64,000 nt of DNA, taken from Vibrio sp. SCSIO 43137. Its GTDB lineage: Bacteria > Pseudomonadota > Gammaproteobacteria > Enterobacterales > Vibrionaceae. Of this stretch, positions 1 through 64,000 are shown piece by piece. The notes beneath the pieces were generated by a model, which saw only the letters and a program-made list of their open reading frames with translations, searched no databases and was not told where the DNA came from. Location of the stretch: contig NZ_CP116383.1 of NCBI RefSeq assembly GCF_028201475.1, positions 930,001 to 994,000 on the forward strand. Reading direction: 5' to 3'. Positions within the stretch are counted from its first letter, which is position 1; every line of letters begins with the position of its first letter. Made by a program: the position numbers and the translations under genes.

Positions 1-77
1 CTACCACTCTTTTTTACGTCAGCAATGGCCTCTTTTAGCCTTTGGCTTCCTGACGGTATTTGCCGGGAATTTCGGCC
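1..77 (+). pseudogene. MFS transporter gene, 5' fragment before the IS
   Basis: The frame beginning at base 2 is open up to the insertion and reads a hydrophobic stretch ending LTVFAGNFG. After the IS the same frame resumes at 1520 with QSFFLSWYG, so the two pieces belong to one transporter gene. Bases 65-77 are one copy of the target duplication. The true start codon lies upstream of the window or is not recognisable here. Confidence 0.75.
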
Positions 78-90
78 TAATGCCAGTCAG

Positions 91-1413
91 TTAAGCTGAC
101 TGGCATTTTTTGTAAGGGTACTTTTTAGGTTTTTTCCTCATCACTCGAGGATACTTTCTATCTGGTACCTTGTCTGGCAATTCAAACATTCTTAACGTTT
201 CCAGAAGCGTAGCATAGTGCTTCGGAAGGTTACCCGGACTACTGATCGGTATAGTAGTTAGATAAACCATTACATGTCTCGCGCAGTGAGAGAAACTTAA
301 CCTATTTGGATTAACATCATCCATGCCTGAAGCAGCTTCGATCATCGCTATACGAACCAAATTGTAGGCAACAAGTACTCCCCATAGCTCTTGCCGAACC
401 ATGTCTGGCTTTCGACTTCTTAGTGTGTGGGCAGACAATAAAAGGGTTTGTTTTATTTCTCGATAGCCAAGCTCAATTTCCCAACGCTGTTGGTAAAGCT
501 CTACCAGCTCGTTATATTGATATTTCAGCGGATCTGTCAGCGAGCTTAAAACACGATACTCCTGACCATCAATGGTATAACTTGTTAATCTTACGATTAA
601 TTCTTCATTTAAGTCAGAGAACTTTTTTCGTGCCTGAGGAGATGTTTTGATTGATACCAGCCTGTCTCTTTTTCCGAGTTTATGCACTTCAGTGTAAACA
701 AGGTCCTTTTTAGCCGGTATCATCCAGTGCCTTTCTGTTCCCGCCTGAGACCAGCTATTTAACAGGCCAAGTGAATAGTAACCTCTGTCAAATAGGGTTA
801 GTGAGTAATCAGGTGCGTGTTCAATCAGCCTTTCGGCAAGAGTCATTTCGCCAATCTTTCTGGCATCGAAGGCACTGTCCAAAAGCAGATGACTTGATAG
901 CTCCATCAAGCAGCACATGCGCACCTGAGGGTAACTGTTTTCCCCTTGTTTATTGCTATCGGAGCCGAAGAAGTCCCGGTTTTCGGCATTGTCATGGGTA
1001 CGAAAAACGACACCGTCCACTGCAAGCAGGTTAAGTCCACGCCACACTTCAAACTTTTGCTTATTAAAGTGATGAGCAGCCAGAGCCTGAAATGTTTCCT
1101 GCATGGCTTCCACACCTAGCCTCTGCCGGGCTTGAACTAATGCGCTTGGTGCAACTAAATGACGTTTTCCAGGCAAAGATACATCAAGTTTACTGGCTAT
1201 ATCCCAGACGGATTCTTGTCGGAATAAACCCATTCCTACAACTGACCAAACCACAGCCTCCAATGGCAAGCGACGTTTGCGTACAGTTGCAACCCCCGCT
1301 TTTTCAAATGCTTGTGCAAGCAACTCAGGAGAGAGTAGTGAGTTCAACTTGTCTAATGAAGTGAGCTCTTTTACAGAGGAAATAGTTGTATCAAGGAGGG
1401 ACTGAATAGACAT
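91..1413 (-). CDS. IS4-family transposase
   Basis: This 440-residue DDE transposase moves the surrounding element by cutting and rejoining its ends. The first two catalytic aspartates are visible as Asp133 (in [10 protein letters not shown]) and Asp209 (in [10 protein letters not shown]). The third acidic residue is Glu314, inside a textbook Y-(2)-R-(3)-E-(6)-K signature made of Tyr307, Arg310, Glu314 and Lys321. An N-terminal helical DNA-binding region precedes the catalytic core, and the C-terminus is rich in Lys and Arg. The stop codon lies inside the terminal inverted repeat, so coding fills nearly the whole element. No frameshift or internal stop is present. The start ATG is at 1413, immediately after a hairpin and T-tract that may limit expression. 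Confidence 0.95.
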
Positions 1414-1415
1414 AA

Positions 1416-1449
1416 AAAATCCGGCATCAATTACTTGATACCGGATTTT
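1416..1449 (-). terminator. Terminator-like hairpin just before the transposase start
   Basis: Read on the minus strand, a 9-bp AAAATCCGG/CCGGATTTT stem continues after one mismatch into a 5-bp ATCAA/TTGAT stem with a four-base loop. It is followed by a run of T that runs into the start codon of the transposase. A terminator or ribosome-blocking hairpin here would stop outside transcripts from driving transposition. That role is an inference by analogy with protection hairpins known in IS10 and IS50. Confidence 0.6.
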
Positions 1450-1519
1450 GAAGCCTTTTAAGGATCGTTCAACTGATCTATTAAATTTCTTAACTGATCA
1501 GCATTAGGGAATTTCGGCC

Positions 1520-2676
1520 AGTCTTTTTTTCTTAGCTGGTACGGCGCAGATATTCAGCGGGATATTGCGCTAACGGCTTTAGACTACGGCTTTATTTATG
1601 CGGTTGCGACCCTATGCAGCAGCATCACAATTATGTTTGTAGGTGGTGCTGTTGATCGCTGGAATGTGCGGCCATTTGTCACCTTGGTCGCGCTGGTACT
1701 GGCTGCGGCTTGTACGTTGATGGCCAATATACAGAACGAACTGATGCTATTTCTGGCTTTTTACGCTTTGAGGCTGACAGGGCAGGGACTATTACCTCAT
1801 ACCGCTCAGACCACCATGATTCGCTCTTATACCAGCCAGAGAGGCAAAGTCATCAGTATTGCCGGAAGCGGGGTGGCATTTGGTGAAGTTATACTGCCTA
1901 TTGTTGCCGTTACCTTAATTAGCTGGCTAGGCTGGCGTGATAGCTGGATGGCGATAGCTGCCATTATTGTCTTTATTTATCTTCCCGTTGCTTATTACTT
2001 ATTGGCCAAATCAGGCAGTGTTATTGAATTAGTTAAAAAGCCAAATAAGCAAGTTGCATCAGGCTCAAAGGGAGGCCGAAGAGAAGTGCTGAAAGATTGG
2101 CGTTTCTGGGCAATCTTGCCTGCCACTCTGGCGGCACCCTTTGTTGTTACCGGCGTTTTTATACAGCAGAATTATCTGCTGACAGAAAAGCTCTGGTCTG
2201 CCGGGCTGCTGGCTAATAGCTTTATCGCCTATGGCGTAATGCACTGGCTAAGCTCCATGGTTGCCGGTTCTTTGGTGGACAAATACAGTGCCAGAACCAT
2301 GCTGGGCTACTTTATGCTACCGCTGATTTCCGGTTTGTTGGTATTAAGCTATTTTTCACAGAGTTGGTCTGCTCCGCTATTTATGACCTTTTTCGGTATG
2401 GGAATCGGCATCTCTAACCCTGTAGTCAATGCGCTCTGGGCTGAGGTTTACGGTACTGAAAAAATAGGTGCAATTCGCTCTATGATGACCTCCCTGATGA
2501 TTTTCTCCACCGCGGCCGCACCATGGCTGTTTGGTATTTTTATTGAAAACTCTTGGTCAGATAGTGAGTTTTTCGCATTACTGGCAGTGGTTATGATCAT
2601 TGCGTCGGTAATGGTAATACCTGCACAGCGCTCATTTTTGGCATCAAACAGACGTCAGGCAGCCGGACAAGCTTGA
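1520..2676 (+). pseudogene. MFS transporter gene, main 3' part, interrupted by the IS
   Basis: This is most of a major facilitator superfamily permease with about ten visible hydrophobic segments and the loop between helices 2 and 3 (GGAVDRWNVRPF). The first in-frame ATG after the IS is at 1633, but the frame is open back to the insertion and joins the fragment at 1-77 in phase. Removing the IS plus one target copy restores one continuous frame. The piece left after insertion lacks the first membrane helix and is probably non-functional. The substrate cannot be told. The gene ends in TGA at 2674-2676, overlapping the -35 box of the following promoter. Confidence 0.85.
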
Positions 2677-2703
2677 CCTTACCCCAGGGTAAAGCTTTAA
2701 CAT
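2673..2703 (+). promoter_or_regulatory. CueR/MerR-type promoter with 19-bp spacer
   Basis: A TTGACC -35 box (2673-2678) and a TAACAT -10 box (2698-2703) are separated by 19 bp, the over-long spacing typical of MerR-family activated promoters. The spacer holds an imperfect dyad, CCTTACCC then GGGTAAAG. The layout closely resembles the E. coli copA promoter as I remember it. It precedes two small exported proteins, one of a copper-linked family, so copper control is inferred. Confidence 0.6.
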
Positions 2704-2733
2704 AACAGACTTGTTACTCATTGGATCTCAGTA

Positions 2734-3159
2734 ATGATTTCTGCCGCTAAAAAAGTGCTGGCTTATCTGCTCTCTATGTTAATGCTCTTTTCTGTTGTGA
2801 TGACAGAAGCAGTGGCTATTGACTATAGTCAGTCGCCTTTTATTAATCTAGCGGCGGACAATGCACTGATGGATAAAACGCAGATGACTGAATGTGCAGG
2901 GCACCATCAGGATATGAGTGCGGACTGTCATACTGAGCAAGTAGTGCAACATGAAAACACTGGCTGTGTGTCAGGCTGTAATATAGAGATGGCGGATTGT
3001 TGTCTGCCGACACTTCCATTGGTTAATCTGACTAGCTGCCAGACTGAAAAGCTTCAGCAGATCTATTATTTTCTCCCTATGCCAGCCTTGCAATTACAGC
3101 AATGTGCCGGCTATAAATCTCTACAGCTCCGTCCTCCTATACTCGTTTCTCTAACTTAA
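2734..3159 (+). CDS. Small exported Cys/His-rich protein, unknown function
   Basis: The 141-residue product starts with a clear signal peptide (KK, a hydrophobic core, AVA near residue 28). The mature part is rich in Cys, His, Met and acidic residues in CAGHH, DCHTEQ, CVSGC and DCC clusters, which looks suited to binding soft metal ions in the periplasm. I do not recognise a named family with confidence; small CopL/DUF2946-like proteins have a similar look. It follows a CueR-like promoter by about 30 bases and precedes a DUF411 protein on the same strand by 82 bases, so a metal-response unit is likely. The binding role is inferred from composition only. Confidence 0.7.
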   Translation: MISAAKKVLAYLLSMLMLFSVVMTEAVAIDYSQSPFINLAADNALMDKTQMTECAGHHQDMSADCHTEQVVQHENTGCVSGCNIEMADCCLPTLPLVNLTSCQTEKLQQIYYFLPMPALQLQQCAGYKSLQLRPPILVSLT

Positions 3160-3241
3160 AAACATAAATACTCATAACCTATATTTAAGTTAAGGACTCA
3201 CCGTCCTCAAGAGACTCCGTTTTTCGGAGAGGAGAACAACA

Positions 3242-3682
3242 ATGAATTTTAAAAAAATAAGCCTGATCTTTTTACTAAGCCTGACCAGCACAGGTGCTTT
3301 GGCAAACTCTCTGGTGAACTTGTATAAATCACCAAGCTGTGGCTGCTGTACCGTATGGGCCGATATTCTGGAAAAGAAAGGCTTTCAGATAGAGGTTCAC
3401 CATCAGAATCAGTGGAACAGTATTAAGCAAAAGCATGGGTTGCCGTCAGAGTTAGTATCCTGCCACACCGCCATTATTGATGGTTACCTGATTGAAGGCC
3501 ATGTTCCTGCCTCAGAGATAGAGCGCTTATTAGCAGAGAAGCCGGATAATATTGCCGGATTGTCTGCGCCGGGAATGCCGCAATACTCACCGGGTATGGC
3601 CGGAAAAGAGGGAGAGTATAAAGGTTTTGATGTAGTTGCTTTTGATAGTAGTGGTAAAACATGGGTTTATAAAAGTTACTAA
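3242..3682 (+). CDS. DUF411 family periplasmic metal-binding protein
   Basis: This 146-residue protein has a 21-residue signal peptide ending ALA, then the family start LVNLYKSPSCGCCTVWADIL with Cys33, Cys35 and Cys36. The later blocks SCHTAIIDGYLIEGHVPASEI and GLSAPGMP are also typical of DUF411. Members are commonly found beside copper and silver resistance genes, and the thioredoxin-like fold with a CxCC motif suits copper handling. A GGAGAA ribosome site sits just upstream of the ATG. Its likely partner is the Cys/His-rich gene before it. A bidirectional terminator follows. Confidence 0.88.
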   Translation: MNFKKISLIFLLSLTSTGALANSLVNLYKSPSCGCCTVWADILEKKGFQIEVHHQNQWNSIKQKHGLPSELVSCHTAIIDGYLIEGHVPASEIERLLAEKPDNIAGLSAPGMPQYSPGMAGKEGEYKGFDVVAFDSSGKTWVYKSY

Positions 3683-3706
3683 CTGATTTCAAAACAGAAA
3701 AACTAA

Positions 3707-3733
3707 AAAAGCTGGCTTTTAAGGCCAGCTTTT
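3707..3733. terminator. Bidirectional terminator between the DUF411 gene and sodB
   Basis: A perfect 10-bp stem, AAAAGCTGGC (3707-3716) with GCCAGCTTTT (3724-3733), has a seven-base loop. A- and T-rich flanks allow it to act for both convergent genes. Confidence 0.9.
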
Positions 3734-3763
3734 CTCTATCACTTCTGTCTGTTTAGAGTCTGA

Positions 3764-4348
3764 TTACTTTGCCAGATTCTCTTCAACAAATGACCAGTTA
3801 ACCAGTGCCCAGAAACCATTCATATAGTCAGGACGCACGTTACGGTAGTCGATGTAGTAAGCGTGTTCCCACAGGTCAACCGTTAGCAGAGGAGTCACTC
3901 CTTCATCTGTCAGCGGAGTTGCTGCATTAGAAGTGTTTACGATATCCAGAGAACCGTCTGCTTTCTTCACAAGCCATGTCCATGAAGAACCGAAGTTGTT
4001 GATCGCTGAATCAGTGAACTTAGCTTTAAACTCTTCAAATGAGCCGAAAGATGCGTTGATAGCGTCAGCTACTGCACCTGTTGGTTCGCCACCTGCATTC
4101 GGAGCCAGGCAGTGCCAGTAGAAAGTGTGGTTCCAGATTTGAGCTGCGTTGTTGAATACGCCGCCACTTGAAGTCTTGATGATCTCTTCCAGAGATTTAC
4201 CTTCAAACTCAGTACCAGGGATAAGGCCGTTAAGTTTTACAACATAAGTGTTGTGGTGCTTACCGTGGTGAAAATCTAGAGTTTCTGCTGAGATATGTGG
4301 TTCCAGTGCGTCTTTTGCGTAAGGAAGTGCTGGTAGTTCAAATGCCAT
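3764..4348 (-). CDS. sodB: Iron superoxide dismutase SodB
   Basis: This 194-residue cytoplasmic enzyme converts superoxide to oxygen and hydrogen peroxide. The four metal ligands are visible as His27, His74, Asp158 and His162, the last two in [12 protein letters not shown]. The length and the AGGEPTG and [10 protein letters not shown] blocks are those of the iron-dependent group; a manganese enzyme is less likely. A strong ribosome site precedes the ATG at 4348. It is transcribed alone, convergent with the copper-type unit and divergent from grxD, with 275 bases of A/T-rich promoter DNA between. No binding site for a specific regulator was identified. Confidence 0.97.
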
Positions 4349-4623
4349 TGCCGGATTCTCCTTTGATTTGAAAGAGCTAAGTCTTTCTATTGCTTCCAGT
4401 TTAATTTTAGTTATTCGTCAATTTGACTGACTTGAAGGGTATTTTATCAAGTTTTTACTTTATTAAAACCCCTGTAGGGAAAAAATTCAGTAATTGACTG
4501 AGTTACATGAGTAAAATGAACAGAATTGAGTATAGTTAACCTTACAGATAATGTGCTTTTTATTCTCAGATAAATACGTAGAATGAGAAGCTGAAGTGAA
4601 GTTAACATTCATGTGAGACGACA

Positions 4624-4956
4624 ATGGAAACAATCGACAAAATTAAGAAACAGCTGGAAGAGAATGCCATCCTTTTATATATGAAAGGTTCGCCTAAATT
4701 ACCAAGCTGTGGTTTTTCCTCTCAGGCTGCTCAGGCACTGATGGCTTGTGGTGAAAAATTCGCTTACGTAGATATCCTGCAAAACCCGGATATCCGTGCA
4801 GAGCTACCTGCTTATGCGCAGTGGCCAACCTTCCCGCAGCTTTGGGTTGAAGGTGAACTGATTGGTGGTTGTGACATTATTCTGGAGATGTTCCAGAAAG
4901 GTGAGCTGCAACCTCTGATTAAAGAAGCGGCCGCTAAAGTACAAGACGAAGAGTAA
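4624..4956 (+). CDS. grxD: Monothiol glutaredoxin Grx4
   Basis: The 110-residue protein has the single-cysteine CGFS active site at residues 29-32 (in KLPSCGFSSQA). The WPTFPQLWVEGELIGGCDI block forms the glutathione-binding region. Monothiol glutaredoxins of this type carry a [2Fe-2S] cluster with glutathione and pass it to target proteins, often together with BolA proteins. It is a single-gene unit with its own terminator, divergent from sodB; both relate to iron and oxidative stress, which fits their being neighbours. Length matches the family. Confidence 0.97.
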   Translation: METIDKIKKQLEENAILLYMKGSPKLPSCGFSSQAAQALMACGEKFAYVDILQNPDIRAELPAYAQWPTFPQLWVEGELIGGCDIILEMFQKGELQPLIKEAAAKVQDEE

Positions 4957-4974
4957 GCATTATTGCTGAATGAG

Positions 4975-5001
4975 AAAGCCCGGCTAAGTTAGCCGGGCTT
5001 T
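4975..5001 (+). terminator. Terminator after grxD
   Basis: An 11-bp perfect stem, AAAGCCCGGCT (4975-4985) with AGCCGGGCTTT (4991-5001), has a five-base loop and ends in T residues. Confidence 0.93.
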
Positions 5002-5061
5002 TTAGTTTGATAGCAAATGAATTGCCGTCTGTAGAAGCTCAAGTCCTTTACAGAACCCCTA

Positions 5062-6384
5062 TTAAAGAACCATAGCGGCAATCCAGCCAAAAGCGATAAG
5101 CGGGATATTGTAGTGGATAAAGGTCGGTACTACGGTTTCCCATACGTGTTCGTGCTGACCGTCTGCATTAAGGCCTGATGTCGGGCCAAGAGTCGAGTCA
5201 GATGCCGGAGAACCTGCATCACCCAATGCTGCTGCTGTACCCACAAGAGCAATGGTTGCCATCGGAGAGAAACCAAATGCCGCTGCCAGTGGTACGTAGA
5301 TGGTGGCAAGAATAGGAATGGTAGAGAAAGAAGAACCAATACCCATAGTAACCAGAAGACCAACAACCAGCATCAGCAGGGCTGCCAGAGCTTTGTTATC
5401 ACCAATGCTGGTGGAGAGAGCTTCAACCAGAGTTTCAACACCGCCACTCTGTTTCATTACTGCTGCAAAACCGGCTGCTGAAATCATAATAAAGCCGATC
5501 ATCGCCATCATATGCACACCTTTAGTGAACACATCATGGGTCTCTTTATACTTAATTACGCCACCAAAAGTGAACACCATAAAGCCGGCAAGGCCACCAA
5601 TAATCATAGAGCCTGTGCTTAACTGAGCACCCAGAGCCGCTGCAATTGCCACAAGAGCAACAACAATGTTTCGCTTGTCTACTTCGACTTCAGTATGAAC
5701 CGTTGTCAGTTCTGTCTCTTTATACTCACGTGGCTTACGGTAAGAGAAAAATACCGCAATAAGCAGGCCTGAAATCATTCCCAGTCCCGGAAGAAGCATG
5801 GCAGTAGGAACCTGACTGGCAACTACATCCGGCAAACCATTGTCATGCAGGTTTTTCAGCAGGATATTATTAAGGAAGATACCACCAAAACCGATCGGCA
5901 GAACCATATAAGGTGTTACCAGACCAAAGGTCAGCACACAGGCAACCAGACGACGGTCTATTTTTAGTTTTGCAAATACGCCCAGAAGAGGTGGAATTAA
6001 AATCGGGATAAAGGCGATATGAACAGGAATAACGTTTTGTGAAGACATGGTAACCAGTACCAGTGCACAAATGATGACATACTTAAGTCCTGTTGATGCC
6101 GCTGCGTTTTCGTTTCCGTTAATGCGCTTAATAACGTTCTGGGCAAGCAGATCTGTCAGGCCTGATTTTGAAATAGCGACAGCAAAGGTACCTAACATGG
6201 CATAGCTAAGTGCGATAGTAGCACCGCCGCCTAAACCGCTTTCAAATGCGGAGATTGATTGGTTCAGGTCCATACCTGAAACAAGGCCGCCAACAATAGC
6301 ACTGAAAGTAAGGGCAACAACGACGTTCACCCTCATCAGCGCCAGTAGCAGCATAATACATACTGAAATAACTACCGGATTCAT
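5062..6384 (-). CDS. Na+/H+ antiporter family protein (NhaC-like)
   Basis: The 440-residue protein is an integral membrane carrier with about eleven hydrophobic segments. Conserved-looking polar loops include [30 protein letters not shown] and [26 protein letters not shown]. These features fit the Na+/H+ antiporter (NhaC/Na_H_antiport_2) families, which export sodium in exchange for protons. The start is set at 6384 (MNPVVISVC), because the 25 upstream residues are charged and overlap the end of rnt. It lies 29 bases downstream of rnt on the same strand and is probably co-transcribed with it. The exact substrate is not proven; related families include organic-ion antiporters. Confidence 0.85.
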
Positions 6385-6413
6385 ATTATTCTCGTTTGAG
6401 TTGTGTTTGTGTT

Positions 6414-7061
6414 TTAGTCTTCGGAATCTGCCAGCGGCCAGCCGCCAAGGGCTTTCCACTTATTGACGATTCCACAGAAAAGCTCTGCGGTTTTTTGCGT
6501 ATCATACAGAGCTGAATGGGCTTCTTTATTGTCAAAGTCCATCCCTGCTGCTTTACACGCTTTGGCCAGAACGGTTTGACCATAAGCTAAACCACTTAGA
6601 GCAGCGGTATCGAAAGTGGCGAAGGGATGAAAAGGGACTCGTTTTAACTTGCAACGTTCACTCGCCTCTTTAACGAAGCTGTGATCGAACGTGGCATTGT
6701 GAGCAACCATAATTGCGCGGCCGCAATCTGCCTGCTTCTGTTCTTTTCTCACCAGTTTATAGATCTCTTTAAGCGCTTCTGCTTCAGAAACAGCGCCACG
6801 CAGAGGGCTGAAAGGATCGCGGATACCGTTAAATTCCAGAGCTTCTTTTTCAAGATTTGCTCCTTCAAACGGTTCAACATGAAAGTGAATTGTGGAAGCC
6901 GGGTGCAGGTCGCCATTGCTGTCCATTTTTAGTGTTACAGCGCAGATTTCTAAAAGTGCATCGGTTTTTGCATTAAATCCTGCGGTTTCTACATCGATGA
7001 CCACCGGAAAGTAACCACGAAAGCGATTTTTTAAGGTGAATTGTTCGTTTTCTACTGTCAT
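6414..7061 (-). CDS. rnt: Ribonuclease T
   Basis: This 215-residue DEDDh 3'-5' exoribonuclease trims the 3' ends of tRNA, 5S and 23S rRNA. The catalytic residues are visible as Asp23 and Glu25 (VVIDVETAG), Asp126 (HNATFDHSF), His182 and Asp187 ([10 protein letters not shown]), each within one position of the E. coli enzyme. The start at 7061 (MTVENEQ) is preferred over an upstream extension, which would encode a non-conserved hydrophobic stretch. The gene is divergent from motY, a pairing known from other vibrios. Confidence 0.96.
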
Positions 7062-7340
7062 GTCTAAAATTATTAGTGTGATAAGGGACGCATTATTGCA
7101 GATTCTTACGCGGAGCAAAATGGTTAAAATCAATTCTGTTAGCACAAGTTAGTAATCGATCGACTCAGGCTGTCAGCAGTAGATAATAATTATTTTACCT
7201 TGATTCACTTTTCTGGCTAACTTTTTGCAGTAGCTTTACCAGAAGTGACAAATTCCATATGGAAGCTAAGCGGAAAGGACAATTATTTCCCTGATTGCGG
7301 CAATAGTTCGCCGTTAGCGAGTTTAAAGAGTTTTATGAGT

Positions 7341-8222
7341 ATGAAAAAAGTGGTTGCCCTCAGTGCATTTATATCGTCTGCCATGATACCTCTGGTATCG
7401 GATGCGGCGGCGATCCGCTATTTAGCGACACCTGAGCAATCTAAATGGGATATGGCAGTTAATACGCCTTTGGAGTGTCGCTTGGTGCACCAGATCCCTA
7501 ACTATGGTCAGGCAGAGTTCTCTTCCGTGGCGAGCAAAAAGATCAATCTCGATTTTGAGCTAAAAATGCGCCGGCCAATGGGAGAAACCCGCAGTGTAAA
7601 CCTTATCTCTATGCCGCCATCGTGGCGTGCCGGCGAGAGTGCCGATCGGATGAATACCATGAAGTTCTTTAAACAGTTTGATGGCTACGTGGGTGGCCAG
7701 ACGGCATGGAGTATTCTTTCAGAGCTGGAGAAAGGTCGCTTGCCGACTTTCAGTTACTCCGACTGGGTAAGCCGCAATCAGCGTATTGAAGTTGGGTTAT
7801 CTTCGGTCACTTTTCAGCAGAAATATAATGATTTTTCTCTCTGTATCAGCAACCTGCTACCTTACAGCTTTGAAGATATATCATTTACCATTCTTCATTA
7901 CAGCCGTAACAGTGAACAGTTAAACAAGGCCTCACAGAAGCGTCTTGCCCAGATTGCAGAGTACGTGAAGTACAATACCGATATTGATCTGGTGTTGATC
8001 TCCACTTATACCGACTCCAGCGGTGATAAAGGGGTAAACCAGAGTCTGTCTGAGCGTCGTGCCATGGTAATGAGAGACTACTTTAAGTCCCTTGGCTTAC
8101 CGGAAAACCGTATTGAGATACAGGGCTATGGTAAACGCAGGCCGATTGCCGATAACGCAACACCGATTGGTAAAGATAAAAACCGTAGGGTGGTTATTTC
8201 GCTGGGCAGAACTCAGGTTTAA
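7341..8222 (+). CDS. motY: Sodium-type flagellar motor protein MotY
   Basis: The 293-residue product has a signal peptide ([18 protein letters not shown], cleavage near residue 23), an N-terminal stator-interacting region, and a C-terminal OmpA-like peptidoglycan-binding domain (from about [10 protein letters not shown] to NRRVVISLG, with [12 protein letters not shown]). MotY forms the T ring with MotX around the polar flagellar basal body and anchors the PomAB stators in vibrios. The length equals the V. alginolyticus protein as I recall it. The start is ATG 7341 or the in-frame ATG six bases earlier (7335), which sits closer to AAAGAG. It is divergent from rnt. No clear sigma-28 promoter was found. 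Confidence 0.95.
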
Positions 8223-8239
8223 TTCCGGCCAAATATAAC

Positions 8240-8265
8240 AAAACCGCGCATGTTAGCGCGGTTTT
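8240..8265 (+). terminator. Terminator after motY
   Basis: AAAACCGCGC (8240-8249) pairs with GCGCGGTTTT (8256-8265) around a six-base loop, followed by further T residues. Confidence 0.93.
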
Positions 8266-8306
8266 TTGATCTTGCTTTTCTGATACTGCAGCAGGTAACT
8301 GTCGGG

Positions 8307-8744
8307 TTAGTTTAGCTTAAACTTAGCAATAATTTCGCAGTTACTTACGGTGTTAATGTGTTGAACCCGCTGAGCTATGCTGGTGTCAGGATGCCTTTTC
8401 ATAAAGTTGATTAGCGCCTTCTGACAGCAGCCTAAAGAATCAACAAAGGTACTGCATGAGGTATTCGGGCACTGCGGAACTAACATTAACAGGCGCTCTG
8501 ATGCTAACTGCAAATACTTCAGTTCATACTCCTGATCGCCATGTGTGCGCCAGAAGTTGGCCAGATTATGGCAGGAGATAACGTTAATGGTCAGCAGGTC
8601 ATCAATATCTATCTGCTCTTGGTCAATAAGCATTTCTGACAGATTCAGGGCCTGTTGGTAATGGAGTACACTGCGCAGGAAATCTTTTTCCTGAAGGGCA
8701 ATATCGGCCAGTAGAGTATGTTCTTCCCATTTACTGATTGTCAT
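8307..8744 (-). CDS. Small helical protein, TPR-like (probably the Vibrio DUF2753 family)
   Basis: The 145-residue cytoplasmic protein has no signal peptide. Its N-terminal 40 residues (HTLLADIALQEKDFLRSVLHYQQALNL) look like one tetratricopeptide repeat, followed by further helices and a Cys-rich stretch (PQCPNTSCSTFVDSLGCCQ). I recall a vibrio-restricted family of this size beside motY, usually called DUF2753, but the family name is from memory. A very strong ribosome site (AGGAGG) lies just upstream of the ATG. A Fur-box-like sequence lies 35 bases before the start, so iron repression is possible. Function unknown. Confidence 0.75.
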   Translation of the reverse strand: MTISKWEEHTLLADIALQEKDFLRSVLHYQQALNLSEMLIDQEQIDIDDLLTINVISCHNLANFWRTHGDQEYELKYLQLASERLLMLVPQCPNTSCSTFVDSLGCCQKALINFMKRHPDTSIAQRVQHINTVSNCEIIAKFKLN

Positions 8745-8778
8745 TACGGATCCTCCTGTTATGCAGAAGAATTCTAAA

Positions 8779-8793
8779 TGATAATTATTCTCA
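8779..8793 (-). promoter_or_regulatory. Fur-box-like operator
   Basis: TGATAATTATTCTCA matches the 7-1-7 Fur consensus (TGATAAT-N-ATTATCA) at 13 of 14 positions. It lies in the short promoter region of the 8307-8744 gene. Binding is inferred from sequence only. Confidence 0.6.
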
Positions 8794-8804
8794 TGTAAAT
8801 AAGC

Positions 8805-8835
8805 AAAAAAGCGACCTTTATACCAAGATCGCTTT
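8805..8835 (-). terminator. Terminator after purU
   Basis: On the minus strand a 7-bp AAAGCGA/TCGCTTT stem (8829-8835 with 8808-8814), a 14-base loop and a six-T tail follow the purU stop codon. Confidence 0.75.
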
Positions 8836-8860
8836 AAGAGATAAAAGTGGCTCTGCCGGA

Positions 8861-9697
8861 CTACAGAATAACGGTTTTATTGCCGTAAACAAACACGTGG
8901 TCATTAACCACCTTATTAATTGCCCGGCTAAGAATGTTTTTCTCTACATCGCGCCCGGCCTGTGCCATATCTTTGGCACTAAAGTTATGGTCTACCGGAA
9001 TAACGTCCTGCTTGATGATCGGGCCTTCATCCAGATCATTGGTCACAAAGTGGGCGGTAGCACCAATGATTTTAACCCCTCTGTCATAAGCCTGCTGATA
9101 CGGTTTGGCACCAATAAAGGCTGGCAGGAAGCTGTGGTGAATATTGATGATTCTGTGGCTATATTTCTCAACAAAACCCGGTGTCAGCACACGCATATAT
9201 TTTGCCAATACCAGATAATCCGCCTGATAGCTGTCAATCACTTCGAGCATTTTCGCTTCATGTTCTTCACGGGACAGGCCTTCATGAGCAACATGGTGAT
9301 AAGGGATATCGAACTTTTCGGTCAGGCTCTGTAAAACGTCGTAGTTACCGACCACGGCTGCAATATCGATATTAAGGGAGCCATCGTAGCTCTTCATCAG
9401 GATATCGCCCAGACAGTGTGCTTCCTTGGTCACCAGAATAACAATTTTCTTTCTCGATTCTGCACTGACAAGGGAGCGTTTAGCGCCTTGCGGAAGCGCC
9501 TGATCAAGATCAAGCAGAAAGGTCTCATCGTTGAAAATGCCTTCCAGTTCAGTACGCATAAAGAAGTGGCCGCTGGTGTTATCAACGAACTCATTATTAT
9601 GAATAATATTAAGCTGATGCTTGTAACAGATGTTGGTGATTTTGGCGATCAGGCCGGGTGCATCACTACAGTGAGTGAGCAGAATTTTTCTTTCCAT
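8861..9697 (-). CDS. purU: Formyltetrahydrofolate deformylase PurU
   Basis: This 278-residue enzyme hydrolyses 10-formyl-tetrahydrofolate to tetrahydrofolate and formate, balancing the one-carbon pool. An N-terminal ACT domain (residues 1 to about 80, LLTHCSDAPGLIAKI) senses small ligands. The C-terminal formyltransferase-like domain carries Asn185 and His187 in IINIHHSFLPAFIGAKPYQQA and Asp223 in DLDEGPII. Length matches the family. It is a single-gene unit with its own terminator, divergent from yoaA. FolD, another one-carbon enzyme, is encoded 9 kb away in the same window. Confidence 0.96.
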   Translation of the reverse strand: MERKILLTHCSDAPGLIAKITNICYKHQLNIIHNNEFVDNTSGHFFMRTELEGIFNDETFLLDLDQALPQGAKRSLVSAESRKKIVILVTKEAHCLGDILMKSYDGSLNIDIAAVVGNYDVLQSLTEKFDIPYHHVAHEGLSREEHEAKMLEVIDSYQADYLVLAKYMRVLTPGFVEKYSHRIINIHHSFLPAFIGAKPYQQAYDRGVKIIGATAHFVTNDLDEGPIIKQDVIPVDHNFSAKDMAQAGRDVEKNILSRAINKVVNDHVFVYGNKTVIL

Positions 9698-9896
9698 TTA
9701 AATTTATGTCCGTAACTGTCTTGGGTGTAAGCTATAAGCTATCTGTTTTATAAACGGGTACTTGAGCCCGCTTTTATTCCTCTATGTTTAATTCATTCTG
9801 GATATGGTTGCAATAAATTAATTTATTCGCGTCGCACCTGCTTTGGAAACCTGACATAATCAGCGGCATATTTGAATCTGATATGATGTGCTTTTA

Positions 9897-11825
9897 ATGA
9901 TTGATAAAACCTTCTCTGCAGACGGTGCACTGGGTAAGGCCATTCCCGGATTTCAGCCACGGCAGGCTCAGCTTGATATGGCGGAAGCCGTTGAAAAAGC
10001 AATAAAAGCACAGTCTCAACTGGTGGTAGAGGCAGGAACCGGAACCGGCAAGACGTTCGCTTATCTGGTGCCGGCATTGTTGAGCGGTAAGAAAGCGATA
10101 ATCAGTACCGGGTCAAAAAACCTGCAGGAACAACTGTTCCACCGCGATCTTCCCCTGATGGTGGATGCACTGGGTTATTACGGCCAGATTGCCCTACTTA
10201 AAGGGCGTTCTAACTATCTTTGTCTGGACCGACTTAGCCGCCAGCTTGTTGAGAGCCACACCAATGAAGCGGATCCCACCCTTCTTACCCAACTGGTTAA
10301 AGTGCGTAGCTGGTCATCGGAAACCAAAACCGGAGATCTGGGCGATTGTGATGACCTGGCGGAAGATAGCCCGGTCATCTCATCCATTACTTCAACCAAT
10401 GACAACTGTCTGGGAAAAGATTGCCCCAGCTATCAGGACTGTTTTGTTCTTAAAGCGAGAAAAAGGGCGCTCGACTCCGATATTGTGGTGGTGAATCATC
10501 ATCTGTTTATGGCCGACCTCGCTATTAAAGAGACCGGTTTCGGTGAGCTGATACCGGAAGCGGATGTGTTTATTTTTGATGAAGCCCATCAGATCCCGGA
10601 TATCGCCAGCCAGTACTTTGGCCAGTCGATGTCCAGCCGGCAGATTCAGGATCTGGCCAAGGATATTGAAATTGGTTACCGCACCGAAGCCAGAGATATG
10701 CGCCAGCTGGAGAAAGTAGCCAATCGCCTTAGCCAGACCGCCATGGATATGAGAATTGTGCTGGGAGATACCGGTTTTCGAGGTAACTGGCGCGACGCCG
10801 TGAGATCAGAACCAGTACAGCGGGAGATAAGCCGCCTGAAGGATGTACTGGATCTGGCATTAGAAGTATTAAAGCTGCTGCTGGGAAGAAGCCAGTTACT
10901 GGATACTGCATTTGAAAGGGCGACCTTAATTAAATCCAGACTGGAGAGAGTATGCGATGTTTCTATTACCGGTTACTCCTACTGGTATGAAACCACACCG
11001 CGCCACTTTAGTCTGCATATCACACCGCTGACAGTGGCGGATAAATTTAAAGAGCAGCTCGAGATTAAACAGGGGGCATGGATATTTACCTCGGCGACCC
11101 TTTCTGTTTCCGGCGATTTTGCCCATTTTACCCGCCGTCTAGGCTTAGAGCCTTCGCAGCAGTTTTCACTGCCCAGCCCGTTTGATTACCAGTCTCAGGC
11201 CCGTTTGTGTGTGCCAAGATATCTGCCGGAGCCAAACAGTGCAGGATTAGCAAAAAAATTAGTCAGAATGTTGGCGCCGGTGATAGAGAAGAACAACGGC
11301 CGCTGCTTTTTTCTTTGTACCTCTCACAACATGATGAAAGAGCTGACTGAAGGATTCAGAGAGGCACTGACTGTACCTGTGCTGATGCAGGGAGAGACCA
11401 GTAAACAGAAACTACTGAATGAGTTTATGGAGCTGGGAAATGCCTTGTTAGTGGCAACCGGTGCGTTCTGGGAAGGGATCGACGTTAGAGGAGACACCTT
11501 AAGCTGTGTTATTATCGACAAATTGCCCTTTACCAGCCCTGACGATCCGCTGTTAAAAGCCAGAATTGAAGATTGCAGGTTAAGTGGCGGAGAGCCTTTT
11601 TCTCAGGTTCAGCTTCCGGATGCGGTTATTACCCTTAAACAGGGGGTAGGGCGCTTAATCCGTGATAAGAGGGATAAAGGTGCTCTGATAATCTGTGATA
11701 ACAGGCTGGTGACACGGGATTATGGCGCTACATTTGTTCAGAGTTTGCCAGCTATACCAAGAACCCGGAATTTAACGCAGATATCTGACTTTTTACATCA
11801 GATATCCGATAAACCAAACAATTGA
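9897..11825 (+). CDS. yoaA: ATP-dependent DNA helicase YoaA (DinG/XPD family)
   Basis: The 642-residue superfamily-2 5'-3' helicase has Walker A AGTGTGKT at 46-53 and a DEAH box at 228-231. The four cysteines expected to hold a [4Fe-4S] cluster are Cys109, Cys171, Cys176 and Cys182. The C-terminal helicase motifs include [13 protein letters not shown] and QGVGRLIR. YoaA acts in replication-damage tolerance in E. coli. The ATG at 9897 is preferred over an in-frame GTG nine bases earlier. The gene heads a same-strand cluster with tsaB, an slp homologue, fadD and rnd, the same grouping as in E. coli. A 16-bp perfect A/T palindrome (9812-9827) lies in the upstream region. Confidence 0.95.
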
Positions 11826-11838
11826 TTTAGAGACATTA

Positions 11839-12540
11839 ATGAGTACTAAAATTCTTGCCCTTGATACGTCGACTGAGAACTGTTCCGTTGCACTGCTGGT
11901 GGGAGATAAAACCTTCTCCCGCAGCGAAGTGTCACCAAGAGGGCACACCACTAAAGTTCTGCCGATGGTTGATGAAGTGCTGAAAGAGGCCGGAGTATCC
12001 CTGAACGAGCTTGATGCACTGGCTTTTGGCAGAGGGCCGGGCAGCTTTACCGGAGTACGGATTGGCATCGGAATTGCACAAGGTTTAGCATTTGGTGCTG
12101 ATCTGCCAATGATTGGTGTATCGACGCTGAAAGCGATGGCGCAGGCGGTTTACCGCAGCCAAGGTCAGAAGTACGTTGCATCTGCTATTGATGCAAGAAT
12201 GAGCGAAGTTTACTGGGGGCGTTATCAGCGTCAGGATTCCGGCGACTGGCTTGCAACAGATGAAGAGTGCGTGATTCCGCCGGCAGAGCTGAAGTCTGTT
12301 GTAGGCGAAGATAGTGAAAGTTGGTATCAGGCAGGAACCGGATGGGCTGCGTACAGTGATGAACTGAGCTCTCTTGATATTGAGACAGAAGAGACGCAGG
12401 TACTTTATCCGGAAGCAGAGGACATTGCTTTTCTGGCACAGTTTGAGCTGGCAAAAGGCAATACAGTGGCGGCGGAAGAGTCGAGCCCTGTCTATCTGCG
12501 CGATAAGGTGGCGTGGAAAAAACTGCCCGGCAGAGAGTAA
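11839..12540 (+). CDS. tsaB: tRNA threonylcarbamoyladenosine protein TsaB
   Basis: TsaB (YeaZ) is an inactive paralogue of TsaD that scaffolds the TsaB-TsaD-TsaE complex, which makes t6A37 in tRNAs reading ANN codons. The 233-residue protein begins with the ASKHA-fold start [16 protein letters not shown] and has [22 protein letters not shown] as the dimer and nucleotide-site region. It lies 13 bases after yoaA, so the two are very likely co-transcribed. Length fits the family. It is essential in E. coli. Confidence 0.96.
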
Positions 12541-12560
12541 TTGAGGTATTTGAGATTTAG

Positions 12561-12857
12561 ATGGTAACGGTAAACGGTCTTTCCCCTAGTGTTATCCCTT
12601 CTGCTAATAAGGCGAAACAGAAACGCCTTAACAAAAAGCAGCAGGACAATAGCCAGGTTGCTCAGACAACCAAGGTGGCAGAGGCTGTTGCACACTCTAT
12701 CCGTCAGGTAAACGAGTCAGACATCGAAAAAGCTCAGCTTCAGTACGACCTTCCTCAGGGGCAATCCCGCAAAGCGATGGAAGAGTATATGGATGTGCTT
12801 AATCAATCGCGCAAAGAGGAACTTGCACAACTTATCGGGGTAGATATTTACATCTGA
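12561..12857 (+). CDS. 98-residue protein, unknown function
   Basis: I do not recognise this protein. It is soluble, without a signal peptide, and has a Lys/Gln-rich low-complexity N-terminal half (KAKQKRLNKKQQDNSQVAQ). A predicted helical C-terminal half ends EEYMDVLNQSRKEELAQLIGVDIYI; that tail looks conserved in style and may be the functional part. It sits 20 bases after tsaB and 19 bases before the lipoprotein gene, in an otherwise conserved cluster, so it is a real gene in the operon. E. coli has no matching gene at this place that I recall. Confidence 0.7.
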   Translation: MVTVNGLSPSVIPSANKAKQKRLNKKQQDNSQVAQTTKVAEAVAHSIRQVNESDIEKAQLQYDLPQGQSRKAMEEYMDVLNQSRKEELAQLIGVDIYI

Positions 12858-12876
12858 CTTCACAGGCGATGCCTTA

Positions 12877-13419
12877 ATGTATAGAACGATATTTTTTATG
12901 CTGATTGCGGTAGGGCTTTCAGCATGTTCCACCCTTCCGGAAAACCTCCATTCCGAAAATACTAATCTGATAACCAGTTACCAAGAGTGGCAGCAATCCG
13001 GTTTCGACTCTGAAGAAGTACGTATTGGTGGCGTGATTGCCAGTGTGACCAATCTGTCTGACCGTACCCGCATAGAGATAGTTAATTTGCCCGTAGACTC
13101 TAATGGAAAGCCAAACTTGTCGGTCACACCGGAAAAGCGATTTTCAGCATACGTTGAGGGCTATCTGGAGCCTGTTGCTTTAGCTAAGGGGCGGCTGATT
13201 ACCGTTCTGGGAACGTCTCACGGGCAGGAGCAGACCAAGGTGGGCGACTACTCTATGACTATTCCTATCATTCAGGCTTTGGCATTCCACCTATGGCGAA
13301 TAGAAGAGAGAGTGATTTTCGATCAAGATAGTCCGTTCATGTTCCCCTGTTGGGGGATTAACTGCCGGAGCATCAGACAGTCCCCTTCTTCAGGAAAGGT
13401 TATACAGGAAGTGAAATAG
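12877..13419 (+). CDS. Slp/YeaY-family outer membrane lipoprotein
   Basis: The 180-residue product has a lipoprotein signal peptide with the lipobox LSAC and lipidated Cys17, followed by Ser, which favours outer-membrane sorting. The body (VRIGGVIASVTNLSDRTRIEIVNLPVD and LITVLGTSHGQEQTKVGDYSMTIP) matches the Slp family of starvation-induced lipoproteins. Its place between tsaB and fadD equals that of yeaY in E. coli. The stop codon overlaps the GTG start of the next gene by one base. Function is not established for the family. Confidence 0.9.
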   Translation: MYRTIFFMLIAVGLSACSTLPENLHSENTNLITSYQEWQQSGFDSEEVRIGGVIASVTNLSDRTRIEIVNLPVDSNGKPNLSVTPEKRFSAYVEGYLEPVALAKGRLITVLGTSHGQEQTKVGDYSMTIPIIQALAFHLWRIEERVIFDQDSPFMFPCWGINCRSIRQSPSSGKVIQEVK

Positions 13420-14324
13420 TGCTTAGAGAAAAAACAGTCACACTGGATTGTGGCGAGCTTGCTTACCTTGAAGCGGGTCTTGAGACGTCTGGCGGGGAAT
13501 CAGCTGAAGTAACAGTGCTGTTTCTTCACGGCTGGCTGGACAACGCTGCCAGCTTCAACACCTTGATTGAACAGTGTCAAAAGCGGATTCCGGATGCTAA
13601 TTTTATTGCGCTGGACTTTCCCGGCCATGGCAATTCTCAGCATAGGAAGCAGGGCAATTTTTATCCTTTTCATGACTATATTGACGATGTTTATCAATTT
13701 TTGCCGACTTTGTCTGCAAATAAGCTGATTATTGTCGGCCATTCCCTTGGTGCATTAGTTGGCTGCTGTTATAGTGCTGCGTTTCCTGAACAAGTGGCCG
13801 GACTTGTTCAGATAGAAGGGTTCGGACCGTTGGCAGAAGCAGAAGAAAATGCCGTCGACAGGCTTAGAAAAGGGGTTCTCAGCCGGAATAAATTACGCAG
13901 AAAACCTAAGCGTCGCTTCAATAGCCTGCAGGATATGGTGAGGGTGAGAGCCAGCGTCAATAGTCTGGCAGAACAAGAGATATTTCCGGTGGTTGAGAGG
14001 GCGAGTGAGTTTGACGGAGAAAACTGGAGCTGGAAGCACGATAACCGGTTGCAGTCAGACTCCCTGTACAGAATGTCCGAGAAGCATGCTCAGCTAATGA
14101 GTAGTTCTATCCGCTGTCCCCAGACGATAATTCTAGGAGAGCAGGGTTTTGATTATCTTCGCAGGCAAACAGACTCAGCGCTGAACACCGGGCAGGATGC
14201 GGTAACTAACGATGCTATAGCTAATAGAGCTGAAGTGCATATTATCGCCGGCGGACATCACTGCCATCTTCAACAACCTGAGTTAACATCTGAAATCATA
14301 ACTGATTTAGTTAACAAAATTTAA
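13419..14324 (+). CDS. Alpha/beta hydrolase
   Basis: This 301-residue serine hydrolase has an oxyanion motif HGWLD at 37-41, the block ALDFPGHGNS, and the nucleophile elbow GHSLG with Ser109. A late His (GGHHCHLQQPE) completes the triad. The start GTG at 13419 overlaps the preceding TAG by one base and has AGGAAG at good distance, which suggests translational coupling. The substrate is unknown; the neighbour fadD hints at lipid metabolism, but that is only context. A 49-bp palindromic repeat follows the gene. Confidence 0.88.
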   Translation: MLREKTVTLDCGELAYLEAGLETSGGESAEVTVLFLHGWLDNAASFNTLIEQCQKRIPDANFIALDFPGHGNSQHRKQGNFYPFHDYIDDVYQFLPTLSANKLIIVGHSLGALVGCCYSAAFPEQVAGLVQIEGFGPLAEAEENAVDRLRKGVLSRNKLRRKPKRRFNSLQDMVRVRASVNSLAEQEIFPVVERASEFDGENWSWKHDNRLQSDSLYRMSEKHAQLMSSSIRCPQTIILGEQGFDYLRRQTDSALNTGQDAVTNDAIANRAEVHIIAGGHHCHLQQPELTSEIITDLVNKI

Positions 14325-14373
14325 ACAACTGTTTGAGAGATTAGTGTTACTGCACTAAAGCTGTGCTGTAATG

Positions 14374-14422
14374 TATACCCAAGTGACCTAAAGGTGCAGT
14401 ATTCAGAGGTCACTTGGGTATA
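14374..14422. repeat. Palindromic intergenic repeat, copy 1
   Basis: TATACCCAAGTGACCT (14374-14389) and its exact reverse complement (14407-14422) flank a 17-base loop. A second, partly decayed copy is found at 57511-57559. It may also act as a transcription-end or mRNA-stability hairpin between the hydrolase and fadD. Confidence 0.9.
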
Positions 14423-14475
14423 ACAACACTTGTGAACAAACAAAAAAAGCATATAGCCAAACGAGGAGAGTAATC

Positions 14476-16173
14476 GTGGAAAAACCATGGCTTTCACGCT
14501 ATCCAGACGATGTACCTGAGACGATTAACCCGGATGAATACACCTCTCTAGTAGAGATGTTTGAAAACGCCGTCAGAAACTTTGCTGATCAGCCTGCCTT
14601 TGTCAATATGGGCTCAGTGATGACCTTTCGTAAACTGGAAGAGCGTAGCCGGGCATTTGCTGCGTACTTACAAAATGATCTGAAGCTACAAAAAGGTGAC
14701 CGTGTCGCACTGATGATGCCCAACCTGCTTCAGTATCCTGTCGCTCTGTTTGGTGTGCTGCGTGCCGGTATGATTGCGGTTAATGTTAACCCGCTCTATA
14801 CCCCCCGTGAACTTGAGCACCAGCTTGTTGATGCTGACGTTTCTACTATTGTAATCGTGTCTAACTTTGCCAATACCCTTGAGCAGATTGTTGATAACAC
14901 ACCAGTGCGTAACGTAGTACTGACCAGCCTTGGCCAGATGCTGCCGCGTGCCAAAGGCACCATTGTTGATTTTGTGGTGAAGTATGTAAAAGGCATGGTG
15001 CCTAAATACAACCTGCCGGGCGCGATTTCGTTTCGCAAAGCGCTGCAGAAAGGGCGCAGACTACAGTATGTGAAGCCGTTTATGTCCGGAGAGGACATTG
15101 CTTTCCTTCAGTACACAGGTGGAACAACGGGTGTTGCCAAAGGCGCAATCCTGACCCACAGAAATATGGTTGCCAATGTGATGCAGGCCAAGGCGGTGTA
15201 TCGTCCGGTACTGACAGACGGAAGAGAAACCGTAGTCACTGCACTGCCTCTTTATCATATCTTTGCACTGACCGTGAACTGTATGTTGTTCCTTGAGGTT
15301 GGTGGCCGCAACCTGCTGATCACTAACCCGAGGGATATCCCGGGCTTTATTAAAGAGCTGCAAAAATATAAGTTTACTGCCCTGACAGGGGTAAACACCC
15401 TGTTTAATGCGTTGGTAAATAATGAAGATTTTCAGGAGCTTAACTTTAGTGACCTGAAACTGACTATCGGTGGTGGTATGGCGGTACAGAAAGCCGTTGC
15501 GGATAAGTGGAAGAAGGTTACCCGTATTCCTCTGGCCGAAGGTTACGGACTGACCGAATGTGCCCCTCTTGTGTCGGTTAACCCGTATAACCTTGAAGAC
15601 TATAACGGTTCCATCGGTCTGCCTGTCTCCTCTACAGAAGTGAGAATCGTGGATGATGAAGGTCAGCCGCTGGCAAATGATCAGGTTGGTGAGCTACAGG
15701 TTCGTGGTCCTCAGGTTATGCAGGGCTACTGGCAGAGAGCAGAAGCAACCCGCAATACCATTAATGAAGAAGGCTGGTTATCTACCGGTGATATCGTGAA
15801 GTTTGATGATCAGGGCTTCTTGCATATCGTTGACCGTAAGAAAGATATGATTCTGGTTTCCGGCTTTAACGTCTACCCGAATGAGATCGAAGATGTGGTG
15901 GCACTGCACGGAAAAGTGCTGGAAGTTGCCGCTATCGGTGAACCTCATGAAGTCTCTGGCGAGATTGTTAAGGTGTGCGTGGTTAAGCGTGATCCTAGCC
16001 TGACAGCACAAGAAGTTATCGACCATTGCCGCCAGTATCTGACGGGCTATAAAGTACCTAAACTGGTTGAATTTAAAGATGATCTTCCGAAAACTAATGT
16101 GGGTAAGATCCTGCGCCGAGAACTAAGGGAAGAAGCTGACGCGAAAAGGGCGGCAGTGGAAGCATCTGCATAA
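14476..16173 (+). CDS. fadD: Long-chain fatty acid-CoA ligase FadD
   Basis: The 565-residue enzyme activates imported long-chain fatty acids to acyl-CoA through an acyl-AMP step at the inner membrane. Visible motifs are the P-loop-like [12 protein letters not shown] near residue 215, [16 protein letters not shown], the [37 protein letters not shown] block, and the C-terminal lysine motif [15 protein letters not shown]. The start is GTG at 14476 with a GAGGAG ribosome site. The order fadD-rnd matches E. coli. No FadR operator of the usual type was seen upstream. Confidence 0.97.
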
Positions 16174-16218
16174 GATAAACAGGAATAGTTTTCTCAGCAA
16201 TGCTATTATGTCTCTATG

Positions 16219-16252
16219 ACTCAAACGGTGTCTGCCGTTTGAGTCCTTTTTT
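16219..16252 (+). terminator. Terminator between fadD and rnd
   Basis: A perfect 10-bp stem, ACTCAAACGG (16219-16228) with CCGTTTGAGT (16235-16244), is followed by CC and six T. Confidence 0.92.
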
Positions 16253-16273
16253 AGTCAGGATGAAGAGACATTT

Positions 16274-17395
16274 GTGAATTACAGAATTATTGATACCCAT
16301 GCTGAACTGGAGCAGGTATGCCTTAAAGCCAGTCAGTGTGATGCCGTCATGCTGGATACTGAGTTTGTCCGTACCCGCACCTACTACCCTCAACTCGGTC
16401 TGATTCAACTTTTCGACGGTGAAAATCTCTCCCTAATCGACCCGACACTCATTTCAGATATGACCCCTTTTGTACGCCTGTTGAAAGACGGAGCAGTACT
16501 GAAGGTGCTTCACGCCTGTGGTGAAGATCTGGAAGTGTTTAAGCATAGCTTTGGTTGCACACCTTTCCCTATGATAGATACTCAGATAATGGCGGCCTTT
16601 CTCGGCCATGGTCTGTCGACCGGGTTTGCCGCGCTGGTTAATGAGTACCTTGAGGTTGAACTGGATAAAAGTGAATCCAGAACCGACTGGCTGGCAAGAC
16701 CGCTAACGGTTAAGCAGCTCGAGTATGCTGCTGCGGACGTTTATTACCTTAAGCCGCTGTTTGATAAGCTGGAAGAGAAAATCTTAACGGCAGGATGGTG
16801 GGATGCTGCATTGCAGGAATCGGAACTACAGGTAGAAAAGCGCAGTGGTGAGATTGATGCTGACAATGCTTACCTCTCTATTAAAGGTGCATGGCAATTA
16901 ACGCCGGCTCAGTTAGCTGTGTTGAAACCTTTGGCAAAATGGCGGGTTAAAGAAGCGCTGAAAAGAGATTTAGCACTAAACTTTGTCTTTAAGGAACAAG
17001 ATCTTTGGGCAGTAGCCAGATATGGCATTACAAGTCTGAAGAAAATGGAACAGAATGAAATTGATCCCAGGGCGATACGCCGTCACGGTGAAAAAGTGAT
17101 CGCTATGGTGAAAAAGGCACAACAAATCTCTGAAGATGAATATCCGCAACCCATAGATCGCCTTATGGATTACCCCGGCTATAAGGGGAAATTCAAGCAA
17201 CTGAAAGACGAAGTAAAAGGCGTTTCTCAGCATAGTGGGCTGGCGACTGAATTTCTTGCCTCAAAGAAGCAACTGAATCAGTTGATCAGTTGGGCTTGGA
17301 AGAAGCAGCGGGATCCCGTCAAACTGCCGGATGTATTACAGGGCTGGCGACGTGAACTTATGGGTGACAAGCTGGATAACTTAATGAAGGGTTAA
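16274..17395 (+). CDS. rnd: Ribonuclease D
   Basis: This 373-residue DEDDy exoribonuclease acts in tRNA 3'-end maturation. The catalytic residues are Asp28 and Glu30 (MLDTEFVRTRTY), Asp84 (ACGEDLEVF), and Tyr150 with Asp154 (LEYAAADVYYL). HRDC domains follow in the C-terminal half (the first near LTPAQLAVLKPLAKWR). The start is GTG at 16274 with AAGAGA before it. The length is close to E. coli RNase D. The next gene begins seven bases after its stop. Confidence 0.96.
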   Translation: MNYRIIDTHAELEQVCLKASQCDAVMLDTEFVRTRTYYPQLGLIQLFDGENLSLIDPTLISDMTPFVRLLKDGAVLKVLHACGEDLEVFKHSFGCTPFPMIDTQIMAAFLGHGLSTGFAALVNEYLEVELDKSESRTDWLARPLTVKQLEYAAADVYYLKPLFDKLEEKILTAGWWDAALQESELQVEKRSGEIDADNAYLSIKGAWQLTPAQLAVLKPLAKWRVKEALKRDLALNFVFKEQDLWAVARYGITSLKKMEQNEIDPRAIRRHGEKVIAMVKKAQQISEDEYPQPIDRLMDYPGYKGKFKQLKDEVKGVSQHSGLATEFLASKKQLNQLISWAWKKQRDPVKLPDVLQGWRRELMGDKLDNLMKG

Positions 17396-17401
17396 TGAAC
17401 G

Positions 17402-17692
17402 ATGTTGTGTTCAGTATATAAAAGTAAAAAGAAAGAGGGTGCTTACCTCTACCTGCCTAAAAAAGATGATTTTTCTGACGTTCCTCAGGCTTTAATGGAT
17501 ATGTTCGGGAAACCTTTTTTTGTTATGGTGTTCAAACTGGATGGGCGCGAATTAGCGCAGGTGGATGCCGGTAAGGTGAGAGAGTCTCTCGATGAACAGG
17601 GCTTTTTCCTTCAGCTACCGCCGCCACCGGAAAACTTATTAGAAAAATATAAACAAGAAAAAGCCAGACAGAAAGGAACCCCTGAAATATAA
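17402..17692 (+). CDS. ycgL: YcgL family protein
   Basis: The 96-residue cytoplasmic protein starts [21 protein letters not shown] and contains [12 protein letters not shown] and [18 protein letters not shown], which are the hallmarks of the YcgL (UPF0745/DUF709) family. The molecular function is not established. It directly follows rnd with a six-base gap and is probably co-transcribed. A short acidic and lysine-rich tail ends the protein. Confidence 0.93.
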
Positions 17693-17733
17693 CAATAATA
17701 TCAGGGAAGGATTTGGCTCAGGGAGAAGAAACA

Positions 17734-18702
17734 TTGAAAAAAGTAGTCAGCCTAATTGCAGGAGTTGTGCTCAGCACTTCTGTTCTTGCTGCTAATACTG
17801 AGTTTGATCAGTATATAAATGGCTTAAAGCAGGAAGCGAGAGAGAAAGGCATCTCAGAACGCACTATCGAAGAGGCGTTTAAAAAAGTCAGTTACAAGAA
17901 AAAAGCCGTAAAGGCTGACCGCAACCAGCCGGAAAAAAAGCTGACTCTTGATGAATATATTCCAAGGGCCGTGCCGGACTGGAAGGTGAAGCAGGCCAAA
18001 TCCCTGTATCAAAAACACTATAGCGACTTAAAACGTATCGGTGAGCAATATGGTGTCCAGCCAAGGTTTATTGTTGCTTTATGGGGTGTAGAAAGTAATT
18101 TTGGCCGCCTGACCGGTGGATACAATGTTATTGATGCCCTTAGCACACTGGCCTTTGAAGGCCGCCGCGAAGCGTTCTTCCGTAAAGAGACCATGGCCGC
18201 CCTGACCATACTGGATGAAGGCCATATTACGGTTAATAACATGAAAGGATCATGGGCCGGAGCCATGGGGCAGTGCCAGTTTATGCCAAGCTCTTTTATC
18301 CATTTTGCACAAGATGGTAATGGTGACGGCGTTAAAGATATCTGGAAAAACACTCAGGACGTCTTTGCCTCAGCAGCAAATTACCTGAAAGAGTCTGGCT
18401 GGGATGACGATTACACCTGGGGCAGGCAGGTTACTGTGCCTAAGGGGATTTCACTCAGCCTGACCGGACGGGGTAAAGAGAAAGCAAAGACTTTGCAGCA
18501 ATGGAATGATCTGGGCATCAGAAGACTAAACGGAAACAAGCTTCCGGTACTGGATGAAGATATTAATGCATGGCTGATTATGCCTGACGATGAAAATGGC
18601 AGAGCTTACCTGATTTACAACAACTATCAGGTGCTGATGAAGTGGAACCGATCTTACTATTTCGGGCTGGCTGTTAGTCATCTTGCAGATAAGCTGAAGT
18701 AA
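17734..18702 (+). CDS. Lytic murein transglycosylase (MltB-like, SLT_2 family)
   Basis: The exported enzyme cleaves the glycan chain of peptidoglycan, forming 1,6-anhydro ends. The start is set at TTG 17734, because it follows GGGAGAAG at good spacing and gives a normal signal peptide (KKVVSLIAGVVLSTSVLA); an in-frame TTG 21 bases earlier would add charged residues. The catalytic glutamate is Glu120 in ALWGVESNFGRLTGGYNVIDAL. The GSWAGAMGQCQFMPSSF block is typical of this family. No lipobox is present, so the protein is predicted to be soluble in the periplasm. Length from this start is 322 residues. Confidence 0.92.
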   Translation: MKKVVSLIAGVVLSTSVLAANTEFDQYINGLKQEAREKGISERTIEEAFKKVSYKKKAVKADRNQPEKKLTLDEYIPRAVPDWKVKQAKSLYQKHYSDLKRIGEQYGVQPRFIVALWGVESNFGRLTGGYNVIDALSTLAFEGRREAFFRKETMAALTILDEGHITVNNMKGSWAGAMGQCQFMPSSFIHFAQDGNGDGVKDIWKNTQDVFASAANYLKESGWDDDYTWGRQVTVPKGISLSLTGRGKEKAKTLQQWNDLGIRRLNGNKLPVLDEDINAWLIMPDDENGRAYLIYNNYQVLMKWNRSYYFGLAVSHLADKLK

Positions 18703-18730
18703 CTAACCTGACCTCAGATTAGTTAGCAAT

Positions 18731-18762
18731 AAAAAACCTCGCTTTGCATAGCGAGGTTTTTT
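18731..18762. terminator. Bidirectional terminator between the transglycosylase gene and folD
   Basis: A perfect 13-bp stem, AAAAAACCTCGCT (18731-18743) with its complement (18750-18762), has a six-base loop and serves both convergent genes. Confidence 0.95.
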
Positions 18763-18785
18763 GTATTGATTAACCTAATGCTAGG

Positions 18786-19643
18786 TTATTCAGATTTATA
18801 CTGCTCACAGGCGATCATGGTGTTGTCAATCAGGGTGGCAACCGTCATAGGGCCGACACCGCCCGGAACCGGGGTAATAAAGCTGGCACGCTGTTTAGCA
18901 CCCTCGTAGTCAACATCGCCGACAAGTTTGCCCGATTCAAGCCGGTTGATACCAACATCGACCACAATAGCGCCTTCTTTAATCCAGTTGCCCGGAATAA
19001 AGTTTGGTTTACCCACGGCGACCACAACAACGTCAGCCATTCGCACATGGTTTTCCAGCTCTTTGGTAAAACGGTGGCATGTAGTTGTAGTACAGCCCGC
19101 CAGAAGCAGCTCCATGGTCATAGGGCGGCCGACAATGTTTGAAGCACCTACAATAACCGCGTGTTTGCCGCGCAGTTCAATATTGTAGCGATCCAGAAGG
19201 GTTATCACGCCTTTAGGTGTACAGGATCTAAGCTTAGGGATGCGCTGTGCAAGTCTGCCGACGTTATAGGGGTGGAAACCATCCACATCTTTTTCCGGCA
19301 GAATACGTTCAAGTACCTTGGTGGTATCGATTCCTGCCGGCAGCGGAAGTTGAACAAGAATACCGTCAATTTCAGAATCTAAGTTCAGCTCATCAACAAG
19401 TTCCAGTAACTCTTGCTCGCTGGCGGTTGCCGGAAGGTCGAAAGACTTGGAAAGGAATCCGACTTCATCACACGCCTTTCTTTTACTGCCCACATACACC
19501 TGAGATGCAGGATCTTCCCCCACCAGAATCACGGCAAGGCCGGGAGCCCTTAAGCCAGCCTGAGTACGGGCTTTAACCCGTGCAGCAACTTCGGAGCGGA
19601 CGGTTTGAGAGATTAATTTTCCATCAATATTTTGAGCAGCCAT
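18786..19643 (-). CDS. folD: Methylenetetrahydrofolate dehydrogenase/cyclohydrolase FolD
   Basis: This bifunctional 285-residue enzyme interconverts 5,10-methylene-, methenyl- and 10-formyl-tetrahydrofolate with NADP. Tyr50 and Lys54 ([12 protein letters not shown]) are the cyclohydrolase residues. The blocks [36 protein letters not shown] and [13 protein letters not shown] are all present. The start is placed at 19643 ([10 protein letters not shown]), because the 24 residues upstream are not family-like. It is divergent from the tRNA-Arg gene. Confidence 0.97.
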
Positions 19644-19788
19644 ATCTTCCCTTAACTGTTGAATTACTGAGCGTGCGCATTGTCGCAAATTATCCTCCGA
19701 ATAGCTATCACGCAAACGTTTGCTCTATATATTTATCAGGTATTTGACTTTTTTTTGGTCAGTTAAATCATAAAGTAAAAGAAACCCG

Positions 19789-19816
19789 TTGACCTCTTCA
19801 GAGCTTCTCGTATAAT
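19789..19816 (+). promoter_or_regulatory. Promoter of tRNA-Arg
   Basis: TTGACC (19789-19794), a 16-bp spacer and a perfect TATAAT (19811-19816) precede the tRNA. A CCCTCCC stretch lies between the -10 box and the gene, the kind of G/C-rich discriminator linked with stringent control. Confidence 0.88.
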
Positions 19817-19829
19817 CCCTCCCTACAAA

Positions 19830-19906
19830 GCGCCCTTAGCTCAGTTGGATAGAGCACGTGCCTTCTAAGCATGTGGTCAGAGGTTCAAATCCTCTAGGGC
19901 GTGCCA
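19830..19906 (+). tRNA. tRNA-Arg (anticodon TCT)
   Basis: The 77-base gene folds into a full cloverleaf. The acceptor stem GCGCCCT pairs with AGGGCGT, with a terminal G-U pair. The anticodon loop is CTTCTAA, with anticodon TCT reading AGA and AGG, and the T arm is AGAGGTTCAAATCCTCT. CCA is encoded. It resembles E. coli argU. An operon of accessory character (rdh) begins about 220 bases downstream, and tRNA genes are common integration sites. Confidence 0.97.
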
Positions 19907-19914
19907 TATACAAT

Positions 19915-19950
19915 AAGCCGTAGCAGGTTAGTACTTGCTACGGCTTTTTT
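19915..19950 (+). terminator. Terminator after tRNA-Arg
   Basis: AAGCCGTAGCA (19915-19925) pairs perfectly with TGCTACGGCTT (19936-19946) and is followed by T residues. Confidence 0.93.
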
Positions 19951-20017
19951 GTATTTGCTCCCGGATAAATTTGATCTTCCACAATAAACTTTAAGTTTTT
20001 CATCACTAATAAGCCCA

Positions 20018-20037
20018 GACTATAGTTTGTTATAGTC
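20018..20037. promoter_or_regulatory. 20-bp palindrome upstream of rdhA, candidate regulator site
   Basis: GACTATAGTTTGTTATAGTC has perfect 7-bp arms around a six-base centre. It is the same length as a lux box and lies about 90 bases before rdhA, whose operon ends with a LuxR-type gene. A weak -10-like AAGAAT at 20058-20063 would place the palindrome over the -35 region. A role as the site of the operon's own regulator is inferred. Confidence 0.5.
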
Positions 20038-20126
20038 AGAATTGTGTGTGGTTAATTAAGAATCGTCATTAGAAAGTGATATTTGATAGTCAATGTTATT
20101 GTTTACCAATAGAGGCTTACTTTTTT

Positions 20127-21461
20127 ATGTCGATTAATGACTCACAGAATAAGGTTAAAGACAGCAAAGGTATAATGTCACGTCGTGACATACTAAAACT
20201 CGGTGCTGCTGGTAGTGTGGCTATGGCGGGCGCGTTAAGTTCCGGTAAAGCAAAGGCACGCGAAGATGGAATAGGGGTAGTGAAACACGATAGTTTTCCT
20301 CTGCAGGTTGCCCCTACTTATAAACGTTTTAATGAAGCCTTAAGCGTCAGCGCAGTAGAGTATTCCAAGGGAAATTACTACGACACACTAAAAGTTGTAG
20401 ATGATACTATTCCGGGTTTTGGTACGGTTGATCATGCCATCCGGGTGGGGGCAGAAATGTTCAACTTTGTCGAAGTTGGCGAGCGTCTGAACCCTTATGG
20501 TGCATTTCCTCTTGTTATAGAACCTCAGCCTATTAATGAAGGTTTTAAATTCCAGAGCAGTGAAGAAGCTCATGCAAAAATAAAACGCGCTGCCCGTATG
20601 TATGGAGCCGATATTGTCGGCATTACCCGCCGCGATCCTCGTTGGGATTACTCTCATGTGTTTAACGATAACACCCTTGAGTCAAAATCATGGGAAGAGG
20701 CTATGGGATTTGAGCCGAAAACGGTTGTCGTTATGGGCTTTGCTGAAGATTATGATGCATTTTCAGCAGCTCCAAGTGCTGCCGCCGATACCACAGCCGA
20801 TGAAGGCTATGCAAGAATGGCCAAAGCTGCACTAGAGCTGGCTCATTTCTTTAGTGCACTAGGGTGTAAAGCGGCTGCCTGCGGAAATGGCGGAGGATTA
20901 AGTGTCCCTTATGCAATTGCCGCCGGGTTAGGTGAGTCTAATCGTATGGGGTTACTGCAAAACTATAAATTTGCCAGCAGATTAAGAATTGCTAAGGTTT
21001 ATGTAGATCTTGAGTTAGACGAGTATTTTGATAAACCAGTGACATTTGGTGTACAGAGTTTCTGTGAAAACTGTATGCACTGTGCTGATAACTGTCCGGG
21101 TAAGGCAATTCCGAGAGATATCAAGCCTTCCTTAAATCCACCTCCGGCCGATGATGGTTCAGAACGCTATTACAATAACCCCGGTGTGTATAAATGGTGG
21201 GTTCGTTGCGATAAATGCTATCAGTACTGGGTAGACTCAGGTACTGGCTGCGGCACTTGTGTTACCACCTGTCCTTATAATAAACCTGATTTTTGGCATC
21301 ATAGGTTGATTGACAGAGTAAACACTATTCTGCCGGGCTTTATGCATGCTTTTATGGCAGAAATGGATCTTTGGCATGGCTATGGCAACGTTTTTGATCC
21401 AGAGGCAGTCAAAACGTTTTATGACCAAAGTGGCAGGAATTATAGCGGAATGGGGGACTAA
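20127..21461 (+). CDS. rdhA: Reductive dehalogenase catalytic subunit RdhA
   Basis: This 444-residue protein belongs to the corrinoid/iron-sulfur reductive dehalogenases, which remove halogens from organohalides during respiration. A twin-arginine signal (MSRRDILKLGAAGS, Arg19-Arg20) predicts folded export by Tat. The core blocks AARMYGADIVGITRRDPRW, VVVMGFAEDYDAFSAAPSAA and GLGESNRMGLL are typical. Cluster one is Cys313, Cys316, Cys319 and Cys323. Cluster two is CX10CX2CX3C from Cys364 to Cys382. Tyr228, Asn254 and Arg287 have the same spacing as Tyr246, Asn272 and Arg305 of PceA as I remember them. ATG 20127 has weak AGAGG at a distance; ATG 20175, with AAAGG close by, is an alternative. 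The substrate is unknown. Confidence 0.92.
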   Translation: MSINDSQNKVKDSKGIMSRRDILKLGAAGSVAMAGALSSGKAKAREDGIGVVKHDSFPLQVAPTYKRFNEALSVSAVEYSKGNYYDTLKVVDDTIPGFGTVDHAIRVGAEMFNFVEVGERLNPYGAFPLVIEPQPINEGFKFQSSEEAHAKIKRAARMYGADIVGITRRDPRWDYSHVFNDNTLESKSWEEAMGFEPKTVVVMGFAEDYDAFSAAPSAAADTTADEGYARMAKAALELAHFFSALGCKAAACGNGGGLSVPYAIAAGLGESNRMGLLQNYKFASRLRIAKVYVDLELDEYFDKPVTFGVQSFCENCMHCADNCPGKAIPRDIKPSLNPPPADDGSERYYNNPGVYKWWVRCDKCYQYWVDSGTGCGTCVTTCPYNKPDFWHHRLIDRVNTILPGFMHAFMAEMDLWHGYGNVFDPEAVKTFYDQSGRNYSGMGD

Positions 21462-21466
21462 TTATT

Positions 21467-21769
21467 ATGTTTCATATCTTTACCGGAATTGAAATTTTGT
21501 TTTTCTCGTTGGGTATCCTTGTAACCCTGAGTGTTCAGGCAGTGATTTATCTTAGGGTGATAAAACAAGTGAAGTTTATTCATCTCGCAATAATATTTGC
21601 AGGCCTATTGACCATGATCTTTGCGTTTGCCTGGTCTGTAAGCTCTATTTTGGAGCTTGAGCCTCAGTCTGCCTCTGTCGGAATGCTGGTTATCGGTATG
21701 CCGGGATTAATAATGGCTGTATTAGGTGGCCGACTGGCTTATCCGGAGATTAGACGTAACCAGAGGTAG
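21467..21769 (+). CDS. rdhB: Small membrane protein, likely RdhB-type anchor
   Basis: The 100-residue protein has three predicted membrane helices (about residues 5-27, 36-59 and 70-90) and a short basic C-terminus (YPEIRRNQR). Size, topology and position five bases after rdhA match the RdhB anchors that hold the dehalogenase on the outer face of the inner membrane. Primary sequence in this family is poorly conserved, so the assignment rests mostly on context. It is co-transcribed with rdhA, and the next gene follows after six bases. Confidence 0.75.
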   Translation: MFHIFTGIEILFFSLGILVTLSVQAVIYLRVIKQVKFIHLAIIFAGLLTMIFAFAWSVSSILELEPQSASVGMLVIGMPGLIMAVLGGRLAYPEIRRNQR

Positions 21770-21775
21770 CAAAAC

Positions 21776-22402
21776 ATGATAGATGAGCATCAAACTTCTG
21801 ACCTTAACAAGATCTTGTTAAATGAGCATGAACTAACAAATAATGGGCAGACAGAACAACTAATTCAAGATCTGAAATTGCAATTAGATAGTGGTACTGA
21901 TTCAGTTCAGGTTAGCAAAAAGCTGTGTGCCTGTTATGTAACTACTGGTGATTTTACCAAGGCTGAGCGACTTGTTTATAAAGTCATTGAAGCTGAGCCA
22001 GACAACCCAGAGTGCTACTTTTATCTCGGAAAAATTTCATGTCTGAAAAGCAACTTTGATGAGGCTGTCCACTTATTCGGACAGGCAATGAAACTGGGAA
22101 TGGATAAGCATAGCTGTCTGCTGGGGCAGGGAATTGCTTACTTTGCAAAAGGTTCTGTGTCTGATGCTCTTACTATATTTAATAGTCTATTGCAGCAAAA
22201 AGAAGAATATAAAGTAAAAGTTTTGCACTATCGTGCTCTATGTCTGGCAGCGTTGAGGCGATTTGATGAAGCCTTGGCAGACATCGACCTATTGCAGGAG
22301 CTAGGTCTGTTTAGTAAGGAACTAAGTAATATCAAAAAGATGCTTGAAGAGCAGCGACTTCAGCCGGTCAGCAATAAAATAAAAGTGACCAACTTGCCGT
22401 AG
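21776..22402 (+). CDS. Tetratricopeptide-repeat protein in the rdh operon
   Basis: The 208-residue protein has no signal peptide and contains about four TPR units. Clear ones are near DFTKAERLVYKVIEAEPDNPECYFYLGKI and SNFDEAVHLFGQAMKLGMD, and weaker ones cover SVSDALTIFNSLLQQ and RFDEALADIDLLQELG. TPR proteins serve as protein-protein scaffolds. Its position between the anchor and the regulator suggests a role in maturation, export quality control or signalling for the dehalogenase, but nothing in the sequence decides which. By eye this gene is richer in A/T than its chromosomal neighbours. Confidence 0.8.
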   Translation: MIDEHQTSDLNKILLNEHELTNNGQTEQLIQDLKLQLDSGTDSVQVSKKLCACYVTTGDFTKAERLVYKVIEAEPDNPECYFYLGKISCLKSNFDEAVHLFGQAMKLGMDKHSCLLGQGIAYFAKGSVSDALTIFNSLLQQKEEYKVKVLHYRALCLAALRRFDEALADIDLLQELGLFSKELSNIKKMLEEQRLQPVSNKIKVTNLP

Positions 22403-22429
22403 CAGGGAAAATACTGGTTTTAAACTAAT

Positions 22430-23170
22430 ATGAGTGAGATTTTTAAAAAACTACTTATTGAAGAGCTGAGTAAGAAAGGCTTTTTTAATGACCGGATAGA
22501 AAATATCGTTATCTTAGCGGGTTTGTCCTCTGAAGATAGGCAAAGGAATATGTTTGACAACAAGGAGTACACATATTTAAGTACGCTTTATTACAATTTG
22601 TCCCCTGAGCTTGTAGAACAGTATGGAAGATATTTTTTGGGCGGCAGTGACAAAAATGTTGAAAGGATAATTAATTCGGCTGAGCCCATTATCTACAATC
22701 GTTCTCTGGTTTCTAATGAATCTAAGAAAGCTCAGGGGAGGATTGATGAAATGCTGAGTTCTGAGCTAAGCGATTACTCGGTAATGATTCCCGTAGCCCC
22801 CCGAGTAGAAAGTCGTTGGAAAGGTATTGTCTGGTTTGATGTTAAAAAGACGGGTCTTGGGTCACCGAATGATCAGGTCGCCGCCCATAAAGACTATCTT
22901 ATGGAGCAGGCCAACTTTCTATACGAGCTCTGGCGTTATTCCGTAGGAAAGTTCTACAACCTATATCTTGAAAGAGAAATTTTTGCTGAACAGGCTATCC
23001 GGGTAGCAAATTACTTAGCCGAAGGATACTCATCTAAACAAATAGCAGAGTTTACCTGCTTAAGTAAATCCGGTGTGGAATACCACATAGAGACAATGAA
23101 AAAGAACTTATCGGTAAAAAACAGAAACCAGCTTATTGCAGAGTTAATCCGAAAAGGCATAGTAAAGTAG
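22430..23170 (+). CDS. LuxR-family transcriptional regulator of the rdh operon
   Basis: The 246-residue protein ends in a LuxR-type helix-turn-helix (about residues 185-245: ANYLAEGYSSKQIAEFTCLS followed by KSGVEYHIETMKKNLSVKNR). Its N-terminal 180 residues show no receiver-type aspartate and no recognisable acyl-homoserine-lactone domain, so the signal is unknown; an organohalide or redox cue is a guess. It is the last gene of the operon, 27 bases after the TPR gene. A 20-bp palindrome before rdhA is the obvious candidate target. The stop is only six bases from the stop of a convergent gene, with no terminator between. The DNA is A/T-rich by eye. Confidence 0.82.
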   Translation: MSEIFKKLLIEELSKKGFFNDRIENIVILAGLSSEDRQRNMFDNKEYTYLSTLYYNLSPELVEQYGRYFLGGSDKNVERIINSAEPIIYNRSLVSNESKKAQGRIDEMLSSELSDYSVMIPVAPRVESRWKGIVWFDVKKTGLGSPNDQVAAHKDYLMEQANFLYELWRYSVGKFYNLYLEREIFAEQAIRVANYLAEGYSSKQIAEFTCLSKSGVEYHIETMKKNLSVKNRNQLIAELIRKGIVK

Positions 23171-23176
23171 TACCAG

Positions 23177-23518
23177 CTAAACCAAAAAAGTAATAATCAG
23201 TGCCACAAAAGCAGACAGGATCATCTTGCTGCCTAACCCCAGATTGGCGCTGGAGAAGTCATTCTGCTTTTGCTCCTCAGTCTGGCCAAGCATAGAAGCA
23301 GCAATATTGGTTGCTCTGCTCTCAGTGTGCTTCATATATCTCAGGCGTGGAGGTGGTGAGATGGCCAGAAATGCGCCGGCCAGCAACTGAAGTAAGAAGG
23401 CGTAGAAAAAATAATCACTTACGTACCCTGCGTGCAGCCAGCCCATTAGCCTGTCTAATAACAGCATAGAAAATATCAGTGTGGCATTGGATGTGATTAT
23501 AAAAAGAATAAGTCTCAT
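23177..23518 (-). CDS. Small integral membrane protein, unknown
   Basis: I do not recognise this 113-residue protein. It has two hydrophobic N-terminal segments (residues 2-22 and 36-54), a polar middle (PPPRLRYMKHTESRATNIAASMLGQTEEQKQ), and a final membrane helix (KMILSAFVALIITFLV). It converges on the LuxR-type gene with only six bases between stop codons, so the two transcripts must overlap. It may be ordinary chromosome marking the right edge of the rdh block. Composition and membrane pattern support a real gene, but no function is claimed. Confidence 0.6.
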   Translation of the reverse strand: MRLILFIITSNATLIFSMLLLDRLMGWLHAGYVSDYFFYAFLLQLLAGAFLAISPPPRLRYMKHTESRATNIAASMLGQTEEQKQNDFSSANLGLGSKMILSAFVALIITFLV

Positions 23519-23728
23519 TTTAAGATGTTGATTATCATAAGTTAATTTTCTAGTTTAACTATGATTATATGTGCCTTGATTCTTATTTGAAGCGATTTGT
23601 GTTTTTGTTTCGTTTTCGTTCACAGTTTCATTCATTTCAACGATTGAATTCTGATTTATCTTGATAATAAGTATGTCGATAAAAGCTGTCTTATACTTAA
23701 TCTGTAAGGGATGCCTAAGGGAGAGAGT

Positions 23729-24712
23729 ATGGATAGCCAAAAGCAGGACTTTTTGCCTTCGTCTGGTTTTGAGAGCGATCTGATTTCTGTTGATATTGAT
23801 AAGTGGCAAAGGACGGTTAATCTGATGTCTGAACTGTATGGTGCAGCATGCGGCACCATTGTTCAGTATAAGAATGAGCAGTTCAATGTGATTACTGCAA
23901 GCATGAATGAAGATAACTTCCTTGCAGCAGGCAGTACATGGCCCTGGGACATGCAGAGTTTTTGCCGGGAAATTATGGAAACCGGCAAAGAGCTTTATGT
24001 CGGGGATGCTGAAAACAGCGAAAAGTGGAAAGGCAGCCCAGGTGTAGCAGAGGGGCCTGTTCGATCTTATCTTGGTTTTCCTATTCTGTGGCCCGATGGT
24101 CACTTGTTTGGCACGATTTGTGTGATTGATACTAAGGCAACAGATTACGAGCCTAAACTTATCCGTCTGCTAAATTCACTTTGTGAACTTATTACTGCCG
24201 ACCTGAAAATTGCCGTTGATTTGGAACAGATGAAAAGTCTGGCACTGACCGATGAACTTACCCAGCTACATAACCGAAGAAGCCTTGAGCTCTTGGGAGA
24301 GCAGAAACTGAAAGAAATTCAGCGGGATAAAACCTGTTTGTCGGTTATCTATATAGATATTGATAATATGAAGCAGGTGAATGATCAGTTTGGTCACTCT
24401 GAAGGTGATAACTGCTTGGTGACGTTAGCAGAGGTTTTGAGGCAACAGTGTAGGACATCCGATATTGTCGCCAGAATAGGAGGAGATGAGTTTGTTGTGC
24501 TTACCCTGTCTACCACTCCTGCCTACTCTTTGATGACGCGGATTAAGAACAATTACTCATCAAAGGTTTCTGATAAACAGGCGTTGTCAATTACCTCTTT
24601 AAGCTGTGGGTTGATCGTTCTGGAATACAGCAATATGACCACTCTGAAACAAGCTGTAGAGCAGGCTGATGAGCGGATGTATGAGGAAAAGCAGAAGAAA
24701 AAAAACGCCTGA
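23729..24712 (+). CDS. GAF-GGDEF diguanylate cyclase
   Basis: The 327-residue protein has an N-terminal GAF-like sensor (about residues 25-165, with ILWPDGHLFGTICVIDTKA). A C-terminal GGDEF domain follows, starting LTDELTQLHNRRSLE. The active-site signature GGDEF is intact at 251-255, and the inhibitory-site motif RTSD (RxxD) sits five residues before it, so product-inhibited c-di-GMP synthesis is expected. No membrane segment is present. The start is set at ATG 23729, which follows AAGGGAGAGAG; an ATG 18 bases earlier has no room for a ribosome site. The ligand of the GAF domain is unknown. Confidence 0.92.
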   Translation: MDSQKQDFLPSSGFESDLISVDIDKWQRTVNLMSELYGAACGTIVQYKNEQFNVITASMNEDNFLAAGSTWPWDMQSFCREIMETGKELYVGDAENSEKWKGSPGVAEGPVRSYLGFPILWPDGHLFGTICVIDTKATDYEPKLIRLLNSLCELITADLKIAVDLEQMKSLALTDELTQLHNRRSLELLGEQKLKEIQRDKTCLSVIYIDIDNMKQVNDQFGHSEGDNCLVTLAEVLRQQCRTSDIVARIGGDEFVVLTLSTTPAYSLMTRIKNNYSSKVSDKQALSITSLSCGLIVLEYSNMTTLKQAVEQADERMYEEKQKKKNA

Positions 24713-24732
24713 CCGGTCAGACCGGAACAGGC
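24707..24732. terminator. Terminator shared by the GGDEF gene and msrAB
   Basis: GCCTG and CCGGT on the left pair with ACCGG and CAGGC on the right, with a one-base and a two-base bulge and a three-base loop. T-rich or A-rich runs lie on both sides. The hairpin overlaps the stop codon of the GGDEF gene. Confidence 0.8.
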
Positions 24733-24750
24733 ATTTTGCATGGGGATTCA

Positions 24751-25887
24751 TTAGCCTTCAAAAAGGTACAGATATTCTTGGTATCCTCTTTCAGCCATCT
24801 GTTCCATCGGGATAAATTCCATAGCTGCTGAGTTCATGCAGTATCTTAGTCCCGTTGGTGCCGGACCATCAGTAAACACATGGCCTAAGTGAGAATCAGC
24901 AAACTTACTGCGGATTTCTGTTCTCGGGAAAATCAGTTTATAGTCGGTTTTTTCTACCACATAAGCTTTATCGATTGGTTTAGTAAAGCTTGGCCATCCT
25001 GTACCAGACTTATATTTGTCTGTAGAGGAGAATAGCGGTTCACCTGATACGATATCGACATAGATGCCTTTCGCTTTGTTATCCCAGTATTTGTTCTGGA
25101 ACGGCTTCTCGGTACCTTCTTCCTGAGTCACATAGTATTGAAGCTTGCTTAGTTTCGCTTTTATCTCTTTGTCTGATGGCTTGGCATACTGCTTACTGCT
25201 ACCTGATTCTCCATAGATAATCTGACGCAGGGTTTTAGGGTTCTCTTTTCTGTCTTTACCGAAAATTTTAGTCAGATACTGATCGCGACCTGATGCGTTG
25301 CGGTAATACTTATAGCGAATTTTGCTCTTTTTATAGAAATCCTGATGGTACTCTTCAGCAGGCCAGAACTTTTTGAACTCAATTAGTTCTGTTGCCAGTG
25401 GTTTACCGAACACACCGTTATCATCAATTTCCTGCATAAAGCGTTCAGCGATCTGTTTCTGCTCTGCATTGTGGAAAAAGATAGCAGGGCGGTATTGCGG
25501 GCCCCGGTCAACAAATGAACCTTTACTGTCGGTCGGATCGATATGACGGAAGAAATGATCCAGAACCTGCTCATAGGTGAGTTTGTCGGCATCGTAACTT
25601 ACCTTAATCACCTCAATATGCCCTGAGCGGCCGGACGAAACCTGTTTATAGGTCGGATTATCAACATTTCCGCCTGAGTATCCGGAAACAACGTCTAACA
25701 CACCATCCAGTTGTTCCAGATCAGATTCAGTACACCAGAAGCAACCACCGGCCAGTGTTGCTACTGCAACGTTTTCTGCTTGTGGCTTTTTGTCGTCAGC
25801 ATTGACGTTACCTGACGGGCTCATCAGAGCAAACAGTAGCGGGAGTGATACACCGAGTGAGAGAAGTACTTTCGATATTCTTGTCAT
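24751..25887 (-). CDS. msrAB: Exported peptide methionine sulfoxide reductase MsrA-MsrB fusion
   Basis: This 378-residue two-domain repair enzyme reduces both stereoisomers of methionine sulfoxide. A signal peptide (residues 1 to about 30) sends it out of the cytoplasm. The MsrA domain carries catalytic Cys49 in [10 protein letters not shown] linker near residue 205 leads to the MsrB domain, with [12 protein letters not shown] and catalytic Cys350 in LRYCMNSAA. The MsrB part lacks the two CxxC pairs that bind zinc in other members, so it is the zinc-free form. It is monocistronic, with promoter DNA upstream. The electron donor would have to be a periplasmic thioredoxin-like protein. Confidence 0.95.
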
Positions 25888-26011
25888 TTTTGTCCCTTGT
25901 GTTACTACATAATATTTTTGATTAGTTATATAGAAAGGAGAGGGCGGAGAAAAATTGCAAATTAGATCACATTATTTTAAGTGGATTTTGCTATCTGCAT
26001 GAAAAATAATA

Positions 26012-26044
26012 ATAAAAATGCCCCAGAATATGTATTCAGGGGCA
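26012..26044 (-). terminator. Terminator after the AraC/GyrI gene
   Basis: On the minus strand TGCCCC and GAATA pair with TATTC and GGGGCA across one A-A mismatch (stem 26019-26044), followed by a T-rich tail. Confidence 0.85.
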
Positions 26045-26074
26045 GGGTTTTTAGTTTACCGAGTCTTAAAGGGA

Positions 26075-26989
26075 TTACTTTAGTGCACTGCAAAAGCTGA
26101 CATCAGCAATCTGTTTTTCGTTGTCATAGCTGTGATAGAGCTCGAAGCAGGGTCTGTCATCCATCTCCAATCCTAACTCAACGATCTGCGCTATATGTTC
26201 ATTCCATGCCGGACCATACTGAGATTTATCCGTGATGGTTTTGCGCATTGTGGCGTACTCTCCGCCGGGGAAGGGTTGTAGCTCGACATCTCCGGCAACC
26301 GTTACTTGCTTTTCTACCAGCAGGCAGATATCGGTACGGCACTTTTCAGCCGGAGTAACTTCCGGGTTGTCATGGTAAATAAACAGGCAGGTAGACTCAG
26401 CCACACCTGCTGAAGCTGCCCAGTGATAAAGCTTTCCGACGGCTGGCTCGTAATTTTCACCATAAGGGCCGGTTACCCTGATATAAGCTAACTGACCCGC
26501 AGAAAAATTCTGTCTCTCCATTGTTATTCTCCTTTGTTTTGATTCAGGAGCAGTATATGAGTTGAGGCTTTGATGGGCGTTTCCATTCTTGCGCAGTGTG
26601 TGTCCAATCTTGCTATCTCTTAGCAAAGCAGAAAAAAGCTCTAAGTTTTCGCACTGTCTGATGTCGGTCGGTGAAAGGGCAAAATGTTTTCGGAACGCTT
26701 TGGCAAAGCTTTGAGAACTGGAAAATCCATACTCAAGGGCAACTTCAAGAACCGAGGGTTTTTTATAGAAAAGATCCTGAGCAGCCTGTTGTAACCTTAA
26801 CCGGCGTAAGTATTCACATAATGTTTCACCGGTAACGGCCTTAAATACCCGATGAAAATGATAAGGTGAAAGGCTTGCCATAGCAGCAACTTCTTCCAGA
26901 TTTAATTCCTGATTATAGTGTTTCTCCAGATAACGTATGACAGGTTTTAGTTTCTGGTGATAGTCGGTTTTCATAAAAACGGGCAGCAT
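26075..26989 (-). CDS. AraC-family regulator with GyrI-like effector domain
   Basis: The 304-residue protein starts with two AraC-type helix-turn-helices (about residues 15-110: NLEEVAAMASLSPYHFHRVF and ALEYGFSSSQSFAKAFRKHF). After a linker comes a GyrI-like (SOUL-type) small-molecule domain from about 155 to the end (AYIRVTGPYGENYEPAVGKL and FPGGEYATMRKTI). This layout is found in Rob- and SbmC-related regulators that sense drugs or lipophilic compounds. The target genes are unknown and no neighbour is an obvious transporter. An ATG 15 bases later (26974) is a possible alternative start. Confidence 0.9.
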   Translation of the reverse strand: MLPVFMKTDYHQKLKPVIRYLEKHYNQELNLEEVAAMASLSPYHFHRVFKAVTGETLCEYLRRLRLQQAAQDLFYKKPSVLEVALEYGFSSSQSFAKAFRKHFALSPTDIRQCENLELFSALLRDSKIGHTLRKNGNAHQSLNSYTAPESKQRRITMERQNFSAGQLAYIRVTGPYGENYEPAVGKLYHWAASAGVAESTCLFIYHDNPEVTPAEKCRTDICLLVEKQVTVAGDVELQPFPGGEYATMRKTITDKSQYGPAWNEHIAQIVELGLEMDDRPCFELYHSYDNEKQIADVSFCSALK

Positions 26990-27106
26990 CTCTGTTCAAA
27001 ACTACCGCAATAATAGAACAGAAAGCACTGTATGTAAAAACAGTAATTGTGAATAGTGATATTGTGCGAATGCTTTTGAGGGAGTTGTAGGGAGTAAATC
27101 GAGATA

Positions 27107-27131
27107 ACCCACCTCAGCTTCTGAGGCGGGT
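27107..27131 (-). terminator. Hairpin after eptA
   Basis: On the minus strand ACCCGCCTCAG pairs with CTGAGGTGGGT (one G-U pair) around a three-base loop. There is no strong T-run, so termination is likely but not certain. Confidence 0.55.
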
Positions 27132-27143
27132 AGGGTTTTGGGG

Positions 27144-28778
27144 TTACTTCCGGCAACCGGTAAAAATACTCATCTCTTTATTGATTGCTTTGGTTGAGAC
27201 TGAAGCAAAATCAATCAGTGAGTGGAACAGGTTGTCGTGGGAGTAACTTGCTGAAGTGGCTTTTTCCTGAATACAACTGCGGTCTATCCCGTAGGCATTT
27301 TCAAATCCGTTATCCATCCACAGGAACCAAGGCACCTTGGTCTGTCCTTCAGGAGCAAGCGCATAAGGGGTACCGTGCAGGTAAAGGCCGTTTTCACCAA
27401 GGGATTCACCATGGTCCGAAATATACATCAGTGCCACATTATAGTTCTCTCTGTAGCTCTCTAATTTCTCAATGGTTTGGGCAAGTACGAAATCTGTATA
27501 AACAATAGTGTTGTCATAAACATTAACGATCTCCCGATCACTACAGTTTTCGATATCGCTCTGGTTACAAGACGGGGTGAATTGTTCTTTATCTTGCGGA
27601 TAACGCTTCCAGTAGGTCGGTCCGTGGCTGCCGATAATATGGAAGGCGAACAACTGATTATCTCCCTGATTGGCCGCTATCTGTTGATCGAAGTTTTTCA
27701 GCATTACTTCATCAAAGCAGTAAATACCATCGCAGAACTCCGGGAATGCTTCCGGGGTAATGGTTAACAGGTTGAGCTTTTTCGCTACCGCCTTATCGCC
27801 ACCGTCGTTCTCTTTCCAGAGTACTTTTGTACCTGCCCGCTGGATAATATCGAGTGCATTATCCTGGTGGTTAGCGCGCTGCTTGTTATAGCCTTTGCGG
27901 TTCAGGTTAGAGAACATGCAGGGAAGAGAGTGAGCAGTAGCAGTACCACAGGAAGAGACATCCTGAAAAGAGATAATCCCTTTACCTTCTGTATACGGAT
28001 TGGTGTTTCTCTGATAACCGTTGTAACCGATATTAGCGGAGCGGGCTGTTTCGCCGACCACTAAAACAATCAGCGATGGCTTACCGTTTGCGGCTGCAAC
28101 AGGGGCTGCGTCTTCACCAATAACTTTATATTCAAGTGGCTCAGTCAGGTATGTTCTGTCCAGATACTTAACGGCATTGAACAGATGGCTGGGAACAATT
28201 AACTGATTTAGATAAGAGTTATTTCTGCCCACAGAGGCATAGTCTTTATATGAAGTGACATAGATAACGGCAATAACCCCCAGTGCTCCCAGAACGACAG
28301 CAAATCGCTTTAATATACGGATCTTCAGTGGTGTTTTTTTCTCAAATCTTACCAGAGCAATTAATATTGCCGGTACAACACCAAATGCCAGACTAAAGCC
28401 GATAGAGGAGGGGTTAACATAAGAGAGAGCTTCGCCGGTATGGGTTTCAAATATATTCTCGATCATAGAGTAATCGAAAATTACACCATATCTCAGGGTG
28501 GCAAAACAGGCCATTGCTGAGGTAAAGACTAGAAAAATATAAAATGGCTTAGCAATAAATGGCCAGGTAAACAGAGAAAATATAACGGCAAAAGCGGCTG
28601 ATAAAAGAAGCGGGCTGGAATAGGCGAAATAACCGTTACCTGTTTCAGCAAAGAGGGTTATGATTTTTTCCGTTACCGGAAAGTTTAATACAAAACCAAA
28701 ATAGATGGCCATCAAAATAATAAAGGCAGAGGCGCTAATATTAAATCGAAACTTGCTAAGGGAAAGTAACTTCTCCAT
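27144..28778 (-). CDS. eptA: Lipid A phosphoethanolamine transferase (EptA/MCR family)
   Basis: The 544-residue inner-membrane enzyme moves phosphoethanolamine from phosphatidylethanolamine to lipid A, lowering the charge that cationic peptides bind. Five N-terminal membrane helices (to about residue 175) precede a periplasmic alkaline-phosphatase-fold domain. That domain has the nucleophile Thr244 in VVGETARSANIGYNGY and metal-binding blocks FHIIGSHGPTYWKRYP and YISDHGESLGENGLYLHG. Several paired cysteines fit the family's disulfides. Its ATG overlaps the dgkA stop by one base. Pairing with diacylglycerol kinase makes sense, because the transfer releases diacylglycerol that DgkA recycles. 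Confidence 0.95.
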   Translation of the reverse strand: MEKLLSLSKFRFNISASAFIILMAIYFGFVLNFPVTEKIITLFAETGNGYFAYSSPLLLSAAFAVIFSLFTWPFIAKPFYIFLVFTSAMACFATLRYGVIFDYSMIENIFETHTGEALSYVNPSSIGFSLAFGVVPAILIALVRFEKKTPLKIRILKRFAVVLGALGVIAVIYVTSYKDYASVGRNNSYLNQLIVPSHLFNAVKYLDRTYLTEPLEYKVIGEDAAPVAAANGKPSLIVLVVGETARSANIGYNGYQRNTNPYTEGKGIISFQDVSSCGTATAHSLPCMFSNLNRKGYNKQRANHQDNALDIIQRAGTKVLWKENDGGDKAVAKKLNLLTITPEAFPEFCDGIYCFDEVMLKNFDQQIAANQGDNQLFAFHIIGSHGPTYWKRYPQDKEQFTPSCNQSDIENCSDREIVNVYDNTIVYTDFVLAQTIEKLESYRENYNVALMYISDHGESLGENGLYLHGTPYALAPEGQTKVPWFLWMDNGFENAYGIDRSCIQEKATSASYSHDNLFHSLIDFASVSTKAINKEMSIFTGCRK

Positions 28779-29158
28779 CAGAAAAACAGCACTCCCACCC
28801 AGGTAAAAAAGGCGAAACAGAGAGCAACAAATACAGAGGCGGAGCCGATATCTTTAGCGCGGCCACTTAGTTCGTGGTATTCCGTTCCTACTCTGTCGAC
28901 AACGGCTTCAATAGCTGAATTTAATAGCTCACAGAGCAGGACAATGACTAGTACCCCAATAAGCAGAATCTTCTCAACTGTGCTGATTTCCAGCATGAGG
29001 GCAACAGGAGAAAAGATAACCAGTAGCATAAACTCCTGACGAACCGCAGCTTCATGTTTAAAGGCGGCCTTCAGGCCCTGAATAGAGTATCCTGTGGCTT
29101 TAATTACTCGTTTGATACCGGTATAACCCGGCTTACCTTGATTAACTTGTGTAGACAA
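28778..29158 (-). CDS. dgkA: Diacylglycerol kinase DgkA
   Basis: This small three-helix membrane kinase phosphorylates diacylglycerol to phosphatidate. The family blocks GIKRVIKATGYSIQGLKAAFKHEAAVRQE and LLCELLNSAIEAVVDRVGTEYHELSGRAKDIGSASV are complete. The start is uncertain. TTG 29158 gives 126 residues, near the usual length. A GTG at 29239 would add 27 residues unlike the family and would start inside a palindrome that looks like an operator. Neither has a good ribosome site. It forms an operon with eptA, overlapping by one base. Confidence 0.85.
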   Translation of the reverse strand: MSTQVNQGKPGYTGIKRVIKATGYSIQGLKAAFKHEAAVRQEFMLLVIFSPVALMLEISTVEKILLIGVLVIVLLCELLNSAIEAVVDRVGTEYHELSGRAKDIGSASVFVALCFAFFTWVGVLFF

Positions 29159-29211
29159 AATTATGTACCAATTATCTGAACGTAAACGGGCAAATAAATA
29201 GCACGAAATTA

Positions 29212-29239
29212 GTGAATGAAACGTGAATAGTTTATTCAC
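29212..29239 (-). promoter_or_regulatory. Repeated GTGAAT sites upstream of dgkA-eptA
   Basis: GTGAAT occurs at 29212 and again 11 bases later at 29223, the one-turn spacing liked by OmpR-type response regulators. The second copy also forms a perfect 7-bp dyad with TATTCAC (29233-29239). The block overlaps the likely promoter of dgkA-eptA. Control by a PmrA/CarR-like regulator is speculation. Confidence 0.4.
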
Positions 29240-29402
29240 TTAGTATTAGGTTAAATTGATTTCTCATTGAAAATAGAAATATTAATAGAGCGGGGCGGGT
29301 ACTGAAATCTCTCAGCCATATTTGGATAAGAGATTTTAGTATATGAGCAGATATGCATTGACATTGGTTTAAACTGAAGCGATTTTGCAGCTAAACCTTA
29401 AG

Positions 29403-30149
29403 TTACTCCTGCGGAAGATCAATTAATATTAAATGAGCGGCACTGTTCTCTGCCCGAAATACCAGTTGCTGAGAACCCTTTATTTCAACGGAATCTCTGG
29501 CCTTAAGGAGTGCTTTACCATCGATATTAAGTTCACCGTCGATGCAGTTAATATATACCTGTCTTCCGCTGTTAACTTTATAACTGACACTGTGTTCATT
29601 GCCAGTCAGTTCAGATACATAGATATTGCAGTCGGCGTTGACATATAAGGGAGCCAGTTGTTTATTTTCCGGATTCCCGACAATATGCAGTAACCGGTTT
29701 TGCCTTTCTTCTGCTTCAAATTTCTTATGGCTATAGCGCACTTCGCCTCCGGCATGGGGAGGTAATAGCCAGATTTGCAGCAAACGGCATGGTGTATCAT
29801 GCAGGTTTTTTTCTGAATGCCAGACGCCGCTTCCGGCAGAAATGGCCTGAACATGGCCTGCACCAATGGTCTCTTCTTTATTAGTAACATTGTCCCAGTG
29901 GGTAAGCTGGCCATCTATGATATAGCTGACTATCTGCATATCTTTGTGTGGGTGTTTACCAAAACCAGAGTGAGGCGCGATGGCGTCATCGTTTAGTACC
30001 CGGAGTAGGCTAAAACGCATATTGGTCGGGTCATAGTAGTTAGCAAAGGAAAAATGAAAATAGGTATCTGACGGATGCATATTACTATGAGGCAGATAGT
30101 GAAGGCTCTCTGCCGGCTTTATCCGGTACTGGTTTTGCGTATTTTGCAT
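29403..30149 (-). CDS. Pirin family protein
   Basis: The 248-residue cytoplasmic bicupin has the conserved N-terminal iron-site block HPHKDMQIVSYIIDGQLTHWDN with His residues and a later Glu/His (SAGSGVWHSEKN). The second cupin is more degenerate, as usual in pirins. Some bacterial pirins (YhiW/YhhW type) are quercetin dioxygenases; others are regulators, and the activity here is not fixed. A LysR-type gene is divergently transcribed from the opposite side of a 109-base region, which is the usual layout of a regulator and its target. Confidence 0.92.
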   Translation of the reverse strand: MQNTQNQYRIKPAESLHYLPHSNMHPSDTYFHFSFANYYDPTNMRFSLLRVLNDDAIAPHSGFGKHPHKDMQIVSYIIDGQLTHWDNVTNKEETIGAGHVQAISAGSGVWHSEKNLHDTPCRLLQIWLLPPHAGGEVRYSHKKFEAEERQNRLLHIVGNPENKQLAPLYVNADCNIYVSELTGNEHSVSYKVNSGRQVYINCIDGELNIDGKALLKARDSVEIKGSQQLVFRAENSAAHLILIDLPQE

Positions 30150-30173
30150 GTGAAACTCCGGTCTATTCGATTG

Positions 30174-30185
30174 TATTGAACAATA
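30174..30185. promoter_or_regulatory. Palindrome in the pirin-lysR divergent promoter
   Basis: TATTG and CAATA flank two bases in a region with further A/T symmetry. LysR proteins bind such interrupted dyads between divergent genes, so this is a weak candidate site. Confidence 0.3.
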
Positions 30186-30258
30186 TAATTATTATAAAAC
30201 CTGCTATGCTGTATAAATAATGATGATTAATGACAATTTAATTCAAGCAAACTGAACT

Positions 30259-31167
30259 ATGGCTAATCCGATAACACTAGATGCATTAAGAATTCTTGAT
30301 GCCATTGATAGAAAGAAGAGCTTTGCCTCCGCTGCTGACGAACTGTTTCGTGTTCCTTCTGCTATTTCCTATACGGTAAAAAAGCTGGAAGAGGACTTAG
30401 GTGTGACCATTTTTGATCGTACTAAGCGAAAAGCAGAGTTCACTCCGACAGGTCTTCTGCTTCTTAAACAGGGGCGGTTAATTCTTCAGGCTACCGATGA
30501 ACTCTCCCACCATGTCGTCCAGATAGAAAAAGGCTGGGAGCTGGAACTACGTATTTGTGTCGATAATATTCTGACCTTTGATCCCATCTATGAGCTGATG
30601 GCTCAGTTTCAACAGCAGCATCCTCATGTTGAAATAAAGCTTATTGAAGAAGTGATGGAAGGTAACTGGGATGCTATTGAGTCAGAGCGTTGTGATCTGG
30701 CCATTGGTGTTCCGGGAGATCCTATCAGTAGTCGTTATGACAGCCTTCCTATCGGTGATATAGAGTTTGTGTTTGCTGTATCCAGAGGACATCCCCTTAC
30801 CCTCCAGCCATCACCTGTCACTGTTGAGCAGATAAAAGAGTATCCCTCTATTGTTGTTGCAGACAGTTCGCGGGGGCTGCCACCCCGGTCTATTCGTATT
30901 CTGGAAGGGCAGAGAAGAATTACTGTCCCTACGGTTGAGAAGAAAATCAGCGCTCAGATGCTGGGGCTCGGGGTAGGTTACTTGCCGATTTTTCGCGTAG
31001 AGCAGGAGCTTCAGACCGGGCAGCTGGTGGCACTGGAAGTTGCACCGGCGCAAAGCCGGGTAAGTCCCATCAGCATAGCCTGGAACAAAAGCAATAAAGG
31101 CAAAGCGCTTCGCTGGTTTATTGAGAAGCTGGCTGGTATGGATAGAAATCGGCTGATCATGAGTTAA
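30259..31167 (+). CDS. LysR-family transcriptional regulator
   Basis: The 302-residue protein has an N-terminal winged helix (residues 5-65: LDALRILDAIDRKKSFASAA, then SYTVKKLEEDLGVTIFDRTKRKAEFTPTG). A periplasmic-binding-protein-like effector domain follows (from about residue 90, LELRICVDNILTFDPIYELMAQFQ). It is divergent from the pirin gene and probably controls it. The effector is unknown. The downstream dctP gene has its own sigma-54 promoter, so it is not part of this unit. Confidence 0.92.
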   Translation: MANPITLDALRILDAIDRKKSFASAADELFRVPSAISYTVKKLEEDLGVTIFDRTKRKAEFTPTGLLLLKQGRLILQATDELSHHVVQIEKGWELELRICVDNILTFDPIYELMAQFQQQHPHVEIKLIEEVMEGNWDAIESERCDLAIGVPGDPISSRYDSLPIGDIEFVFAVSRGHPLTLQPSPVTVEQIKEYPSIVVADSSRGLPPRSIRILEGQRRITVPTVEKKISAQMLGLGVGYLPIFRVEQELQTGQLVALEVAPAQSRVSPISIAWNKSNKGKALRWFIEKLAGMDRNRLIMS

Positions 31168-31177
31168 TGATATGTAA

Positions 31178-31214
31178 AAAATGACACATTAATGTTATTT
31201 TCATGTGTCATTTT
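31178..31214. promoter_or_regulatory. 12-bp inverted repeat between lysR and dctP
   Basis: AAAATGACACAT (31178-31189) and its exact complement (31203-31214) flank 13 bases. It could end lysR transcription or be the upstream DctD site, as it lies about 120-155 bases before the predicted dctP start of transcription. Both readings fit. Confidence 0.55.
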
Positions 31215-31251
31215 CTACCCATTTCTATGCCCGGTAGATCAGAAGTTTTCC

Positions 31252-31271
31252 GGCCTTTATGCTTAAAGGCC
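31252..31271. promoter_or_regulatory. Second dyad upstream of the dctP promoter
   Basis: GGCCTTTA and TAAAGGCC form a perfect 8-bp stem with a four-base loop, centred about 72 bases before the predicted transcription start. It is a candidate activator site or a hairpin ending lysR transcription. Confidence 0.45.
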
Positions 31272-31307
31272 TTGATATATAAGGGTTGTAAATAAAATGT
31301 TATAAGT

Positions 31308-31323
31308 TGGTATGTTGTTTGCC
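31308..31323 (+). promoter_or_regulatory. Sigma-54 promoter of dctPQM
   Basis: TGGTATGTTGTTTGCC has the invariant GG (31309-31310) and GC (31321-31322) separated by exactly 10 bases and matches the TGGCAC-N5-TTGC pattern well. The adjacent dctD encodes a sigma-54 activator with an intact GAFTGA loop, which supports this call. Confidence 0.8.
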
Positions 31324-31383
31324 TTATACAGTTTACACGGCACCCAAAGACGGGGCTGTTTACTACATAAGGAGAACAACCAA

Positions 31384-32379
31384 ATGTTTAAGCCACTGAC
31401 CCTACTATCAGTATCTGCACTCGCTCTGACCAGCTTTAATGCTGCTGCACAATGTGACCCGGGCGAACTTGTTATTAAGTTCAGCCATGTTACTAATGCG
31501 GACAAACACCCTAAAGGTATTGCTGCATCACTGCTTGAAAGCCGCGTAAACGAAGAGATGAACGGCAAAGCATGTATGCAGGTGTTCCCAAACTCAACCC
31601 TTTATGATGATGACAAAGTTTTAGAAGCACTGTTAAACGGCGATGTTCAAATGGCCGCCCCTTCTCTTTCTAAGTTTGAAAAGATCACCAAAAAATACCG
31701 CATCTTTGACCTTCCTTTCCTGTTTGAAGATATCGACGCCGTTGACCGTTTCCAGAACTCTGAATCTGGTGAAAAACTGAAGAATGCGATGAAGCGTCGT
31801 GGACTGAAAGGTCTGGCATTCTGGCACAATGGCATGAAGCAGATGTCTGCAAACAAACCCCTTCTTCTTCCTGAAGATGCCAGCGGTCTGAAATTCCGTG
31901 TACAGGCGTCAGACGTTTTGGTAGCACAGTTTGAGCAACTGGGCGCTAACCCTCAGAAAATGTCGTTTAAAGAAGTATATGGCGGCCTGCAGACCAAGGT
32001 TATCGATGGTCAGGAGAACACATGGTCCAACATCTATGGCAAAAAGTTCTTCGAAGTTCAGGACGGCGTAACAGAAACCAACCACGGTATTCTTGATTAC
32101 CTTGTTGTAACGTCAAATGGTTTCTGGGACAAACTACCGGGCGATGTTCGTGATCAACTGGCCACCATTGTTCAGGAAGTATCTGAAACCCGTAACTCTG
32201 AGTCCGCTAAGGTTAACCAGAGCAACAAACAGAACATCATCGATGCCGGTGGTGTGGTACGTAAGCTGACTCCAGAGCAGAGACAAGCCTGGGTAAATGC
32301 ACTTAAACCTGTATGGCAGAAGTTTGAGAAAGATATCGGCTCTGAGCTGATTGACGCTGCTGTAGCTTCGAACAAATAA
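31384..32379 (+). CDS. dctP: TRAP C4-dicarboxylate-binding protein DctP
   Basis: The 331-residue periplasmic receptor captures succinate, fumarate or malate for the DctQM permease. The signal peptide covers residues 1-23 (ending NAAAQ). The DctP family blocks FSHVTNADKHPKGIAASLLESRV, GLKFRVQASDVLVAQFEQLGANPQKMSF and GLQTKVIDGQENTWSNIY are present, the last two including the conserved Arg that binds carboxylate. The start at 31384 follows AAGGAGAAC; an in-frame ATG 72 bases upstream overlaps the promoter. It is the first gene of dctPQM. Confidence 0.96.
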   Translation: MFKPLTLLSVSALALTSFNAAAQCDPGELVIKFSHVTNADKHPKGIAASLLESRVNEEMNGKACMQVFPNSTLYDDDKVLEALLNGDVQMAAPSLSKFEKITKKYRIFDLPFLFEDIDAVDRFQNSESGEKLKNAMKRRGLKGLAFWHNGMKQMSANKPLLLPEDASGLKFRVQASDVLVAQFEQLGANPQKMSFKEVYGGLQTKVIDGQENTWSNIYGKKFFEVQDGVTETNHGILDYLVVTSNGFWDKLPGDVRDQLATIVQEVSETRNSESAKVNQSNKQNIIDAGGVVRKLTPEQRQAWVNALKPVWQKFEKDIGSELIDAAVASNK

Positions 32380-32446
32380 CACCGCAAAAACGCTATGGGT
32401 GGAAAACCACCCATAGCAGATTGATAACTATAAGCGGGAGTATTCT

Positions 32447-33070
32447 ATGGAAAATTCATTTCTTGCTAAAGTCGGTAAAGCGACTGATCTGTTTGAAGAG
32501 ACACTAATCGCCTTCTTTCTTGGTGCAATGACCTTGCTGACATTTACCAATGTTGTGTTCCGTTATGTGCTTAACGACAACATTTTATGGGCCCTTGAGC
32601 TAACGGTGTTCATGTTCGCATGGATGGTATTGGTTGGGGCGTCTTACGGCGTAAAAAAACACTTTCATATTGGTGTTGATGTCATTATCAACCTTGCACC
32701 CGAGGGGCTAAGAAAAGTGTATGCACTTGTTGCCGTGGCACTTTGTCTTGCTTTCTCAATTCTTTTACTTATCGGTTCATGGAACTACTGGTATCCGTTC
32801 ATTACTGAGCGTGCATGGTACGAAACCGATGATATTCCAATGCCGGAAATGCTGCAGTTTTTAGCCGATGTACTGAACGAAGGTGAACGCTATGAAAAAC
32901 TGCCACGTTTTATCCCTTATGCTGCACTTCCTATTGGCATGGCTATGCTGACGTTCCGGTTTATTCAAATTGCCTTCCAGATTCTGAGCGGAAAACTCGA
33001 TCGCCTGATCGCCAGTCATGAAGCAGAAGAAGATTTAGAAGCACTAAAAGCAGAGATGAAGGAAGACTAA
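32447..33070 (+). CDS. dctQ: TRAP transporter small permease DctQ
   Basis: The 207-residue inner-membrane protein has four predicted helices and pairs with DctM. The segment FRYVLNDNILWALELTVFMFAWMVLVGASYGVKKHFHIGVDV is the recognisable DctQ core. It contains an extra periplasmic or cytoplasmic stretch (TERAWYETDDIPMPEMLQFLADVLNEGERYEKLPR) that makes it longer than the shortest members. It follows dctP by 67 bases and precedes dctM by three bases. Confidence 0.94.
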   Translation: MENSFLAKVGKATDLFEETLIAFFLGAMTLLTFTNVVFRYVLNDNILWALELTVFMFAWMVLVGASYGVKKHFHIGVDVIINLAPEGLRKVYALVAVALCLAFSILLLIGSWNYWYPFITERAWYETDDIPMPEMLQFLADVLNEGERYEKLPRFIPYAALPIGMAMLTFRFIQIAFQILSGKLDRLIASHEAEEDLEALKAEMKED

Positions 33071-33073
33071 ATT

Positions 33074-34435
33074 ATGGCAATTCTATTTCTATTTTTAATG
33101 GTTATCGGCTTTATGCTGATTGGGGTACCGATTGCCATTTCTCTTGGTCTGGCAAGTATGTTCTTCTTGCTGCTCCATTCAGATGCTTCTCTTGCATCTG
33201 TTGCCCAGACACTGTTTAATGCCTTTGCCGGTCACTACACCCTGTTAGCGATTCCATTTTTTATACTGGCTTCCAGTTTTATGTCTACCGGTGGTGTGGC
33301 GCGCAGAATTATTCGTTTTGCTATTGCTATGGTGGGCTGGTTCCGTGGTGGTCTGGCGATGGCATCGGTTGTTGCCTGTATGATGTTCGCAGCGCTATCT
33401 GGTTCATCTCCTGCAACGGTTGTGGCAATAGGTAGTATCGTTATCGCCGGTATGGTGAAGAACGGTTATACCAAAGAGTTTGCCGCGGGCGTTATCTGTA
33501 ATGCTGGTACATTAGGGATCCTGATCCCACCTTCCATCGTAATGGTTGTATACGCAGCAGCGACGGATGTTTCCGTAGGGCGTATGTTCCTTGGTGGTGT
33601 TATTCCGGGCTTATTGGCCGGTCTGATGCTGATGATTGCCATCTATATCACAGCACGTGTTAAGAACCTGCCAAAACAACCTTTTGTCGGCTGGACTGAA
33701 GCATTTAATGCCGCGAAAGATGCAAGCTGGGGCTTACTGCTGGTAGTGATCATTCTTGGCGGTATTTATGGTGGTATCTTTACCCCGACTGAAGCGGCAG
33801 CGGTAGCGGCGGTTTACTCTTTCTTTATCGCCAACTTTATCTACAAAGATATGGGGCCGTTTGCCGACAAAGAAAATACCAAACCGTGGATTGTTAAAGC
33901 GTTCCAGACTTTTGTTCATAAAGATACCCATGCGACCCTGTATGAAGCGGGTAAGCTCACCATTATGCTGCTATTTATCATTGCTAACGCTTTGATACTT
34001 AAGCACGTGTTAACTGAAGAACGTATTCCTCAGATGATTACTGAGTCAATGTTGTCAGCAGGTCTGGGACCGATTACCTTCCTAATCGTAGTGAACGTAC
34101 TGTTATTGATTGGCGGACAGTTTATGGAGCCGTCTGGTCTGCTGATCATCGTTGCTCCTCTGGTATTCCCGATTGCCATTGCGCTGGGTATTGACCCGAT
34201 TCACCTGGGTATCATTATGGTAGTAAACATGGAGATAGGTATGATTACCCCGCCTGTAGGGCTCAACCTGTTTGTGACCGCCGGGGTGGCGAAAATGTCC
34301 ATGATGAACGTGGTGAAAGCGGCGTTACCGTGGGTTGCTGTAATGTTCCTGTTCCTGATTATCGTTACTTACGTACCTTGGGTTTCAACCTGGCTACCAA
34401 CCTCGCTAATGGGGCCGGAGATCATAACCAAGTAA
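33074..34435 (+). CDS. dctM: TRAP transporter large permease DctM
   Basis: This 453-residue protein is the ion-coupled channel of the dicarboxylate transporter and has about twelve membrane segments. The signatures AALSGSSPATVVAIGSIVIAGM, GILIPPSIVMVVYAAATDVSVGRMFLGGVIPG and GMITPPVGLNLFV are those of DctM. The middle cytoplasmic loop (IYKDMGPFADKENTKPWIVKAFQTFVHKD) is longer than in some homologues. It ends the sigma-54 operon and is followed by a terminator. Confidence 0.95.
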   Translation: MAILFLFLMVIGFMLIGVPIAISLGLASMFFLLLHSDASLASVAQTLFNAFAGHYTLLAIPFFILASSFMSTGGVARRIIRFAIAMVGWFRGGLAMASVVACMMFAALSGSSPATVVAIGSIVIAGMVKNGYTKEFAAGVICNAGTLGILIPPSIVMVVYAAATDVSVGRMFLGGVIPGLLAGLMLMIAIYITARVKNLPKQPFVGWTEAFNAAKDASWGLLLVVIILGGIYGGIFTPTEAAAVAAVYSFFIANFIYKDMGPFADKENTKPWIVKAFQTFVHKDTHATLYEAGKLTIMLLFIIANALILKHVLTEERIPQMITESMLSAGLGPITFLIVVNVLLLIGGQFMEPSGLLIIVAPLVFPIAIALGIDPIHLGIIMVVNMEIGMITPPVGLNLFVTAGVAKMSMMNVVKAALPWVAVMFLFLIIVTYVPWVSTWLPTSLMGPEIITK

Positions 34436-34497
34436 CACCTCAACACTCCTGCCTCCGGATTCCCCTATGGGGGCAGGTCTATCAAACTCATTTCACT

Positions 34498-34522
34498 AAA
34501 CCCGTCTTAGGATGGGTTTTTT
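34498..34522 (+). terminator. Terminator after dctPQM
   Basis: AAACCCGTC (34498-34506) pairs with GATGGGTTT (34511-34519) with one G-T pair and a four-base loop, followed by T residues. Confidence 0.85.
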
Positions 34523-34528
34523 ATTTAC

Positions 34529-35875
34529 TTATAGGCTCTTATAATTTTCCTTATCCAGCCCATGTTTCTGCATTTTGTCGTAGAGTGTTTTCCGCGCCAG
34601 ATTAAGCCTCTCCATAGTGTTTTTGATACTGCCGCCACACTCAATCAGTGCTTGCTCAATGGCGGACTTTTCAAATTCGGCAACCTGTTCATTCAGGCTT
34701 AACAGGGAGCTCTCTTTTTCCGTGCTGTTTTCCAGTTGAGTCAGTTTGCCCAGTAGTACATAGCGTTCCGCGGCATTGCGCAGTTCGCGGACATTGCCCG
34801 GCCAGTGATGGGCGACCAGAGTTTGCAGGTCGGACTGAGCCAGCGAAGTGGCTGCTTTCTTATAACGGGCCGCGGCAACCAACAAAAAGTGGTGGAACAG
34901 AGCCGGTATATCCTCTTTTCTCTCCCTTAGGGGAGGAAGGTCGAGGGTAACCACGTTCAGGCGGTAGTAGAGATCCTGACGGAATGTGCCTTCCTCGGCA
35001 GCTTGTTTAAGGTCTACTTTGGTGGCGGCTATCACCCGGATATCCAGCGGAAGAGCCTGATTAGAACCAACCCGTTCAATCACTCTCTCCTGCAACACCC
35101 TTAGCAGCCTGATTTGCGCCTGCATAGGCATGGATTCAATCTCATCCAGAAACAAGGTTCCTCCCTGAGCATATTCAAACTTACCTATACGTTTGCTTTC
35201 TGCTCCGGTAAAAGCGCCTTTTTCATGACCATATAGCTCACTCTCAATCAGATTCTCCGGCACTGCACCGCAATTTACCGCTACAAAGTTGTTTTCCCGC
35301 CGGCTGCTCTGCTCGTGAAGGGAGCGGGCGACCAGCTCTTTACCCGTACCGGTTTCTCCGAACAGCAGAATATCCGCTCCCGTGTCAGCAATATGAGAAA
35401 TGGTTTCGCGCAGGTGCTGTACGGCGGCCGTTTCACCAATAATACGCGGACCAAGGGGATTCTTGGCTTTCAGAGCCTGCTTAAGTTGCTTGTTTTCCTG
35501 TGTCAGCTGGCGTTTTTCCAGTGCTCTTTTTACCGTCTCAATCAGCCTGTCATTGGAAAAAGGCTTTTCGATAAAGTCATAAGCACCGTCGTGCATGGCC
35601 TGTACGGCCATTGAGATATCGCCATGGCCGGTGATTAAGATAACCGGTATCTCAGCGTCCTGCTGTTTAATGGTGTTAAGTAAATTGTGGCCTGAAATAC
35701 CGGGCAGACAGATATCGGTGACGACAACAGAAGGGTAGCCCTCTTTTTGAGCTGCGAGGATAGCTGATTCGGCGTCAGCAAAAAATTGTGCAGAGATCTC
35801 TTCCAGTTCAAAACTCTGTTCATGAGCGATACGCATATCGCTTTCATCATCGATAAAAAATACATCACACATCAT
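34529..35875 (-). CDS. dctD: Sigma-54-dependent response regulator DctD
   Basis: The 448-residue activator has a receiver domain with phosphoacceptor Asp54 (VVVTDICLPGISG). The AAA+ domain has Walker A GETGTGKE at 173-180, the sigma-54 contact loop GAFTGA at 220-225 and LFLDEIESM. A Fis-type helix-turn-helix sits at the C-terminus (GGSIKNTMERLNLARKTLYDKMQKH). Phosphorylated by DctB, it should open the sigma-54 promoter in front of dctP. It converges on dctM and overlaps dctB by 11 bases, so sensor and regulator are translationally linked. Confidence 0.95.
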   Translation of the reverse strand: MMCDVFFIDDESDMRIAHEQSFELEEISAQFFADAESAILAAQKEGYPSVVVTDICLPGISGHNLLNTIKQQDAEIPVILITGHGDISMAVQAMHDGAYDFIEKPFSNDRLIETVKRALEKRQLTQENKQLKQALKAKNPLGPRIIGETAAVQHLRETISHIADTGADILLFGETGTGKELVARSLHEQSSRRENNFVAVNCGAVPENLIESELYGHEKGAFTGAESKRIGKFEYAQGGTLFLDEIESMPMQAQIRLLRVLQERVIERVGSNQALPLDIRVIAATKVDLKQAAEEGTFRQDLYYRLNVVTLDLPPLRERKEDIPALFHHFLLVAAARYKKAATSLAQSDLQTLVAHHWPGNVRELRNAAERYVLLGKLTQLENSTEKESSLLSLNEQVAEFEKSAIEQALIECGGSIKNTMERLNLARKTLYDKMQKHGLDKENYKSL

Positions 35876-37688
35876 TTACTTCCTGAATGTTTACCTGATC
35901 GATTACCGGCAGGGTGACAGTGAATCTTGCACCACCAAGGGGAGAGTCAGTTGCGGTGAGATCCCCTTGCATCGCCTGCATAATCTGCAGGGAAATAGAT
36001 AGACCAAGTCCTAATCCGTGCTGCTTAGTGGTAAAAAACGGGGCGAACAGCTGCTTTTGCTGAGTCACAGTCAACCCCTGACCATTATCATCAATATGAA
36101 TTAAGATGCATCTTTCTATCTGCTCAAGAGTGATAGCTATCTCTCTTTTCTGTCCGCTTTCGCCTGAGCTGTTTTTAAGTTCATCCATGGCGTTGGTCAG
36201 CAAGTTAATTAAAACCTGCTCAAGTTGAATCAGATTAATTCTGCTCTTCAGCTCTTCATCTTTAATATTAACTTCAAGCTGTATCTGGTTTGCCCTGAAC
36301 TGGGGTCTAAGCAGCTCTATGGTAGTAATAATGACGGGCTGAATTTTTGCATCCACCAGTTCATCGCTGGACGTTTTTCTCGCCAGTGATTTTAACTGCT
36401 GGCTGATCTTGGCCATTCTGTCCGTCAGGGCAGAGATTCTGTTCAGGTTATCTGAAGTTCTCTCCGGTTGCCCTTTCTGTAAGAAGCGTTTGCCGTTTTC
36501 GGCAAAGCTGCGTATTGCAGCAAGAGGGTTATTCAGTTCATGGCTGATACTGGCCGACATCTGGCCCAGAACTGCCAGTTTGGCTGCCTGAATCAGCTCT
36601 TCCTGAGTCTGCCTTAATGCCTGCTCGGTTTTTTCCCGTTCATCAATTTCCATCTGCAACTCTGCGGTACGCTCCATCACCTGAAACTCGAGTTTTTGCA
36701 TCGCTTCATGTTCTATCTGGGCAATCTGACGCTGCTTGATTTGCCTGTGGCGTATCAACAACCAAACCATAAGTATCAGGGCAAAAATCAGGCTGACAAT
36801 CACCAGAAAACCAAACAGGTCCCAGAAGATCCACACTTTAGGCGTTAGGATACGAATTTCCAGCGGCTGAACGACGGTGCGCTTTTTCGCCCCCAGATAG
36901 GTATCCTGAAAAAAGACAGCATTGGTTTTCTTCAGCTCGCCGGTTGTACCCTGATGATCGCCAATAAAATTCAGATTTGAGATAGGAGTATCAAGATATT
37001 GCCTTCCGTCGCGGATAGCGTCGATTTCATCTGATGATAAACTGAACAGGCTCTTATATAGCCATTTCGGGTCACTAGCCATAAACACCACGCCGTTTTT
37101 ATCATTAGCAATAAAATGGCTCTTATCGCTTGACCAGTTCTGTTCAATATCAGTGATGTCTGTCTTTACTACCACTACGCCAAGTTTCTCTGCTGCGTAG
37201 ACAACGGGAAAAGAGTAATAAAATCCGCGCTGCCCAGATGTGGAGCCTAAGGCAAAATATTGGCCAAAGCCCTGATTGATCGCCTGCTGGAAATAAGGCC
37301 GGAAGGCAAAATTTCTGCCGACAAAGGTTTTCTCGCTCTGCCAGTTGCTGGCCGCAATGGTGGTGCCGTGGATGTTAAGCAGATAGGTATCGGCTGCCTC
37401 AATAATGGTATTTACACTTTCCAGATAGCGGTTGGTCAGTTCAATTTGTGCACTGTTATTGGCATTTTTCAGGGCATCAATCAGTTCACGATCTTTAGCA
37501 AGAAGCTGTGGAATATAGGCGTATTTTTCTAACTGGCTATTGAGCTGACCGGTAATACGGTTCAACTGTTCCAGATTCAGTTCAAGCTGCTGCTGGTAGC
37601 TTTGGTGCCAATACCAGTTTCCGCCCAGAGTGGCACAGAGAAGGTAGAGCAGAAAAATAATAAAAGAGACGCGCTTTTGCCTGACCAC
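35865..37688 (-). CDS. dctB: C4-dicarboxylate sensor histidine kinase DctB
   Basis: The 607-residue kinase has a first membrane helix (residues 8-24), a periplasmic double-Cache domain (about 40-280, containing FVGRNFAFRPYFQQAINQG and GFYYSFPVVY), and a second helix (about 289-312). A long coiled coil (to 365) leads to the H box with His383 in SASISHELNNPLAAIRSF. The ATPase domain has ILINLLTNAMDELKN and GLGLGLSISLQIMQAM. The start is GTG at 37688. It works with DctD to sense dicarboxylates outside the cell. Confidence 0.94.
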   Translation of the reverse strand: MVRQKRVSFIIFLLYLLCATLGGNWYWHQSYQQQLELNLEQLNRITGQLNSQLEKYAYIPQLLAKDRELIDALKNANNSAQIELTNRYLESVNTIIEAADTYLLNIHGTTIAASNWQSEKTFVGRNFAFRPYFQQAINQGFGQYFALGSTSGQRGFYYSFPVVYAAEKLGVVVVKTDITDIEQNWSSDKSHFIANDKNGVVFMASDPKWLYKSLFSLSSDEIDAIRDGRQYLDTPISNLNFIGDHQGTTGELKKTNAVFFQDTYLGAKKRTVVQPLEIRILTPKVWIFWDLFGFLVIVSLIFALILMVWLLIRHRQIKQRQIAQIEHEAMQKLEFQVMERTAELQMEIDEREKTEQALRQTQEELIQAAKLAVLGQMSASISHELNNPLAAIRSFAENGKRFLQKGQPERTSDNLNRISALTDRMAKISQQLKSLARKTSSDELVDAKIQPVIITTIELLRPQFRANQIQLEVNIKDEELKSRINLIQLEQVLINLLTNAMDELKNSSGESGQKREIAITLEQIERCILIHIDDNGQGLTVTQQKQLFAPFFTTKQHGLGLGLSISLQIMQAMQGDLTATDSPLGGARFTVTLPVIDQVNIQEVNDV

Positions 37689-37946
37689 CCTAATTCCTTT
37701 TTTGTATAAGATTCAATCTTCTATGATTGCTAATTATGCCATTAGGTTAACTAAATGTTACTTTTTTAACCTTAAGAATGCGCGTTTAAAACAAGACAAA
37801 GATCTCTTTTTATCTCTTTAAGTAAAAAAAAAGCAAAATATCATTGAATTTGCTTCTATTGCCCCCATTTCTGGGTCGAAGTTTGGTAAAAAAGTATCTG
37901 TTTTGTCGACTTAGTATCATCTTCTATTGAGATTTTAGGACATCAC
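37689..37946. other. Non-coding stretch between dctB and the tig promoter
   Basis: This A/T-rich region upstream of dctB has no convincing gene, terminator or operator that I can see. With the tig promoter and leader it makes a 510-base stretch without a protein gene. Confidence 0.6.
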
Positions 37947-37975
37947 TCGACAGACTAGGGTCATGCCGCTAGAAT
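37947..37975 (+). promoter_or_regulatory. Promoter of tig
   Basis: TCGACA (37947-37952), a 17-bp spacer and TAGAAT (37970-37975) each differ from the sigma-70 consensus by one base. Transcription would start near 37983, giving a leader of about 215 bases before tig. Confidence 0.65.
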
Positions 37976-38000
37976 GTCGCGTCTAAAATTTTGGTTCTGA

Positions 38001-38177
38001 GACTAATCGGAGATACCTTGCTTCGGAAAAACGAAGACAAGATATCGCTCATTAGTCAGATGGCCGGGAAAACCCCGGTTATCTAAGCTCAATAAAAAGT
38101 GTACCTGTAAAGGTGCAATACACGGATATGGTCATAGCTATAAATAGTTGGTGGCTAAAATACTCAGAGAACTGAGT
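38001..38177 (+). promoter_or_regulatory. Highly structured 5' leader of tig (four consecutive hairpins)
   Basis: Hairpin 1 (38001-38057) has outer GACTAAT/ATTAGTC, then GATA/TATC, CTTG/CAAG and CTTCG/CGAAG around a six-base loop. Hairpin 2 (38058-38084) directly abuts it, with an 11-bp stem AGATGGCCGGG/CCCGGTTATCT including two G-U pairs. Hairpin 3 (38099-38123) pairs GTGT/ACAC and ACCT/AGGT. Hairpin 4 (38162-38177) pairs ACTCAG/CTGAGT with an AGAA loop. No hairpin ends in a T-run, so these are not simple terminators. A cis-acting leader or a processed small RNA is inferred. Confidence 0.6.
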
Positions 38178-38198
38178 TAGTTTTGAGGTTTATATAAA

Positions 38199-39503
38199 AT
38201 GCAAGCTACTGTTGAAACTCTAGAAGGCCTAGAACGCCGTCTAAACATCACTGTTCCTGCTGCTAACATCGAAGATGCAGTAAAAGCAGAACTTCGCAAC
38301 ATCGCGAAAAACCGTCGTTTTGATGGTTTCCGTAAAGGCAAAGTGCCACTGAAGATGGTTGCGCAAATGTACGGCAAAGCAGTACGTCAAGATGTGATGG
38401 GTGAAGTGATGCAACGCCACTTCATCGAAGCAATCGTAAAAGAGAAAATTAACCCGGCTGGCGCTCCGACTTTTGCTCCTGTTGAGAACGAAGAAGGTAA
38501 AGACCTTGTTTTCACTGCAACTTTTGAAGTTTATCCGGAAGTTGAGCTGAAAGGCCTTGAGAACATCGTTGTTGAGAAGCCAGTAGTAGCAGTTGAAGAT
38601 GCAGACGTTGAAGAGATGATCGAAACTCTGCGTAAGCAGCAGGCGAGCTGGACTGAAGTTGAAGAAGCTGCAGAAGATGGTTCTCGCGCGACTATCGATT
38701 TCGTTGGTTCTATCGACGGTGAAGAGTTTGAAGGCGGTAAAGCTGAGAACTTCCCTCTGGAAATGGGTCAGGGTCGCATGATCCCTGGTTTCGAAGACGG
38801 CATCATGGGCAAGCGCGCTGGTACTGAGTTCGAAATCGACGTAACTTTCCCAGAAGATTACCACGCTGAAAACCTGAAAGGTAAAGAAGCTAAGTTCCAA
38901 ATCAAAGTAAACAAAGTTGAAGCTCGCGAACTGCCGGAAATCAACGAAGAGTTTGTTGCTAAGTTTGGTGTTACTGAAGGCGGTATCGACGCTCTTAAAG
39001 CTGAAGTTCGTAAGAACATGGAGCGTGAACTGGCTCAGGCTGTTAAGAACAAGATCAAAGAGCAGGCGATCGACGGTCTGGTTAAAGAGAACGAAATCGA
39101 CGTACCTGCAGCGGTTGTTGATCAGGAAATCGGTGTTCTTCGCCAACAGGCAGCTCAGCGTTTCGGTGGCAACCCTGAAGCAGCAGAGCAGCTTCCTCGT
39201 GAACTGTTTGAAGAGCAAGCTAAGCGTCGCGTAGTTGTTGGTCTTCTTCTTGGTGAAGTTATCAAGACTGAAGAGCTGAAAGCTGACGACGAGAAAGTGA
39301 AAGCACTTATCGAAGAGATGGCGACTGCATACGAAGACCCATCAGAAGTTGTTGCTTACTACGAGCAAAACGAAGAGATGATGAACAACATGCGTAACGT
39401 TGCTCTTGAAGAGCAGGCGATCGACGCTATCCTTGCTAAAGCTCAGGTTTCTGATAAAGAAGCTAACTTCAATGAACTGATGAACCAACAGCAACCTGCA
39501 TAA
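38199..39503 (+). CDS. tig: Trigger factor
   Basis: This ribosome-bound chaperone and prolyl isomerase meets nascent chains at the exit tunnel. The 434-residue protein has the N-terminal ribosome-binding domain with the signature GFRKGKVP, an FKBP-type isomerase domain at about 150-240 ([17 protein letters not shown] and PGFEDGIMG), and a long helical C-terminal arm domain. GAGG lies before the ATG. Codon choice is strongly biased, as for highly expressed genes. It heads the tig-clpP-clpX-lon cluster, all in the same direction but each with its own signals. Confidence 0.98.
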
Positions 39504-39542
39504 TATCCGGTTGTCTGACTAAAATTAGTTCAGAGTAAAGAT

Positions 39543-39579
39543 TATGGTCCGTATGATCACTCATCCGGGCCATATTTTT
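39543..39579 (+). terminator. Terminator after tig
   Basis: TATGGTCCG (39543-39551) pairs with CGGGCCATA (39566-39574) with one wobble, followed by five T. Confidence 0.85.
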
Positions 39580-39723
39580 ACCACTCTATCTAAGTCTCTA
39601 TTGGGCATAAGTTAAGCACTTACTTACATTTTTTCATCTAAACCTTGTTAAATGTGGCCAATTAGATAGATACTTACATAGGTTGGTATTACATAGTTTG
39701 TTATGACTTAGGGATATAAGAAA

Positions 39724-40350
39724 ATGAGCTACCAAGATAAAAACGCAATGTCTCCTATCATTGATGCGCTAGTGCCAATGGTGGTAGAGCAAACTTCACG
39801 TGGTGAACGCTCCTACGATATCTATTCTCGTCTGTTAAAAGAGCGTGTGATTTTCCTGACTGGTCAGGTTGAAGACCATATGGCGAACCTTGTTGTGGCT
39901 CAGTTGCTCTTCCTTGAGTCAGAAAATCCGGATAAGGATATTTTCCTTTATATTAACTCTCCGGGTGGCAGTGTCACTGCGGGCATGTCTATCTACGATA
40001 CCATGCAGTTTATCAAGCCGAATGTAAGTACAGTTTGTATGGGGCAGGCGTGTTCTATGGGCGCCTTCCTTCTGGCCGGTGGTGAGAAAGGTAAACGTTA
40101 TTGTCTGCCAAACTCACGTGTGATGATTCACCAGCCACTTGGCGGTTTCCAGGGGCAGGCATCTGACATTCAGATTCATGCTCAGGAAATTCTGACCATT
40201 AAGCAGAAGCTGAATACTTTACTTGCAGAACATACAGGTCAGCCGCTGGAAGTGGTTGAAGGCGACACAGATCGCGACAACTTTATGTCTGCTGAGCAAG
40301 CTGTTGAGTATGGGCTTGTGGATGCGGTTCTTAACCACCGCGGCGAATAA
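39724..40350 (+). CDS. clpP: ATP-dependent Clp protease proteolytic subunit ClpP
   Basis: The 208-residue serine peptidase forms two stacked heptameric rings that receive unfolded substrates from ClpX or ClpA. The catalytic triad is Ser111 ([11 protein letters not shown]), His136 ([10 protein letters not shown]) and Asp185 (DTDRDNFMS). A short N-terminal propeptide is expected to be removed by self-cleavage. ClpX follows after 83 bases with its own ribosome site. No clear heat-shock promoter was found in the 220-base upstream region. Confidence 0.98.
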
Positions 40351-40433
40351 CAGGTATAACCACCTTTTTCGAGAAAAGCATTAAAAATTGATATACACTC
40401 AAATCAATAAGGTAAAGGCTAAGAGGTTAGCGA

Positions 40434-41714
40434 ATGACAGATAAAAGCAAAGAGGGCAGCAGTGGTAAACTGCTTTACTGCTCTTTCTGCGGTAAAAGCC
40501 AGCACGAAGTTCGCAAGCTAATTGCAGGTCCTTCTGTTTACATTTGTGACGAATGTGTCGACCTTTGTAACGACATTATTCGTGAAGAGATCAAAGATGT
40601 TCTTCCTAAAGGTGAGTCTGAAGCACTTCCGACTCCCCGTGACATCCGTGAACATCTTGATGACTATGTAATCGGTCAGGACTATGCGAAGAAAGTGCTA
40701 GCGGTTGCGGTATATAACCACTACAAGCGTTTACGTAATGGTGATACTACAGCGGAAGGTGTAGAACTTGGTAAAAGTAACATTCTTCTGATCGGGCCGA
40801 CAGGAAGTGGTAAAACACTACTGGCTGAAACACTGGCTCGTTTTCTCGATGTTCCGTTCACCATGGCAGATGCTACCACATTAACTGAAGCAGGTTATGT
40901 TGGTGAAGACGTTGAAAACATCATCCAGAAACTGCTGCAGAAATGTGATTACGACGTTGCTAAAGCTGAACGCGGCATCGTTTATATTGATGAAATCGAT
41001 AAGATTTCCCGTAAAGCTGAAAACCCGTCCATCACCCGTGATGTTTCCGGTGAAGGTGTTCAGCAGGCTCTGCTAAAACTGGTTGAAGGTACCGTTGCTT
41101 CCGTTCCACCTCAGGGTGGCCGAAAGCATCCTCAGCAAGAGTTTTTGCAGGTTGATACTTCTAAGATTCTGTTTATCTGTGGCGGTGCGTTTGCCGGTCT
41201 GGATAAGGTTATCGAGCAGCGCGTTGCAACGGGCACAGGTATCGGCTTTGGTGCAGAGGTGCGCTCTAAAGATGAAACCAAAACCGTTGGTGAACTGTTT
41301 ACTCAGGTAGAGCCGGAAGATCTGGTGAAATACGGATTGATTCCTGAGTTTATCGGTCGTCTGCCGGTAACAACGACTTTGACTGAGCTGGACGAAGCGG
41401 CGCTTATTCAGATTCTTTGCGAACCTAAGAACGCGTTGACCAAACAGTATTCAGCTCTGTTTGAGCTGGAAGATGCTGAGCTTGAGTTCCGTGAAGACGC
41501 ACTAAAAGCTATCGCTAAAAAAGCGATGGAGCGTAAAACCGGTGCACGTGGTCTGAGATCGATTCTTGAAGGTGTTCTGCTGGAAACCATGTATGAACTG
41601 CCGTCATCTGAAGATGTCAGCAAGGTGGTTATCGATGAGTCAGTCATTAATGGTGAATCTGAACCGCTGCTAATCTATAACGGTAAAGAGAGTCAGGCTG
41701 CCGGTGGTGAGTAA
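40434..41714 (+). CDS. clpX: ATP-dependent Clp protease ATP-binding subunit ClpX
   Basis: This 426-residue AAA+ unfoldase feeds tagged proteins to ClpP. The N-terminal zinc-binding domain carries Cys16, Cys19, Cys38 and Cys41. The AAA+ domain has Walker A GPTGSGKT at 121-128, Walker [11 protein letters not shown], and the ClpP-docking IGF loop ([12 protein letters not shown]). It is co-transcribed with clpP and is followed by a strong terminator. Confidence 0.98.
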
Positions 41715-41752
41715 TCACTGAGGACGACAGTTCTAAGCTAAAGCAAATTGAG

Positions 41753-41779
41753 AAGAGGTCAGGAATGACCTCTTTTTTT
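41753..41779 (+). terminator. Terminator after clpX
   Basis: AAGAGGTCA (41753-41761) pairs perfectly with TGACCTCTT (41766-41774) around GGAA, followed by T residues. An unpaired second copy of AAGAGGTCAG lies at 41821-41830. Confidence 0.93.
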
Positions 41780-41870
41780 ATAAGTATATTTTCTTTTTCG
41801 TCATATACTTATATTCAAAGAAGAGGTCAGTTTTGTGCACGGAAAAAATGGCGGTTTTTTTCCTTTGCTT

Positions 41871-41900
41871 GTTGAATCCCTTTAAATTGACCCCATATAC
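41871..41900 (+). promoter_or_regulatory. Heat-shock (sigma-32) promoter of lon
   Basis: GTTGAAT (41871-41877) and CCCCATATAC (41891-41900) are separated by 13 bases. As I recall it, the E. coli lon promoter has the same two boxes and the same spacing, which supports sigma-32 control. Confidence 0.85.
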
Positions 41901-41933
41901 ATCTCATAAGAACAAACGGATAGAGAGAATTTT

Positions 41934-44285
41934 ATGAACTTGGAACGTTCCGAACGTATCGAGATTCCAGTATTGCCTTTGCGTGATGTTGTTGTGTATC
42001 CGCATATGGTGATTCCTTTGTTTGTTGGCCGGGAAAAGTCGATTCGTTGTCTGGAATCGGCAATGGATAACAACAAACAAGTATTGCTGGTTGCCCAGAA
42101 AGAGGCCGATACAGATGAACCTGCTATTGATGATCTGTTTGGCATTGGTACCGTTGCGACCATTCTTCAGCTGTTAAAGCTGCCAGACGGTACAGTAAAA
42201 GTTCTGGTTGAAGGTCAGCAGAGAGCCAAAATTCACCAGTTTAAAGAAAACGATTTTTTCCTGGCTGATGCAGAATACCTGACCACTCCTGAGCTTGATG
42301 AAAAAGAGCAGGAAGTGATTGTCCGTAGTGCGATCAACCAGTTTGAAGGCTTTATCAAGCTGAACAAAAAGATTCCGCCTGAGGTTCTGACTTCACTGAA
42401 CGGAATTGATGATGCCGCCCGTCTTGCCGATACCATAGCCGCGCATATGCCGCTGAAACTGGCTGAAAAGCAGCAGGTTCTTGAAGTTATTGATGTTAAC
42501 GAACGTCTTGAGTTCCTGATGGGGCAGATGGAGTCTGAAATCGATCTGCTTCAGGTTGAAAAGCGCATCCGTGGCCGTGTTAAAAAGCAGATGGAGAAAT
42601 CCCAGCGCGAGTATTACCTGAATGAGCAGATGAAAGCGATTCAGAAAGAGCTCGGTGACATGGATGATGCCCCGGACGAGTTCGAGACGCTGAAGAAGAA
42701 AATTGCAGATTCGAAAATGCCGAAAGAGGCTCAGGAGAAAACTGAGCAGGAGCTGCAAAAACTGAAAATGATGTCACCAATGTCGGCTGAAGCGACAGTG
42801 GTGAGAAGCTACATCGACTGGATGGTAGGTGTTCCGTGGGCCAAACGCTCTAAAGTTAAAAAAGATCTGTCTAAGGCAGAAGAGGTGCTTAACCACGACC
42901 ATTATGGTCTGGAGCGGGTTAAAGAGCGCATTCTGGAGTACCTTGCCGTTCAGAACCGAATCAACAAGCTGAAAGGTCCGATCCTTTGCCTTGTAGGGCC
43001 TCCGGGTGTGGGTAAAACCTCTCTGGGTCAGTCCATTGCATCAGCGACCGGCCGTAAGTATGTACGTATGGCACTGGGTGGCGTACGTGACGAAGCTGAG
43101 ATCCGTGGTCACCGCAGAACCTACATTGGTTCTCTGCCGGGTAAACTGATTCAGAAGATGTCAAAAGTTGGAGTGAAGAACCCGCTATTCCTGCTGGATG
43201 AGATCGATAAGATGTCATCGGATATGCGTGGCGATCCCTCTTCAGCGCTGCTGGAAGTACTTGATCCGGAACAGAATAACGCCTTCAACGACCATTATCT
43301 GGAAGTCGATTATGATCTGTCAGATGTGATGTTTGTGGCTACGTCCAACTCAATGAATATCCCGGGGCCACTGCTGGACCGTATGGAAGTGATTCGTCTA
43401 TCCGGTTATACGGAAGACGAAAAACTGAATATCGCTAAGCGCCACCTTGTTGAGAAGCAGATGAAGCGCAACGGTCTTAAGTCAGGTGAAGTTGAGATTG
43501 AAGATTCAGCTATCATCGGCATTATCCGTTACTACACAAGAGAAGCGGGTGTACGTGGACTGGAGCGTGAGATTTCTAAGATCTGCCGTAAGGCGGTTAA
43601 GAATATCCTGCTGGATCGCGATATCAAGCAGATCACAGTCAGTATGGATAACCTAAAAGAGTACCTTGGCGTGCAGCGTCACGACTACGGCAAAGCTGAT
43701 GAGAGCAACCGCATCGGTCAGGTGACTGGTCTGGCGTGGACGGAAGTGGGCGGCGATCTGCTGACCATTGAAACGGAAGCCATGCCGGGTAAAGGTAAGC
43801 TGACACAAACCGGTTCTCTTGGTGATGTGATGCAGGAGTCTATTCAGGCTGCCATGACAGTGGTTCGCACCCGTACAGGTAAACTGGGTATCAATGAAGA
43901 CTTCTACGAGAAGCGTGATATCCATGTGCACGTTCCTGAAGGTGCAACTCCTAAAGATGGTCCTAGTGCCGGTATTGCTATGTGTACTGCTCTGGTTTCC
44001 AGCCTGACGGGTAACCCTGTACGTGCTGATGTGGCCATGACGGGTGAAATCACTCTGCGTGGTGAAGTCCTTCCGATCGGTGGTCTGAAGGAGAAATTAC
44101 TTGCGGCACATCGTGGCGGCATCAAAACAGTACTGATTCCAAAAGATAATGAGCGTGATCTGGAAGAGATTCCGGACAATGTAATCGCTGATCTGGTCAT
44201 CAAACCTGTGCAATGGATTGATGAAGTATTAAGCGTGGCACTGGAGAACGACCCTGCTGGCTTTACGGTAGAGTCCTCAAAATAG
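41934..44285 (+). CDS. lon: ATP-dependent protease Lon
   Basis: This 783-residue hexameric protease degrades damaged and regulatory proteins. It has an N-terminal substrate-binding domain (to about 310), the AAA+ domain with Walker A GPPGVGKTS and LLDEIDKM, and the C-terminal peptidase with catalytic Ser678 (PKDGPSAGIAM) and Lys721 (GGLKEKLLAA). Length is one residue short of the E. coli protein. It is preceded by a sigma-32 promoter and followed by a terminator, so it is a single-gene heat-shock unit. Confidence 0.98.
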   Translation: MNLERSERIEIPVLPLRDVVVYPHMVIPLFVGREKSIRCLESAMDNNKQVLLVAQKEADTDEPAIDDLFGIGTVATILQLLKLPDGTVKVLVEGQQRAKIHQFKENDFFLADAEYLTTPELDEKEQEVIVRSAINQFEGFIKLNKKIPPEVLTSLNGIDDAARLADTIAAHMPLKLAEKQQVLEVIDVNERLEFLMGQMESEIDLLQVEKRIRGRVKKQMEKSQREYYLNEQMKAIQKELGDMDDAPDEFETLKKKIADSKMPKEAQEKTEQELQKLKMMSPMSAEATVVRSYIDWMVGVPWAKRSKVKKDLSKAEEVLNHDHYGLERVKERILEYLAVQNRINKLKGPILCLVGPPGVGKTSLGQSIASATGRKYVRMALGGVRDEAEIRGHRRTYIGSLPGKLIQKMSKVGVKNPLFLLDEIDKMSSDMRGDPSSALLEVLDPEQNNAFNDHYLEVDYDLSDVMFVATSNSMNIPGPLLDRMEVIRLSGYTEDEKLNIAKRHLVEKQMKRNGLKSGEVEIEDSAIIGIIRYYTREAGVRGLEREISKICRKAVKNILLDRDIKQITVSMDNLKEYLGVQRHDYGKADESNRIGQVTGLAWTEVGGDLLTIETEAMPGKGKLTQTGSLGDVMQESIQAAMTVVRTRTGKLGINEDFYEKRDIHVHVPEGATPKDGPSAGIAMCTALVSSLTGNPVRADVAMTGEITLRGEVLPIGGLKEKLLAAHRGGIKTVLIPKDNERDLEEIPDNVIADLVIKPVQWIDEVLSVALENDPAGFTVESSK

Positions 44286-44314
44286 TGACGTGCAGCAAAA
44301 ATAAGTAAAGAACT

Positions 44315-44354
44315 ACGCTGGCAAAGCCGAAAAGTGCTTGTCAGCGTTTTTTTT
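44315..44354 (+). terminator. Terminator after lon
   Basis: ACGCTGGCAA followed by a bulged A and GC pairs with GCTTGTCAGCGT (hairpin 44315-44347), followed by eight T. Confidence 0.88.
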
Positions 44355-44479
44355 GGGAGCTAAGTTAAGCAACTGTTGCTTCAACCTAGATTCCTAAAGG
44401 CTTGGAGCTCATTTTAAATCTCATACGGAACGAATGTTACCTACTAAAAATATAACAGGTAACGAAAAGGGGAATAATC

Positions 44480-44752
44480 GTGAATAAAACACAATTAGTA
44501 GAAAAAATCGCGGAAAACGCAGATATTTCAAAAGCGTCAGCTGGTCGTGCACTTGATGCTGTAATTGAAGCAGTAACAGAAACTCTTAAAGCTGATGAGC
44601 AAGTAGCTCTTGTTGGCTTTGGTACATTCAGCGTTCGTACTCGTGCAGCTCGCACAGGTCGTAACCCTAAGACTGGTGAAGAAATCCAAATCGCTGAAGC
44701 GAAAGTACCTTCATTCAAAGCAGGTAAAGCTCTTAAAGAAGCTTGTAACTAA
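44480..44752 (+). CDS. hupB: DNA-binding protein HU-beta
   Basis: The 90-residue nucleoid protein forms dimers that bend DNA. The family start [19 protein letters not shown] and the DNA-contacting arm [40 protein letters not shown] are intact. The start is GTG at 44480 after AAGGGGA. Its place between lon and ppiD is the same as in E. coli. Codon use is strongly biased toward that of abundant proteins. Confidence 0.98.
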
Positions 44753-44786
44753 TAAATCCAGTAATTTATTGGTCTGTTCAAATTGA

Positions 44787-44819
44787 AAATGCGCATCACA
44801 TTGGTGCGCATTTCTTTTT
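44787..44819 (+). terminator. Terminator after hupB
   Basis: AAATGCGCA (44787-44795) pairs with TGCGCATTT (44805-44813) around nine bases, followed by a T-rich tail. Confidence 0.88.
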
Positions 44820-44896
44820 CTGATATTATTCGGCTATTCAACTTTTTGTGAGCAAAGAAGTTTCTTCTGGCTCAATCTGTGGAGACAAGTAAGATT

Positions 44897-46762
44897 ATGA
44901 TGGATCGATTACGCGAGGGCGTGAACAGCATCGCGGTTAAGATTATCCTTGGACTAATTATTCTCTCTTTTGTATTCGCCGGTGTAGGTAACTACATTAT
45001 TGGCGGTGGTAATAATGCTGCAGCAAAAGTGAATAATACAGAAATTGGTCGCGCTGCATTCGAGCAGGAGTATACAAACGAACGTAACCGTATGCAGTCT
45101 CAGATGGGCGATTACTTTGCTAATCTTCTGGCTGATCCTGCTTATGTTCAGTCATTCAGAAAATCCATTCTGGATCGTATGATTAATCAGGTACTGCTGG
45201 AACAGTATGCTGACTCTCTGGGTTTGCGTATCAGCGATGAACAAATTCGTCGTCAGATTCTGCAAATGCCGGAATTCCAGAATGACGGAAAATTCGATCA
45301 GGATATTTACAGTGCGACACTAAGACGTGCTGGTTTCTCTGTTGACGGGTTTGCGGAGTATCTTCGTCGTGATATGACTCGCCAGCAAGTGCTTTCTGCT
45401 CTACAGAACAGTGAGTTTACCCTTAGCAACGAAATTAAAGCTCAGAACGAACTTCTGACTCAGAGCCGCTCTATCCGCACCGTGCTGCTTAATGTTGCTG
45501 ATTATGCCAAGACAATTGAGCTGAGCGACGCAGACCTGCAAGAATACTATCAGGCCAATACATCAAGCTTTACCCGCCCTGAGCAGGTGAAAGTCTCTTA
45601 TGTTGAGTTGTCTGCACAGGCTCTTAAGTCTCAGATTGCTATCAGTGATGAGAAAGCTGAGCAGTACTACCATGAAAATATAGACAAGTACTCTTCTGCG
45701 GAGCAGAGAGAGCTAAGCCACATCCTGATTCAGGGCGATGACGAAGCAAAAGCACAAGCTATTCTTGATGAACTGAATGGCGGCGCTGACTTTGCTGAAC
45801 TGGCTAAAGCGAAATCTGAAGATATCGGTAGTGCTGAGCAAGGCGGTTCTCTGGGCTGGGTTGAAAAAGATGTCATGGATCCGGACTTCGAAACGGCAGC
45901 ATTTGCCCTGCAAAACGTCGGTGATGTAACTGGTCTGGTGAAGTCTGCCTTTGGTTACCATATCATCAAGCTGGATGCCCTGAAGGCCTCTGCGGCGAAA
46001 CCTTTCTCTGAGGTGGCTGCTGAAATTAAAACTGAGCTGGCTGATCAGGAAGCAGTAGAGCAGTTCTATGCTTTGCTGAACGAACTTGAAACCGTTGCTT
46101 TTGAATTCCCGGATTCACTGGATGATGCAGCTAAAGCAATTAGTCAGCCGATCATGACGACAGACTTTGTTTCTCAGTTTGATGCACCTGAGCTTCTGCG
46201 TAGCCCTTCAGTAATGCAGGCGATTATGAGCCCTGAAGTTAAAGAGGACGGCCTGAACTCTGAAGCCATTGAAATTGCTCCTGAACATGTGCTTGTTGTG
46301 CGTGTAGAAGAGACTCGTGACGAAACTGTACTTCCGTTTGAAGAAGTTAAGGCACAAGTGACAGAACAACTGGCCGCGGTTAAAGGCGAGCAGCAGGCGA
46401 TGGAACTGGCGGGTAAGCTGGTTGACGATCTGAATGCCGGTAGCGATAAGGTTCTGACTGAAAATGGCCTTGCTTTTGGTGAACAAGAGACAGTAGACAG
46501 AGGAAACCCTCTGGCACAGACTGTATTTGCCATGGTTAAACCTGCTGAAGGTAAGCCAAGCTATGCGCAGACAACTGACTTACAAGGCAATATTGTTATT
46601 GTTGAGCTGGATAAGGTAACAGTAAGTGACAATAGTGAGTTTAATACTCAGATTGCTGCTCAGCTGGTTCGCTCTAACAGTCAGCAAGATATTGACGCCG
46701 TTGTGAATACCCTTCGCGCAGATGCTGATATTGAGTATTACGTAGTGAGTGTTCAGCCGTAA
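44897..46762 (+). CDS. ppiD: Periplasmic chaperone/peptidyl-prolyl isomerase PpiD
   Basis: PpiD is anchored in the inner membrane near the Sec translocon and helps newly exported proteins fold. The 622-residue protein has one N-terminal membrane helix (IAVKIILGLIILSFVFAGVGNYI), a SurA-like N domain, and a parvulin domain at about 260-355 (RELSHILIQGDDEAKAQAI and SAEQGGSLGWVEKDVMDPDFETAAF). A second degenerate parvulin-like region follows. The start MMDRLREG at 44897 matches the E. coli style; a GTG 18 bases earlier is less likely. Confidence 0.96.
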   Translation: MMDRLREGVNSIAVKIILGLIILSFVFAGVGNYIIGGGNNAAAKVNNTEIGRAAFEQEYTNERNRMQSQMGDYFANLLADPAYVQSFRKSILDRMINQVLLEQYADSLGLRISDEQIRRQILQMPEFQNDGKFDQDIYSATLRRAGFSVDGFAEYLRRDMTRQQVLSALQNSEFTLSNEIKAQNELLTQSRSIRTVLLNVADYAKTIELSDADLQEYYQANTSSFTRPEQVKVSYVELSAQALKSQIAISDEKAEQYYHENIDKYSSAEQRELSHILIQGDDEAKAQAILDELNGGADFAELAKAKSEDIGSAEQGGSLGWVEKDVMDPDFETAAFALQNVGDVTGLVKSAFGYHIIKLDALKASAAKPFSEVAAEIKTELADQEAVEQFYALLNELETVAFEFPDSLDDAAKAISQPIMTTDFVSQFDAPELLRSPSVMQAIMSPEVKEDGLNSEAIEIAPEHVLVVRVEETRDETVLPFEEVKAQVTEQLAAVKGEQQAMELAGKLVDDLNAGSDKVLTENGLAFGEQETVDRGNPLAQTVFAMVKPAEGKPSYAQTTDLQGNIVIVELDKVTVSDNSEFNTQIAAQLVRSNSQQDIDAVVNTLRADADIEYYVVSVQP

Positions 46763-46788
46763 TAATTCTGTATTCAGACTGAAACCAG

Positions 46789-46817
46789 ACGGGCCGCATT
46801 CGCGGCCCGTCCTATTT
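46789..46817 (+). terminator. Terminator after ppiD
   Basis: ACGGGCCGC (46789-46797) pairs perfectly with GCGGCCCGT (46802-46810) and is followed by a short T-rich run. Confidence 0.85.
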
Positions 46818-46893
46818 TTCCCTTTTCGATAAAGACAAATCAGTTTTGCTGGACAACCATAAGCGCTCCTGAAACATAAGATGGAGCACAAAA

Positions 46894-47208
46894 ATGAAGA
46901 TTGGTCAGCTAGTTAGCACACTACTTTTTATTATAGGTTTGTCATTCCCCGTATATAGCTCTGAAAATGCTGCGGAGATGTCCGAAAGCGGAAAGGAGCA
47001 TGCTGGTATAGAGATCACCGTAAACATCAATACAGCAGATGCAGAAGAGCTTGCGACCCTGTTGTCCGGTGTAGGCAGTAAAAAGGCTCAGAAGATAGTC
47101 GAATATCGTCAGCAGCACGGCCCGTTTAAAACCGTAGAAGAGTTAAGTAACGTTTCTGGTATCGGTCCGGCAATCATTGAAAAGAATCGCAGCCGGATTA
47201 TTCTTTAA
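46894..47208 (+). CDS. comEA: ComEA-family helix-hairpin-helix DNA-binding protein
   Basis: The 104-residue exported protein has a signal peptide (cleavage near residue 22) and two helix-hairpin-helix motifs (LATLLSGVGSKKAQKIVEYR and VEELSNVSGIGPAIIEKN). ComEA proteins bind incoming DNA in the periplasm and ratchet it inward during natural transformation. It follows ppiD with its own terminator in between. Chitin-linked competence control, known in vibrios, is possible but not visible here. Confidence 0.93.
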   Translation: MKIGQLVSTLLFIIGLSFPVYSSENAAEMSESGKEHAGIEITVNINTADAEELATLLSGVGSKKAQKIVEYRQQHGPFKTVEELSNVSGIGPAIIEKNRSRIIL

Positions 47209-47221
47209 CTCATTCCCTATT

Positions 47222-47257
47222 AAGGTCTTCTTATCACGATGCAGAAGGCCTTTTTTT
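47222..47257 (+). terminator. Terminator after comEA
   Basis: AAGGTCTTCT (47222-47231) pairs with AGAAGGCCTT (47243-47252) with one wobble, followed by T residues. It overlaps the stop region of the convergent rhombosortase gene. Confidence 0.85.
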
Positions 47258-47788
47258 ATACATAAACAGAGCAACAGCGACAAAAATTCCGCTTACTCCG
47301 CCGGTGAAATGAGCCTCAATCGCCACTCTGGCATTAATCAGTTCTGCTGTGCTGCTTGCCGCCCCGAATAGTTGTTCGTAACCAATTTTAGCCATAACGC
47401 CCATAACCAGCAGCCAACTGGAACGGCGCCCCTGTAGTGCTTCTGTCAGGGCATAGTAGGCAAAGATACCGTGTAATACTCCGGAAAGGCCGGCATAACT
47501 GCCGAGGTCAGACAACATCAGGGACAGACCAACACAGAAGGAGAGCAGTATCAGCAGTAAACTAAGGTTTTTAGCTGTCGGAGTAAACAGATAAACCATA
47601 ACGCCCAGTGCTGCCATATTCATCGCCAGATGAGGCCAGTTGGTATGAGTAAAGTTTCCTGTCAGTATTCGCCACCATTCTCCCTGTTGAATCAGGTTAA
47701 GATCCCAGAAGCTAATGCTATGGAACTGAGGATACTGTAATATCACAGCTATTAAGGCAACTACGATTAACAAAAGGTATCTGTGCAC
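47234..47788 (-). CDS. rrtA: Rhombosortase (rhomboid-family protease)
   Basis: The 184-residue membrane protein has about six helices and the rhomboid catalytic pair Ser102 (SYAGLSGVLHG) and His160 (IEAHFTGGVSG). The small size and the HTNWPHLAMNMAALG block fit the rhombosortase subgroup, which cleaves proteins bearing a GlyGly-CTERM tail and so helps release type II secretion substrates in vibrios. The start is GTG at 47788, and it overlaps the possible GTG start of the divergent DTW gene. No GlyGly-CTERM target was seen in this window. Confidence 0.88.
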   Translation of the reverse strand: MHRYLLLIVVALIAVILQYPQFHSISFWDLNLIQQGEWWRILTGNFTHTNWPHLAMNMAALGVMVYLFTPTAKNLSLLLILLSFCVGLSLMLSDLGSYAGLSGVLHGIFAYYALTEALQGRRSSWLLVMGVMAKIGYEQLFGAASSTAELINARVAIEAHFTGGVSGIFVAVALFMYKKRPSAS

Positions 47789-48409
47789 TGTATGTCCCGG
47801 TATTGTTCAGGCTGCGGTAAAGCGAAAAAGGCGTGCATTTGCGCTGAAGTTAAGCCGATTGAGGCGAAAACAGAGGTTATTATTCTTCAGCATCCGACAG
47901 AAGTAAAGCAGGCGAAAGGCACGGCTAAGATCCTGTCACTGTCGTTGTCAAACAGTCGCTGTTTTGTCGGTGAGGACTTTACTCATCATGCACAACTGAA
48001 TGCGCTGCTTCAGCAGAAAAATTACACCACCTTGCTACTTTACCCTGCAGAAAAGGCGGTTGAGATAACTGCTTTGGCAAGTCAAAAAGAGACAGAAAGT
48101 GAGAGAGTCAGGCTTATAGTGATTGATGGCACCTGGAAAAAAGCCTTTAAAATCTATACCTTGTCGAAAAACCTGCACCCGCTGCAGGCGTGTAAATTAC
48201 CACCGTCACTTTGTGGCAGCTATACCATACGTAAAGCTCCGGATAACAATAGTTTATCTACGGTCGAGGCGGGGTATCATGCACTTAGCCTGCTTGAACC
48301 TGAGATCGATTTCCAGCCCTTAATAAATGCCTTTGATTATATGAAGCAATTTTATCTTGAGCAGGTTCCGGCCGCTCTGGTGAATAAGCATTACAAGCTG
48401 GATAAGTAA
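47783..48409 (+). CDS. DTW-domain protein, probable tRNA acp3U transferase (TapT type)
   Basis: DTW proteins transfer the 3-amino-3-carboxypropyl group from S-adenosylmethionine to uridine in tRNA. The 208-residue protein has an N-terminal zinc-like cysteine cluster (YCSGCGKAKKACICAE) and the DTW core (LIVIDGTWKKAFKIY, then LCGSYTIRKAPDNNSLSTVEA). GTG 47783 has AAAGG at good spacing; ATG 47792 (MSRYCSGC) is the alternative. The start region overlaps that of the divergent rhombosortase gene, so promoters of each must lie inside the other gene. Confidence 0.88.
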   Translation: MHCMSRYCSGCGKAKKACICAEVKPIEAKTEVIILQHPTEVKQAKGTAKILSLSLSNSRCFVGEDFTHHAQLNALLQQKNYTTLLLYPAEKAVEITALASQKETESERVRLIVIDGTWKKAFKIYTLSKNLHPLQACKLPPSLCGSYTIRKAPDNNSLSTVEAGYHALSLLEPEIDFQPLINAFDYMKQFYLEQVPAALVNKHYKLDK

Positions 48410-48472
48410 ATGACGGCATCTCTTTACAGGTAACCTGTAGGGCAAATTTAATCTATTATATAAGAAAGTAAT

Positions 48473-48508
48473 TTGTTAACGGTCAGGCCATTGATGGCCG
48501 GTTAACAA
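48473..48508. promoter_or_regulatory. Nested palindrome upstream of the binding-protein gene
   Basis: TTGTTAAC (48473-48480) and GTTAACAA (48501-48508) flank an inner GGCCAT/ATGGCC dyad. It ends 27 bases before the start codon and could be an operator or an mRNA hairpin. A separate short dyad, TACAGG/CCTGTA, lies at 48425-48439. Confidence 0.45.
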
Positions 48509-48535
48509 CAGAGATTTCCAGGACGGAAACGATTG

Positions 48536-49342
48536 ATGACCGATGGATCAGAGCAAGCCCAGAGCCGAGGTATTTCAGGCCGGATAAAATTCGGCCTGAT
48601 GTTAATTCTTTTTCCTGCCTTTTTAAGCGCCAAACCGGTGCAACTTGACCTTGTAACTGAAGAGTTTCCACCTTTACAAGTTCAGGTTGATAATCAGGCC
48701 AAAGGCTATGTTATCGACTTTATAAAAGCGCTTGTTGATGACGCAAGCAAAGAAGTTCCTGTTGCCATCAGGATGATACATTTTGTCCCGTGGAAAAGGG
48801 CAATTGTTATGAGTCAGCAAATGGAAAACGTGTTGTTTTTTTCTATTTCGCACACTGAGGCGAGAGAAGATAAGTATCACTGGATTGGCGAGGTCTCTCC
48901 CTATGAAGTGAAACTATTCCGTCATAGTAGCGGTCCTAAATTTCAGCCGGACCGCCTGAGTGATCTGCATAAGTTCCAGTTAGGAACACAAGCCGGTGGT
49001 AATCTGGATGACTATTTTACTGCAAAGGGCTTTGACCTGATTAAGGTGACCTATTCAAGGCGGGTGTTAAAGCTGTTAAAAGCCGGTCGTCTCGACTATG
49101 CGCCTTTGGTATCGCAAAGTTATTACTACCGGATCGAACAATATGATCTCAATCCCGATGACTACCTGCCGGTACTGCGAATTGATGACTTATGTAAAGA
49201 CCTCTGGCTGGTTGCCAGTAAGGGAACCTCCCCTGAGGTCGTTCAGGCGCTGAAAAATAGCTATCAAAAACTGATTAATCAGGGGCTGCTTCAGCAGCTA
49301 ATCGATGCTTACCACCCTAAAAGCGAAGTAATGATGCAATAA
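48536..49342 (+). CDS. Periplasmic amino-acid-type substrate-binding protein
   Basis: The product (268 residues from ATG 48536; a TTG lies directly before) has a signal sequence with an extended N-terminus (hydrophobic core KFGLMLILFPAFLSA). The body is a type 3 extracellular solute-binding domain (LDLVTEEFPPLQVQV, VPWKRAIVMSQQ, and LGTQAGGNLDDYFTAKGFD with the typical flexible hinge). No ABC permease or ATPase gene is nearby, so it may act as an orphan receptor, as many such vibrio proteins do. The ligand is unknown. Confidence 0.85.
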   Translation: MTDGSEQAQSRGISGRIKFGLMLILFPAFLSAKPVQLDLVTEEFPPLQVQVDNQAKGYVIDFIKALVDDASKEVPVAIRMIHFVPWKRAIVMSQQMENVLFFSISHTEAREDKYHWIGEVSPYEVKLFRHSSGPKFQPDRLSDLHKFQLGTQAGGNLDDYFTAKGFDLIKVTYSRRVLKLLKAGRLDYAPLVSQSYYYRIEQYDLNPDDYLPVLRIDDLCKDLWLVASKGTSPEVVQALKNSYQKLINQGLLQQLIDAYHPKSEVMMQ

Positions 49343-49379
49343 AGAGCTGAAAAAAGGCTTCAGTCTGAAGATTAATTTT

Positions 49380-50705
49380 CTACAGGTGCGATGAAAATAG
49401 TTGCTGATGCAGTTTCTGTGCATAACCGTCAGTCATGGCCGCAATATAGTCACAAATCACTCTCATTCCATCCTGCTTATTCCTGTCAGCCATTATCCAT
49501 TTCTGTCTGGTTGTATCGGGCAGTAGGCGTTCAGGATCAGCACTTAGAGCTTCAAACAGATCCATCACAATTTGCTGGCCTTTATATTCGACAATCTGAA
49601 CCTGCGGGATCTGGATAACATAGTCGTTCACAAAGTGTTTAAATACACCAAGCGCCTTGGATAACTGAGGTTCAAGATAGGCATTTAAGCTAAGTAGAGG
49701 GCTATCAAATTCACTGCCTTTAACGGACTGAACAGAAACATTGGTCAGAAAGGTATTTACAATGCCACCGATGGCATCTTTTCGCAGATAGTGTTCTCCG
49801 GAGAAAAGCATCTCGCCAATATTATCAATGTTAGCTTCAAACCAGAGATCACCGCAGTTGGCCAGCTGTTTTGCCGCAGCTTTATGCCACTGTTGAGAGT
49901 TAACCAGACCTAACACAATGGCGTCTTCAAGGTCATGAACACCATAAGCGATATCGTCAGCCAGCTCCATAATGGAGCAATCAATTGATTTATATAAAGT
50001 TTTACTATGTTTAAACTCGTTGGAACCGGCAGAAGATACAGAGCAGAAGTTTTTCTTGTCTGAAGGTGTCAGCGGCTCTAGTACCCAATCAAAGTCAGTT
50101 TTGTCGCAATCATAAATTCCTTTTGCCGGACTCCACTCTTTTGCTTTTAGTTGCCTTTGGTGAGCAACGGGTGAAGGCTGAGATTTGCTGCGTACTGCGC
50201 TTAGCAGGCTGGGGTATTTAATTAAACCAAGCAGGCTCCTTCTGGAAAGGTTCATACCATGGCTTTTGGTGTAAGGTTCAAGCTGAGTCAGAATTCTGAA
50301 TGTCTGAGCATTCCCTTCAAAACCGCCGCAATCACGCATGGCGTAGTTAAGGGCAACCTCTCCGCCGTGTCCGAATGGCGGGTGACCAATATCATGGGCA
50401 AGACAGAGTGATTCGATTAAGCTGGCAGACGGAAGCAAAGCCTTATATTGAGATTGTTTGCTCTCTAACTGAGCCAGTATTCCGGAGCCAATTTGCGCCG
50501 CTTCCAGAGAGTGAGTCAGGCGGGTTCTGTGGAAGTCATTAACACCTGTACCATGAACCTGAGTTTTCGCCTGCAGACGACGAAAAGCCGCTGAATGAAG
50601 GATTCTGGCTCTGTCGCGCTGGAAAGGGTCACGATGATCTTTTCGTCTTAACTTATGTTCATTGTTGATACGTTGTTGCCAGAGCTCAATCTGAGAGTTC
50701 TCCAT
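49380..50705 (-). CDS. dGTPase-like HD-domain nucleotide triphosphohydrolase
   Basis: The 441-residue protein belongs to the dGTP triphosphohydrolase-like group of the HD superfamily, which cleaves dNTPs to nucleosides and triphosphate. Metal ligands are His65 (RTRLTHSLEAAQIG), His104 and Asp105 (LCLAHDIGHPPFGHGGE), and a later Asp (MELADDIAYGVHDLEDA). The start is set at 50705 (MENSQIELW), with CAGG spaced before it; an upstream ATG adds eight residues. Its place next to yfbR and alaA repeats the order I recall from V. cholerae. Confidence 0.92.
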   Translation of the reverse strand: MENSQIELWQQRINNEHKLRRKDHRDPFQRDRARILHSAAFRRLQAKTQVHGTGVNDFHRTRLTHSLEAAQIGSGILAQLESKQSQYKALLPSASLIESLCLAHDIGHPPFGHGGEVALNYAMRDCGGFEGNAQTFRILTQLEPYTKSHGMNLSRRSLLGLIKYPSLLSAVRSKSQPSPVAHQRQLKAKEWSPAKGIYDCDKTDFDWVLEPLTPSDKKNFCSVSSAGSNEFKHSKTLYKSIDCSIMELADDIAYGVHDLEDAIVLGLVNSQQWHKAAAKQLANCGDLWFEANIDNIGEMLFSGEHYLRKDAIGGIVNTFLTNVSVQSVKGSEFDSPLLSLNAYLEPQLSKALGVFKHFVNDYVIQIPQVQIVEYKGQQIVMDLFEALSADPERLLPDTTRQKWIMADRNKQDGMRVICDYIAAMTDGYAQKLHQQLFSSHL

Positions 50706-50864
50706 AACCTGTCCTGACTTTTCAACCACTTGGATAAACTAATAATGCGCTGAATGGAGATAGCTGTCCAGTATGTTTATTGTTCAGGCGGAGTAGCAAG
50801 GGTTAGGTAATTAATGGTCAAAGCAGAGGTGCCGGAGAGACGACCTCTGCTTCTGTAGTTCGCC

Positions 50865-51206
50865 TTAGTTATTATTTTCATAGGCGCTATAGTTATAGTC
50901 GACAGAAACCAAAGCACGATACTGGATTTTGCCACGCTCTTTAGAGAACTCTTCAATGGTGACTTTAAAGTCGTCCACCTTAATATCTCTTACCTGAGAA
51001 TCCGCATAAGAAGGCAAGGTTTTTTTCAGTTCCTTCTGGGGCATAGCTTTAATTCTGTCAATCAGGTTATAACCTGCTTCATAGGCCAACTCCGCAGATG
51101 GTGTTGCGTATGTGGTTAATGTAGTTTCTTTAATAATAGTTGTTTCGCCTGCAAATGCAGTAGACGTTAATAACAGGCCAGTTGCTAATAAAGTTAATTT
51201 TTTCAT
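50865..51206 (-). CDS. Small exported protein, probably DUF3316 family
   Basis: The 113-residue product has a clean signal peptide (KKLTLLATGLLLTSTAFA) and a mature domain that begins GETTIIKETTLTTYATPSAELAYEAGYNLIDRIKAM and ends in YRALVSVDYNYSAYENNN. A vibrio family of this size and pattern is called DUF3316; the family name is from memory. The function is unknown. It is a single-gene unit, with a long A/T-rich upstream region. Confidence 0.8.
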   Translation of the reverse strand: MKKLTLLATGLLLTSTAFAGETTIIKETTLTTYATPSAELAYEAGYNLIDRIKAMPQKELKKTLPSYADSQVRDIKVDDFKVTIEEFSKERGKIQYRALVSVDYNYSAYENNN

Positions 51207-51518
51207 CTCGTCACCTCAATACATTATTTAATTAATCCCACCTTTTAAATCTGTTAACTGGTGAGCACAATTTGATTATGTTTTTGTATTTGAGATTTAG
51301 CTAATAAAACAATAAAAAATATCATTTGTTGATGGTTTATTTATTTTTTATAACTACTTTTCATGCTTAACATACTGTTTTACAGGCTTTTGTTTTTAGC
51401 TTTAAGTTGGCTATAAGAAAGAGAGAAGAGCTTGTTAATCTTGAGATAAAGAAAACCGCCTATGCCTGTGTTGGCGAAGGGAAAGAGTTAATTAGAGATG
51501 CCTGCTAGTGTGTTGAAG
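51207..51518. other. Non-coding A/T-rich stretch
   Basis: This region upstream of the DUF3316-type gene holds promoter-like A/T-rich DNA but no gene or strong hairpin that I can see. A short degenerate purine-rich part lies at about 51420-51510. Confidence 0.6.
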
Positions 51519-51549
51519 AAAGGGATTATATATTTTGATAATCCCTTTT
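51519..51549. terminator. Terminator after the yfbR-like gene
   Basis: AAAGGGATTAT (51519-51529) pairs perfectly with ATAATCCCTTT (51538-51548) around eight bases, with A/T runs outside. Confidence 0.8.
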
Positions 51550-51564
51550 AATATTTTACAGCTA

Positions 51565-52164
51565 TCAGCCTGATATTTTGTCAAATGTGGTTGTGCAACT
51601 CTCGCAAAATATATCCATAAAATCTTTTACTTCCGGCATGGTTTCAATTAAAGATTCTATTCTCGGATCCAACCCCTCTTTTACATGTAAAAATTCGTCG
51701 TTATTAAACCTTAATTCATTAAGAGTTTTAATATAAGCTGCCAGAATATCTGCCGCTTTAACGATCTGCTTATATTCAGCATCAACATTTTTCTGAACCA
51801 CTAAGCTGGAAAATTCATCCCTGAGATCGTCCGGTAGGGTCTCCAGACACTCCTGTTCGGCAATATCTTCCAGTTTTTTAAAGGCGGCAGTAAACTCAGG
51901 GCTGTGATATTTGGTTTTTGAGTTCATATCCTGAAGTTTGGTTTCAGAAATTTCATGGTAGATGGCAATAACGGCTGCCCTGTCCGGGTTCAGGTTACCG
52001 CCGTATCGTTTATTTCTGATCACTGCTAACAGGTGAGCAATAACCGATACCTGATGGGAGTGTTCTGACACATTCTCTTCCTGAAAACAGTGCATAAGCG
52101 CCCAGCGCTTAATTAAAGGCATACGGGTAACCCATGCCATAAATGTACTTTGCTTTTGCTTCAC
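51565..52164 (-). CDS. YfbR-type 5'-deoxynucleotidase homologue with altered HD motif
   Basis: The 199-residue protein aligns well with E. coli YfbR, which removes phosphate from deoxynucleoside monophosphates. Conserved parts include RWALMHCFQEENVSEHSHQVS (His35) and Asp139 (VKAADILAAYI). The central metal motif is changed: His70 is followed by Glu71 instead of the usual Asp, and the following TGDLPTP-like loop reads LQDMNSK. The DNA at this point is unambiguous (CAT GAA). The enzyme may be less active, altered in metal use, or have a new substrate. It sits between the DUF3316-type gene and alaA. Confidence 0.85.
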   Translation of the reverse strand: MKQKQSTFMAWVTRMPLIKRWALMHCFQEENVSEHSHQVSVIAHLLAVIRNKRYGGNLNPDRAAVIAIYHEISETKLQDMNSKTKYHSPEFTAAFKKLEDIAEQECLETLPDDLRDEFSSLVVQKNVDAEYKQIVKAADILAAYIKTLNELRFNNDEFLHVKEGLDPRIESLIETMPEVKDFMDIFCESCTTTFDKISG

Positions 52165-52204
52165 TTACTTATCCTTGTCGTGCTATCTGCGTGTTTCGAA
52201 CGCA

Positions 52205-52229
52205 TAAAAAAGCTCCCATGGAGGGAGCT
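52205..52229 (-). terminator. Terminator after alaA
   Basis: On the minus strand AGCTCCC and GGGAGCT form a perfect 7-bp stem (52211-52229) with a five-base loop and six T. It lies between alaA and the yfbR-like gene. Confidence 0.88.
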
Positions 52230-52254
52230 AGTATACTCTATATAGTAAGTAATT

Positions 52255-53469
52255 TTACTGGCTGTAGGTAGATAAAAACCGCTCAAACCGGCCAATGGCC
52301 AGTTCCAGATCCTCGACATGGGGCAGGGTAACAATACGGAAGTGGTCCGGTTTCGGCCAGTTAAAGCCAGTCCCCTGAACCAGCAGTACTTTTTCCTGTA
52401 CCAGAAAATCCAGTACCATCTTCTGGTCATCGTGAATGTTATACATTTTGGTATCTATTTTCGGGAATAGATACATGGCGCCTTTCGGCTTTTTACAACT
52501 GATACCCGGAATCTGAGTGATCAGATCAAAGGCTTTATCTCTCTGTTCCAGCAGGCGGCCACCGGGCAGTATAAGTTCATTTATACTCTGATAGCCGCCA
52601 AGTGCAGTCTGAACAGCGTGCTGCATAGGTACGTTGGCGCAAAGTCGCATAGAGGCGAGCATATCCAGACCATCAGAATAGCCTTTTGCCAAGTGTTTCG
52701 GCCCGGTCAGGAACATCCAGCCACTACGGAAACCACATACGCGATAAGCTTTGGATAGTCCGTTAAAGGTCATAATTAATACATCATCAGCCAGGGAGGC
52801 GATAGATGTATGGGTAGCACCGTCGTAAAGCACTTTGTCGTAGATTTCGTCAGCAAAAATAATCAGATTATGCTGGCGGGCAATTTCCAGAACCTGCAGA
52901 AGGAAGTCGCGGCTGTAGACAGCACCGGTAGGGTTGTTCGGGTTGATCAGAACAATACCGCGGGTTTTGCTGTTAATCTTCTGCTTTATATCCTCTAAAT
53001 CCGGATACCAGTCCGACTCTTCATCACAGATATAGTGGACAGGGTTGCCGCCCGACAGTGATACTGCAGCTGTCCATAGTGGATAATCCGGAGCAGGCAC
53101 TAGTAGCTCATCACCATTATTCAGTAAGGCCTGCATTGCCATAACAATAAGTTCAGAAACACCGTTACCTATATAAACATCTTCAACATCAAAGCTGCGG
53201 ATGCCTCTTCGCTGGTAATGCTGAACCACAGCTTTACGGGCGGAGTAGATCCCTTTTGAGTCTGCATAGCCCTGTGAAGTAGGCAGGTTACGGATCACAT
53301 CGACCAGAATTTCATCCGGGGCATCAAATCCAAAAGGGGCCGGATTGCCAATATTTAGCTTTAGAATTTTATGCCCTTCCTCTTCCATACGCTTAGCATG
53401 TTTGAGCACTGGTCCCCGAATGTCGTAGCAGACATTATCGAGTTTTGATGACATCTCGATATTTTGCAT
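52255..53469 (-). CDS. alaA: Alanine-synthesising aminotransferase AlaA
   Basis: This 404-residue PLP enzyme makes alanine from pyruvate and glutamate. The sequence is very close to E. coli AlaA throughout (SSKLDNVCYDIRGPVLKHAKR, LKLNIGNPAPFGFDAPDEIL, PAPDYPLWTAAVSLSGG, INPNNPTGAVYS). The PLP lysine lies in FNGLSKAYRVCGFRSGW. It is monocistronic with its own terminator, divergent from menF across 269 bases with no obvious structured leader. Confidence 0.97.
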   Translation of the reverse strand: MQNIEMSSKLDNVCYDIRGPVLKHAKRMEEEGHKILKLNIGNPAPFGFDAPDEILVDVIRNLPTSQGYADSKGIYSARKAVVQHYQRRGIRSFDVEDVYIGNGVSELIVMAMQALLNNGDELLVPAPDYPLWTAAVSLSGGNPVHYICDEESDWYPDLEDIKQKINSKTRGIVLINPNNPTGAVYSRDFLLQVLEIARQHNLIIFADEIYDKVLYDGATHTSIASLADDVLIMTFNGLSKAYRVCGFRSGWMFLTGPKHLAKGYSDGLDMLASMRLCANVPMQHAVQTALGGYQSINELILPGGRLLEQRDKAFDLITQIPGISCKKPKGAMYLFPKIDTKMYNIHDDQKMVLDFLVQEKVLLVQGTGFNWPKPDHFRIVTLPHVEDLELAIGRFERFLSTYSQ

Positions 53470-53738
53470 GGTTTGATTCCTGAATATTCTGATTTTACTT
53501 TATCAAAGTACACCATTATGGTTATTTTTAGTATAAAAATCTGTTGTAAATGAACAAGATGTTTGTGTCAGGGGAACATATACCTGTATCCTTCCTCAAA
53601 ACTGGCCTTGCACTCTTGATTTGAACGTAGTGAAACAATAGAGTAGCGAGCAGAGTAAATTGTTCACTGAGCCCTTGTGAAACATGCGTTTTAGACAAGA
53701 ATTAATGTGAATAATCCCATTGACATACAGAGGTTGAT

Positions 53739-55037
53739 TTGTCCCTATTTAGTCAGGCTATTGTTGAGCTAGCTCAACGGGTTAAAAACGCTGAAGAGCA
53801 AGATATCAGAATAACTCAGCCCATCGCCAATGCGCCGGTTTCATCATGCATTGACTGGCTTGAAGCTCAACCTCATTTCCCGAAGTTTTACTGGCAGTCC
53901 AGAGACACCCGGGAAGAAGTCGTCGCCCTTGGCAAAGTACACACTTTTTCTGACCCTGCACCGGCATATACTATTCTGTCTGATGATCAGAGAGTATGGG
54001 GAGGCAAGGCCTTTCAGACCTCTGAATATACCGATACGCAATCCTACTTCTTCTTACCTCAGATTGAGTTAGTGCGCTTTGATAAGCAGTGGTCAGTAAG
54101 TGTTAATCTGGCCGACGATAAAGATCAGATAATAGCGGCTTTGGAAAAACTAATTGTAGACGTTCAGCCGTTAGCACCTATCTCTGTGGAAATAAAACAA
54201 ATTTCTCACACTCCGGATAAACCCGGCTGGAAAACTCAGGTCGAAGATGTACTGACTCATATTGAGCAGGATAAATTTAAGAAAGTCGTATTGGCGCGAA
54301 AAAGTCGTGTCCGGCTCGACTCGGCTATCTCTTCCGCTCAGCTACTAAAAGCAAGCTTGAGTAAGAATCACCACAGTTTCCATTTTCTGTTTGCTCTGAA
54401 TAAAGAGCAGAGTTTTATCGGTTCGACACCAGAAAGGTTATACAGCCGCGTCGGATTAGAACTGGAAACGGAAGCGTTGGCGGGAACCATCGGCCGCGGT
54501 GAGACTGCCCAGAAAGATCTGGATCTGGCAAACTGGCTGGCGCAAGACAAGAAAAACCTCAAAGAGAACCAGTATGTGGTTGACGACATCATAGATCGCT
54601 TAACGCCACATGCCGAAAGTATTGAAGCACAAGATGAAGCCAAGCTGATACGCCTGACCAAGGTGCAGCACCTTAAGCGTGAAATTCGTGCACACCTTAA
54701 AGCGGGAGTAAACGGTGTTCAGCTACTCGCTGCCTTACAGCCAACCGCGGCGGTAGCCGGGTTGCCGAGAGAAGAGGCGATGCAATATATTCTGCAAAAT
54801 CAGCCATTTTCCCGTGGCTGGTATAGTGGTTCTATTGGTTATATCAGTCACCGTAAAGCAGAGTTCTGCGTGGCGCTCAGAAGTGCACTGGTTCGGGGTG
54901 AAAATGTCGACCTTTATGCCGGAGCCGGTATTGTTACCGGTTCAGAAGCGGAATATGAGTGGCAGGAGCTTGATAATAAGATGTCGACACTGTTGTGTCT
55001 GATTCAGGGTAACTGGCCGCTCGGAGTGGCTTCATGA
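53739..55037 (+). CDS. menF: Isochorismate synthase MenF
   Basis: The 432-residue enzyme converts chorismate to isochorismate, the first committed step of menaquinone synthesis. The C-terminal chorismate-binding fold is clear (LARKSRVRLD, FIGSTPERLYSRVGLELETEALAGTIGRG, HLKREIRAHLK, LQPTAAVAGLPREEA, YAGAGIVTGSEAEYEWQE). The start is TTG at 53739 with AGAGG before it. The stop overlaps the menD ATG by four bases, so the two are translationally coupled. It heads menF-D-H-B. Confidence 0.96.
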   Translation: MSLFSQAIVELAQRVKNAEEQDIRITQPIANAPVSSCIDWLEAQPHFPKFYWQSRDTREEVVALGKVHTFSDPAPAYTILSDDQRVWGGKAFQTSEYTDTQSYFFLPQIELVRFDKQWSVSVNLADDKDQIIAALEKLIVDVQPLAPISVEIKQISHTPDKPGWKTQVEDVLTHIEQDKFKKVVLARKSRVRLDSAISSAQLLKASLSKNHHSFHFLFALNKEQSFIGSTPERLYSRVGLELETEALAGTIGRGETAQKDLDLANWLAQDKKNLKENQYVVDDIIDRLTPHAESIEAQDEAKLIRLTKVQHLKREIRAHLKAGVNGVQLLAALQPTAAVAGLPREEAMQYILQNQPFSRGWYSGSIGYISHRKAEFCVALRSALVRGENVDLYAGAGIVTGSEAEYEWQELDNKMSTLLCLIQGNWPLGVAS

Positions 55038-56746
55038 TCGCCGCAGAGCGCGATCAGGCCGCCCTTAATCGTGTCTGGTCAAGCCTGATTCTTGAGGAGC
55101 TTCACCGCTTCGGTGTAGAACATATCTGTATTGCCCCGGGGTCCCGTTCTACCCCCCTTGCTCTGGAGGCCGATGAACACTCTGGCTTCTCTCTTCACCG
55201 CCACTTTGATGAACGGGGTCTGGCTTTCCATGCCCTTGGGATTGCTAAAGGATCTAACAAACCAGTAGCCATTATTGTGACTTCAGGTACTGCTGTAGCC
55301 AACTTGCTTCCTGCCGTTGCAGAGGCTGCTTTGACCGGAGAAAAGCTGGTGTTGCTGACTGCTGACCGTCCTGTCGAACTGATTGACTGTGGAGCTAATC
55401 AGGCCATTTCACAAACGGGCATTTTTTCTCAGCATGTTACGGCAAGTCTCAATCTGCCTTCTGCCAGCGAGCAGATATCTCCCCGCTGGCTACTTACCTC
55501 CGTTGACCAGTTATTAAATGAGCAGCATGAAAAGGGGGGGGCGGTGCATATTAACTGTCCATTTCCTGAGCCTCTTTATTCAGATAACGGCAAAGATTTT
55601 TACCAGAGCTATCTTGAGCCTTTGCAACAGTGGCTGGAGAGTGATAAGCCATATTGCCAACAGCTTTCAGGGCCTTTTGATTCAGCCATTGACATAGGTG
55701 CCATTGAACAGAAAAAAGGGTTGATTGTTATCGGCAGTATTGAGTTGCAATCAGCTCTTTCTGCGTTGAAACTTGGCCGTCAGTTGGGCTGGCCGGTTTT
55801 ATGCGATCCCCAGAGTGGTGTATCCACTAACTGGGCTCATTATGATATCTGGCTGCAAAATAAGCTGGCTCAACAGCAACTTGGCGAGTGTGAGGTTATC
55901 CTTCAGTTTGGCGCCAGGTTAGTTTCTAAACGTTTAAACCAGTTTATTAAAAACCGGGTTGCAGCAGATGCATGTAAATATTATCTGATTAACCGGGACA
56001 GAAAGCGTCTTAACCCTGATCACCTTGCCCAGACACATATCATTGCAGAGCCAGCTGAATGGGCTGAGTTTCAGACAGAACGTCTGCAAGGGAAAATCAG
56101 CCAATATGCTGGCTGGGCAGATAAGCTGCAACACTTTAGTAAGCATGTCAGCCAGACGGCAGTTAATGGTAATGAGATTTCTGAGATAAACCTTGCCCGC
56201 CAGCTGAGCGCGATGGCAGGGAGCAACGACCTGTTTATCGGTAACAGCTTAATTGTGCGCCTGATTGATATGGTGTCGGCATTGCAGGGGAACCGGGTTT
56301 ATACCAACCGCGGAGCATCCGGTATCGACGGGCTGGTGGCTACGGCAACCGGTGTCCAGTCGGTGACTCAGAAACCTATGCTAATGATGATAGGTGATAC
56401 TTCGCTGCTATATGACTTAAATTCACTCTCCCTTTGCAGCCGTGATATTCCAATGGTGGTTCTGGTGACCAATAATGATGGCGGCGCCATCTTTAACCTG
56501 CTTCCGGTCGATAAACAGAAAAAACAGAGTCTTTATCAGATGCCTCATGGCTATAAGTTCCGGCATGCGGCTAAGCAGTTTGAGCTGGAGTATCTGGCGT
56601 GTGAAAAGCTTGATGAACTGCAGGGTGCGGTGCAAAAACACCTGAGTCAGGGTAACGGAACCCTTGTTATTGAAGTGAGCACAAATGCTGATGAAGCCTC
56701 TGCAGATATTAAACGGCTGGTAAAAGAAATTCATGCTTTCAGCTAA
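55034..56746 (+). CDS. menD: SEPHCHC synthase MenD
   Basis: This 570-residue thiamine-diphosphate enzyme joins isochorismate and 2-oxoglutarate. The blocks HICIAPGSRSTPLALEA, VTSGTAVANLLPAVAEAALTGEKLVLLTADRP, NRGASGIDGLVATATGV and GDTSLLYDLNSL (ThDP-Mg region, with TNNDGGAIFNLLP) are all present. It overlaps menF by four bases and menH by 14 bases. Length is normal for the family. Confidence 0.97.
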   Translation: MIAAERDQAALNRVWSSLILEELHRFGVEHICIAPGSRSTPLALEADEHSGFSLHRHFDERGLAFHALGIAKGSNKPVAIIVTSGTAVANLLPAVAEAALTGEKLVLLTADRPVELIDCGANQAISQTGIFSQHVTASLNLPSASEQISPRWLLTSVDQLLNEQHEKGGAVHINCPFPEPLYSDNGKDFYQSYLEPLQQWLESDKPYCQQLSGPFDSAIDIGAIEQKKGLIVIGSIELQSALSALKLGRQLGWPVLCDPQSGVSTNWAHYDIWLQNKLAQQQLGECEVILQFGARLVSKRLNQFIKNRVAADACKYYLINRDRKRLNPDHLAQTHIIAEPAEWAEFQTERLQGKISQYAGWADKLQHFSKHVSQTAVNGNEISEINLARQLSAMAGSNDLFIGNSLIVRLIDMVSALQGNRVYTNRGASGIDGLVATATGVQSVTQKPMLMMIGDTSLLYDLNSLSLCSRDIPMVVLVTNNDGGAIFNLLPVDKQKKQSLYQMPHGYKFRHAAKQFELEYLACEKLDELQGAVQKHLSQGNGTLVIEVSTNADEASADIKRLVKEIHAFS

Positions 56747-57530
56747 GTACTCTCCGGCCTCTGTACCTTGCGGCAAACCGCTACTTGTATTCCTGCATGG
56801 ATTACTGGGAAGTGGTGAAGATTGGCAATGTGTCACAGAGCTGCTCAATGAGTTTGATGCGCTGCTGATTGACCTGCCCGGCCACGGAGCCAGCGCAGAT
56901 ATCAGCGCCGGCGACTTTGATCATTGTTGCCTCCTGATTGCAGAGTCAGTAAAACAGAACCGGCAGGATGATAGTCAGCCTATAGTTATGATCGGTTATT
57001 CACTTGGCGCACGGCTGGCAATGTATGGTTTGAGTTATGGCTTGTTTGAACAACTGAATATTGTCAGCTACCTGATTGAAGGCGGCAACTTTGGCTTAAA
57101 GAGTGAAGCAGAAAGAGAACAGCGTTTGCAAAATGATCAACATTGGGCGGATTGTTTCTCCCGGCAGAAAATAGATACTGTATTGCAAAACTGGTATCAG
57201 CAAGCTGTCTTCTCTTCGCTCAGCCCGCAACAGAGAGTGATGCTGGTGGAAAAGCGTCGTCATAACCATGGTGAAAAAGTGGCGGATATGCTTTTGGCGA
57301 CGTCACTGGCAAAACAACCCTATTTATTAGATTTGCTATTGGATAAACAGCAGCACATTCATTACATTTGTGGTGAAAAAGACAAAAAATTTACCGAACT
57401 GGCTGAGAAAAGCGGGCTGTCATACAGTTGTATTGACTCTGCGGGACATAATGTTCATCAGGAGCAACCAACCCGGTTTGCTCAGCTGATTCAGCAACAG
57501 ACAGATATGTTATACCCAAGTGACCTCTAG
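56733..57530 (+). CDS. menH: SHCHC synthase MenH
   Basis: The 265-residue alpha/beta hydrolase-fold enzyme eliminates pyruvate from the MenD product. Motifs are FLHGLLGSGEDW, DLPGHGAS, the nucleophile elbow GYSLGARLAMY, and a late His in DSAGHNVHQEQP. The last six codons and the stop lie inside a palindromic intergenic repeat (57511-57559), so the C-terminal tail LYPSDL derives from the repeat. It overlaps menD by 14 bases and precedes menB by 69 bases. Confidence 0.95.
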   Translation: MLSAKYSPASVPCGKPLLVFLHGLLGSGEDWQCVTELLNEFDALLIDLPGHGASADISAGDFDHCCLLIAESVKQNRQDDSQPIVMIGYSLGARLAMYGLSYGLFEQLNIVSYLIEGGNFGLKSEAEREQRLQNDQHWADCFSRQKIDTVLQNWYQQAVFSSLSPQQRVMLVEKRRHNHGEKVADMLLATSLAKQPYLLDLLLDKQQHIHYICGEKDKKFTELAEKSGLSYSCIDSAGHNVHQEQPTRFAQLIQQQTDMLYPSDL

Positions 57531-57559
57531 ATGTAGGATTCAGAGGTTATCTGGGGATA
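57511..57559. repeat. Palindromic intergenic repeat, copy 2
   Basis: The left arm TATACCCAAGTGACCT is identical to copy 1 (14374-14422). The right arm (57544-57559) differs at 4 of 16 positions, and the loop is similar (GTAGGATTCAG against GCAGTATTCAG). It covers the last codons of menH. Confidence 0.9.
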
Positions 57560-57599
57560 TAAACATCGTTAGATACACGAACAGAGATTGGAACAAATC

Positions 57600-58466
57600 A
57601 TGGCAAGAACAATCGGAATTACAGAAGAAGAACTTTATGCACCGGTAGACTGGCAGGACTGTAGTGCAGAGTATGAAGATATCCATTTTCATAAGTCCGC
57701 TGATGGTATCGCAAAAATAACCATTGCACGCCCTCAGGTACGTAATGCATTCAGGCCTCAGACCGTTAAAGAGATGATTAAGGCACTGGCCGACGCCCGC
57801 TATGATGAGCAGGTAGGTGTGATTATCCTTACCGGACTGGGTGAAGATGCTTTCTGTTCCGGTGGTGACCAGAAAATCCGTGGCGACTACGGCGGCTACA
57901 GGGATGAAGAGGGGACTCACCACCTGAATGTGCTGGATTTCCAGCGTCAGATCCGTACTTGTCCTAAGCCGGTTATTGCTGCTGTTGCCGGTTATGCCGT
58001 TGGTGGTGGTCATGTTCTGCATATGATGTGTGACCTGACCATCGCGGCTGAAAATGCCCAGTTTGGTCAGACAGGTCCTAAAGTCGGTTCATTTGACGGC
58101 GGCTGGGGTGCTTCTTATATGGCGCGTATTGTCGGCCAGAAGAAAGCGCGTGAAATCTGGTTCCTGTGCCGTTTCTATGATGCACAGGAAGCGGTCGATA
58201 TGGGGCTGGTTAATACCGTTGTTCCTGTCGCTGATCTGGAAAAAGAGACAGTACGCTGGTGTCGTGAAGTACTTCAGCACAGCCCGATGGCTCTGCGTTG
58301 CCTGAAAGCAGCACTAAACGCTGACTGTGACGGTCAGGCAGGTCTTCAGGAGCTGGCTGGTAACGCCACTATGATGTTCTATATGACTGAAGAAGGTCAG
58401 GAAGGACGTAACTCTTTCAATGAGAAACGTCGCCCTGATTTCTCTAAATTCCCGAGAAATCCATAG
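57600..58466 (+). CDS. menB: 1,4-dihydroxy-2-naphthoyl-CoA synthase MenB
   Basis: This 288-residue crotonase-fold enzyme closes the naphthoquinol ring from succinylbenzoyl-CoA. Conserved parts are [83 protein letters not shown] and the C-terminal [21 protein letters not shown] 57600, with GGAAC before it, is preferred over the in-frame TTG twelve bases earlier. A strong hairpin without a T-run follows the gene. Confidence 0.97.
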
Positions 58467-58489
58467 AATATTATTCACCCGGTATTCAT

Positions 58490-58519
58490 CCGGAGGCAGG
58501 CTCGCAAGCCTGTTTCCGG
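58490..58519 (+). other. Strong hairpin between menB and menC
   Basis: CCGGAGGCAGGCT (58490-58502) pairs along all 13 positions with AGCCTGTTTCCGG (58507-58519), with two G-U pairs and a CGCA loop. There is no T-run, so it is more likely an mRNA processing or stability element than a simple terminator. Confidence 0.65.
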
Positions 58520-58662
58520 TCGGTTGCCGCAATTATGAAAATAAATATTCATAAAAATTATGAATTACCCGATCTGGGTCATAAGTTTATCGTCTGTTTT
58601 TTTCTAAGCTTATGGTTCCAAACTGTGGACTAATCAATAGTTTGCAACAGTTTGAGTATCAC

Positions 58663-58678
58663 TTGTCAATGATGACAA
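58663..58678. promoter_or_regulatory. Palindrome upstream of menC
   Basis: TTGTCAATGATGACAA has perfect 6-bp arms around four bases and lies 44 bases before the menC start. The whole 255-base gap before menC is A/T-rich, so menC-menE probably has its own promoter here. The protein that binds is unknown; the half-site differs from the FNR consensus. Confidence 0.45.
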
Positions 58679-58721
58679 AAAGTAAAATTTTGTATTATTT
58701 ACCAATCTAGGAATCATTCCG

Positions 58722-59714
58722 ATGCGTCACGCAAAACTGTATAGATATCAGCTTCCGATGGATAGTGGTGTCATTCTCCGCGATCAAAAACTGTCCGAAA
58801 GACACGGCTGGATTGTAGAACTGACACAGGCAGGCAAAACAGCCTATGGTGAAATAGCACCATTGCCGGGCTTTAGCCGGGAAAGCTGTGATGAAGCTGG
58901 CATACAGGCGCAGGCACAACTGGAACAGTGGGTGCGTGGCGACACTATTGATTTTGATTCTCTCTATCCTTCTGTCGCTTTCGGCCTGTCTATGGCAGAG
59001 CTTGAGCTTAGGCAAGAGTTGCCGGCTGAAGGCAACTTTACCGGCGCTCCCCTATGTACCGGTGATCCCGATGATCTTCTGCCGGTTTTGGAAGCCATGC
59101 CGGATGAACATAAAGTTGCCAAGGTGAAAGTCGGGCTGTATGAACCGATTCGTGACGGTATGATAACCAACCTGTTTCTGGAGACCATTCCAGATCTCAA
59201 ACTAAGATTAGATGCCAACCGTGCATGGACCATCGAAAAGGCAGAGAAATTTGCCAGTTATATAAACCCTTCTTATCGTCAGAGAATAGAGTTTATTGAG
59301 GAGCCGTGTCAGAAACCGGGTGATAGCTTTACCTTTGCTATCGATACCGGTATTGCTATTGCGTGGGACGAAACCCTGCAGGAGTCGGTAAGGGATAAGG
59401 AGTCCGACCTCAGCCATATGACTGGCGCAAAGGTCATTATTATCAAGCCAACTCTGATTGGCTCGGTTGAGCGTTGTGTTTCTCTGGTAGAGCAGGCTAA
59501 TAAACTGGCTATCTCTGTGGTATTCAGTTCCAGCCTTGAATCCAGCCTCGGGCTTTGCCAACTGGCACGGATGGCAAACTGGCTGACACCGCAAACCATC
59601 CCCGGCCTTGATACCATCAAAATGTTTGCTGCTCAGCTACATACACCTTGGCCCGGTTCTGAATTGCCGCTTGTTTCGCTGCAAGATCAGAAGCTTGTCT
59701 GGCAGAGCCTTTAA
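58722..59714 (+). CDS. menC: o-Succinylbenzoate synthase MenC
   Basis: The 330-residue enolase-superfamily enzyme dehydrates SHCHC to o-succinylbenzoate. Catalytic features are KVAKVKVGL (acid-base lysine), LRLDANRAWTIEKA, IEFIEEPCQKP, IAWDETLQES and KPTLIGSVERC. Length fits the family. Its last base is the first base of the menE ATG (TAATG overlap), so menC and menE are translationally coupled. It is separated from menB by 255 bases. Confidence 0.95.
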   Translation: MRHAKLYRYQLPMDSGVILRDQKLSERHGWIVELTQAGKTAYGEIAPLPGFSRESCDEAGIQAQAQLEQWVRGDTIDFDSLYPSVAFGLSMAELELRQELPAEGNFTGAPLCTGDPDDLLPVLEAMPDEHKVAKVKVGLYEPIRDGMITNLFLETIPDLKLRLDANRAWTIEKAEKFASYINPSYRQRIEFIEEPCQKPGDSFTFAIDTGIAIAWDETLQESVRDKESDLSHMTGAKVIIIKPTLIGSVERCVSLVEQANKLAISVVFSSSLESSLGLCQLARMANWLTPQTIPGLDTIKMFAAQLHTPWPGSELPLVSLQDQKLVWQSL

Positions 59715-61138
59715 TGAAATTGCACTGTTATCTGCCTGAGTTTTGGGCGGAGTACAGAAAAGAAAATCCGGCTCTGATTACCCCACAGGGCCGTTATAGC
59801 TGGAGCGAGTTAAGCAGTGAAGTGCTTGATATCAGCCGGCAACTGCTGGCTGAAGGGCTTCAGTCCGGAGATGTGTTAGCCTGCGTCTCAAAAAATAGCA
59901 CTGAGCTGCTTTTTCTCTATCTTGCTTGTGTGCGCATAGGAGTTATCCCAGCCCTTATCGCCCCTCAGCCCCTTTCCCCGTTAGTGGAAAAACTGCAGCA
60001 GATTGGTTGTCGATCTGTCTGGCTGGGCAAAGAGGCGCTGGCAAAAACCGACAGCAGGGAGCAAAACAGCATCAGGCAGCACTTCAACTGTATTGACCCG
60101 TTGCAAAATAATGGCGGCAACAAAGCGCTTCCTGCTGTATCGGCTTTGCCGGAGAAAGCCATTGTCAGCCTGATATTTACTTCCGGTTCGTCTGGGCAGG
60201 CTAAGGCTGCTGCCCATTGTGCTGAAAACCATCTCGCTTCTGCGCAAGGCCTGTTGGATGTGTTTGAATACAAGCAGGCCGATTGCTGGCTGCTTAGCTT
60301 GCCTATGTTTCACGTTTCTGGTCTGGCCATTGTCTGGCGCTGGCTTTCTGTTGGTGCGGTTCTGAAAATCGGTGAGGGTGGCAATCTGGCCGATGACCTG
60401 TATCAGGTAAGCCACGCTTCACTGGTCCCTACTCAGCTTAAGAGGCTGCTGGATAAACAGCATCAGATATCCCTTACTCATGTACTGCTGGGTGGTAGTC
60501 ATATCCCTGCTGAGTTAGCTAACAGGGCAAAAGCCAGAGGTATCAGCACATGGCTGGGTTATGGTATGACGGAAGCGGCTTCGACGGTTACCGCCAAGCA
60601 GGTAGACGGTAAAAGTGGAGTGGGGAATGTGCTGCCCGGCAGAAAGATTAAATTGAACGGCCAGAATATACTTATCGGCGGTAAAACTCTGGCCTTAGGC
60701 TATTTTTATCAGGGAGAGCTGACCCCTCTGACGGATAACGGCTGGTTTGATAGTAAGGATCTGGGCTGCCGGCAAGACGGAGAACTGCGTATTCTCGGCA
60801 GGGCTGATAATCAGTTTATTTCCGGCGGTGAGAATATCCACTGTGAAGAGATTGAATCGGTTCTGCTGCAGCATAAAGATATCGGGCTTGCCTTTGTTGT
60901 GCCTGTTGCCGATGCTGAGTTTGGTGCCCGGCCTGTTGCTTTGTTATCCTGTAACGGAGAGCTGGATCCGGAACAGTATAAACCGCTGCTAACATCCCGT
61001 CTGGATAGATTTAAGTGGCCGATAGCTTATTTTCAGCTACCTGAAACTGTATTGCAGGGGCAGGGGATAAAAGTTTCACGCATATCAGTGAAACAGTGGT
61101 TCTCTGAACATCAGTCTACCTACCAGTTAGTTATTTAA
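59714..61138 (+). CDS. menE: o-Succinylbenzoate-CoA ligase MenE
   Basis: This 474-residue AMP-forming ligase activates o-succinylbenzoate for MenB. The motifs IFTSGSSGQAKAAAH (phosphate loop), STWLGYGMTEAASTVTAK, GWFDSKDLGCRQDGELRILGRADNQFISGGENIHCEEIE, and a C-terminal GQGIKVSRISVKQWF with the catalytic-type lysine are present. It ends the menC-menE unit. No clear terminator follows before the next small ORF. Confidence 0.95.
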   Translation: MKLHCYLPEFWAEYRKENPALITPQGRYSWSELSSEVLDISRQLLAEGLQSGDVLACVSKNSTELLFLYLACVRIGVIPALIAPQPLSPLVEKLQQIGCRSVWLGKEALAKTDSREQNSIRQHFNCIDPLQNNGGNKALPAVSALPEKAIVSLIFTSGSSGQAKAAAHCAENHLASAQGLLDVFEYKQADCWLLSLPMFHVSGLAIVWRWLSVGAVLKIGEGGNLADDLYQVSHASLVPTQLKRLLDKQHQISLTHVLLGGSHIPAELANRAKARGISTWLGYGMTEAASTVTAKQVDGKSGVGNVLPGRKIKLNGQNILIGGKTLALGYFYQGELTPLTDNGWFDSKDLGCRQDGELRILGRADNQFISGGENIHCEEIESVLLQHKDIGLAFVVPVADAEFGARPVALLSCNGELDPEQYKPLLTSRLDRFKWPIAYFQLPETVLQGQGIKVSRISVKQWFSEHQSTYQLVI

Positions 61139-61196
61139 TAGTCAAAAAGGGAATTTATCCTACCGTTTAATATCACTTAGTATTAGCTGAATCAGT

Positions 61197-61253
61197 CAGT
61201 ATGTCGTATCGGTTGTCCCCGATAGAAACCTTAATAGTGCCAACAGCATACTG
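61197..61253 (+). promoter_or_regulatory. Structured leader upstream of the small membrane ORF
   Basis: CAGTATG (61197-61203) pairs with CATACTG (61247-61253) and encloses an inner hairpin, TATCGG/CCGATA (61207-61212 with 61219-61224). It lies between menE and the 56-residue ORF and could regulate it or end men transcription. Confidence 0.45.
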
Positions 61254-61296
61254 AGAATGTGGGGGACAAGGTTTCAGGGAAGAAAGAGACAACAGC

Positions 61297-61467
61297 ATGA
61301 AGCGAATTCTGCTCTCTCTCAGTGTGCTACTTATTCTGTTTTCTGTATTTAGCGAGGGGCTGGCTCAGTCCATTGGTGAGCTGATGGCTTTTGTTTGCGT
61401 TGTGTTGCTGGTTTTAAGATATCAGCAGCCAGCTAAGAGAAAGCACGGAGATCATTACCCAGAGTGA
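61297..61467 (+). CDS. 56-residue membrane protein (small ORF)
   Basis: This short frame starts at ATG 61297 after AAGAAAGAG and ends in TGA at 61465-61467. The product begins [18 protein letters not shown] and has two hydrophobic segments (about residues 4-18 and 26-41), then a basic, His-containing tail ([14 protein letters not shown]). That hairpin topology is common among small membrane proteins. It overlaps the end of the convergent YeiH gene by 54 bases. I do not recognise the family, and the coding call rests on the ribosome site and the hydrophobic pattern. Confidence 0.5.
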
Positions 61468-62331
61468 TACGCCGAACAGCAGGGGCTTCACTCCTGCTGC
61501 CCTAAGCTTTTCCAGTGAAATGGCTGAACCGATAAGAAACAGGCAGACAACCAGCATCTGCTTAGCCACAGAGAAGATAACACCATATACCTCCTCAAAC
61601 TGAGGTAAGTAATCACTTACCACAATCGCCCCGCAATAGAAAAGAATAAAGTAAGGGATAGTAATTTTATTGCTGTCACTCTTAAACAGAATCGCGCTGA
61701 TAAAAGCGACAGGAATAATCCACAAAGCTCTTGCCAGCTTGAGTGTTGTGGCTGTTTTCAACGCTTCTTCCCCATAGGCTGATGCCGCACCAACCACAGA
61801 GGAAGTATCGTGAATAGCGATAGCCGCCCATGTACCAAAGGTGTGTTGATCTAAACCGAGACTATGGCCGATAACAGGGAAGATAAACAGAGCAACTGAG
61901 TTGAGTACAAACACGGTTGCCAGAGCAAGGGCTGTTTGGTTGTCATCGGCTTTTATTGACGGTGCTACGGCAGCAATGGCACTGCCGCCACAAATTGAGG
62001 TACCCGCTGAGATGAGGTAGCCGGTATGCTTGTCCAGACCAATTTTTCTGGTAATCAGTGTACCAATCACAAGGGTGCCGGCAATGGTGGCAATAATAAT
62101 ACCTATACCCTGTCCGGTAACTGCCAGCGCCTGTTGAAAGTGAATACCGAACCCCAGCCCGACAATAGAGTAGGCCAATAGCTTTTTGGTGATTGCAGCG
62201 ACTTTCAGCTCTTTCGGCACTAATCCGAGGGCGGAAAGCATAAAGCCGATAACCAGTGCTGCCGGTGAAGAAACCCACGGAGTGAGGCAGAGTAGTCCGC
62301 ACAGATAAAACAGAAGGTTCTTTACAGGCAT
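61414..62331 (-). CDS. YeiH-type putative sulfate exporter (UPF0324 membrane protein)
   Basis: The 305-residue protein has about nine or ten membrane helices. Family blocks include [70 protein letters not shown] and [26 protein letters not shown]. Relatives are annotated as putative sulfate exporters, with thin experimental support. A 19-bp perfect palindrome lies just upstream of the start. Its 3' end overlaps the small membrane OFR on the opposite strand. Confidence 0.9.
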
Positions 62332-62358
62332 AGTTCAGGTCGCATTTACATCATAGAG

Positions 62359-62377
62359 TTGCGCTATCATAGCGCAA
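62359..62377. promoter_or_regulatory. 19-bp perfect palindrome upstream of the yeiH-type gene
   Basis: TTGCGCTATCATAGCGCAA is symmetric over 9-1-9 bases, and AGAG/CTCT extends it outside. It lies 28 bases before the gene's start codon, where a repressor would bind. No T-run follows, so it is not a normal terminator. The regulator is unknown. Confidence 0.6.
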
Positions 62378-62445
62378 GCTCTGGGTTAAGTATGTCTTAT
62401 CTTATTTTACTAAGGGTTAAGGAAAATTGAACGGGCTATAACCAT

Positions 62446-64000
62446 CTAACGATGGTCTCCGCGAAGTTCTGCTACCTTCTCTTGCAACAGATTACTGCTG
62501 GCCTGACTGGCATTAACAGGTTCACCGGCTACAATTTCCAGTTTTGACCAGAATCGGCCGGGAAGGCCTTTACAGGCTCTGCCTCTGTAACGGCTGAAAT
62601 AGCTACCCCATAAACCTTTCAGCGCCATAGGAATAACCGGAGCTGAGGTTCTGCGCAGAATAATATCGATACCGCGCATAAAAGTTTTTATTTCGCCATC
62701 GCTGGAGAGTTCACCTTCAGGAAATATACAGACCAGCTCGCCATTCTCCAGTGCTGTTTCAATTTCAGCAAAAGCTTTTTTTATGGATGAACGGTTTTCA
62801 GCAGAGATTGGGATAATACCGATTCGTCTCAGAAAGCCTCTGATGGGAGCAAACTCAGTATACTCTTCCTGCATTACGAAGCGGATTAGCCGGGGAGAAA
62901 CCGCGCTGATAAGCAAACCGTCAAGATAGCTGACATGATTACAGACAATCAGTGCCCCGCCTTTTTCCGGCAGATGGTGAAGATCGACATGTCTTACCCG
63001 GTACATGGTATGAGTCAGTATCCACACCACAAAACGGACAGCAAAGATCGGCACCTGAGTAAAGATAGCGATGGCGACCAAAAGATTCAGCACTGACAGC
63101 AGAATAAACAGTTGCGGGATCTCAAGGCCGATTACCGACAGGCAGATAATGGCCAGTACGGCACTGGCAACCATAAACAGAGAGTTATAAATATTATTGG
63201 CTGCAATAACCTGAGAGCGCTCTTTTTTCTCTGCCCTCGACTGTATCAATGCATAGAGAGGCACGATAAAAATACCACCTGAAGCACCAATCAGTAGCAG
63301 ATAGATAAAGGTTGGCCAGAGCTCACGATAGCTGACAAAGTCGGTGAAATTGGTTAGTACCGGCAGGCTCTCCGGTATGGAAAGGGCCATAAGAGCACCG
63401 AACAGGGTAATACCTAAGCTACCGAGCGGCACAATGCCCAGCTCAATTCTGTGGTTAGAAAGCTTGTCACAAAGCAGAGAGCCTAAGGCTATGCCGACAG
63501 AAAACAGAGACAGCAGGAAAGAGACACCACTTTCGCCGCCGTTCAGGTATAAGCGGGTAAAATTAGGAAACTGTGTCAGGTAACAGGCGCCGAGGAACCA
63601 AAACCAGCTGATGGCCAGTATGGTTTTATGCACCACCTTATCTTTTTTCGCAATTCCCAGAGTATGGCGGGTCTGAGTAACTGGTCTCCAGCGAAGCTTT
63701 GCCAGCGGGTTCGCGGCAGGTGTTTTGGGGATAAAGCGACTGGCCAGATAACCCAGCAGGGCAAACAGTACAACAGAGGCTGCGGCAATATGGGTGGCAC
63801 GTTCAGCTGAGGCAATAAATCCTGCCCCGATAGTGCCAAGCAAAATCGCCAGAAAGGTACCGGTTTCTACTAGCGCATTGCCGGGAACCAACTCTTTCTC
63901 ATTAAGATGCTGGGGTAATAAGGCGTACTTTACTGGTCCGAAAAAAGCCGACTGGGTACCCATTAAAAACAGTAACAGCAGCAGGATCTGATAACTCTGG
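62446..64000 (-). CDS. MFS transporter-acyltransferase fusion, N-terminus beyond the window
   Basis: The frame stays open past base 64000, so the N-terminal part of the gene is missing here. The visible part has an MFS domain (about ten helices, starting SYQILLLLLFLMGTQSAFFGPVKYALLP) fused to a PlsC-type acyltransferase. The acyltransferase has the HX4D motif in CNHVSYLDGLL and the acyl-acceptor block FPEGELSSDGEIKTF. This layout resembles the LplT-Aas systems that flip and reacylate lysophospholipids, so a role in inner-membrane lipid repair is likely. No AMP-ligase domain follows the acyltransferase, unlike Aas itself. Confidence 0.9.
   Translation of the reverse strand, partial: QSYQILLLLLFLMGTQSAFFGPVKYALLPQHLNEKELVPGNALVETGTFLAILLGTIGAGFIASAERATHIAAASVVLFALLGYLASRFIPKTPAANPLAKLRWRPVTQTRHTLGIAKKDKVVHKTILAISWFWFLGACYLTQFPNFTRLYLNGGESGVSFLLSLFSVGIALGSLLCDKLSNHRIELGIVPLGSLGITLFGALMALSIPESLPVLTNFTDFVSYRELWPTFIYLLLIGASGGIFIVPLYALIQSRAEKKERSQVIAANNIYNSLFMVASAVLAIICLSVIGLEIPQLFILLSVLNLLVAIAIFTQVPIFAVRFVVWILTHTMYRVRHVDLHHLPEKGGALIVCNHVSYLDGLLISAVSPRLIRFVMQEEYTEFAPIRGFLRRIGIIPISAENRSSIKKAFAEIETALENGELVCIFPEGELSSDGEIKTFMRGIDIILRRTSAPVIPMALKGLWGSYFSRYRGRACKGLPGRFWSKLEIVAGEPVNASQASSNLLQEKVAELRGDHR

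Follow-up and report, generated by a model that had tools for sequence, protein, structure and literature searches.

What does an operon built around a reductive dehalogenase gene do in a Vibrio, and why should it include genes for a TPR protein and a LuxR-type regulator? The 64,000-nucleotide stretch analyzed here (the window) carries rdhA, rdhB, a TPR gene and a LuxR-type gene on the same strand between positions 20127 and 23170. The gaps between them are 5 (rdhA to rdhB), 6 (rdhB to TPR) and 27 bases (TPR to LuxR). An ORF check finds all four genes as an earlier note on this DNA had read them, each with an intact reading frame, and together they form a real operon (Table 1). The listed ORF of rdhA begins earlier, at GTG 20076, and the operon contains no rdhC. 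The explanation that best accounts for the whole, and that we consider probable, is that a marine Vibrio has acquired, by horizontal transfer, an operon for organohalide reduction.

Table 1. Features of the rdh operon and its upstream region, in window coordinates.
Feature	Position	Strand	Description and basis	Location
tRNA-Arg (TCT)	19830–19906	+	ARAGORN; Rfam 68.3 bits	Just 5′ of the operon, beside folD, outside the operon
Intrinsic-terminator-like hairpin	19915–19946	+	Scan; 14-pair stem	Between tRNA and operon
Candidate LuxR-family operator	20018–20037		Perfect 20-bp inverted repeat, 7-6-7	Upstream of rdhA
rdhA	20127–21461	+	444 aa from ATG; Tat-type, respiratory-type corrinoid/iron-sulfur reductive dehalogenase catalytic subunit	
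rdhB	21467–21769	+	100 aa; small three-helix membrane anchor; hydropathy and homologues	
TPR gene	21776–22402	+	208 aa; cytoplasmic TPR protein; Pfam TPR and model	
LuxR gene	22430–23170	+	246 aa; one-component regulator, AHL-receptor-like fold and GerE HTH	

The catalytic subunit and its anchor

By its sequence RdhA is a member of the reductive dehalogenase family, an enzyme type already known. It scores 173.5 bits against NCBIfam TIGR02486, above the cut-off of 160.35, and it matches the PDB entries 8q4h (4e-62) and 4uqu (PceA, 5e-37). The Pfam matches comprise iron-sulfur domains and the Tat signal alone, with no dehalogenase model. The two iron-sulfur motifs that had been proposed are present, CxxCxxCxxxCP at residue 313 and CxxCxxxCP at residue 375. 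Y228 and R287 are kept in 74 of 74 aligned RdhA sequences, and align with the catalytic tyrosine and arginine of PceA, Y246 and R305. In the phylogeny the protein groups with RdhA, as the earlier note had expected, and it shares the conserved cluster cysteines and catalytic residues. There is an RR motif at residue 19, and at least 90% of 25 relatives keep the RR; Tat-signal models score below their cut-offs (Pfam 15.9 versus 22.7 bits, NCBIfam 13.6 versus 16.7 bits). The protein resembles the respiratory RdhAs (TIGR02486; PceA 4uqu, 8q4h) in the N-terminal RR, the two [4Fe-4S] motifs, the tyrosine and arginine positions and the adjoining RdhB. It differs from them in that its operon lacks rdhC, and in sharing a clade with Endozoicomonadaceae sequences. 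The enzyme probably acts on natural organic compounds by removing a halogen, most likely bromine.

RdhB reaches the cut-off of no family in Pfam or NCBIfam. A simple hydropathy scan reveals three hydrophobic regions, with peaks at 10–28, 37–55 and 69–87, bearing out the three-helix anchor originally suggested. The motif E-x-EPQS is common to this protein and the two other RdhB proteins checked, and homologues lie directly 3′ of rdhA in many loci. An iterated RdhB HMM drifted into RdhA and RdhC sequences and was dropped, so that later RdhB assignments were made by single-sequence search with a length limit.

Origin of the operon

Where did the operon come from? In a tree of 74 chosen RdhA sequences the window protein falls in a clade of 15 rows (100/98), nine of which are Endozoicomonadaceae, several of these bacteria being sponge-associated. 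The Vibrio paralogues fall outside this clade. A position in a mostly Endozoicomonadaceae clade, apart from the Vibrio paralogues, points to horizontal transfer, and it is likely that the operon was gained by the Vibrio in this way. No orthologue of the window rdhA turned up in any of the 195 further Vibrio genomes sampled, where a limited number of candidates was scored per genome, so that the gain may be recent and perhaps poorly integrated. Such an acquisition might be non-functional and heading for loss, as would fit an operon present in one of 196 sampled Vibrio genomes, among the matches listed, whose rdhA has a lower third-codon GC (0.37) than the eight flanking genes measured (0.44–0.49). 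Yet the four frames are intact and the catalytic and cluster residues conserved, so that we regard decay as highly improbable.

The gene folD and the tRNA-Arg gene are paired in 10 of 10 fetched relatives, and so mark a conserved anchor in Vibrio; no rdh gene was found in the corresponding stretches of these relatives at E ≤ 1e-8. A second copy of the 3′ end of the tRNA-Arg gene is absent within the 64 kb at up to three mismatches, and an att-type integration island is therefore not supported. Terminator-like hairpins, which are consensus matches only, number two against 3.7 expected in shuffles, and a promoter scan was uninformative (13 matches versus 8.7 ± 2.7 in shuffles). No riboswitch reached the Rfam gathering level in the window, in the second rdh locus of the same genome (L089) or in the locus of Vibrio sp. 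SS-MA-C1-2 (L128).

The TPR protein

The TPR protein matches Pfam TPR_19 with 48.5 bits, in agreement with its first assignment, and its structure model (pLDDT 83) is a TPR superhelix. A hydropathy scan found no hydrophobic segment. A defence identity offered by PADLOC was a weak match only, and was rejected. Five Endozoicomonadaceae loci have a related gene after the rdhB slot (46–86 bits), as does L128 (103 bits); elsewhere in the 196 Vibrio genomes scores reach at most 31.7 bits, among the matches listed. Conservation of the four-gene set is in this sense partial: in all six other TPR loci the TPR gene again comes after the rdhB slot, and three of these also have a LuxR-family gene within 5 kb, which lies upstream of rdhA. 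The remaining three (L021, L022 and L128) have none within that distance, and LuxR profile scores in L128 are 1.5 bits or less. The TPR protein probably helps RdhA to assemble or mature.

In four Vibrio loci, one in the window's own genome and the others in three further Vibrio genomes, the TPR slot is filled by a Sel1 gene. The Sel1 and TPR proteins were not merged into one family, as comparison of their profiles gives a probability of 14% and they are not clearly homologous. TPR genes of 366–369 aa beside another, longer kind of RdhA score about 10–22 bits or less against the window TPR protein. This is the background of unrelated Vibrio TPR proteins, and they were therefore excluded from the relatives even though an iterated profile drew them in.

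The LuxR-type regulator

The regulator is of LuxR type, as had been claimed, with a Pfam GerE match (PF00196) of 34.6 bits against a cut-off of 23.5. There is no autoinducer-binding domain among its Pfam matches at E up to 1. The structure model matches the AHL receptors RhlR, SdiA, QscR, TraR and LasR, and the ligand-domain fold of LasR and TraR is present. The likeness lies in the overall fold of the predicted model and the GerE HTH; the fold alignments have about 8–18% identity, with TM-scores of 0.58 or less, and the window protein differs further in the missing autoinducer-binding match and in the linkage of its genes to rdhA. These structural matches might indicate a true quorum-sensing receptor, such that cell density would control dehalogenation through acyl-homoserine lactones. 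We find this quite improbable, given the Pfam result and the confinement of full-length members of the family to rdhA loci: they occur in 4 of 196 Vibrio genomes, in five copies that all lie beside rdhA (best 14 candidates per genome). These are the same four genomes that carry the second-locus type of RdhA. A LuxI-family search gave no match in the Vibrio's own genome, and likewise none in control genomes. The protein belongs to a regulator family that is tied to rdhA operons and has been little described so far.

Could the TPR protein be the partner of LuxR, not of RdhA? It would then bind the LuxR HTH and hold the regulator off until a signal arrives, in the manner of RapF and ComA. RapF is a TPR protein, and the RapF–ComA complex (3ulq) is among the HTH matches, which shows a shared HTH fold alone. 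The two genes adjoin in the window, and in the four Vibrio loci with Sel1 the Sel1 and LuxR frames overlap by 20–41 bases as called. However, the TPR gene occurs without LuxR within 5 kb in the three loci named above, and LuxR genes within 5 kb of rdhA occur without the window-type TPR gene in L028, L029, L031 and eight Shewanella and Ferrimonas loci. This pattern argues against an obligate Rap-type pair. The unclear homology of Sel1 and TPR also speaks against the idea, and we judge such a partnership unlikely.

The palindrome upstream of rdhA is suggestive only, as a candidate LuxR-family operator. It was picked in the window and then tested at 14 other upstream regions, using shuffles that preserve base composition only. 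Such repeats occur on average 0.03 times per shuffled upstream region at the same spacing, and 0.26 times for spacers of 2–8. Similar boxes are present at two of the 14 regions, L028 and L030 (shuffle fractions 0.006 and 0.014), with fractions of at least 0.146 at the other 12; none of the four Vibrio C2 loci has the palindrome.

How general is the gene set?

Of the 72 loci counted, 39 are gammaproteobacterial, and 19 of these have LuxR-family genes within 5 kb of rdhA; none of the 33 others does. One flank is shorter than 5 kb in 6 of the gammaproteobacterial and 11 of the other loci, where LuxR or TPR genes may be missed. Left out of the count are L001–L020 (L012 being genome G160 and L020 genome G315), L087 (a duplicate of L092), L093–L104 (longer-RdhA and distant loci), L107–L115 and L129–L133 (Photobacterium and Enterovibrio loci already counted). 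L113–L115 (further RdhA places in G627 and G643), L145 and L146 are outside the analysis.

The earlier note had put its proposal at risk on the four genes recurring elsewhere. The order does recur with Sel1 in place of TPR, in the same genome and three other Vibrio genomes, while the exact order with TPR is found in the window alone. Its view that a TPR protein plus a LuxR regulator is an unusual set was overstated, as two papers already place each near rdhA: a TPR gene in RDase clusters of Deltaproteobacteria in 2018 (PMC6299228) and, in 2020, LuxR-type regulators beside the rdhA2 gene of Desulfoluna (PMC7031245). By gene description, the deltaproteobacterial clade 5 clusters share a TPR-protein gene with the window, but have a sigma-54 activator there in contrast to the LuxR-type regulator, and the marine members tested in that study use bromophenols (PMC6299228). 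The likeness to the Desulfoluna cluster, by description alone, is the LuxR-type regulator by rdhA; there, LuxR and MarR genes are located both upstream and downstream (PMC7031245). No member of the window LuxR family lies within 5 kb at the two fetched Desulfoluna loci (L058 and L060). RdhC proteins of Vibrio were presented in 2018 as marking candidate organohalide respirers (PMC5928378). The rdhC-bearing marine Vibrio, Photobacterium and Ferrimonas are of the same genera as those considered here, and RdhC of the window's genome has the published motifs; in its available part that paper treats RdhC, and TPR or LuxR genes are not described.

A second rdh locus and a proposed mechanism

The other chromosome of the same genome contains a second, different operon (L089), of the order rdhA-rdhB-Sel1-LuxR, near rdhC, a flavodoxin-type (flavodoxin-NAD) reductase and corrinoid genes. 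Its RdhC (L089 1121–2407) has the FMN motif SGATLS and the CX3CP motifs CGNICP and CRFFCP, corresponding to the reported [ST]G[AS]Tx[ST] and two CX3CP (PMC5928378). The presence of rdhC at this locus and its absence from the window operon would suit an RdhA that serves detoxification or carbon access and not respiration, or that acts only together with the second RdhA. We think this rather unlikely, though less so than the alternatives above. The combination of a Tat-type RdhA and an anchor RdhB encoded next to it is established as the respiratory arrangement, and the RdhC of the second locus could serve both.

In the mechanism that we favor for the acquired operon, RdhA would receive its corrinoid and two [4Fe-4S] clusters in the cytoplasm, where it is made, and would then leave through Tat, with RdhB anchoring it to the periplasmic side of the membrane. 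There it would act on natural aromatic compounds and reductively strip off a halogen, bromine being the most probable. The TPR protein would stay in the cytoplasm, most probably binding apo-RdhA during cofactor loading or before export, and the LuxR-type one-component sensor would turn the operon on with a ligand, probably an organohalide, at its putative operator. Because the window operon lacks rdhC, electrons would probably reach RdhA through a shared RdhC from the second locus.

A broader scheme may be offered tentatively, as a possibility that we would not yet call probable. A dedicated LuxR receptor family of marine gammaproteobacteria, with the quorum-receptor fold, might sense organohalides or host brominated defence compounds and so switch on rdh operons, with the TPR or Sel1 solenoid encoded after rdhB acting as an RdhA-specific assembly factor. 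The fold would thus have been repurposed as a sensor of a respiratory substrate, shared by sponge symbionts and vibrios.

Among the known organohalide respirers, many are slow-growing strict anaerobes that are hard to modify. If the operon works, a fast-growing, potentially tractable Vibrio would combine reductive debromination with corrinoid synthesis and a one-component switch, and the marine bromine cycle would have a link between vibrios and sponge-associated Endozoicomonadaceae. Both the maturation of RdhA by TPR and Sel1 proteins and marine organohalide sensing without CRP/FNR, MarR or sigma-54 regulators become testable with it. Pointers to a corrinoid cofactor in RdhA are indirect, namely homology to PceA and the corrinoid genes of the genome. 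The corrinoid gene cbiF is missing from 5 of 11 genomes in which any RdhA was matched, among the matches listed. It is present in 32 of 196 Vibrio genomes, including all four with the second-locus type of RdhA (hypergeometric 6e-4, relatedness ignored).

The rdh operon of the window

Four genes follow one another on a single strand, separated by 5, 6 and 27 bases, just as the earlier note had described (Table). The ORF finder begins rdhA at GTG 20076, and the ATG at 20127 gives the N-terminal layout of its relatives. The product was rightly assigned to the reductive dehalogenase family, scoring 173.5 bits against TIGR02486 (cut-off 160.35). Two solved structures of tetrachloroethene dehalogenases match it, 8q4h at 4e-62 and 4uqu at 5e-37; the match to 4ras is weaker. 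In the 4uqu alignment the catalytic residues Y246 and R305 of PceA align with Y228 and R287, and both are kept in all 74 aligned RdhA proteins. The seven cysteines of the proposed iron-sulfur motifs, and C364, are preserved in 73 or 74 of the 74. RdhB has the three hydrophobic regions of the three-helix anchor it was thought to be; there are none in the window TPR or LuxR proteins.

Coordinates of features in the window and in other loci
Feature	Location	Strand	Remarks
rdhA	window 20127-21461	+	
rdhB	window 21467-21769	+	
TPR gene	window 21776-22402	+	
LuxR-type gene	window 22430-23170	+	
Inverted repeat	window 20018-20037		perfect, 20 bp
GGDEF gene	window 23711-24712		
Second rdh locus	G000:C2, L089 1121-16999 and L144 694-7073		own genome; rdhC, flavodoxin-type reductase, Sel1, LuxR, LysR, corrinoid genes
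GGDEF gene	L089 4142-5596		second locus
Weaker LuxR relative	L105 8279-9052	-	
Weaker LuxR relative	L106 7555-8292	-	
Long ORF	L080 11563-14508		Shewanella
Long ORF	L085 11606-14533		Shewanella
RdhA-like match	G138:C3:278668-279232 (L015, L016, L094)		across two open frames

A second rdh locus with corrinoid genes

The second contig of this genome has an rdhA of its own, whose product is 44% identical to the window RdhA over the best stretch. There the order is rdhA-rdhB-Sel1-LuxR on a single strand, with a divergent LysR gene. Close to rdhA are genes for a flavodoxin-NAD reductase and for an RdhC with FMN and CX3CP motifs, as defined in PMC5928378, a 2018 paper that named Vibrio RdhC proteins as candidate organohalide respirers. 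The locus is adjoined by cobU, cobD, cbiB, cobA and cbiF, then cbiH, cbiG, cbiL, cbiE, cbiC and cbiD; nine of these eleven pass curated cut-offs, cbiC and cbiG falling below, and the match of a twelfth, CobT-like candidate is far under its own. The second rdh operon thus has genes for a large part of the anaerobic corrinoid pathway as its neighbours. Steps of that pathway beyond those covered here are those of cbiA, cbiP, cbiJ, cbiK and cobS.

A GGDEF diguanylate-cyclase gene lies near each of the two rdh loci, possibly by chance. In Shewanella, very long ORFs downstream of rdhA match both RdhC and flavodoxin-reductase queries, which suggests a fused electron-transfer protein.

The TPR gene and the recurrence of the set

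How general is the four-gene set? We surveyed 72 loci: the contig scan supplied 67 (of its 68, one was a duplicate), and the rest were the window and the four Vibrio second-locus regions. L128, the TPR-bearing locus of Vibrio sp. SS-MA-C1-2, was compared as well. The notion of a set conserved elsewhere holds only in part: the exact rdhA-rdhB-TPR-LuxR order is found in the window only, but a related TPR gene in the slot after rdhB and a LuxR gene near rdhA do recur. Such TPR genes (46-86 bits) occupy that slot in five of eleven Endozoicomonadaceae loci, which include each of the three genomes surveyed from this family, and in L128 (103 bits). Other proteins of 196 Vibrio genomes reach at most 31.7 bits, and in the four Vibrio second-locus regions the slot is taken by a Sel1-repeat gene. 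A search of 5.8 billion proteins returned the TPR protein itself only, at the sensitivity of that search.

Alongside the genes, order, family membership and recurrence established here, a pathway can be proposed. RdhA would be loaded with its cofactors in the cytoplasm with the help of the TPR protein, exported, and then anchored by RdhB. Since there is no rdhC or reductase gene within the window operon, electrons would be delivered by RdhC borrowed from the second locus. Sensing of the substrate or a related compound would fall to the LuxR-type protein. The TPR protein could instead be a partner of LuxR; we prefer its role as an RdhA factor, because three of the six other TPR loci have no LuxR gene within 5 kb and all six keep the slot after rdhB.

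Some relatives of the window RdhA belong to bacteria with sponge hosts. Taken with the bromophenol use described in PMC6299228, for marine Deltaproteobacteria with TPR-bearing reductive dehalogenase clusters, and in PMC7031245, for Desulfoluna, this suggests a bromoaromatic substrate. As in the window, TPR genes lie in the clusters of the former and LuxR regulators alongside Desulfoluna rdhA2 in the latter. Each association is known already, and the combined set was not found in the literature searched: no paper joined reductive dehalogenase, LuxR and tetratricopeptide in a search with most subscription papers outside it, and among the matches listed for Vibrio, sponge, Endozoicomonas or marine with reductive dehalogenases we recognized none for this set.

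A longer kind of RdhA (504-572 aa as called; L093, L095, L066 and L070) occurs in Vibrio, Shewanella and Ferrimonas with a TPR gene of 366-369 aa immediately upstream, overlapping rdhA as called in L066. This arrangement differs from that of the window.

The LuxR-type regulator

Of the 39 gammaproteobacterial loci, 19 have a LuxR-family gene no more than 5 kb from rdhA (Vibrio 5/5, Endozoicomonadaceae 6/11, Ferrimonas 3/7, Shewanella 5/11, Photobacterium/Enterovibrio 0/5), as do none of the 33 others, mainly Bacteroidota and Desulfobacterota. Because only 18 genomes, 12 with such a gene, contribute to the 39, these loci are not independent. The loci also served to build the family profile, and a genome-wide control was therefore used. 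Among the 196 Vibrio genomes, 10 gave some match at E <= 1e-8; the five full-length matches (231-272 bits) are in exactly the four genomes with the second-locus RdhA type, always beside rdhA. The next best reaches 65 bits, in the own genome and G083, away from rdhA. The search of 5.8 billion proteins gave four relatives (34-36%) at its sensitivity.

The inverted repeat ends 89 bases 5′ of the rdhA ATG; 0.03 repeats of this kind with that spacing are expected per shuffled upstream region. Similar boxes precede rdhA in loci L028 and L030 and are absent from 12 other upstream regions tested, Vibrio second-locus ones included. The repeat is no more than a candidate LuxR-type operator.

The weaker 65-bit LuxR relatives are in two rdhA-bearing genomes; that in L106 adjoins genes that, by reading only, resemble a molybdoenzyme operon.

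Origin and distribution

The best named matches to RdhA (~50-55% identity) are from Parendozoicomonas haliclonae, Sansalvadorimonas verongulae and uncultured Endozoicomonas, all Endozoicomonadaceae, and from Vibrio sp. SS-MA-C1-2; several further proteins equal them in score, the top one at 56%. In a tree of 74 RdhA proteins that of the window falls in a 15-row clade (100/98) with nine Endozoicomonadaceae rows, Vibrio sp. SS-MA-C1-2 and four other proteins, as sister of the rest (98/40). The second-locus Vibrio proteins are distant, with Shewanella, Ferrimonas and Photobacterium. Transfer of rdhA between an Endozoicomonadaceae-type group and Vibrio, in either direction, is likely on this phylogeny. 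The window LuxR has its place among the LuxR proteins of the second-locus Vibrio regions (96/92), on a long branch to which the warning of long-branch joining applies. Since this grouping differs from that of RdhA, the operon may be a mosaic, in which rdhA and the TPR gene are of Endozoicomonadaceae type and the regulator is of Vibrio type.

The operon is directly downstream of folD and tRNA-Arg(TCT), a pair kept in all ten relatives fetched. In their stretches no rdh genes lie beside the pair, and the right-hand neighbours of the window are absent save for one weak AraC match (L139). No repeat of the tRNA-Arg end was found in the window.

RdhA matches occur in 11 of the 196 Vibrio genomes, a sample of a larger group; the window copy is in its own genome only, and the second-locus type in four (own, G022, G083 and G103). 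Family-wide, matches at E <= 1e-40 occur in 11 of 329 genomes. The nearest apart from the own genome is G597, of another genus (57% identity, residues 17-444), whose RdhA is identical to P0006, the Vibrio sp. SS-MA-C1-2 protein. The class sample, of 369 genomes, has 5 with a match at E <= 1e-20. The cbiF family is present in 32 of the 196 Vibrio genomes, including all four with the second-locus RdhA (hypergeometric 6e-4, kinship ignored), and in six of the 11 with any RdhA match, five being without. In genome G138 the RdhA-like match spanning two open frames is perhaps a disrupted gene.
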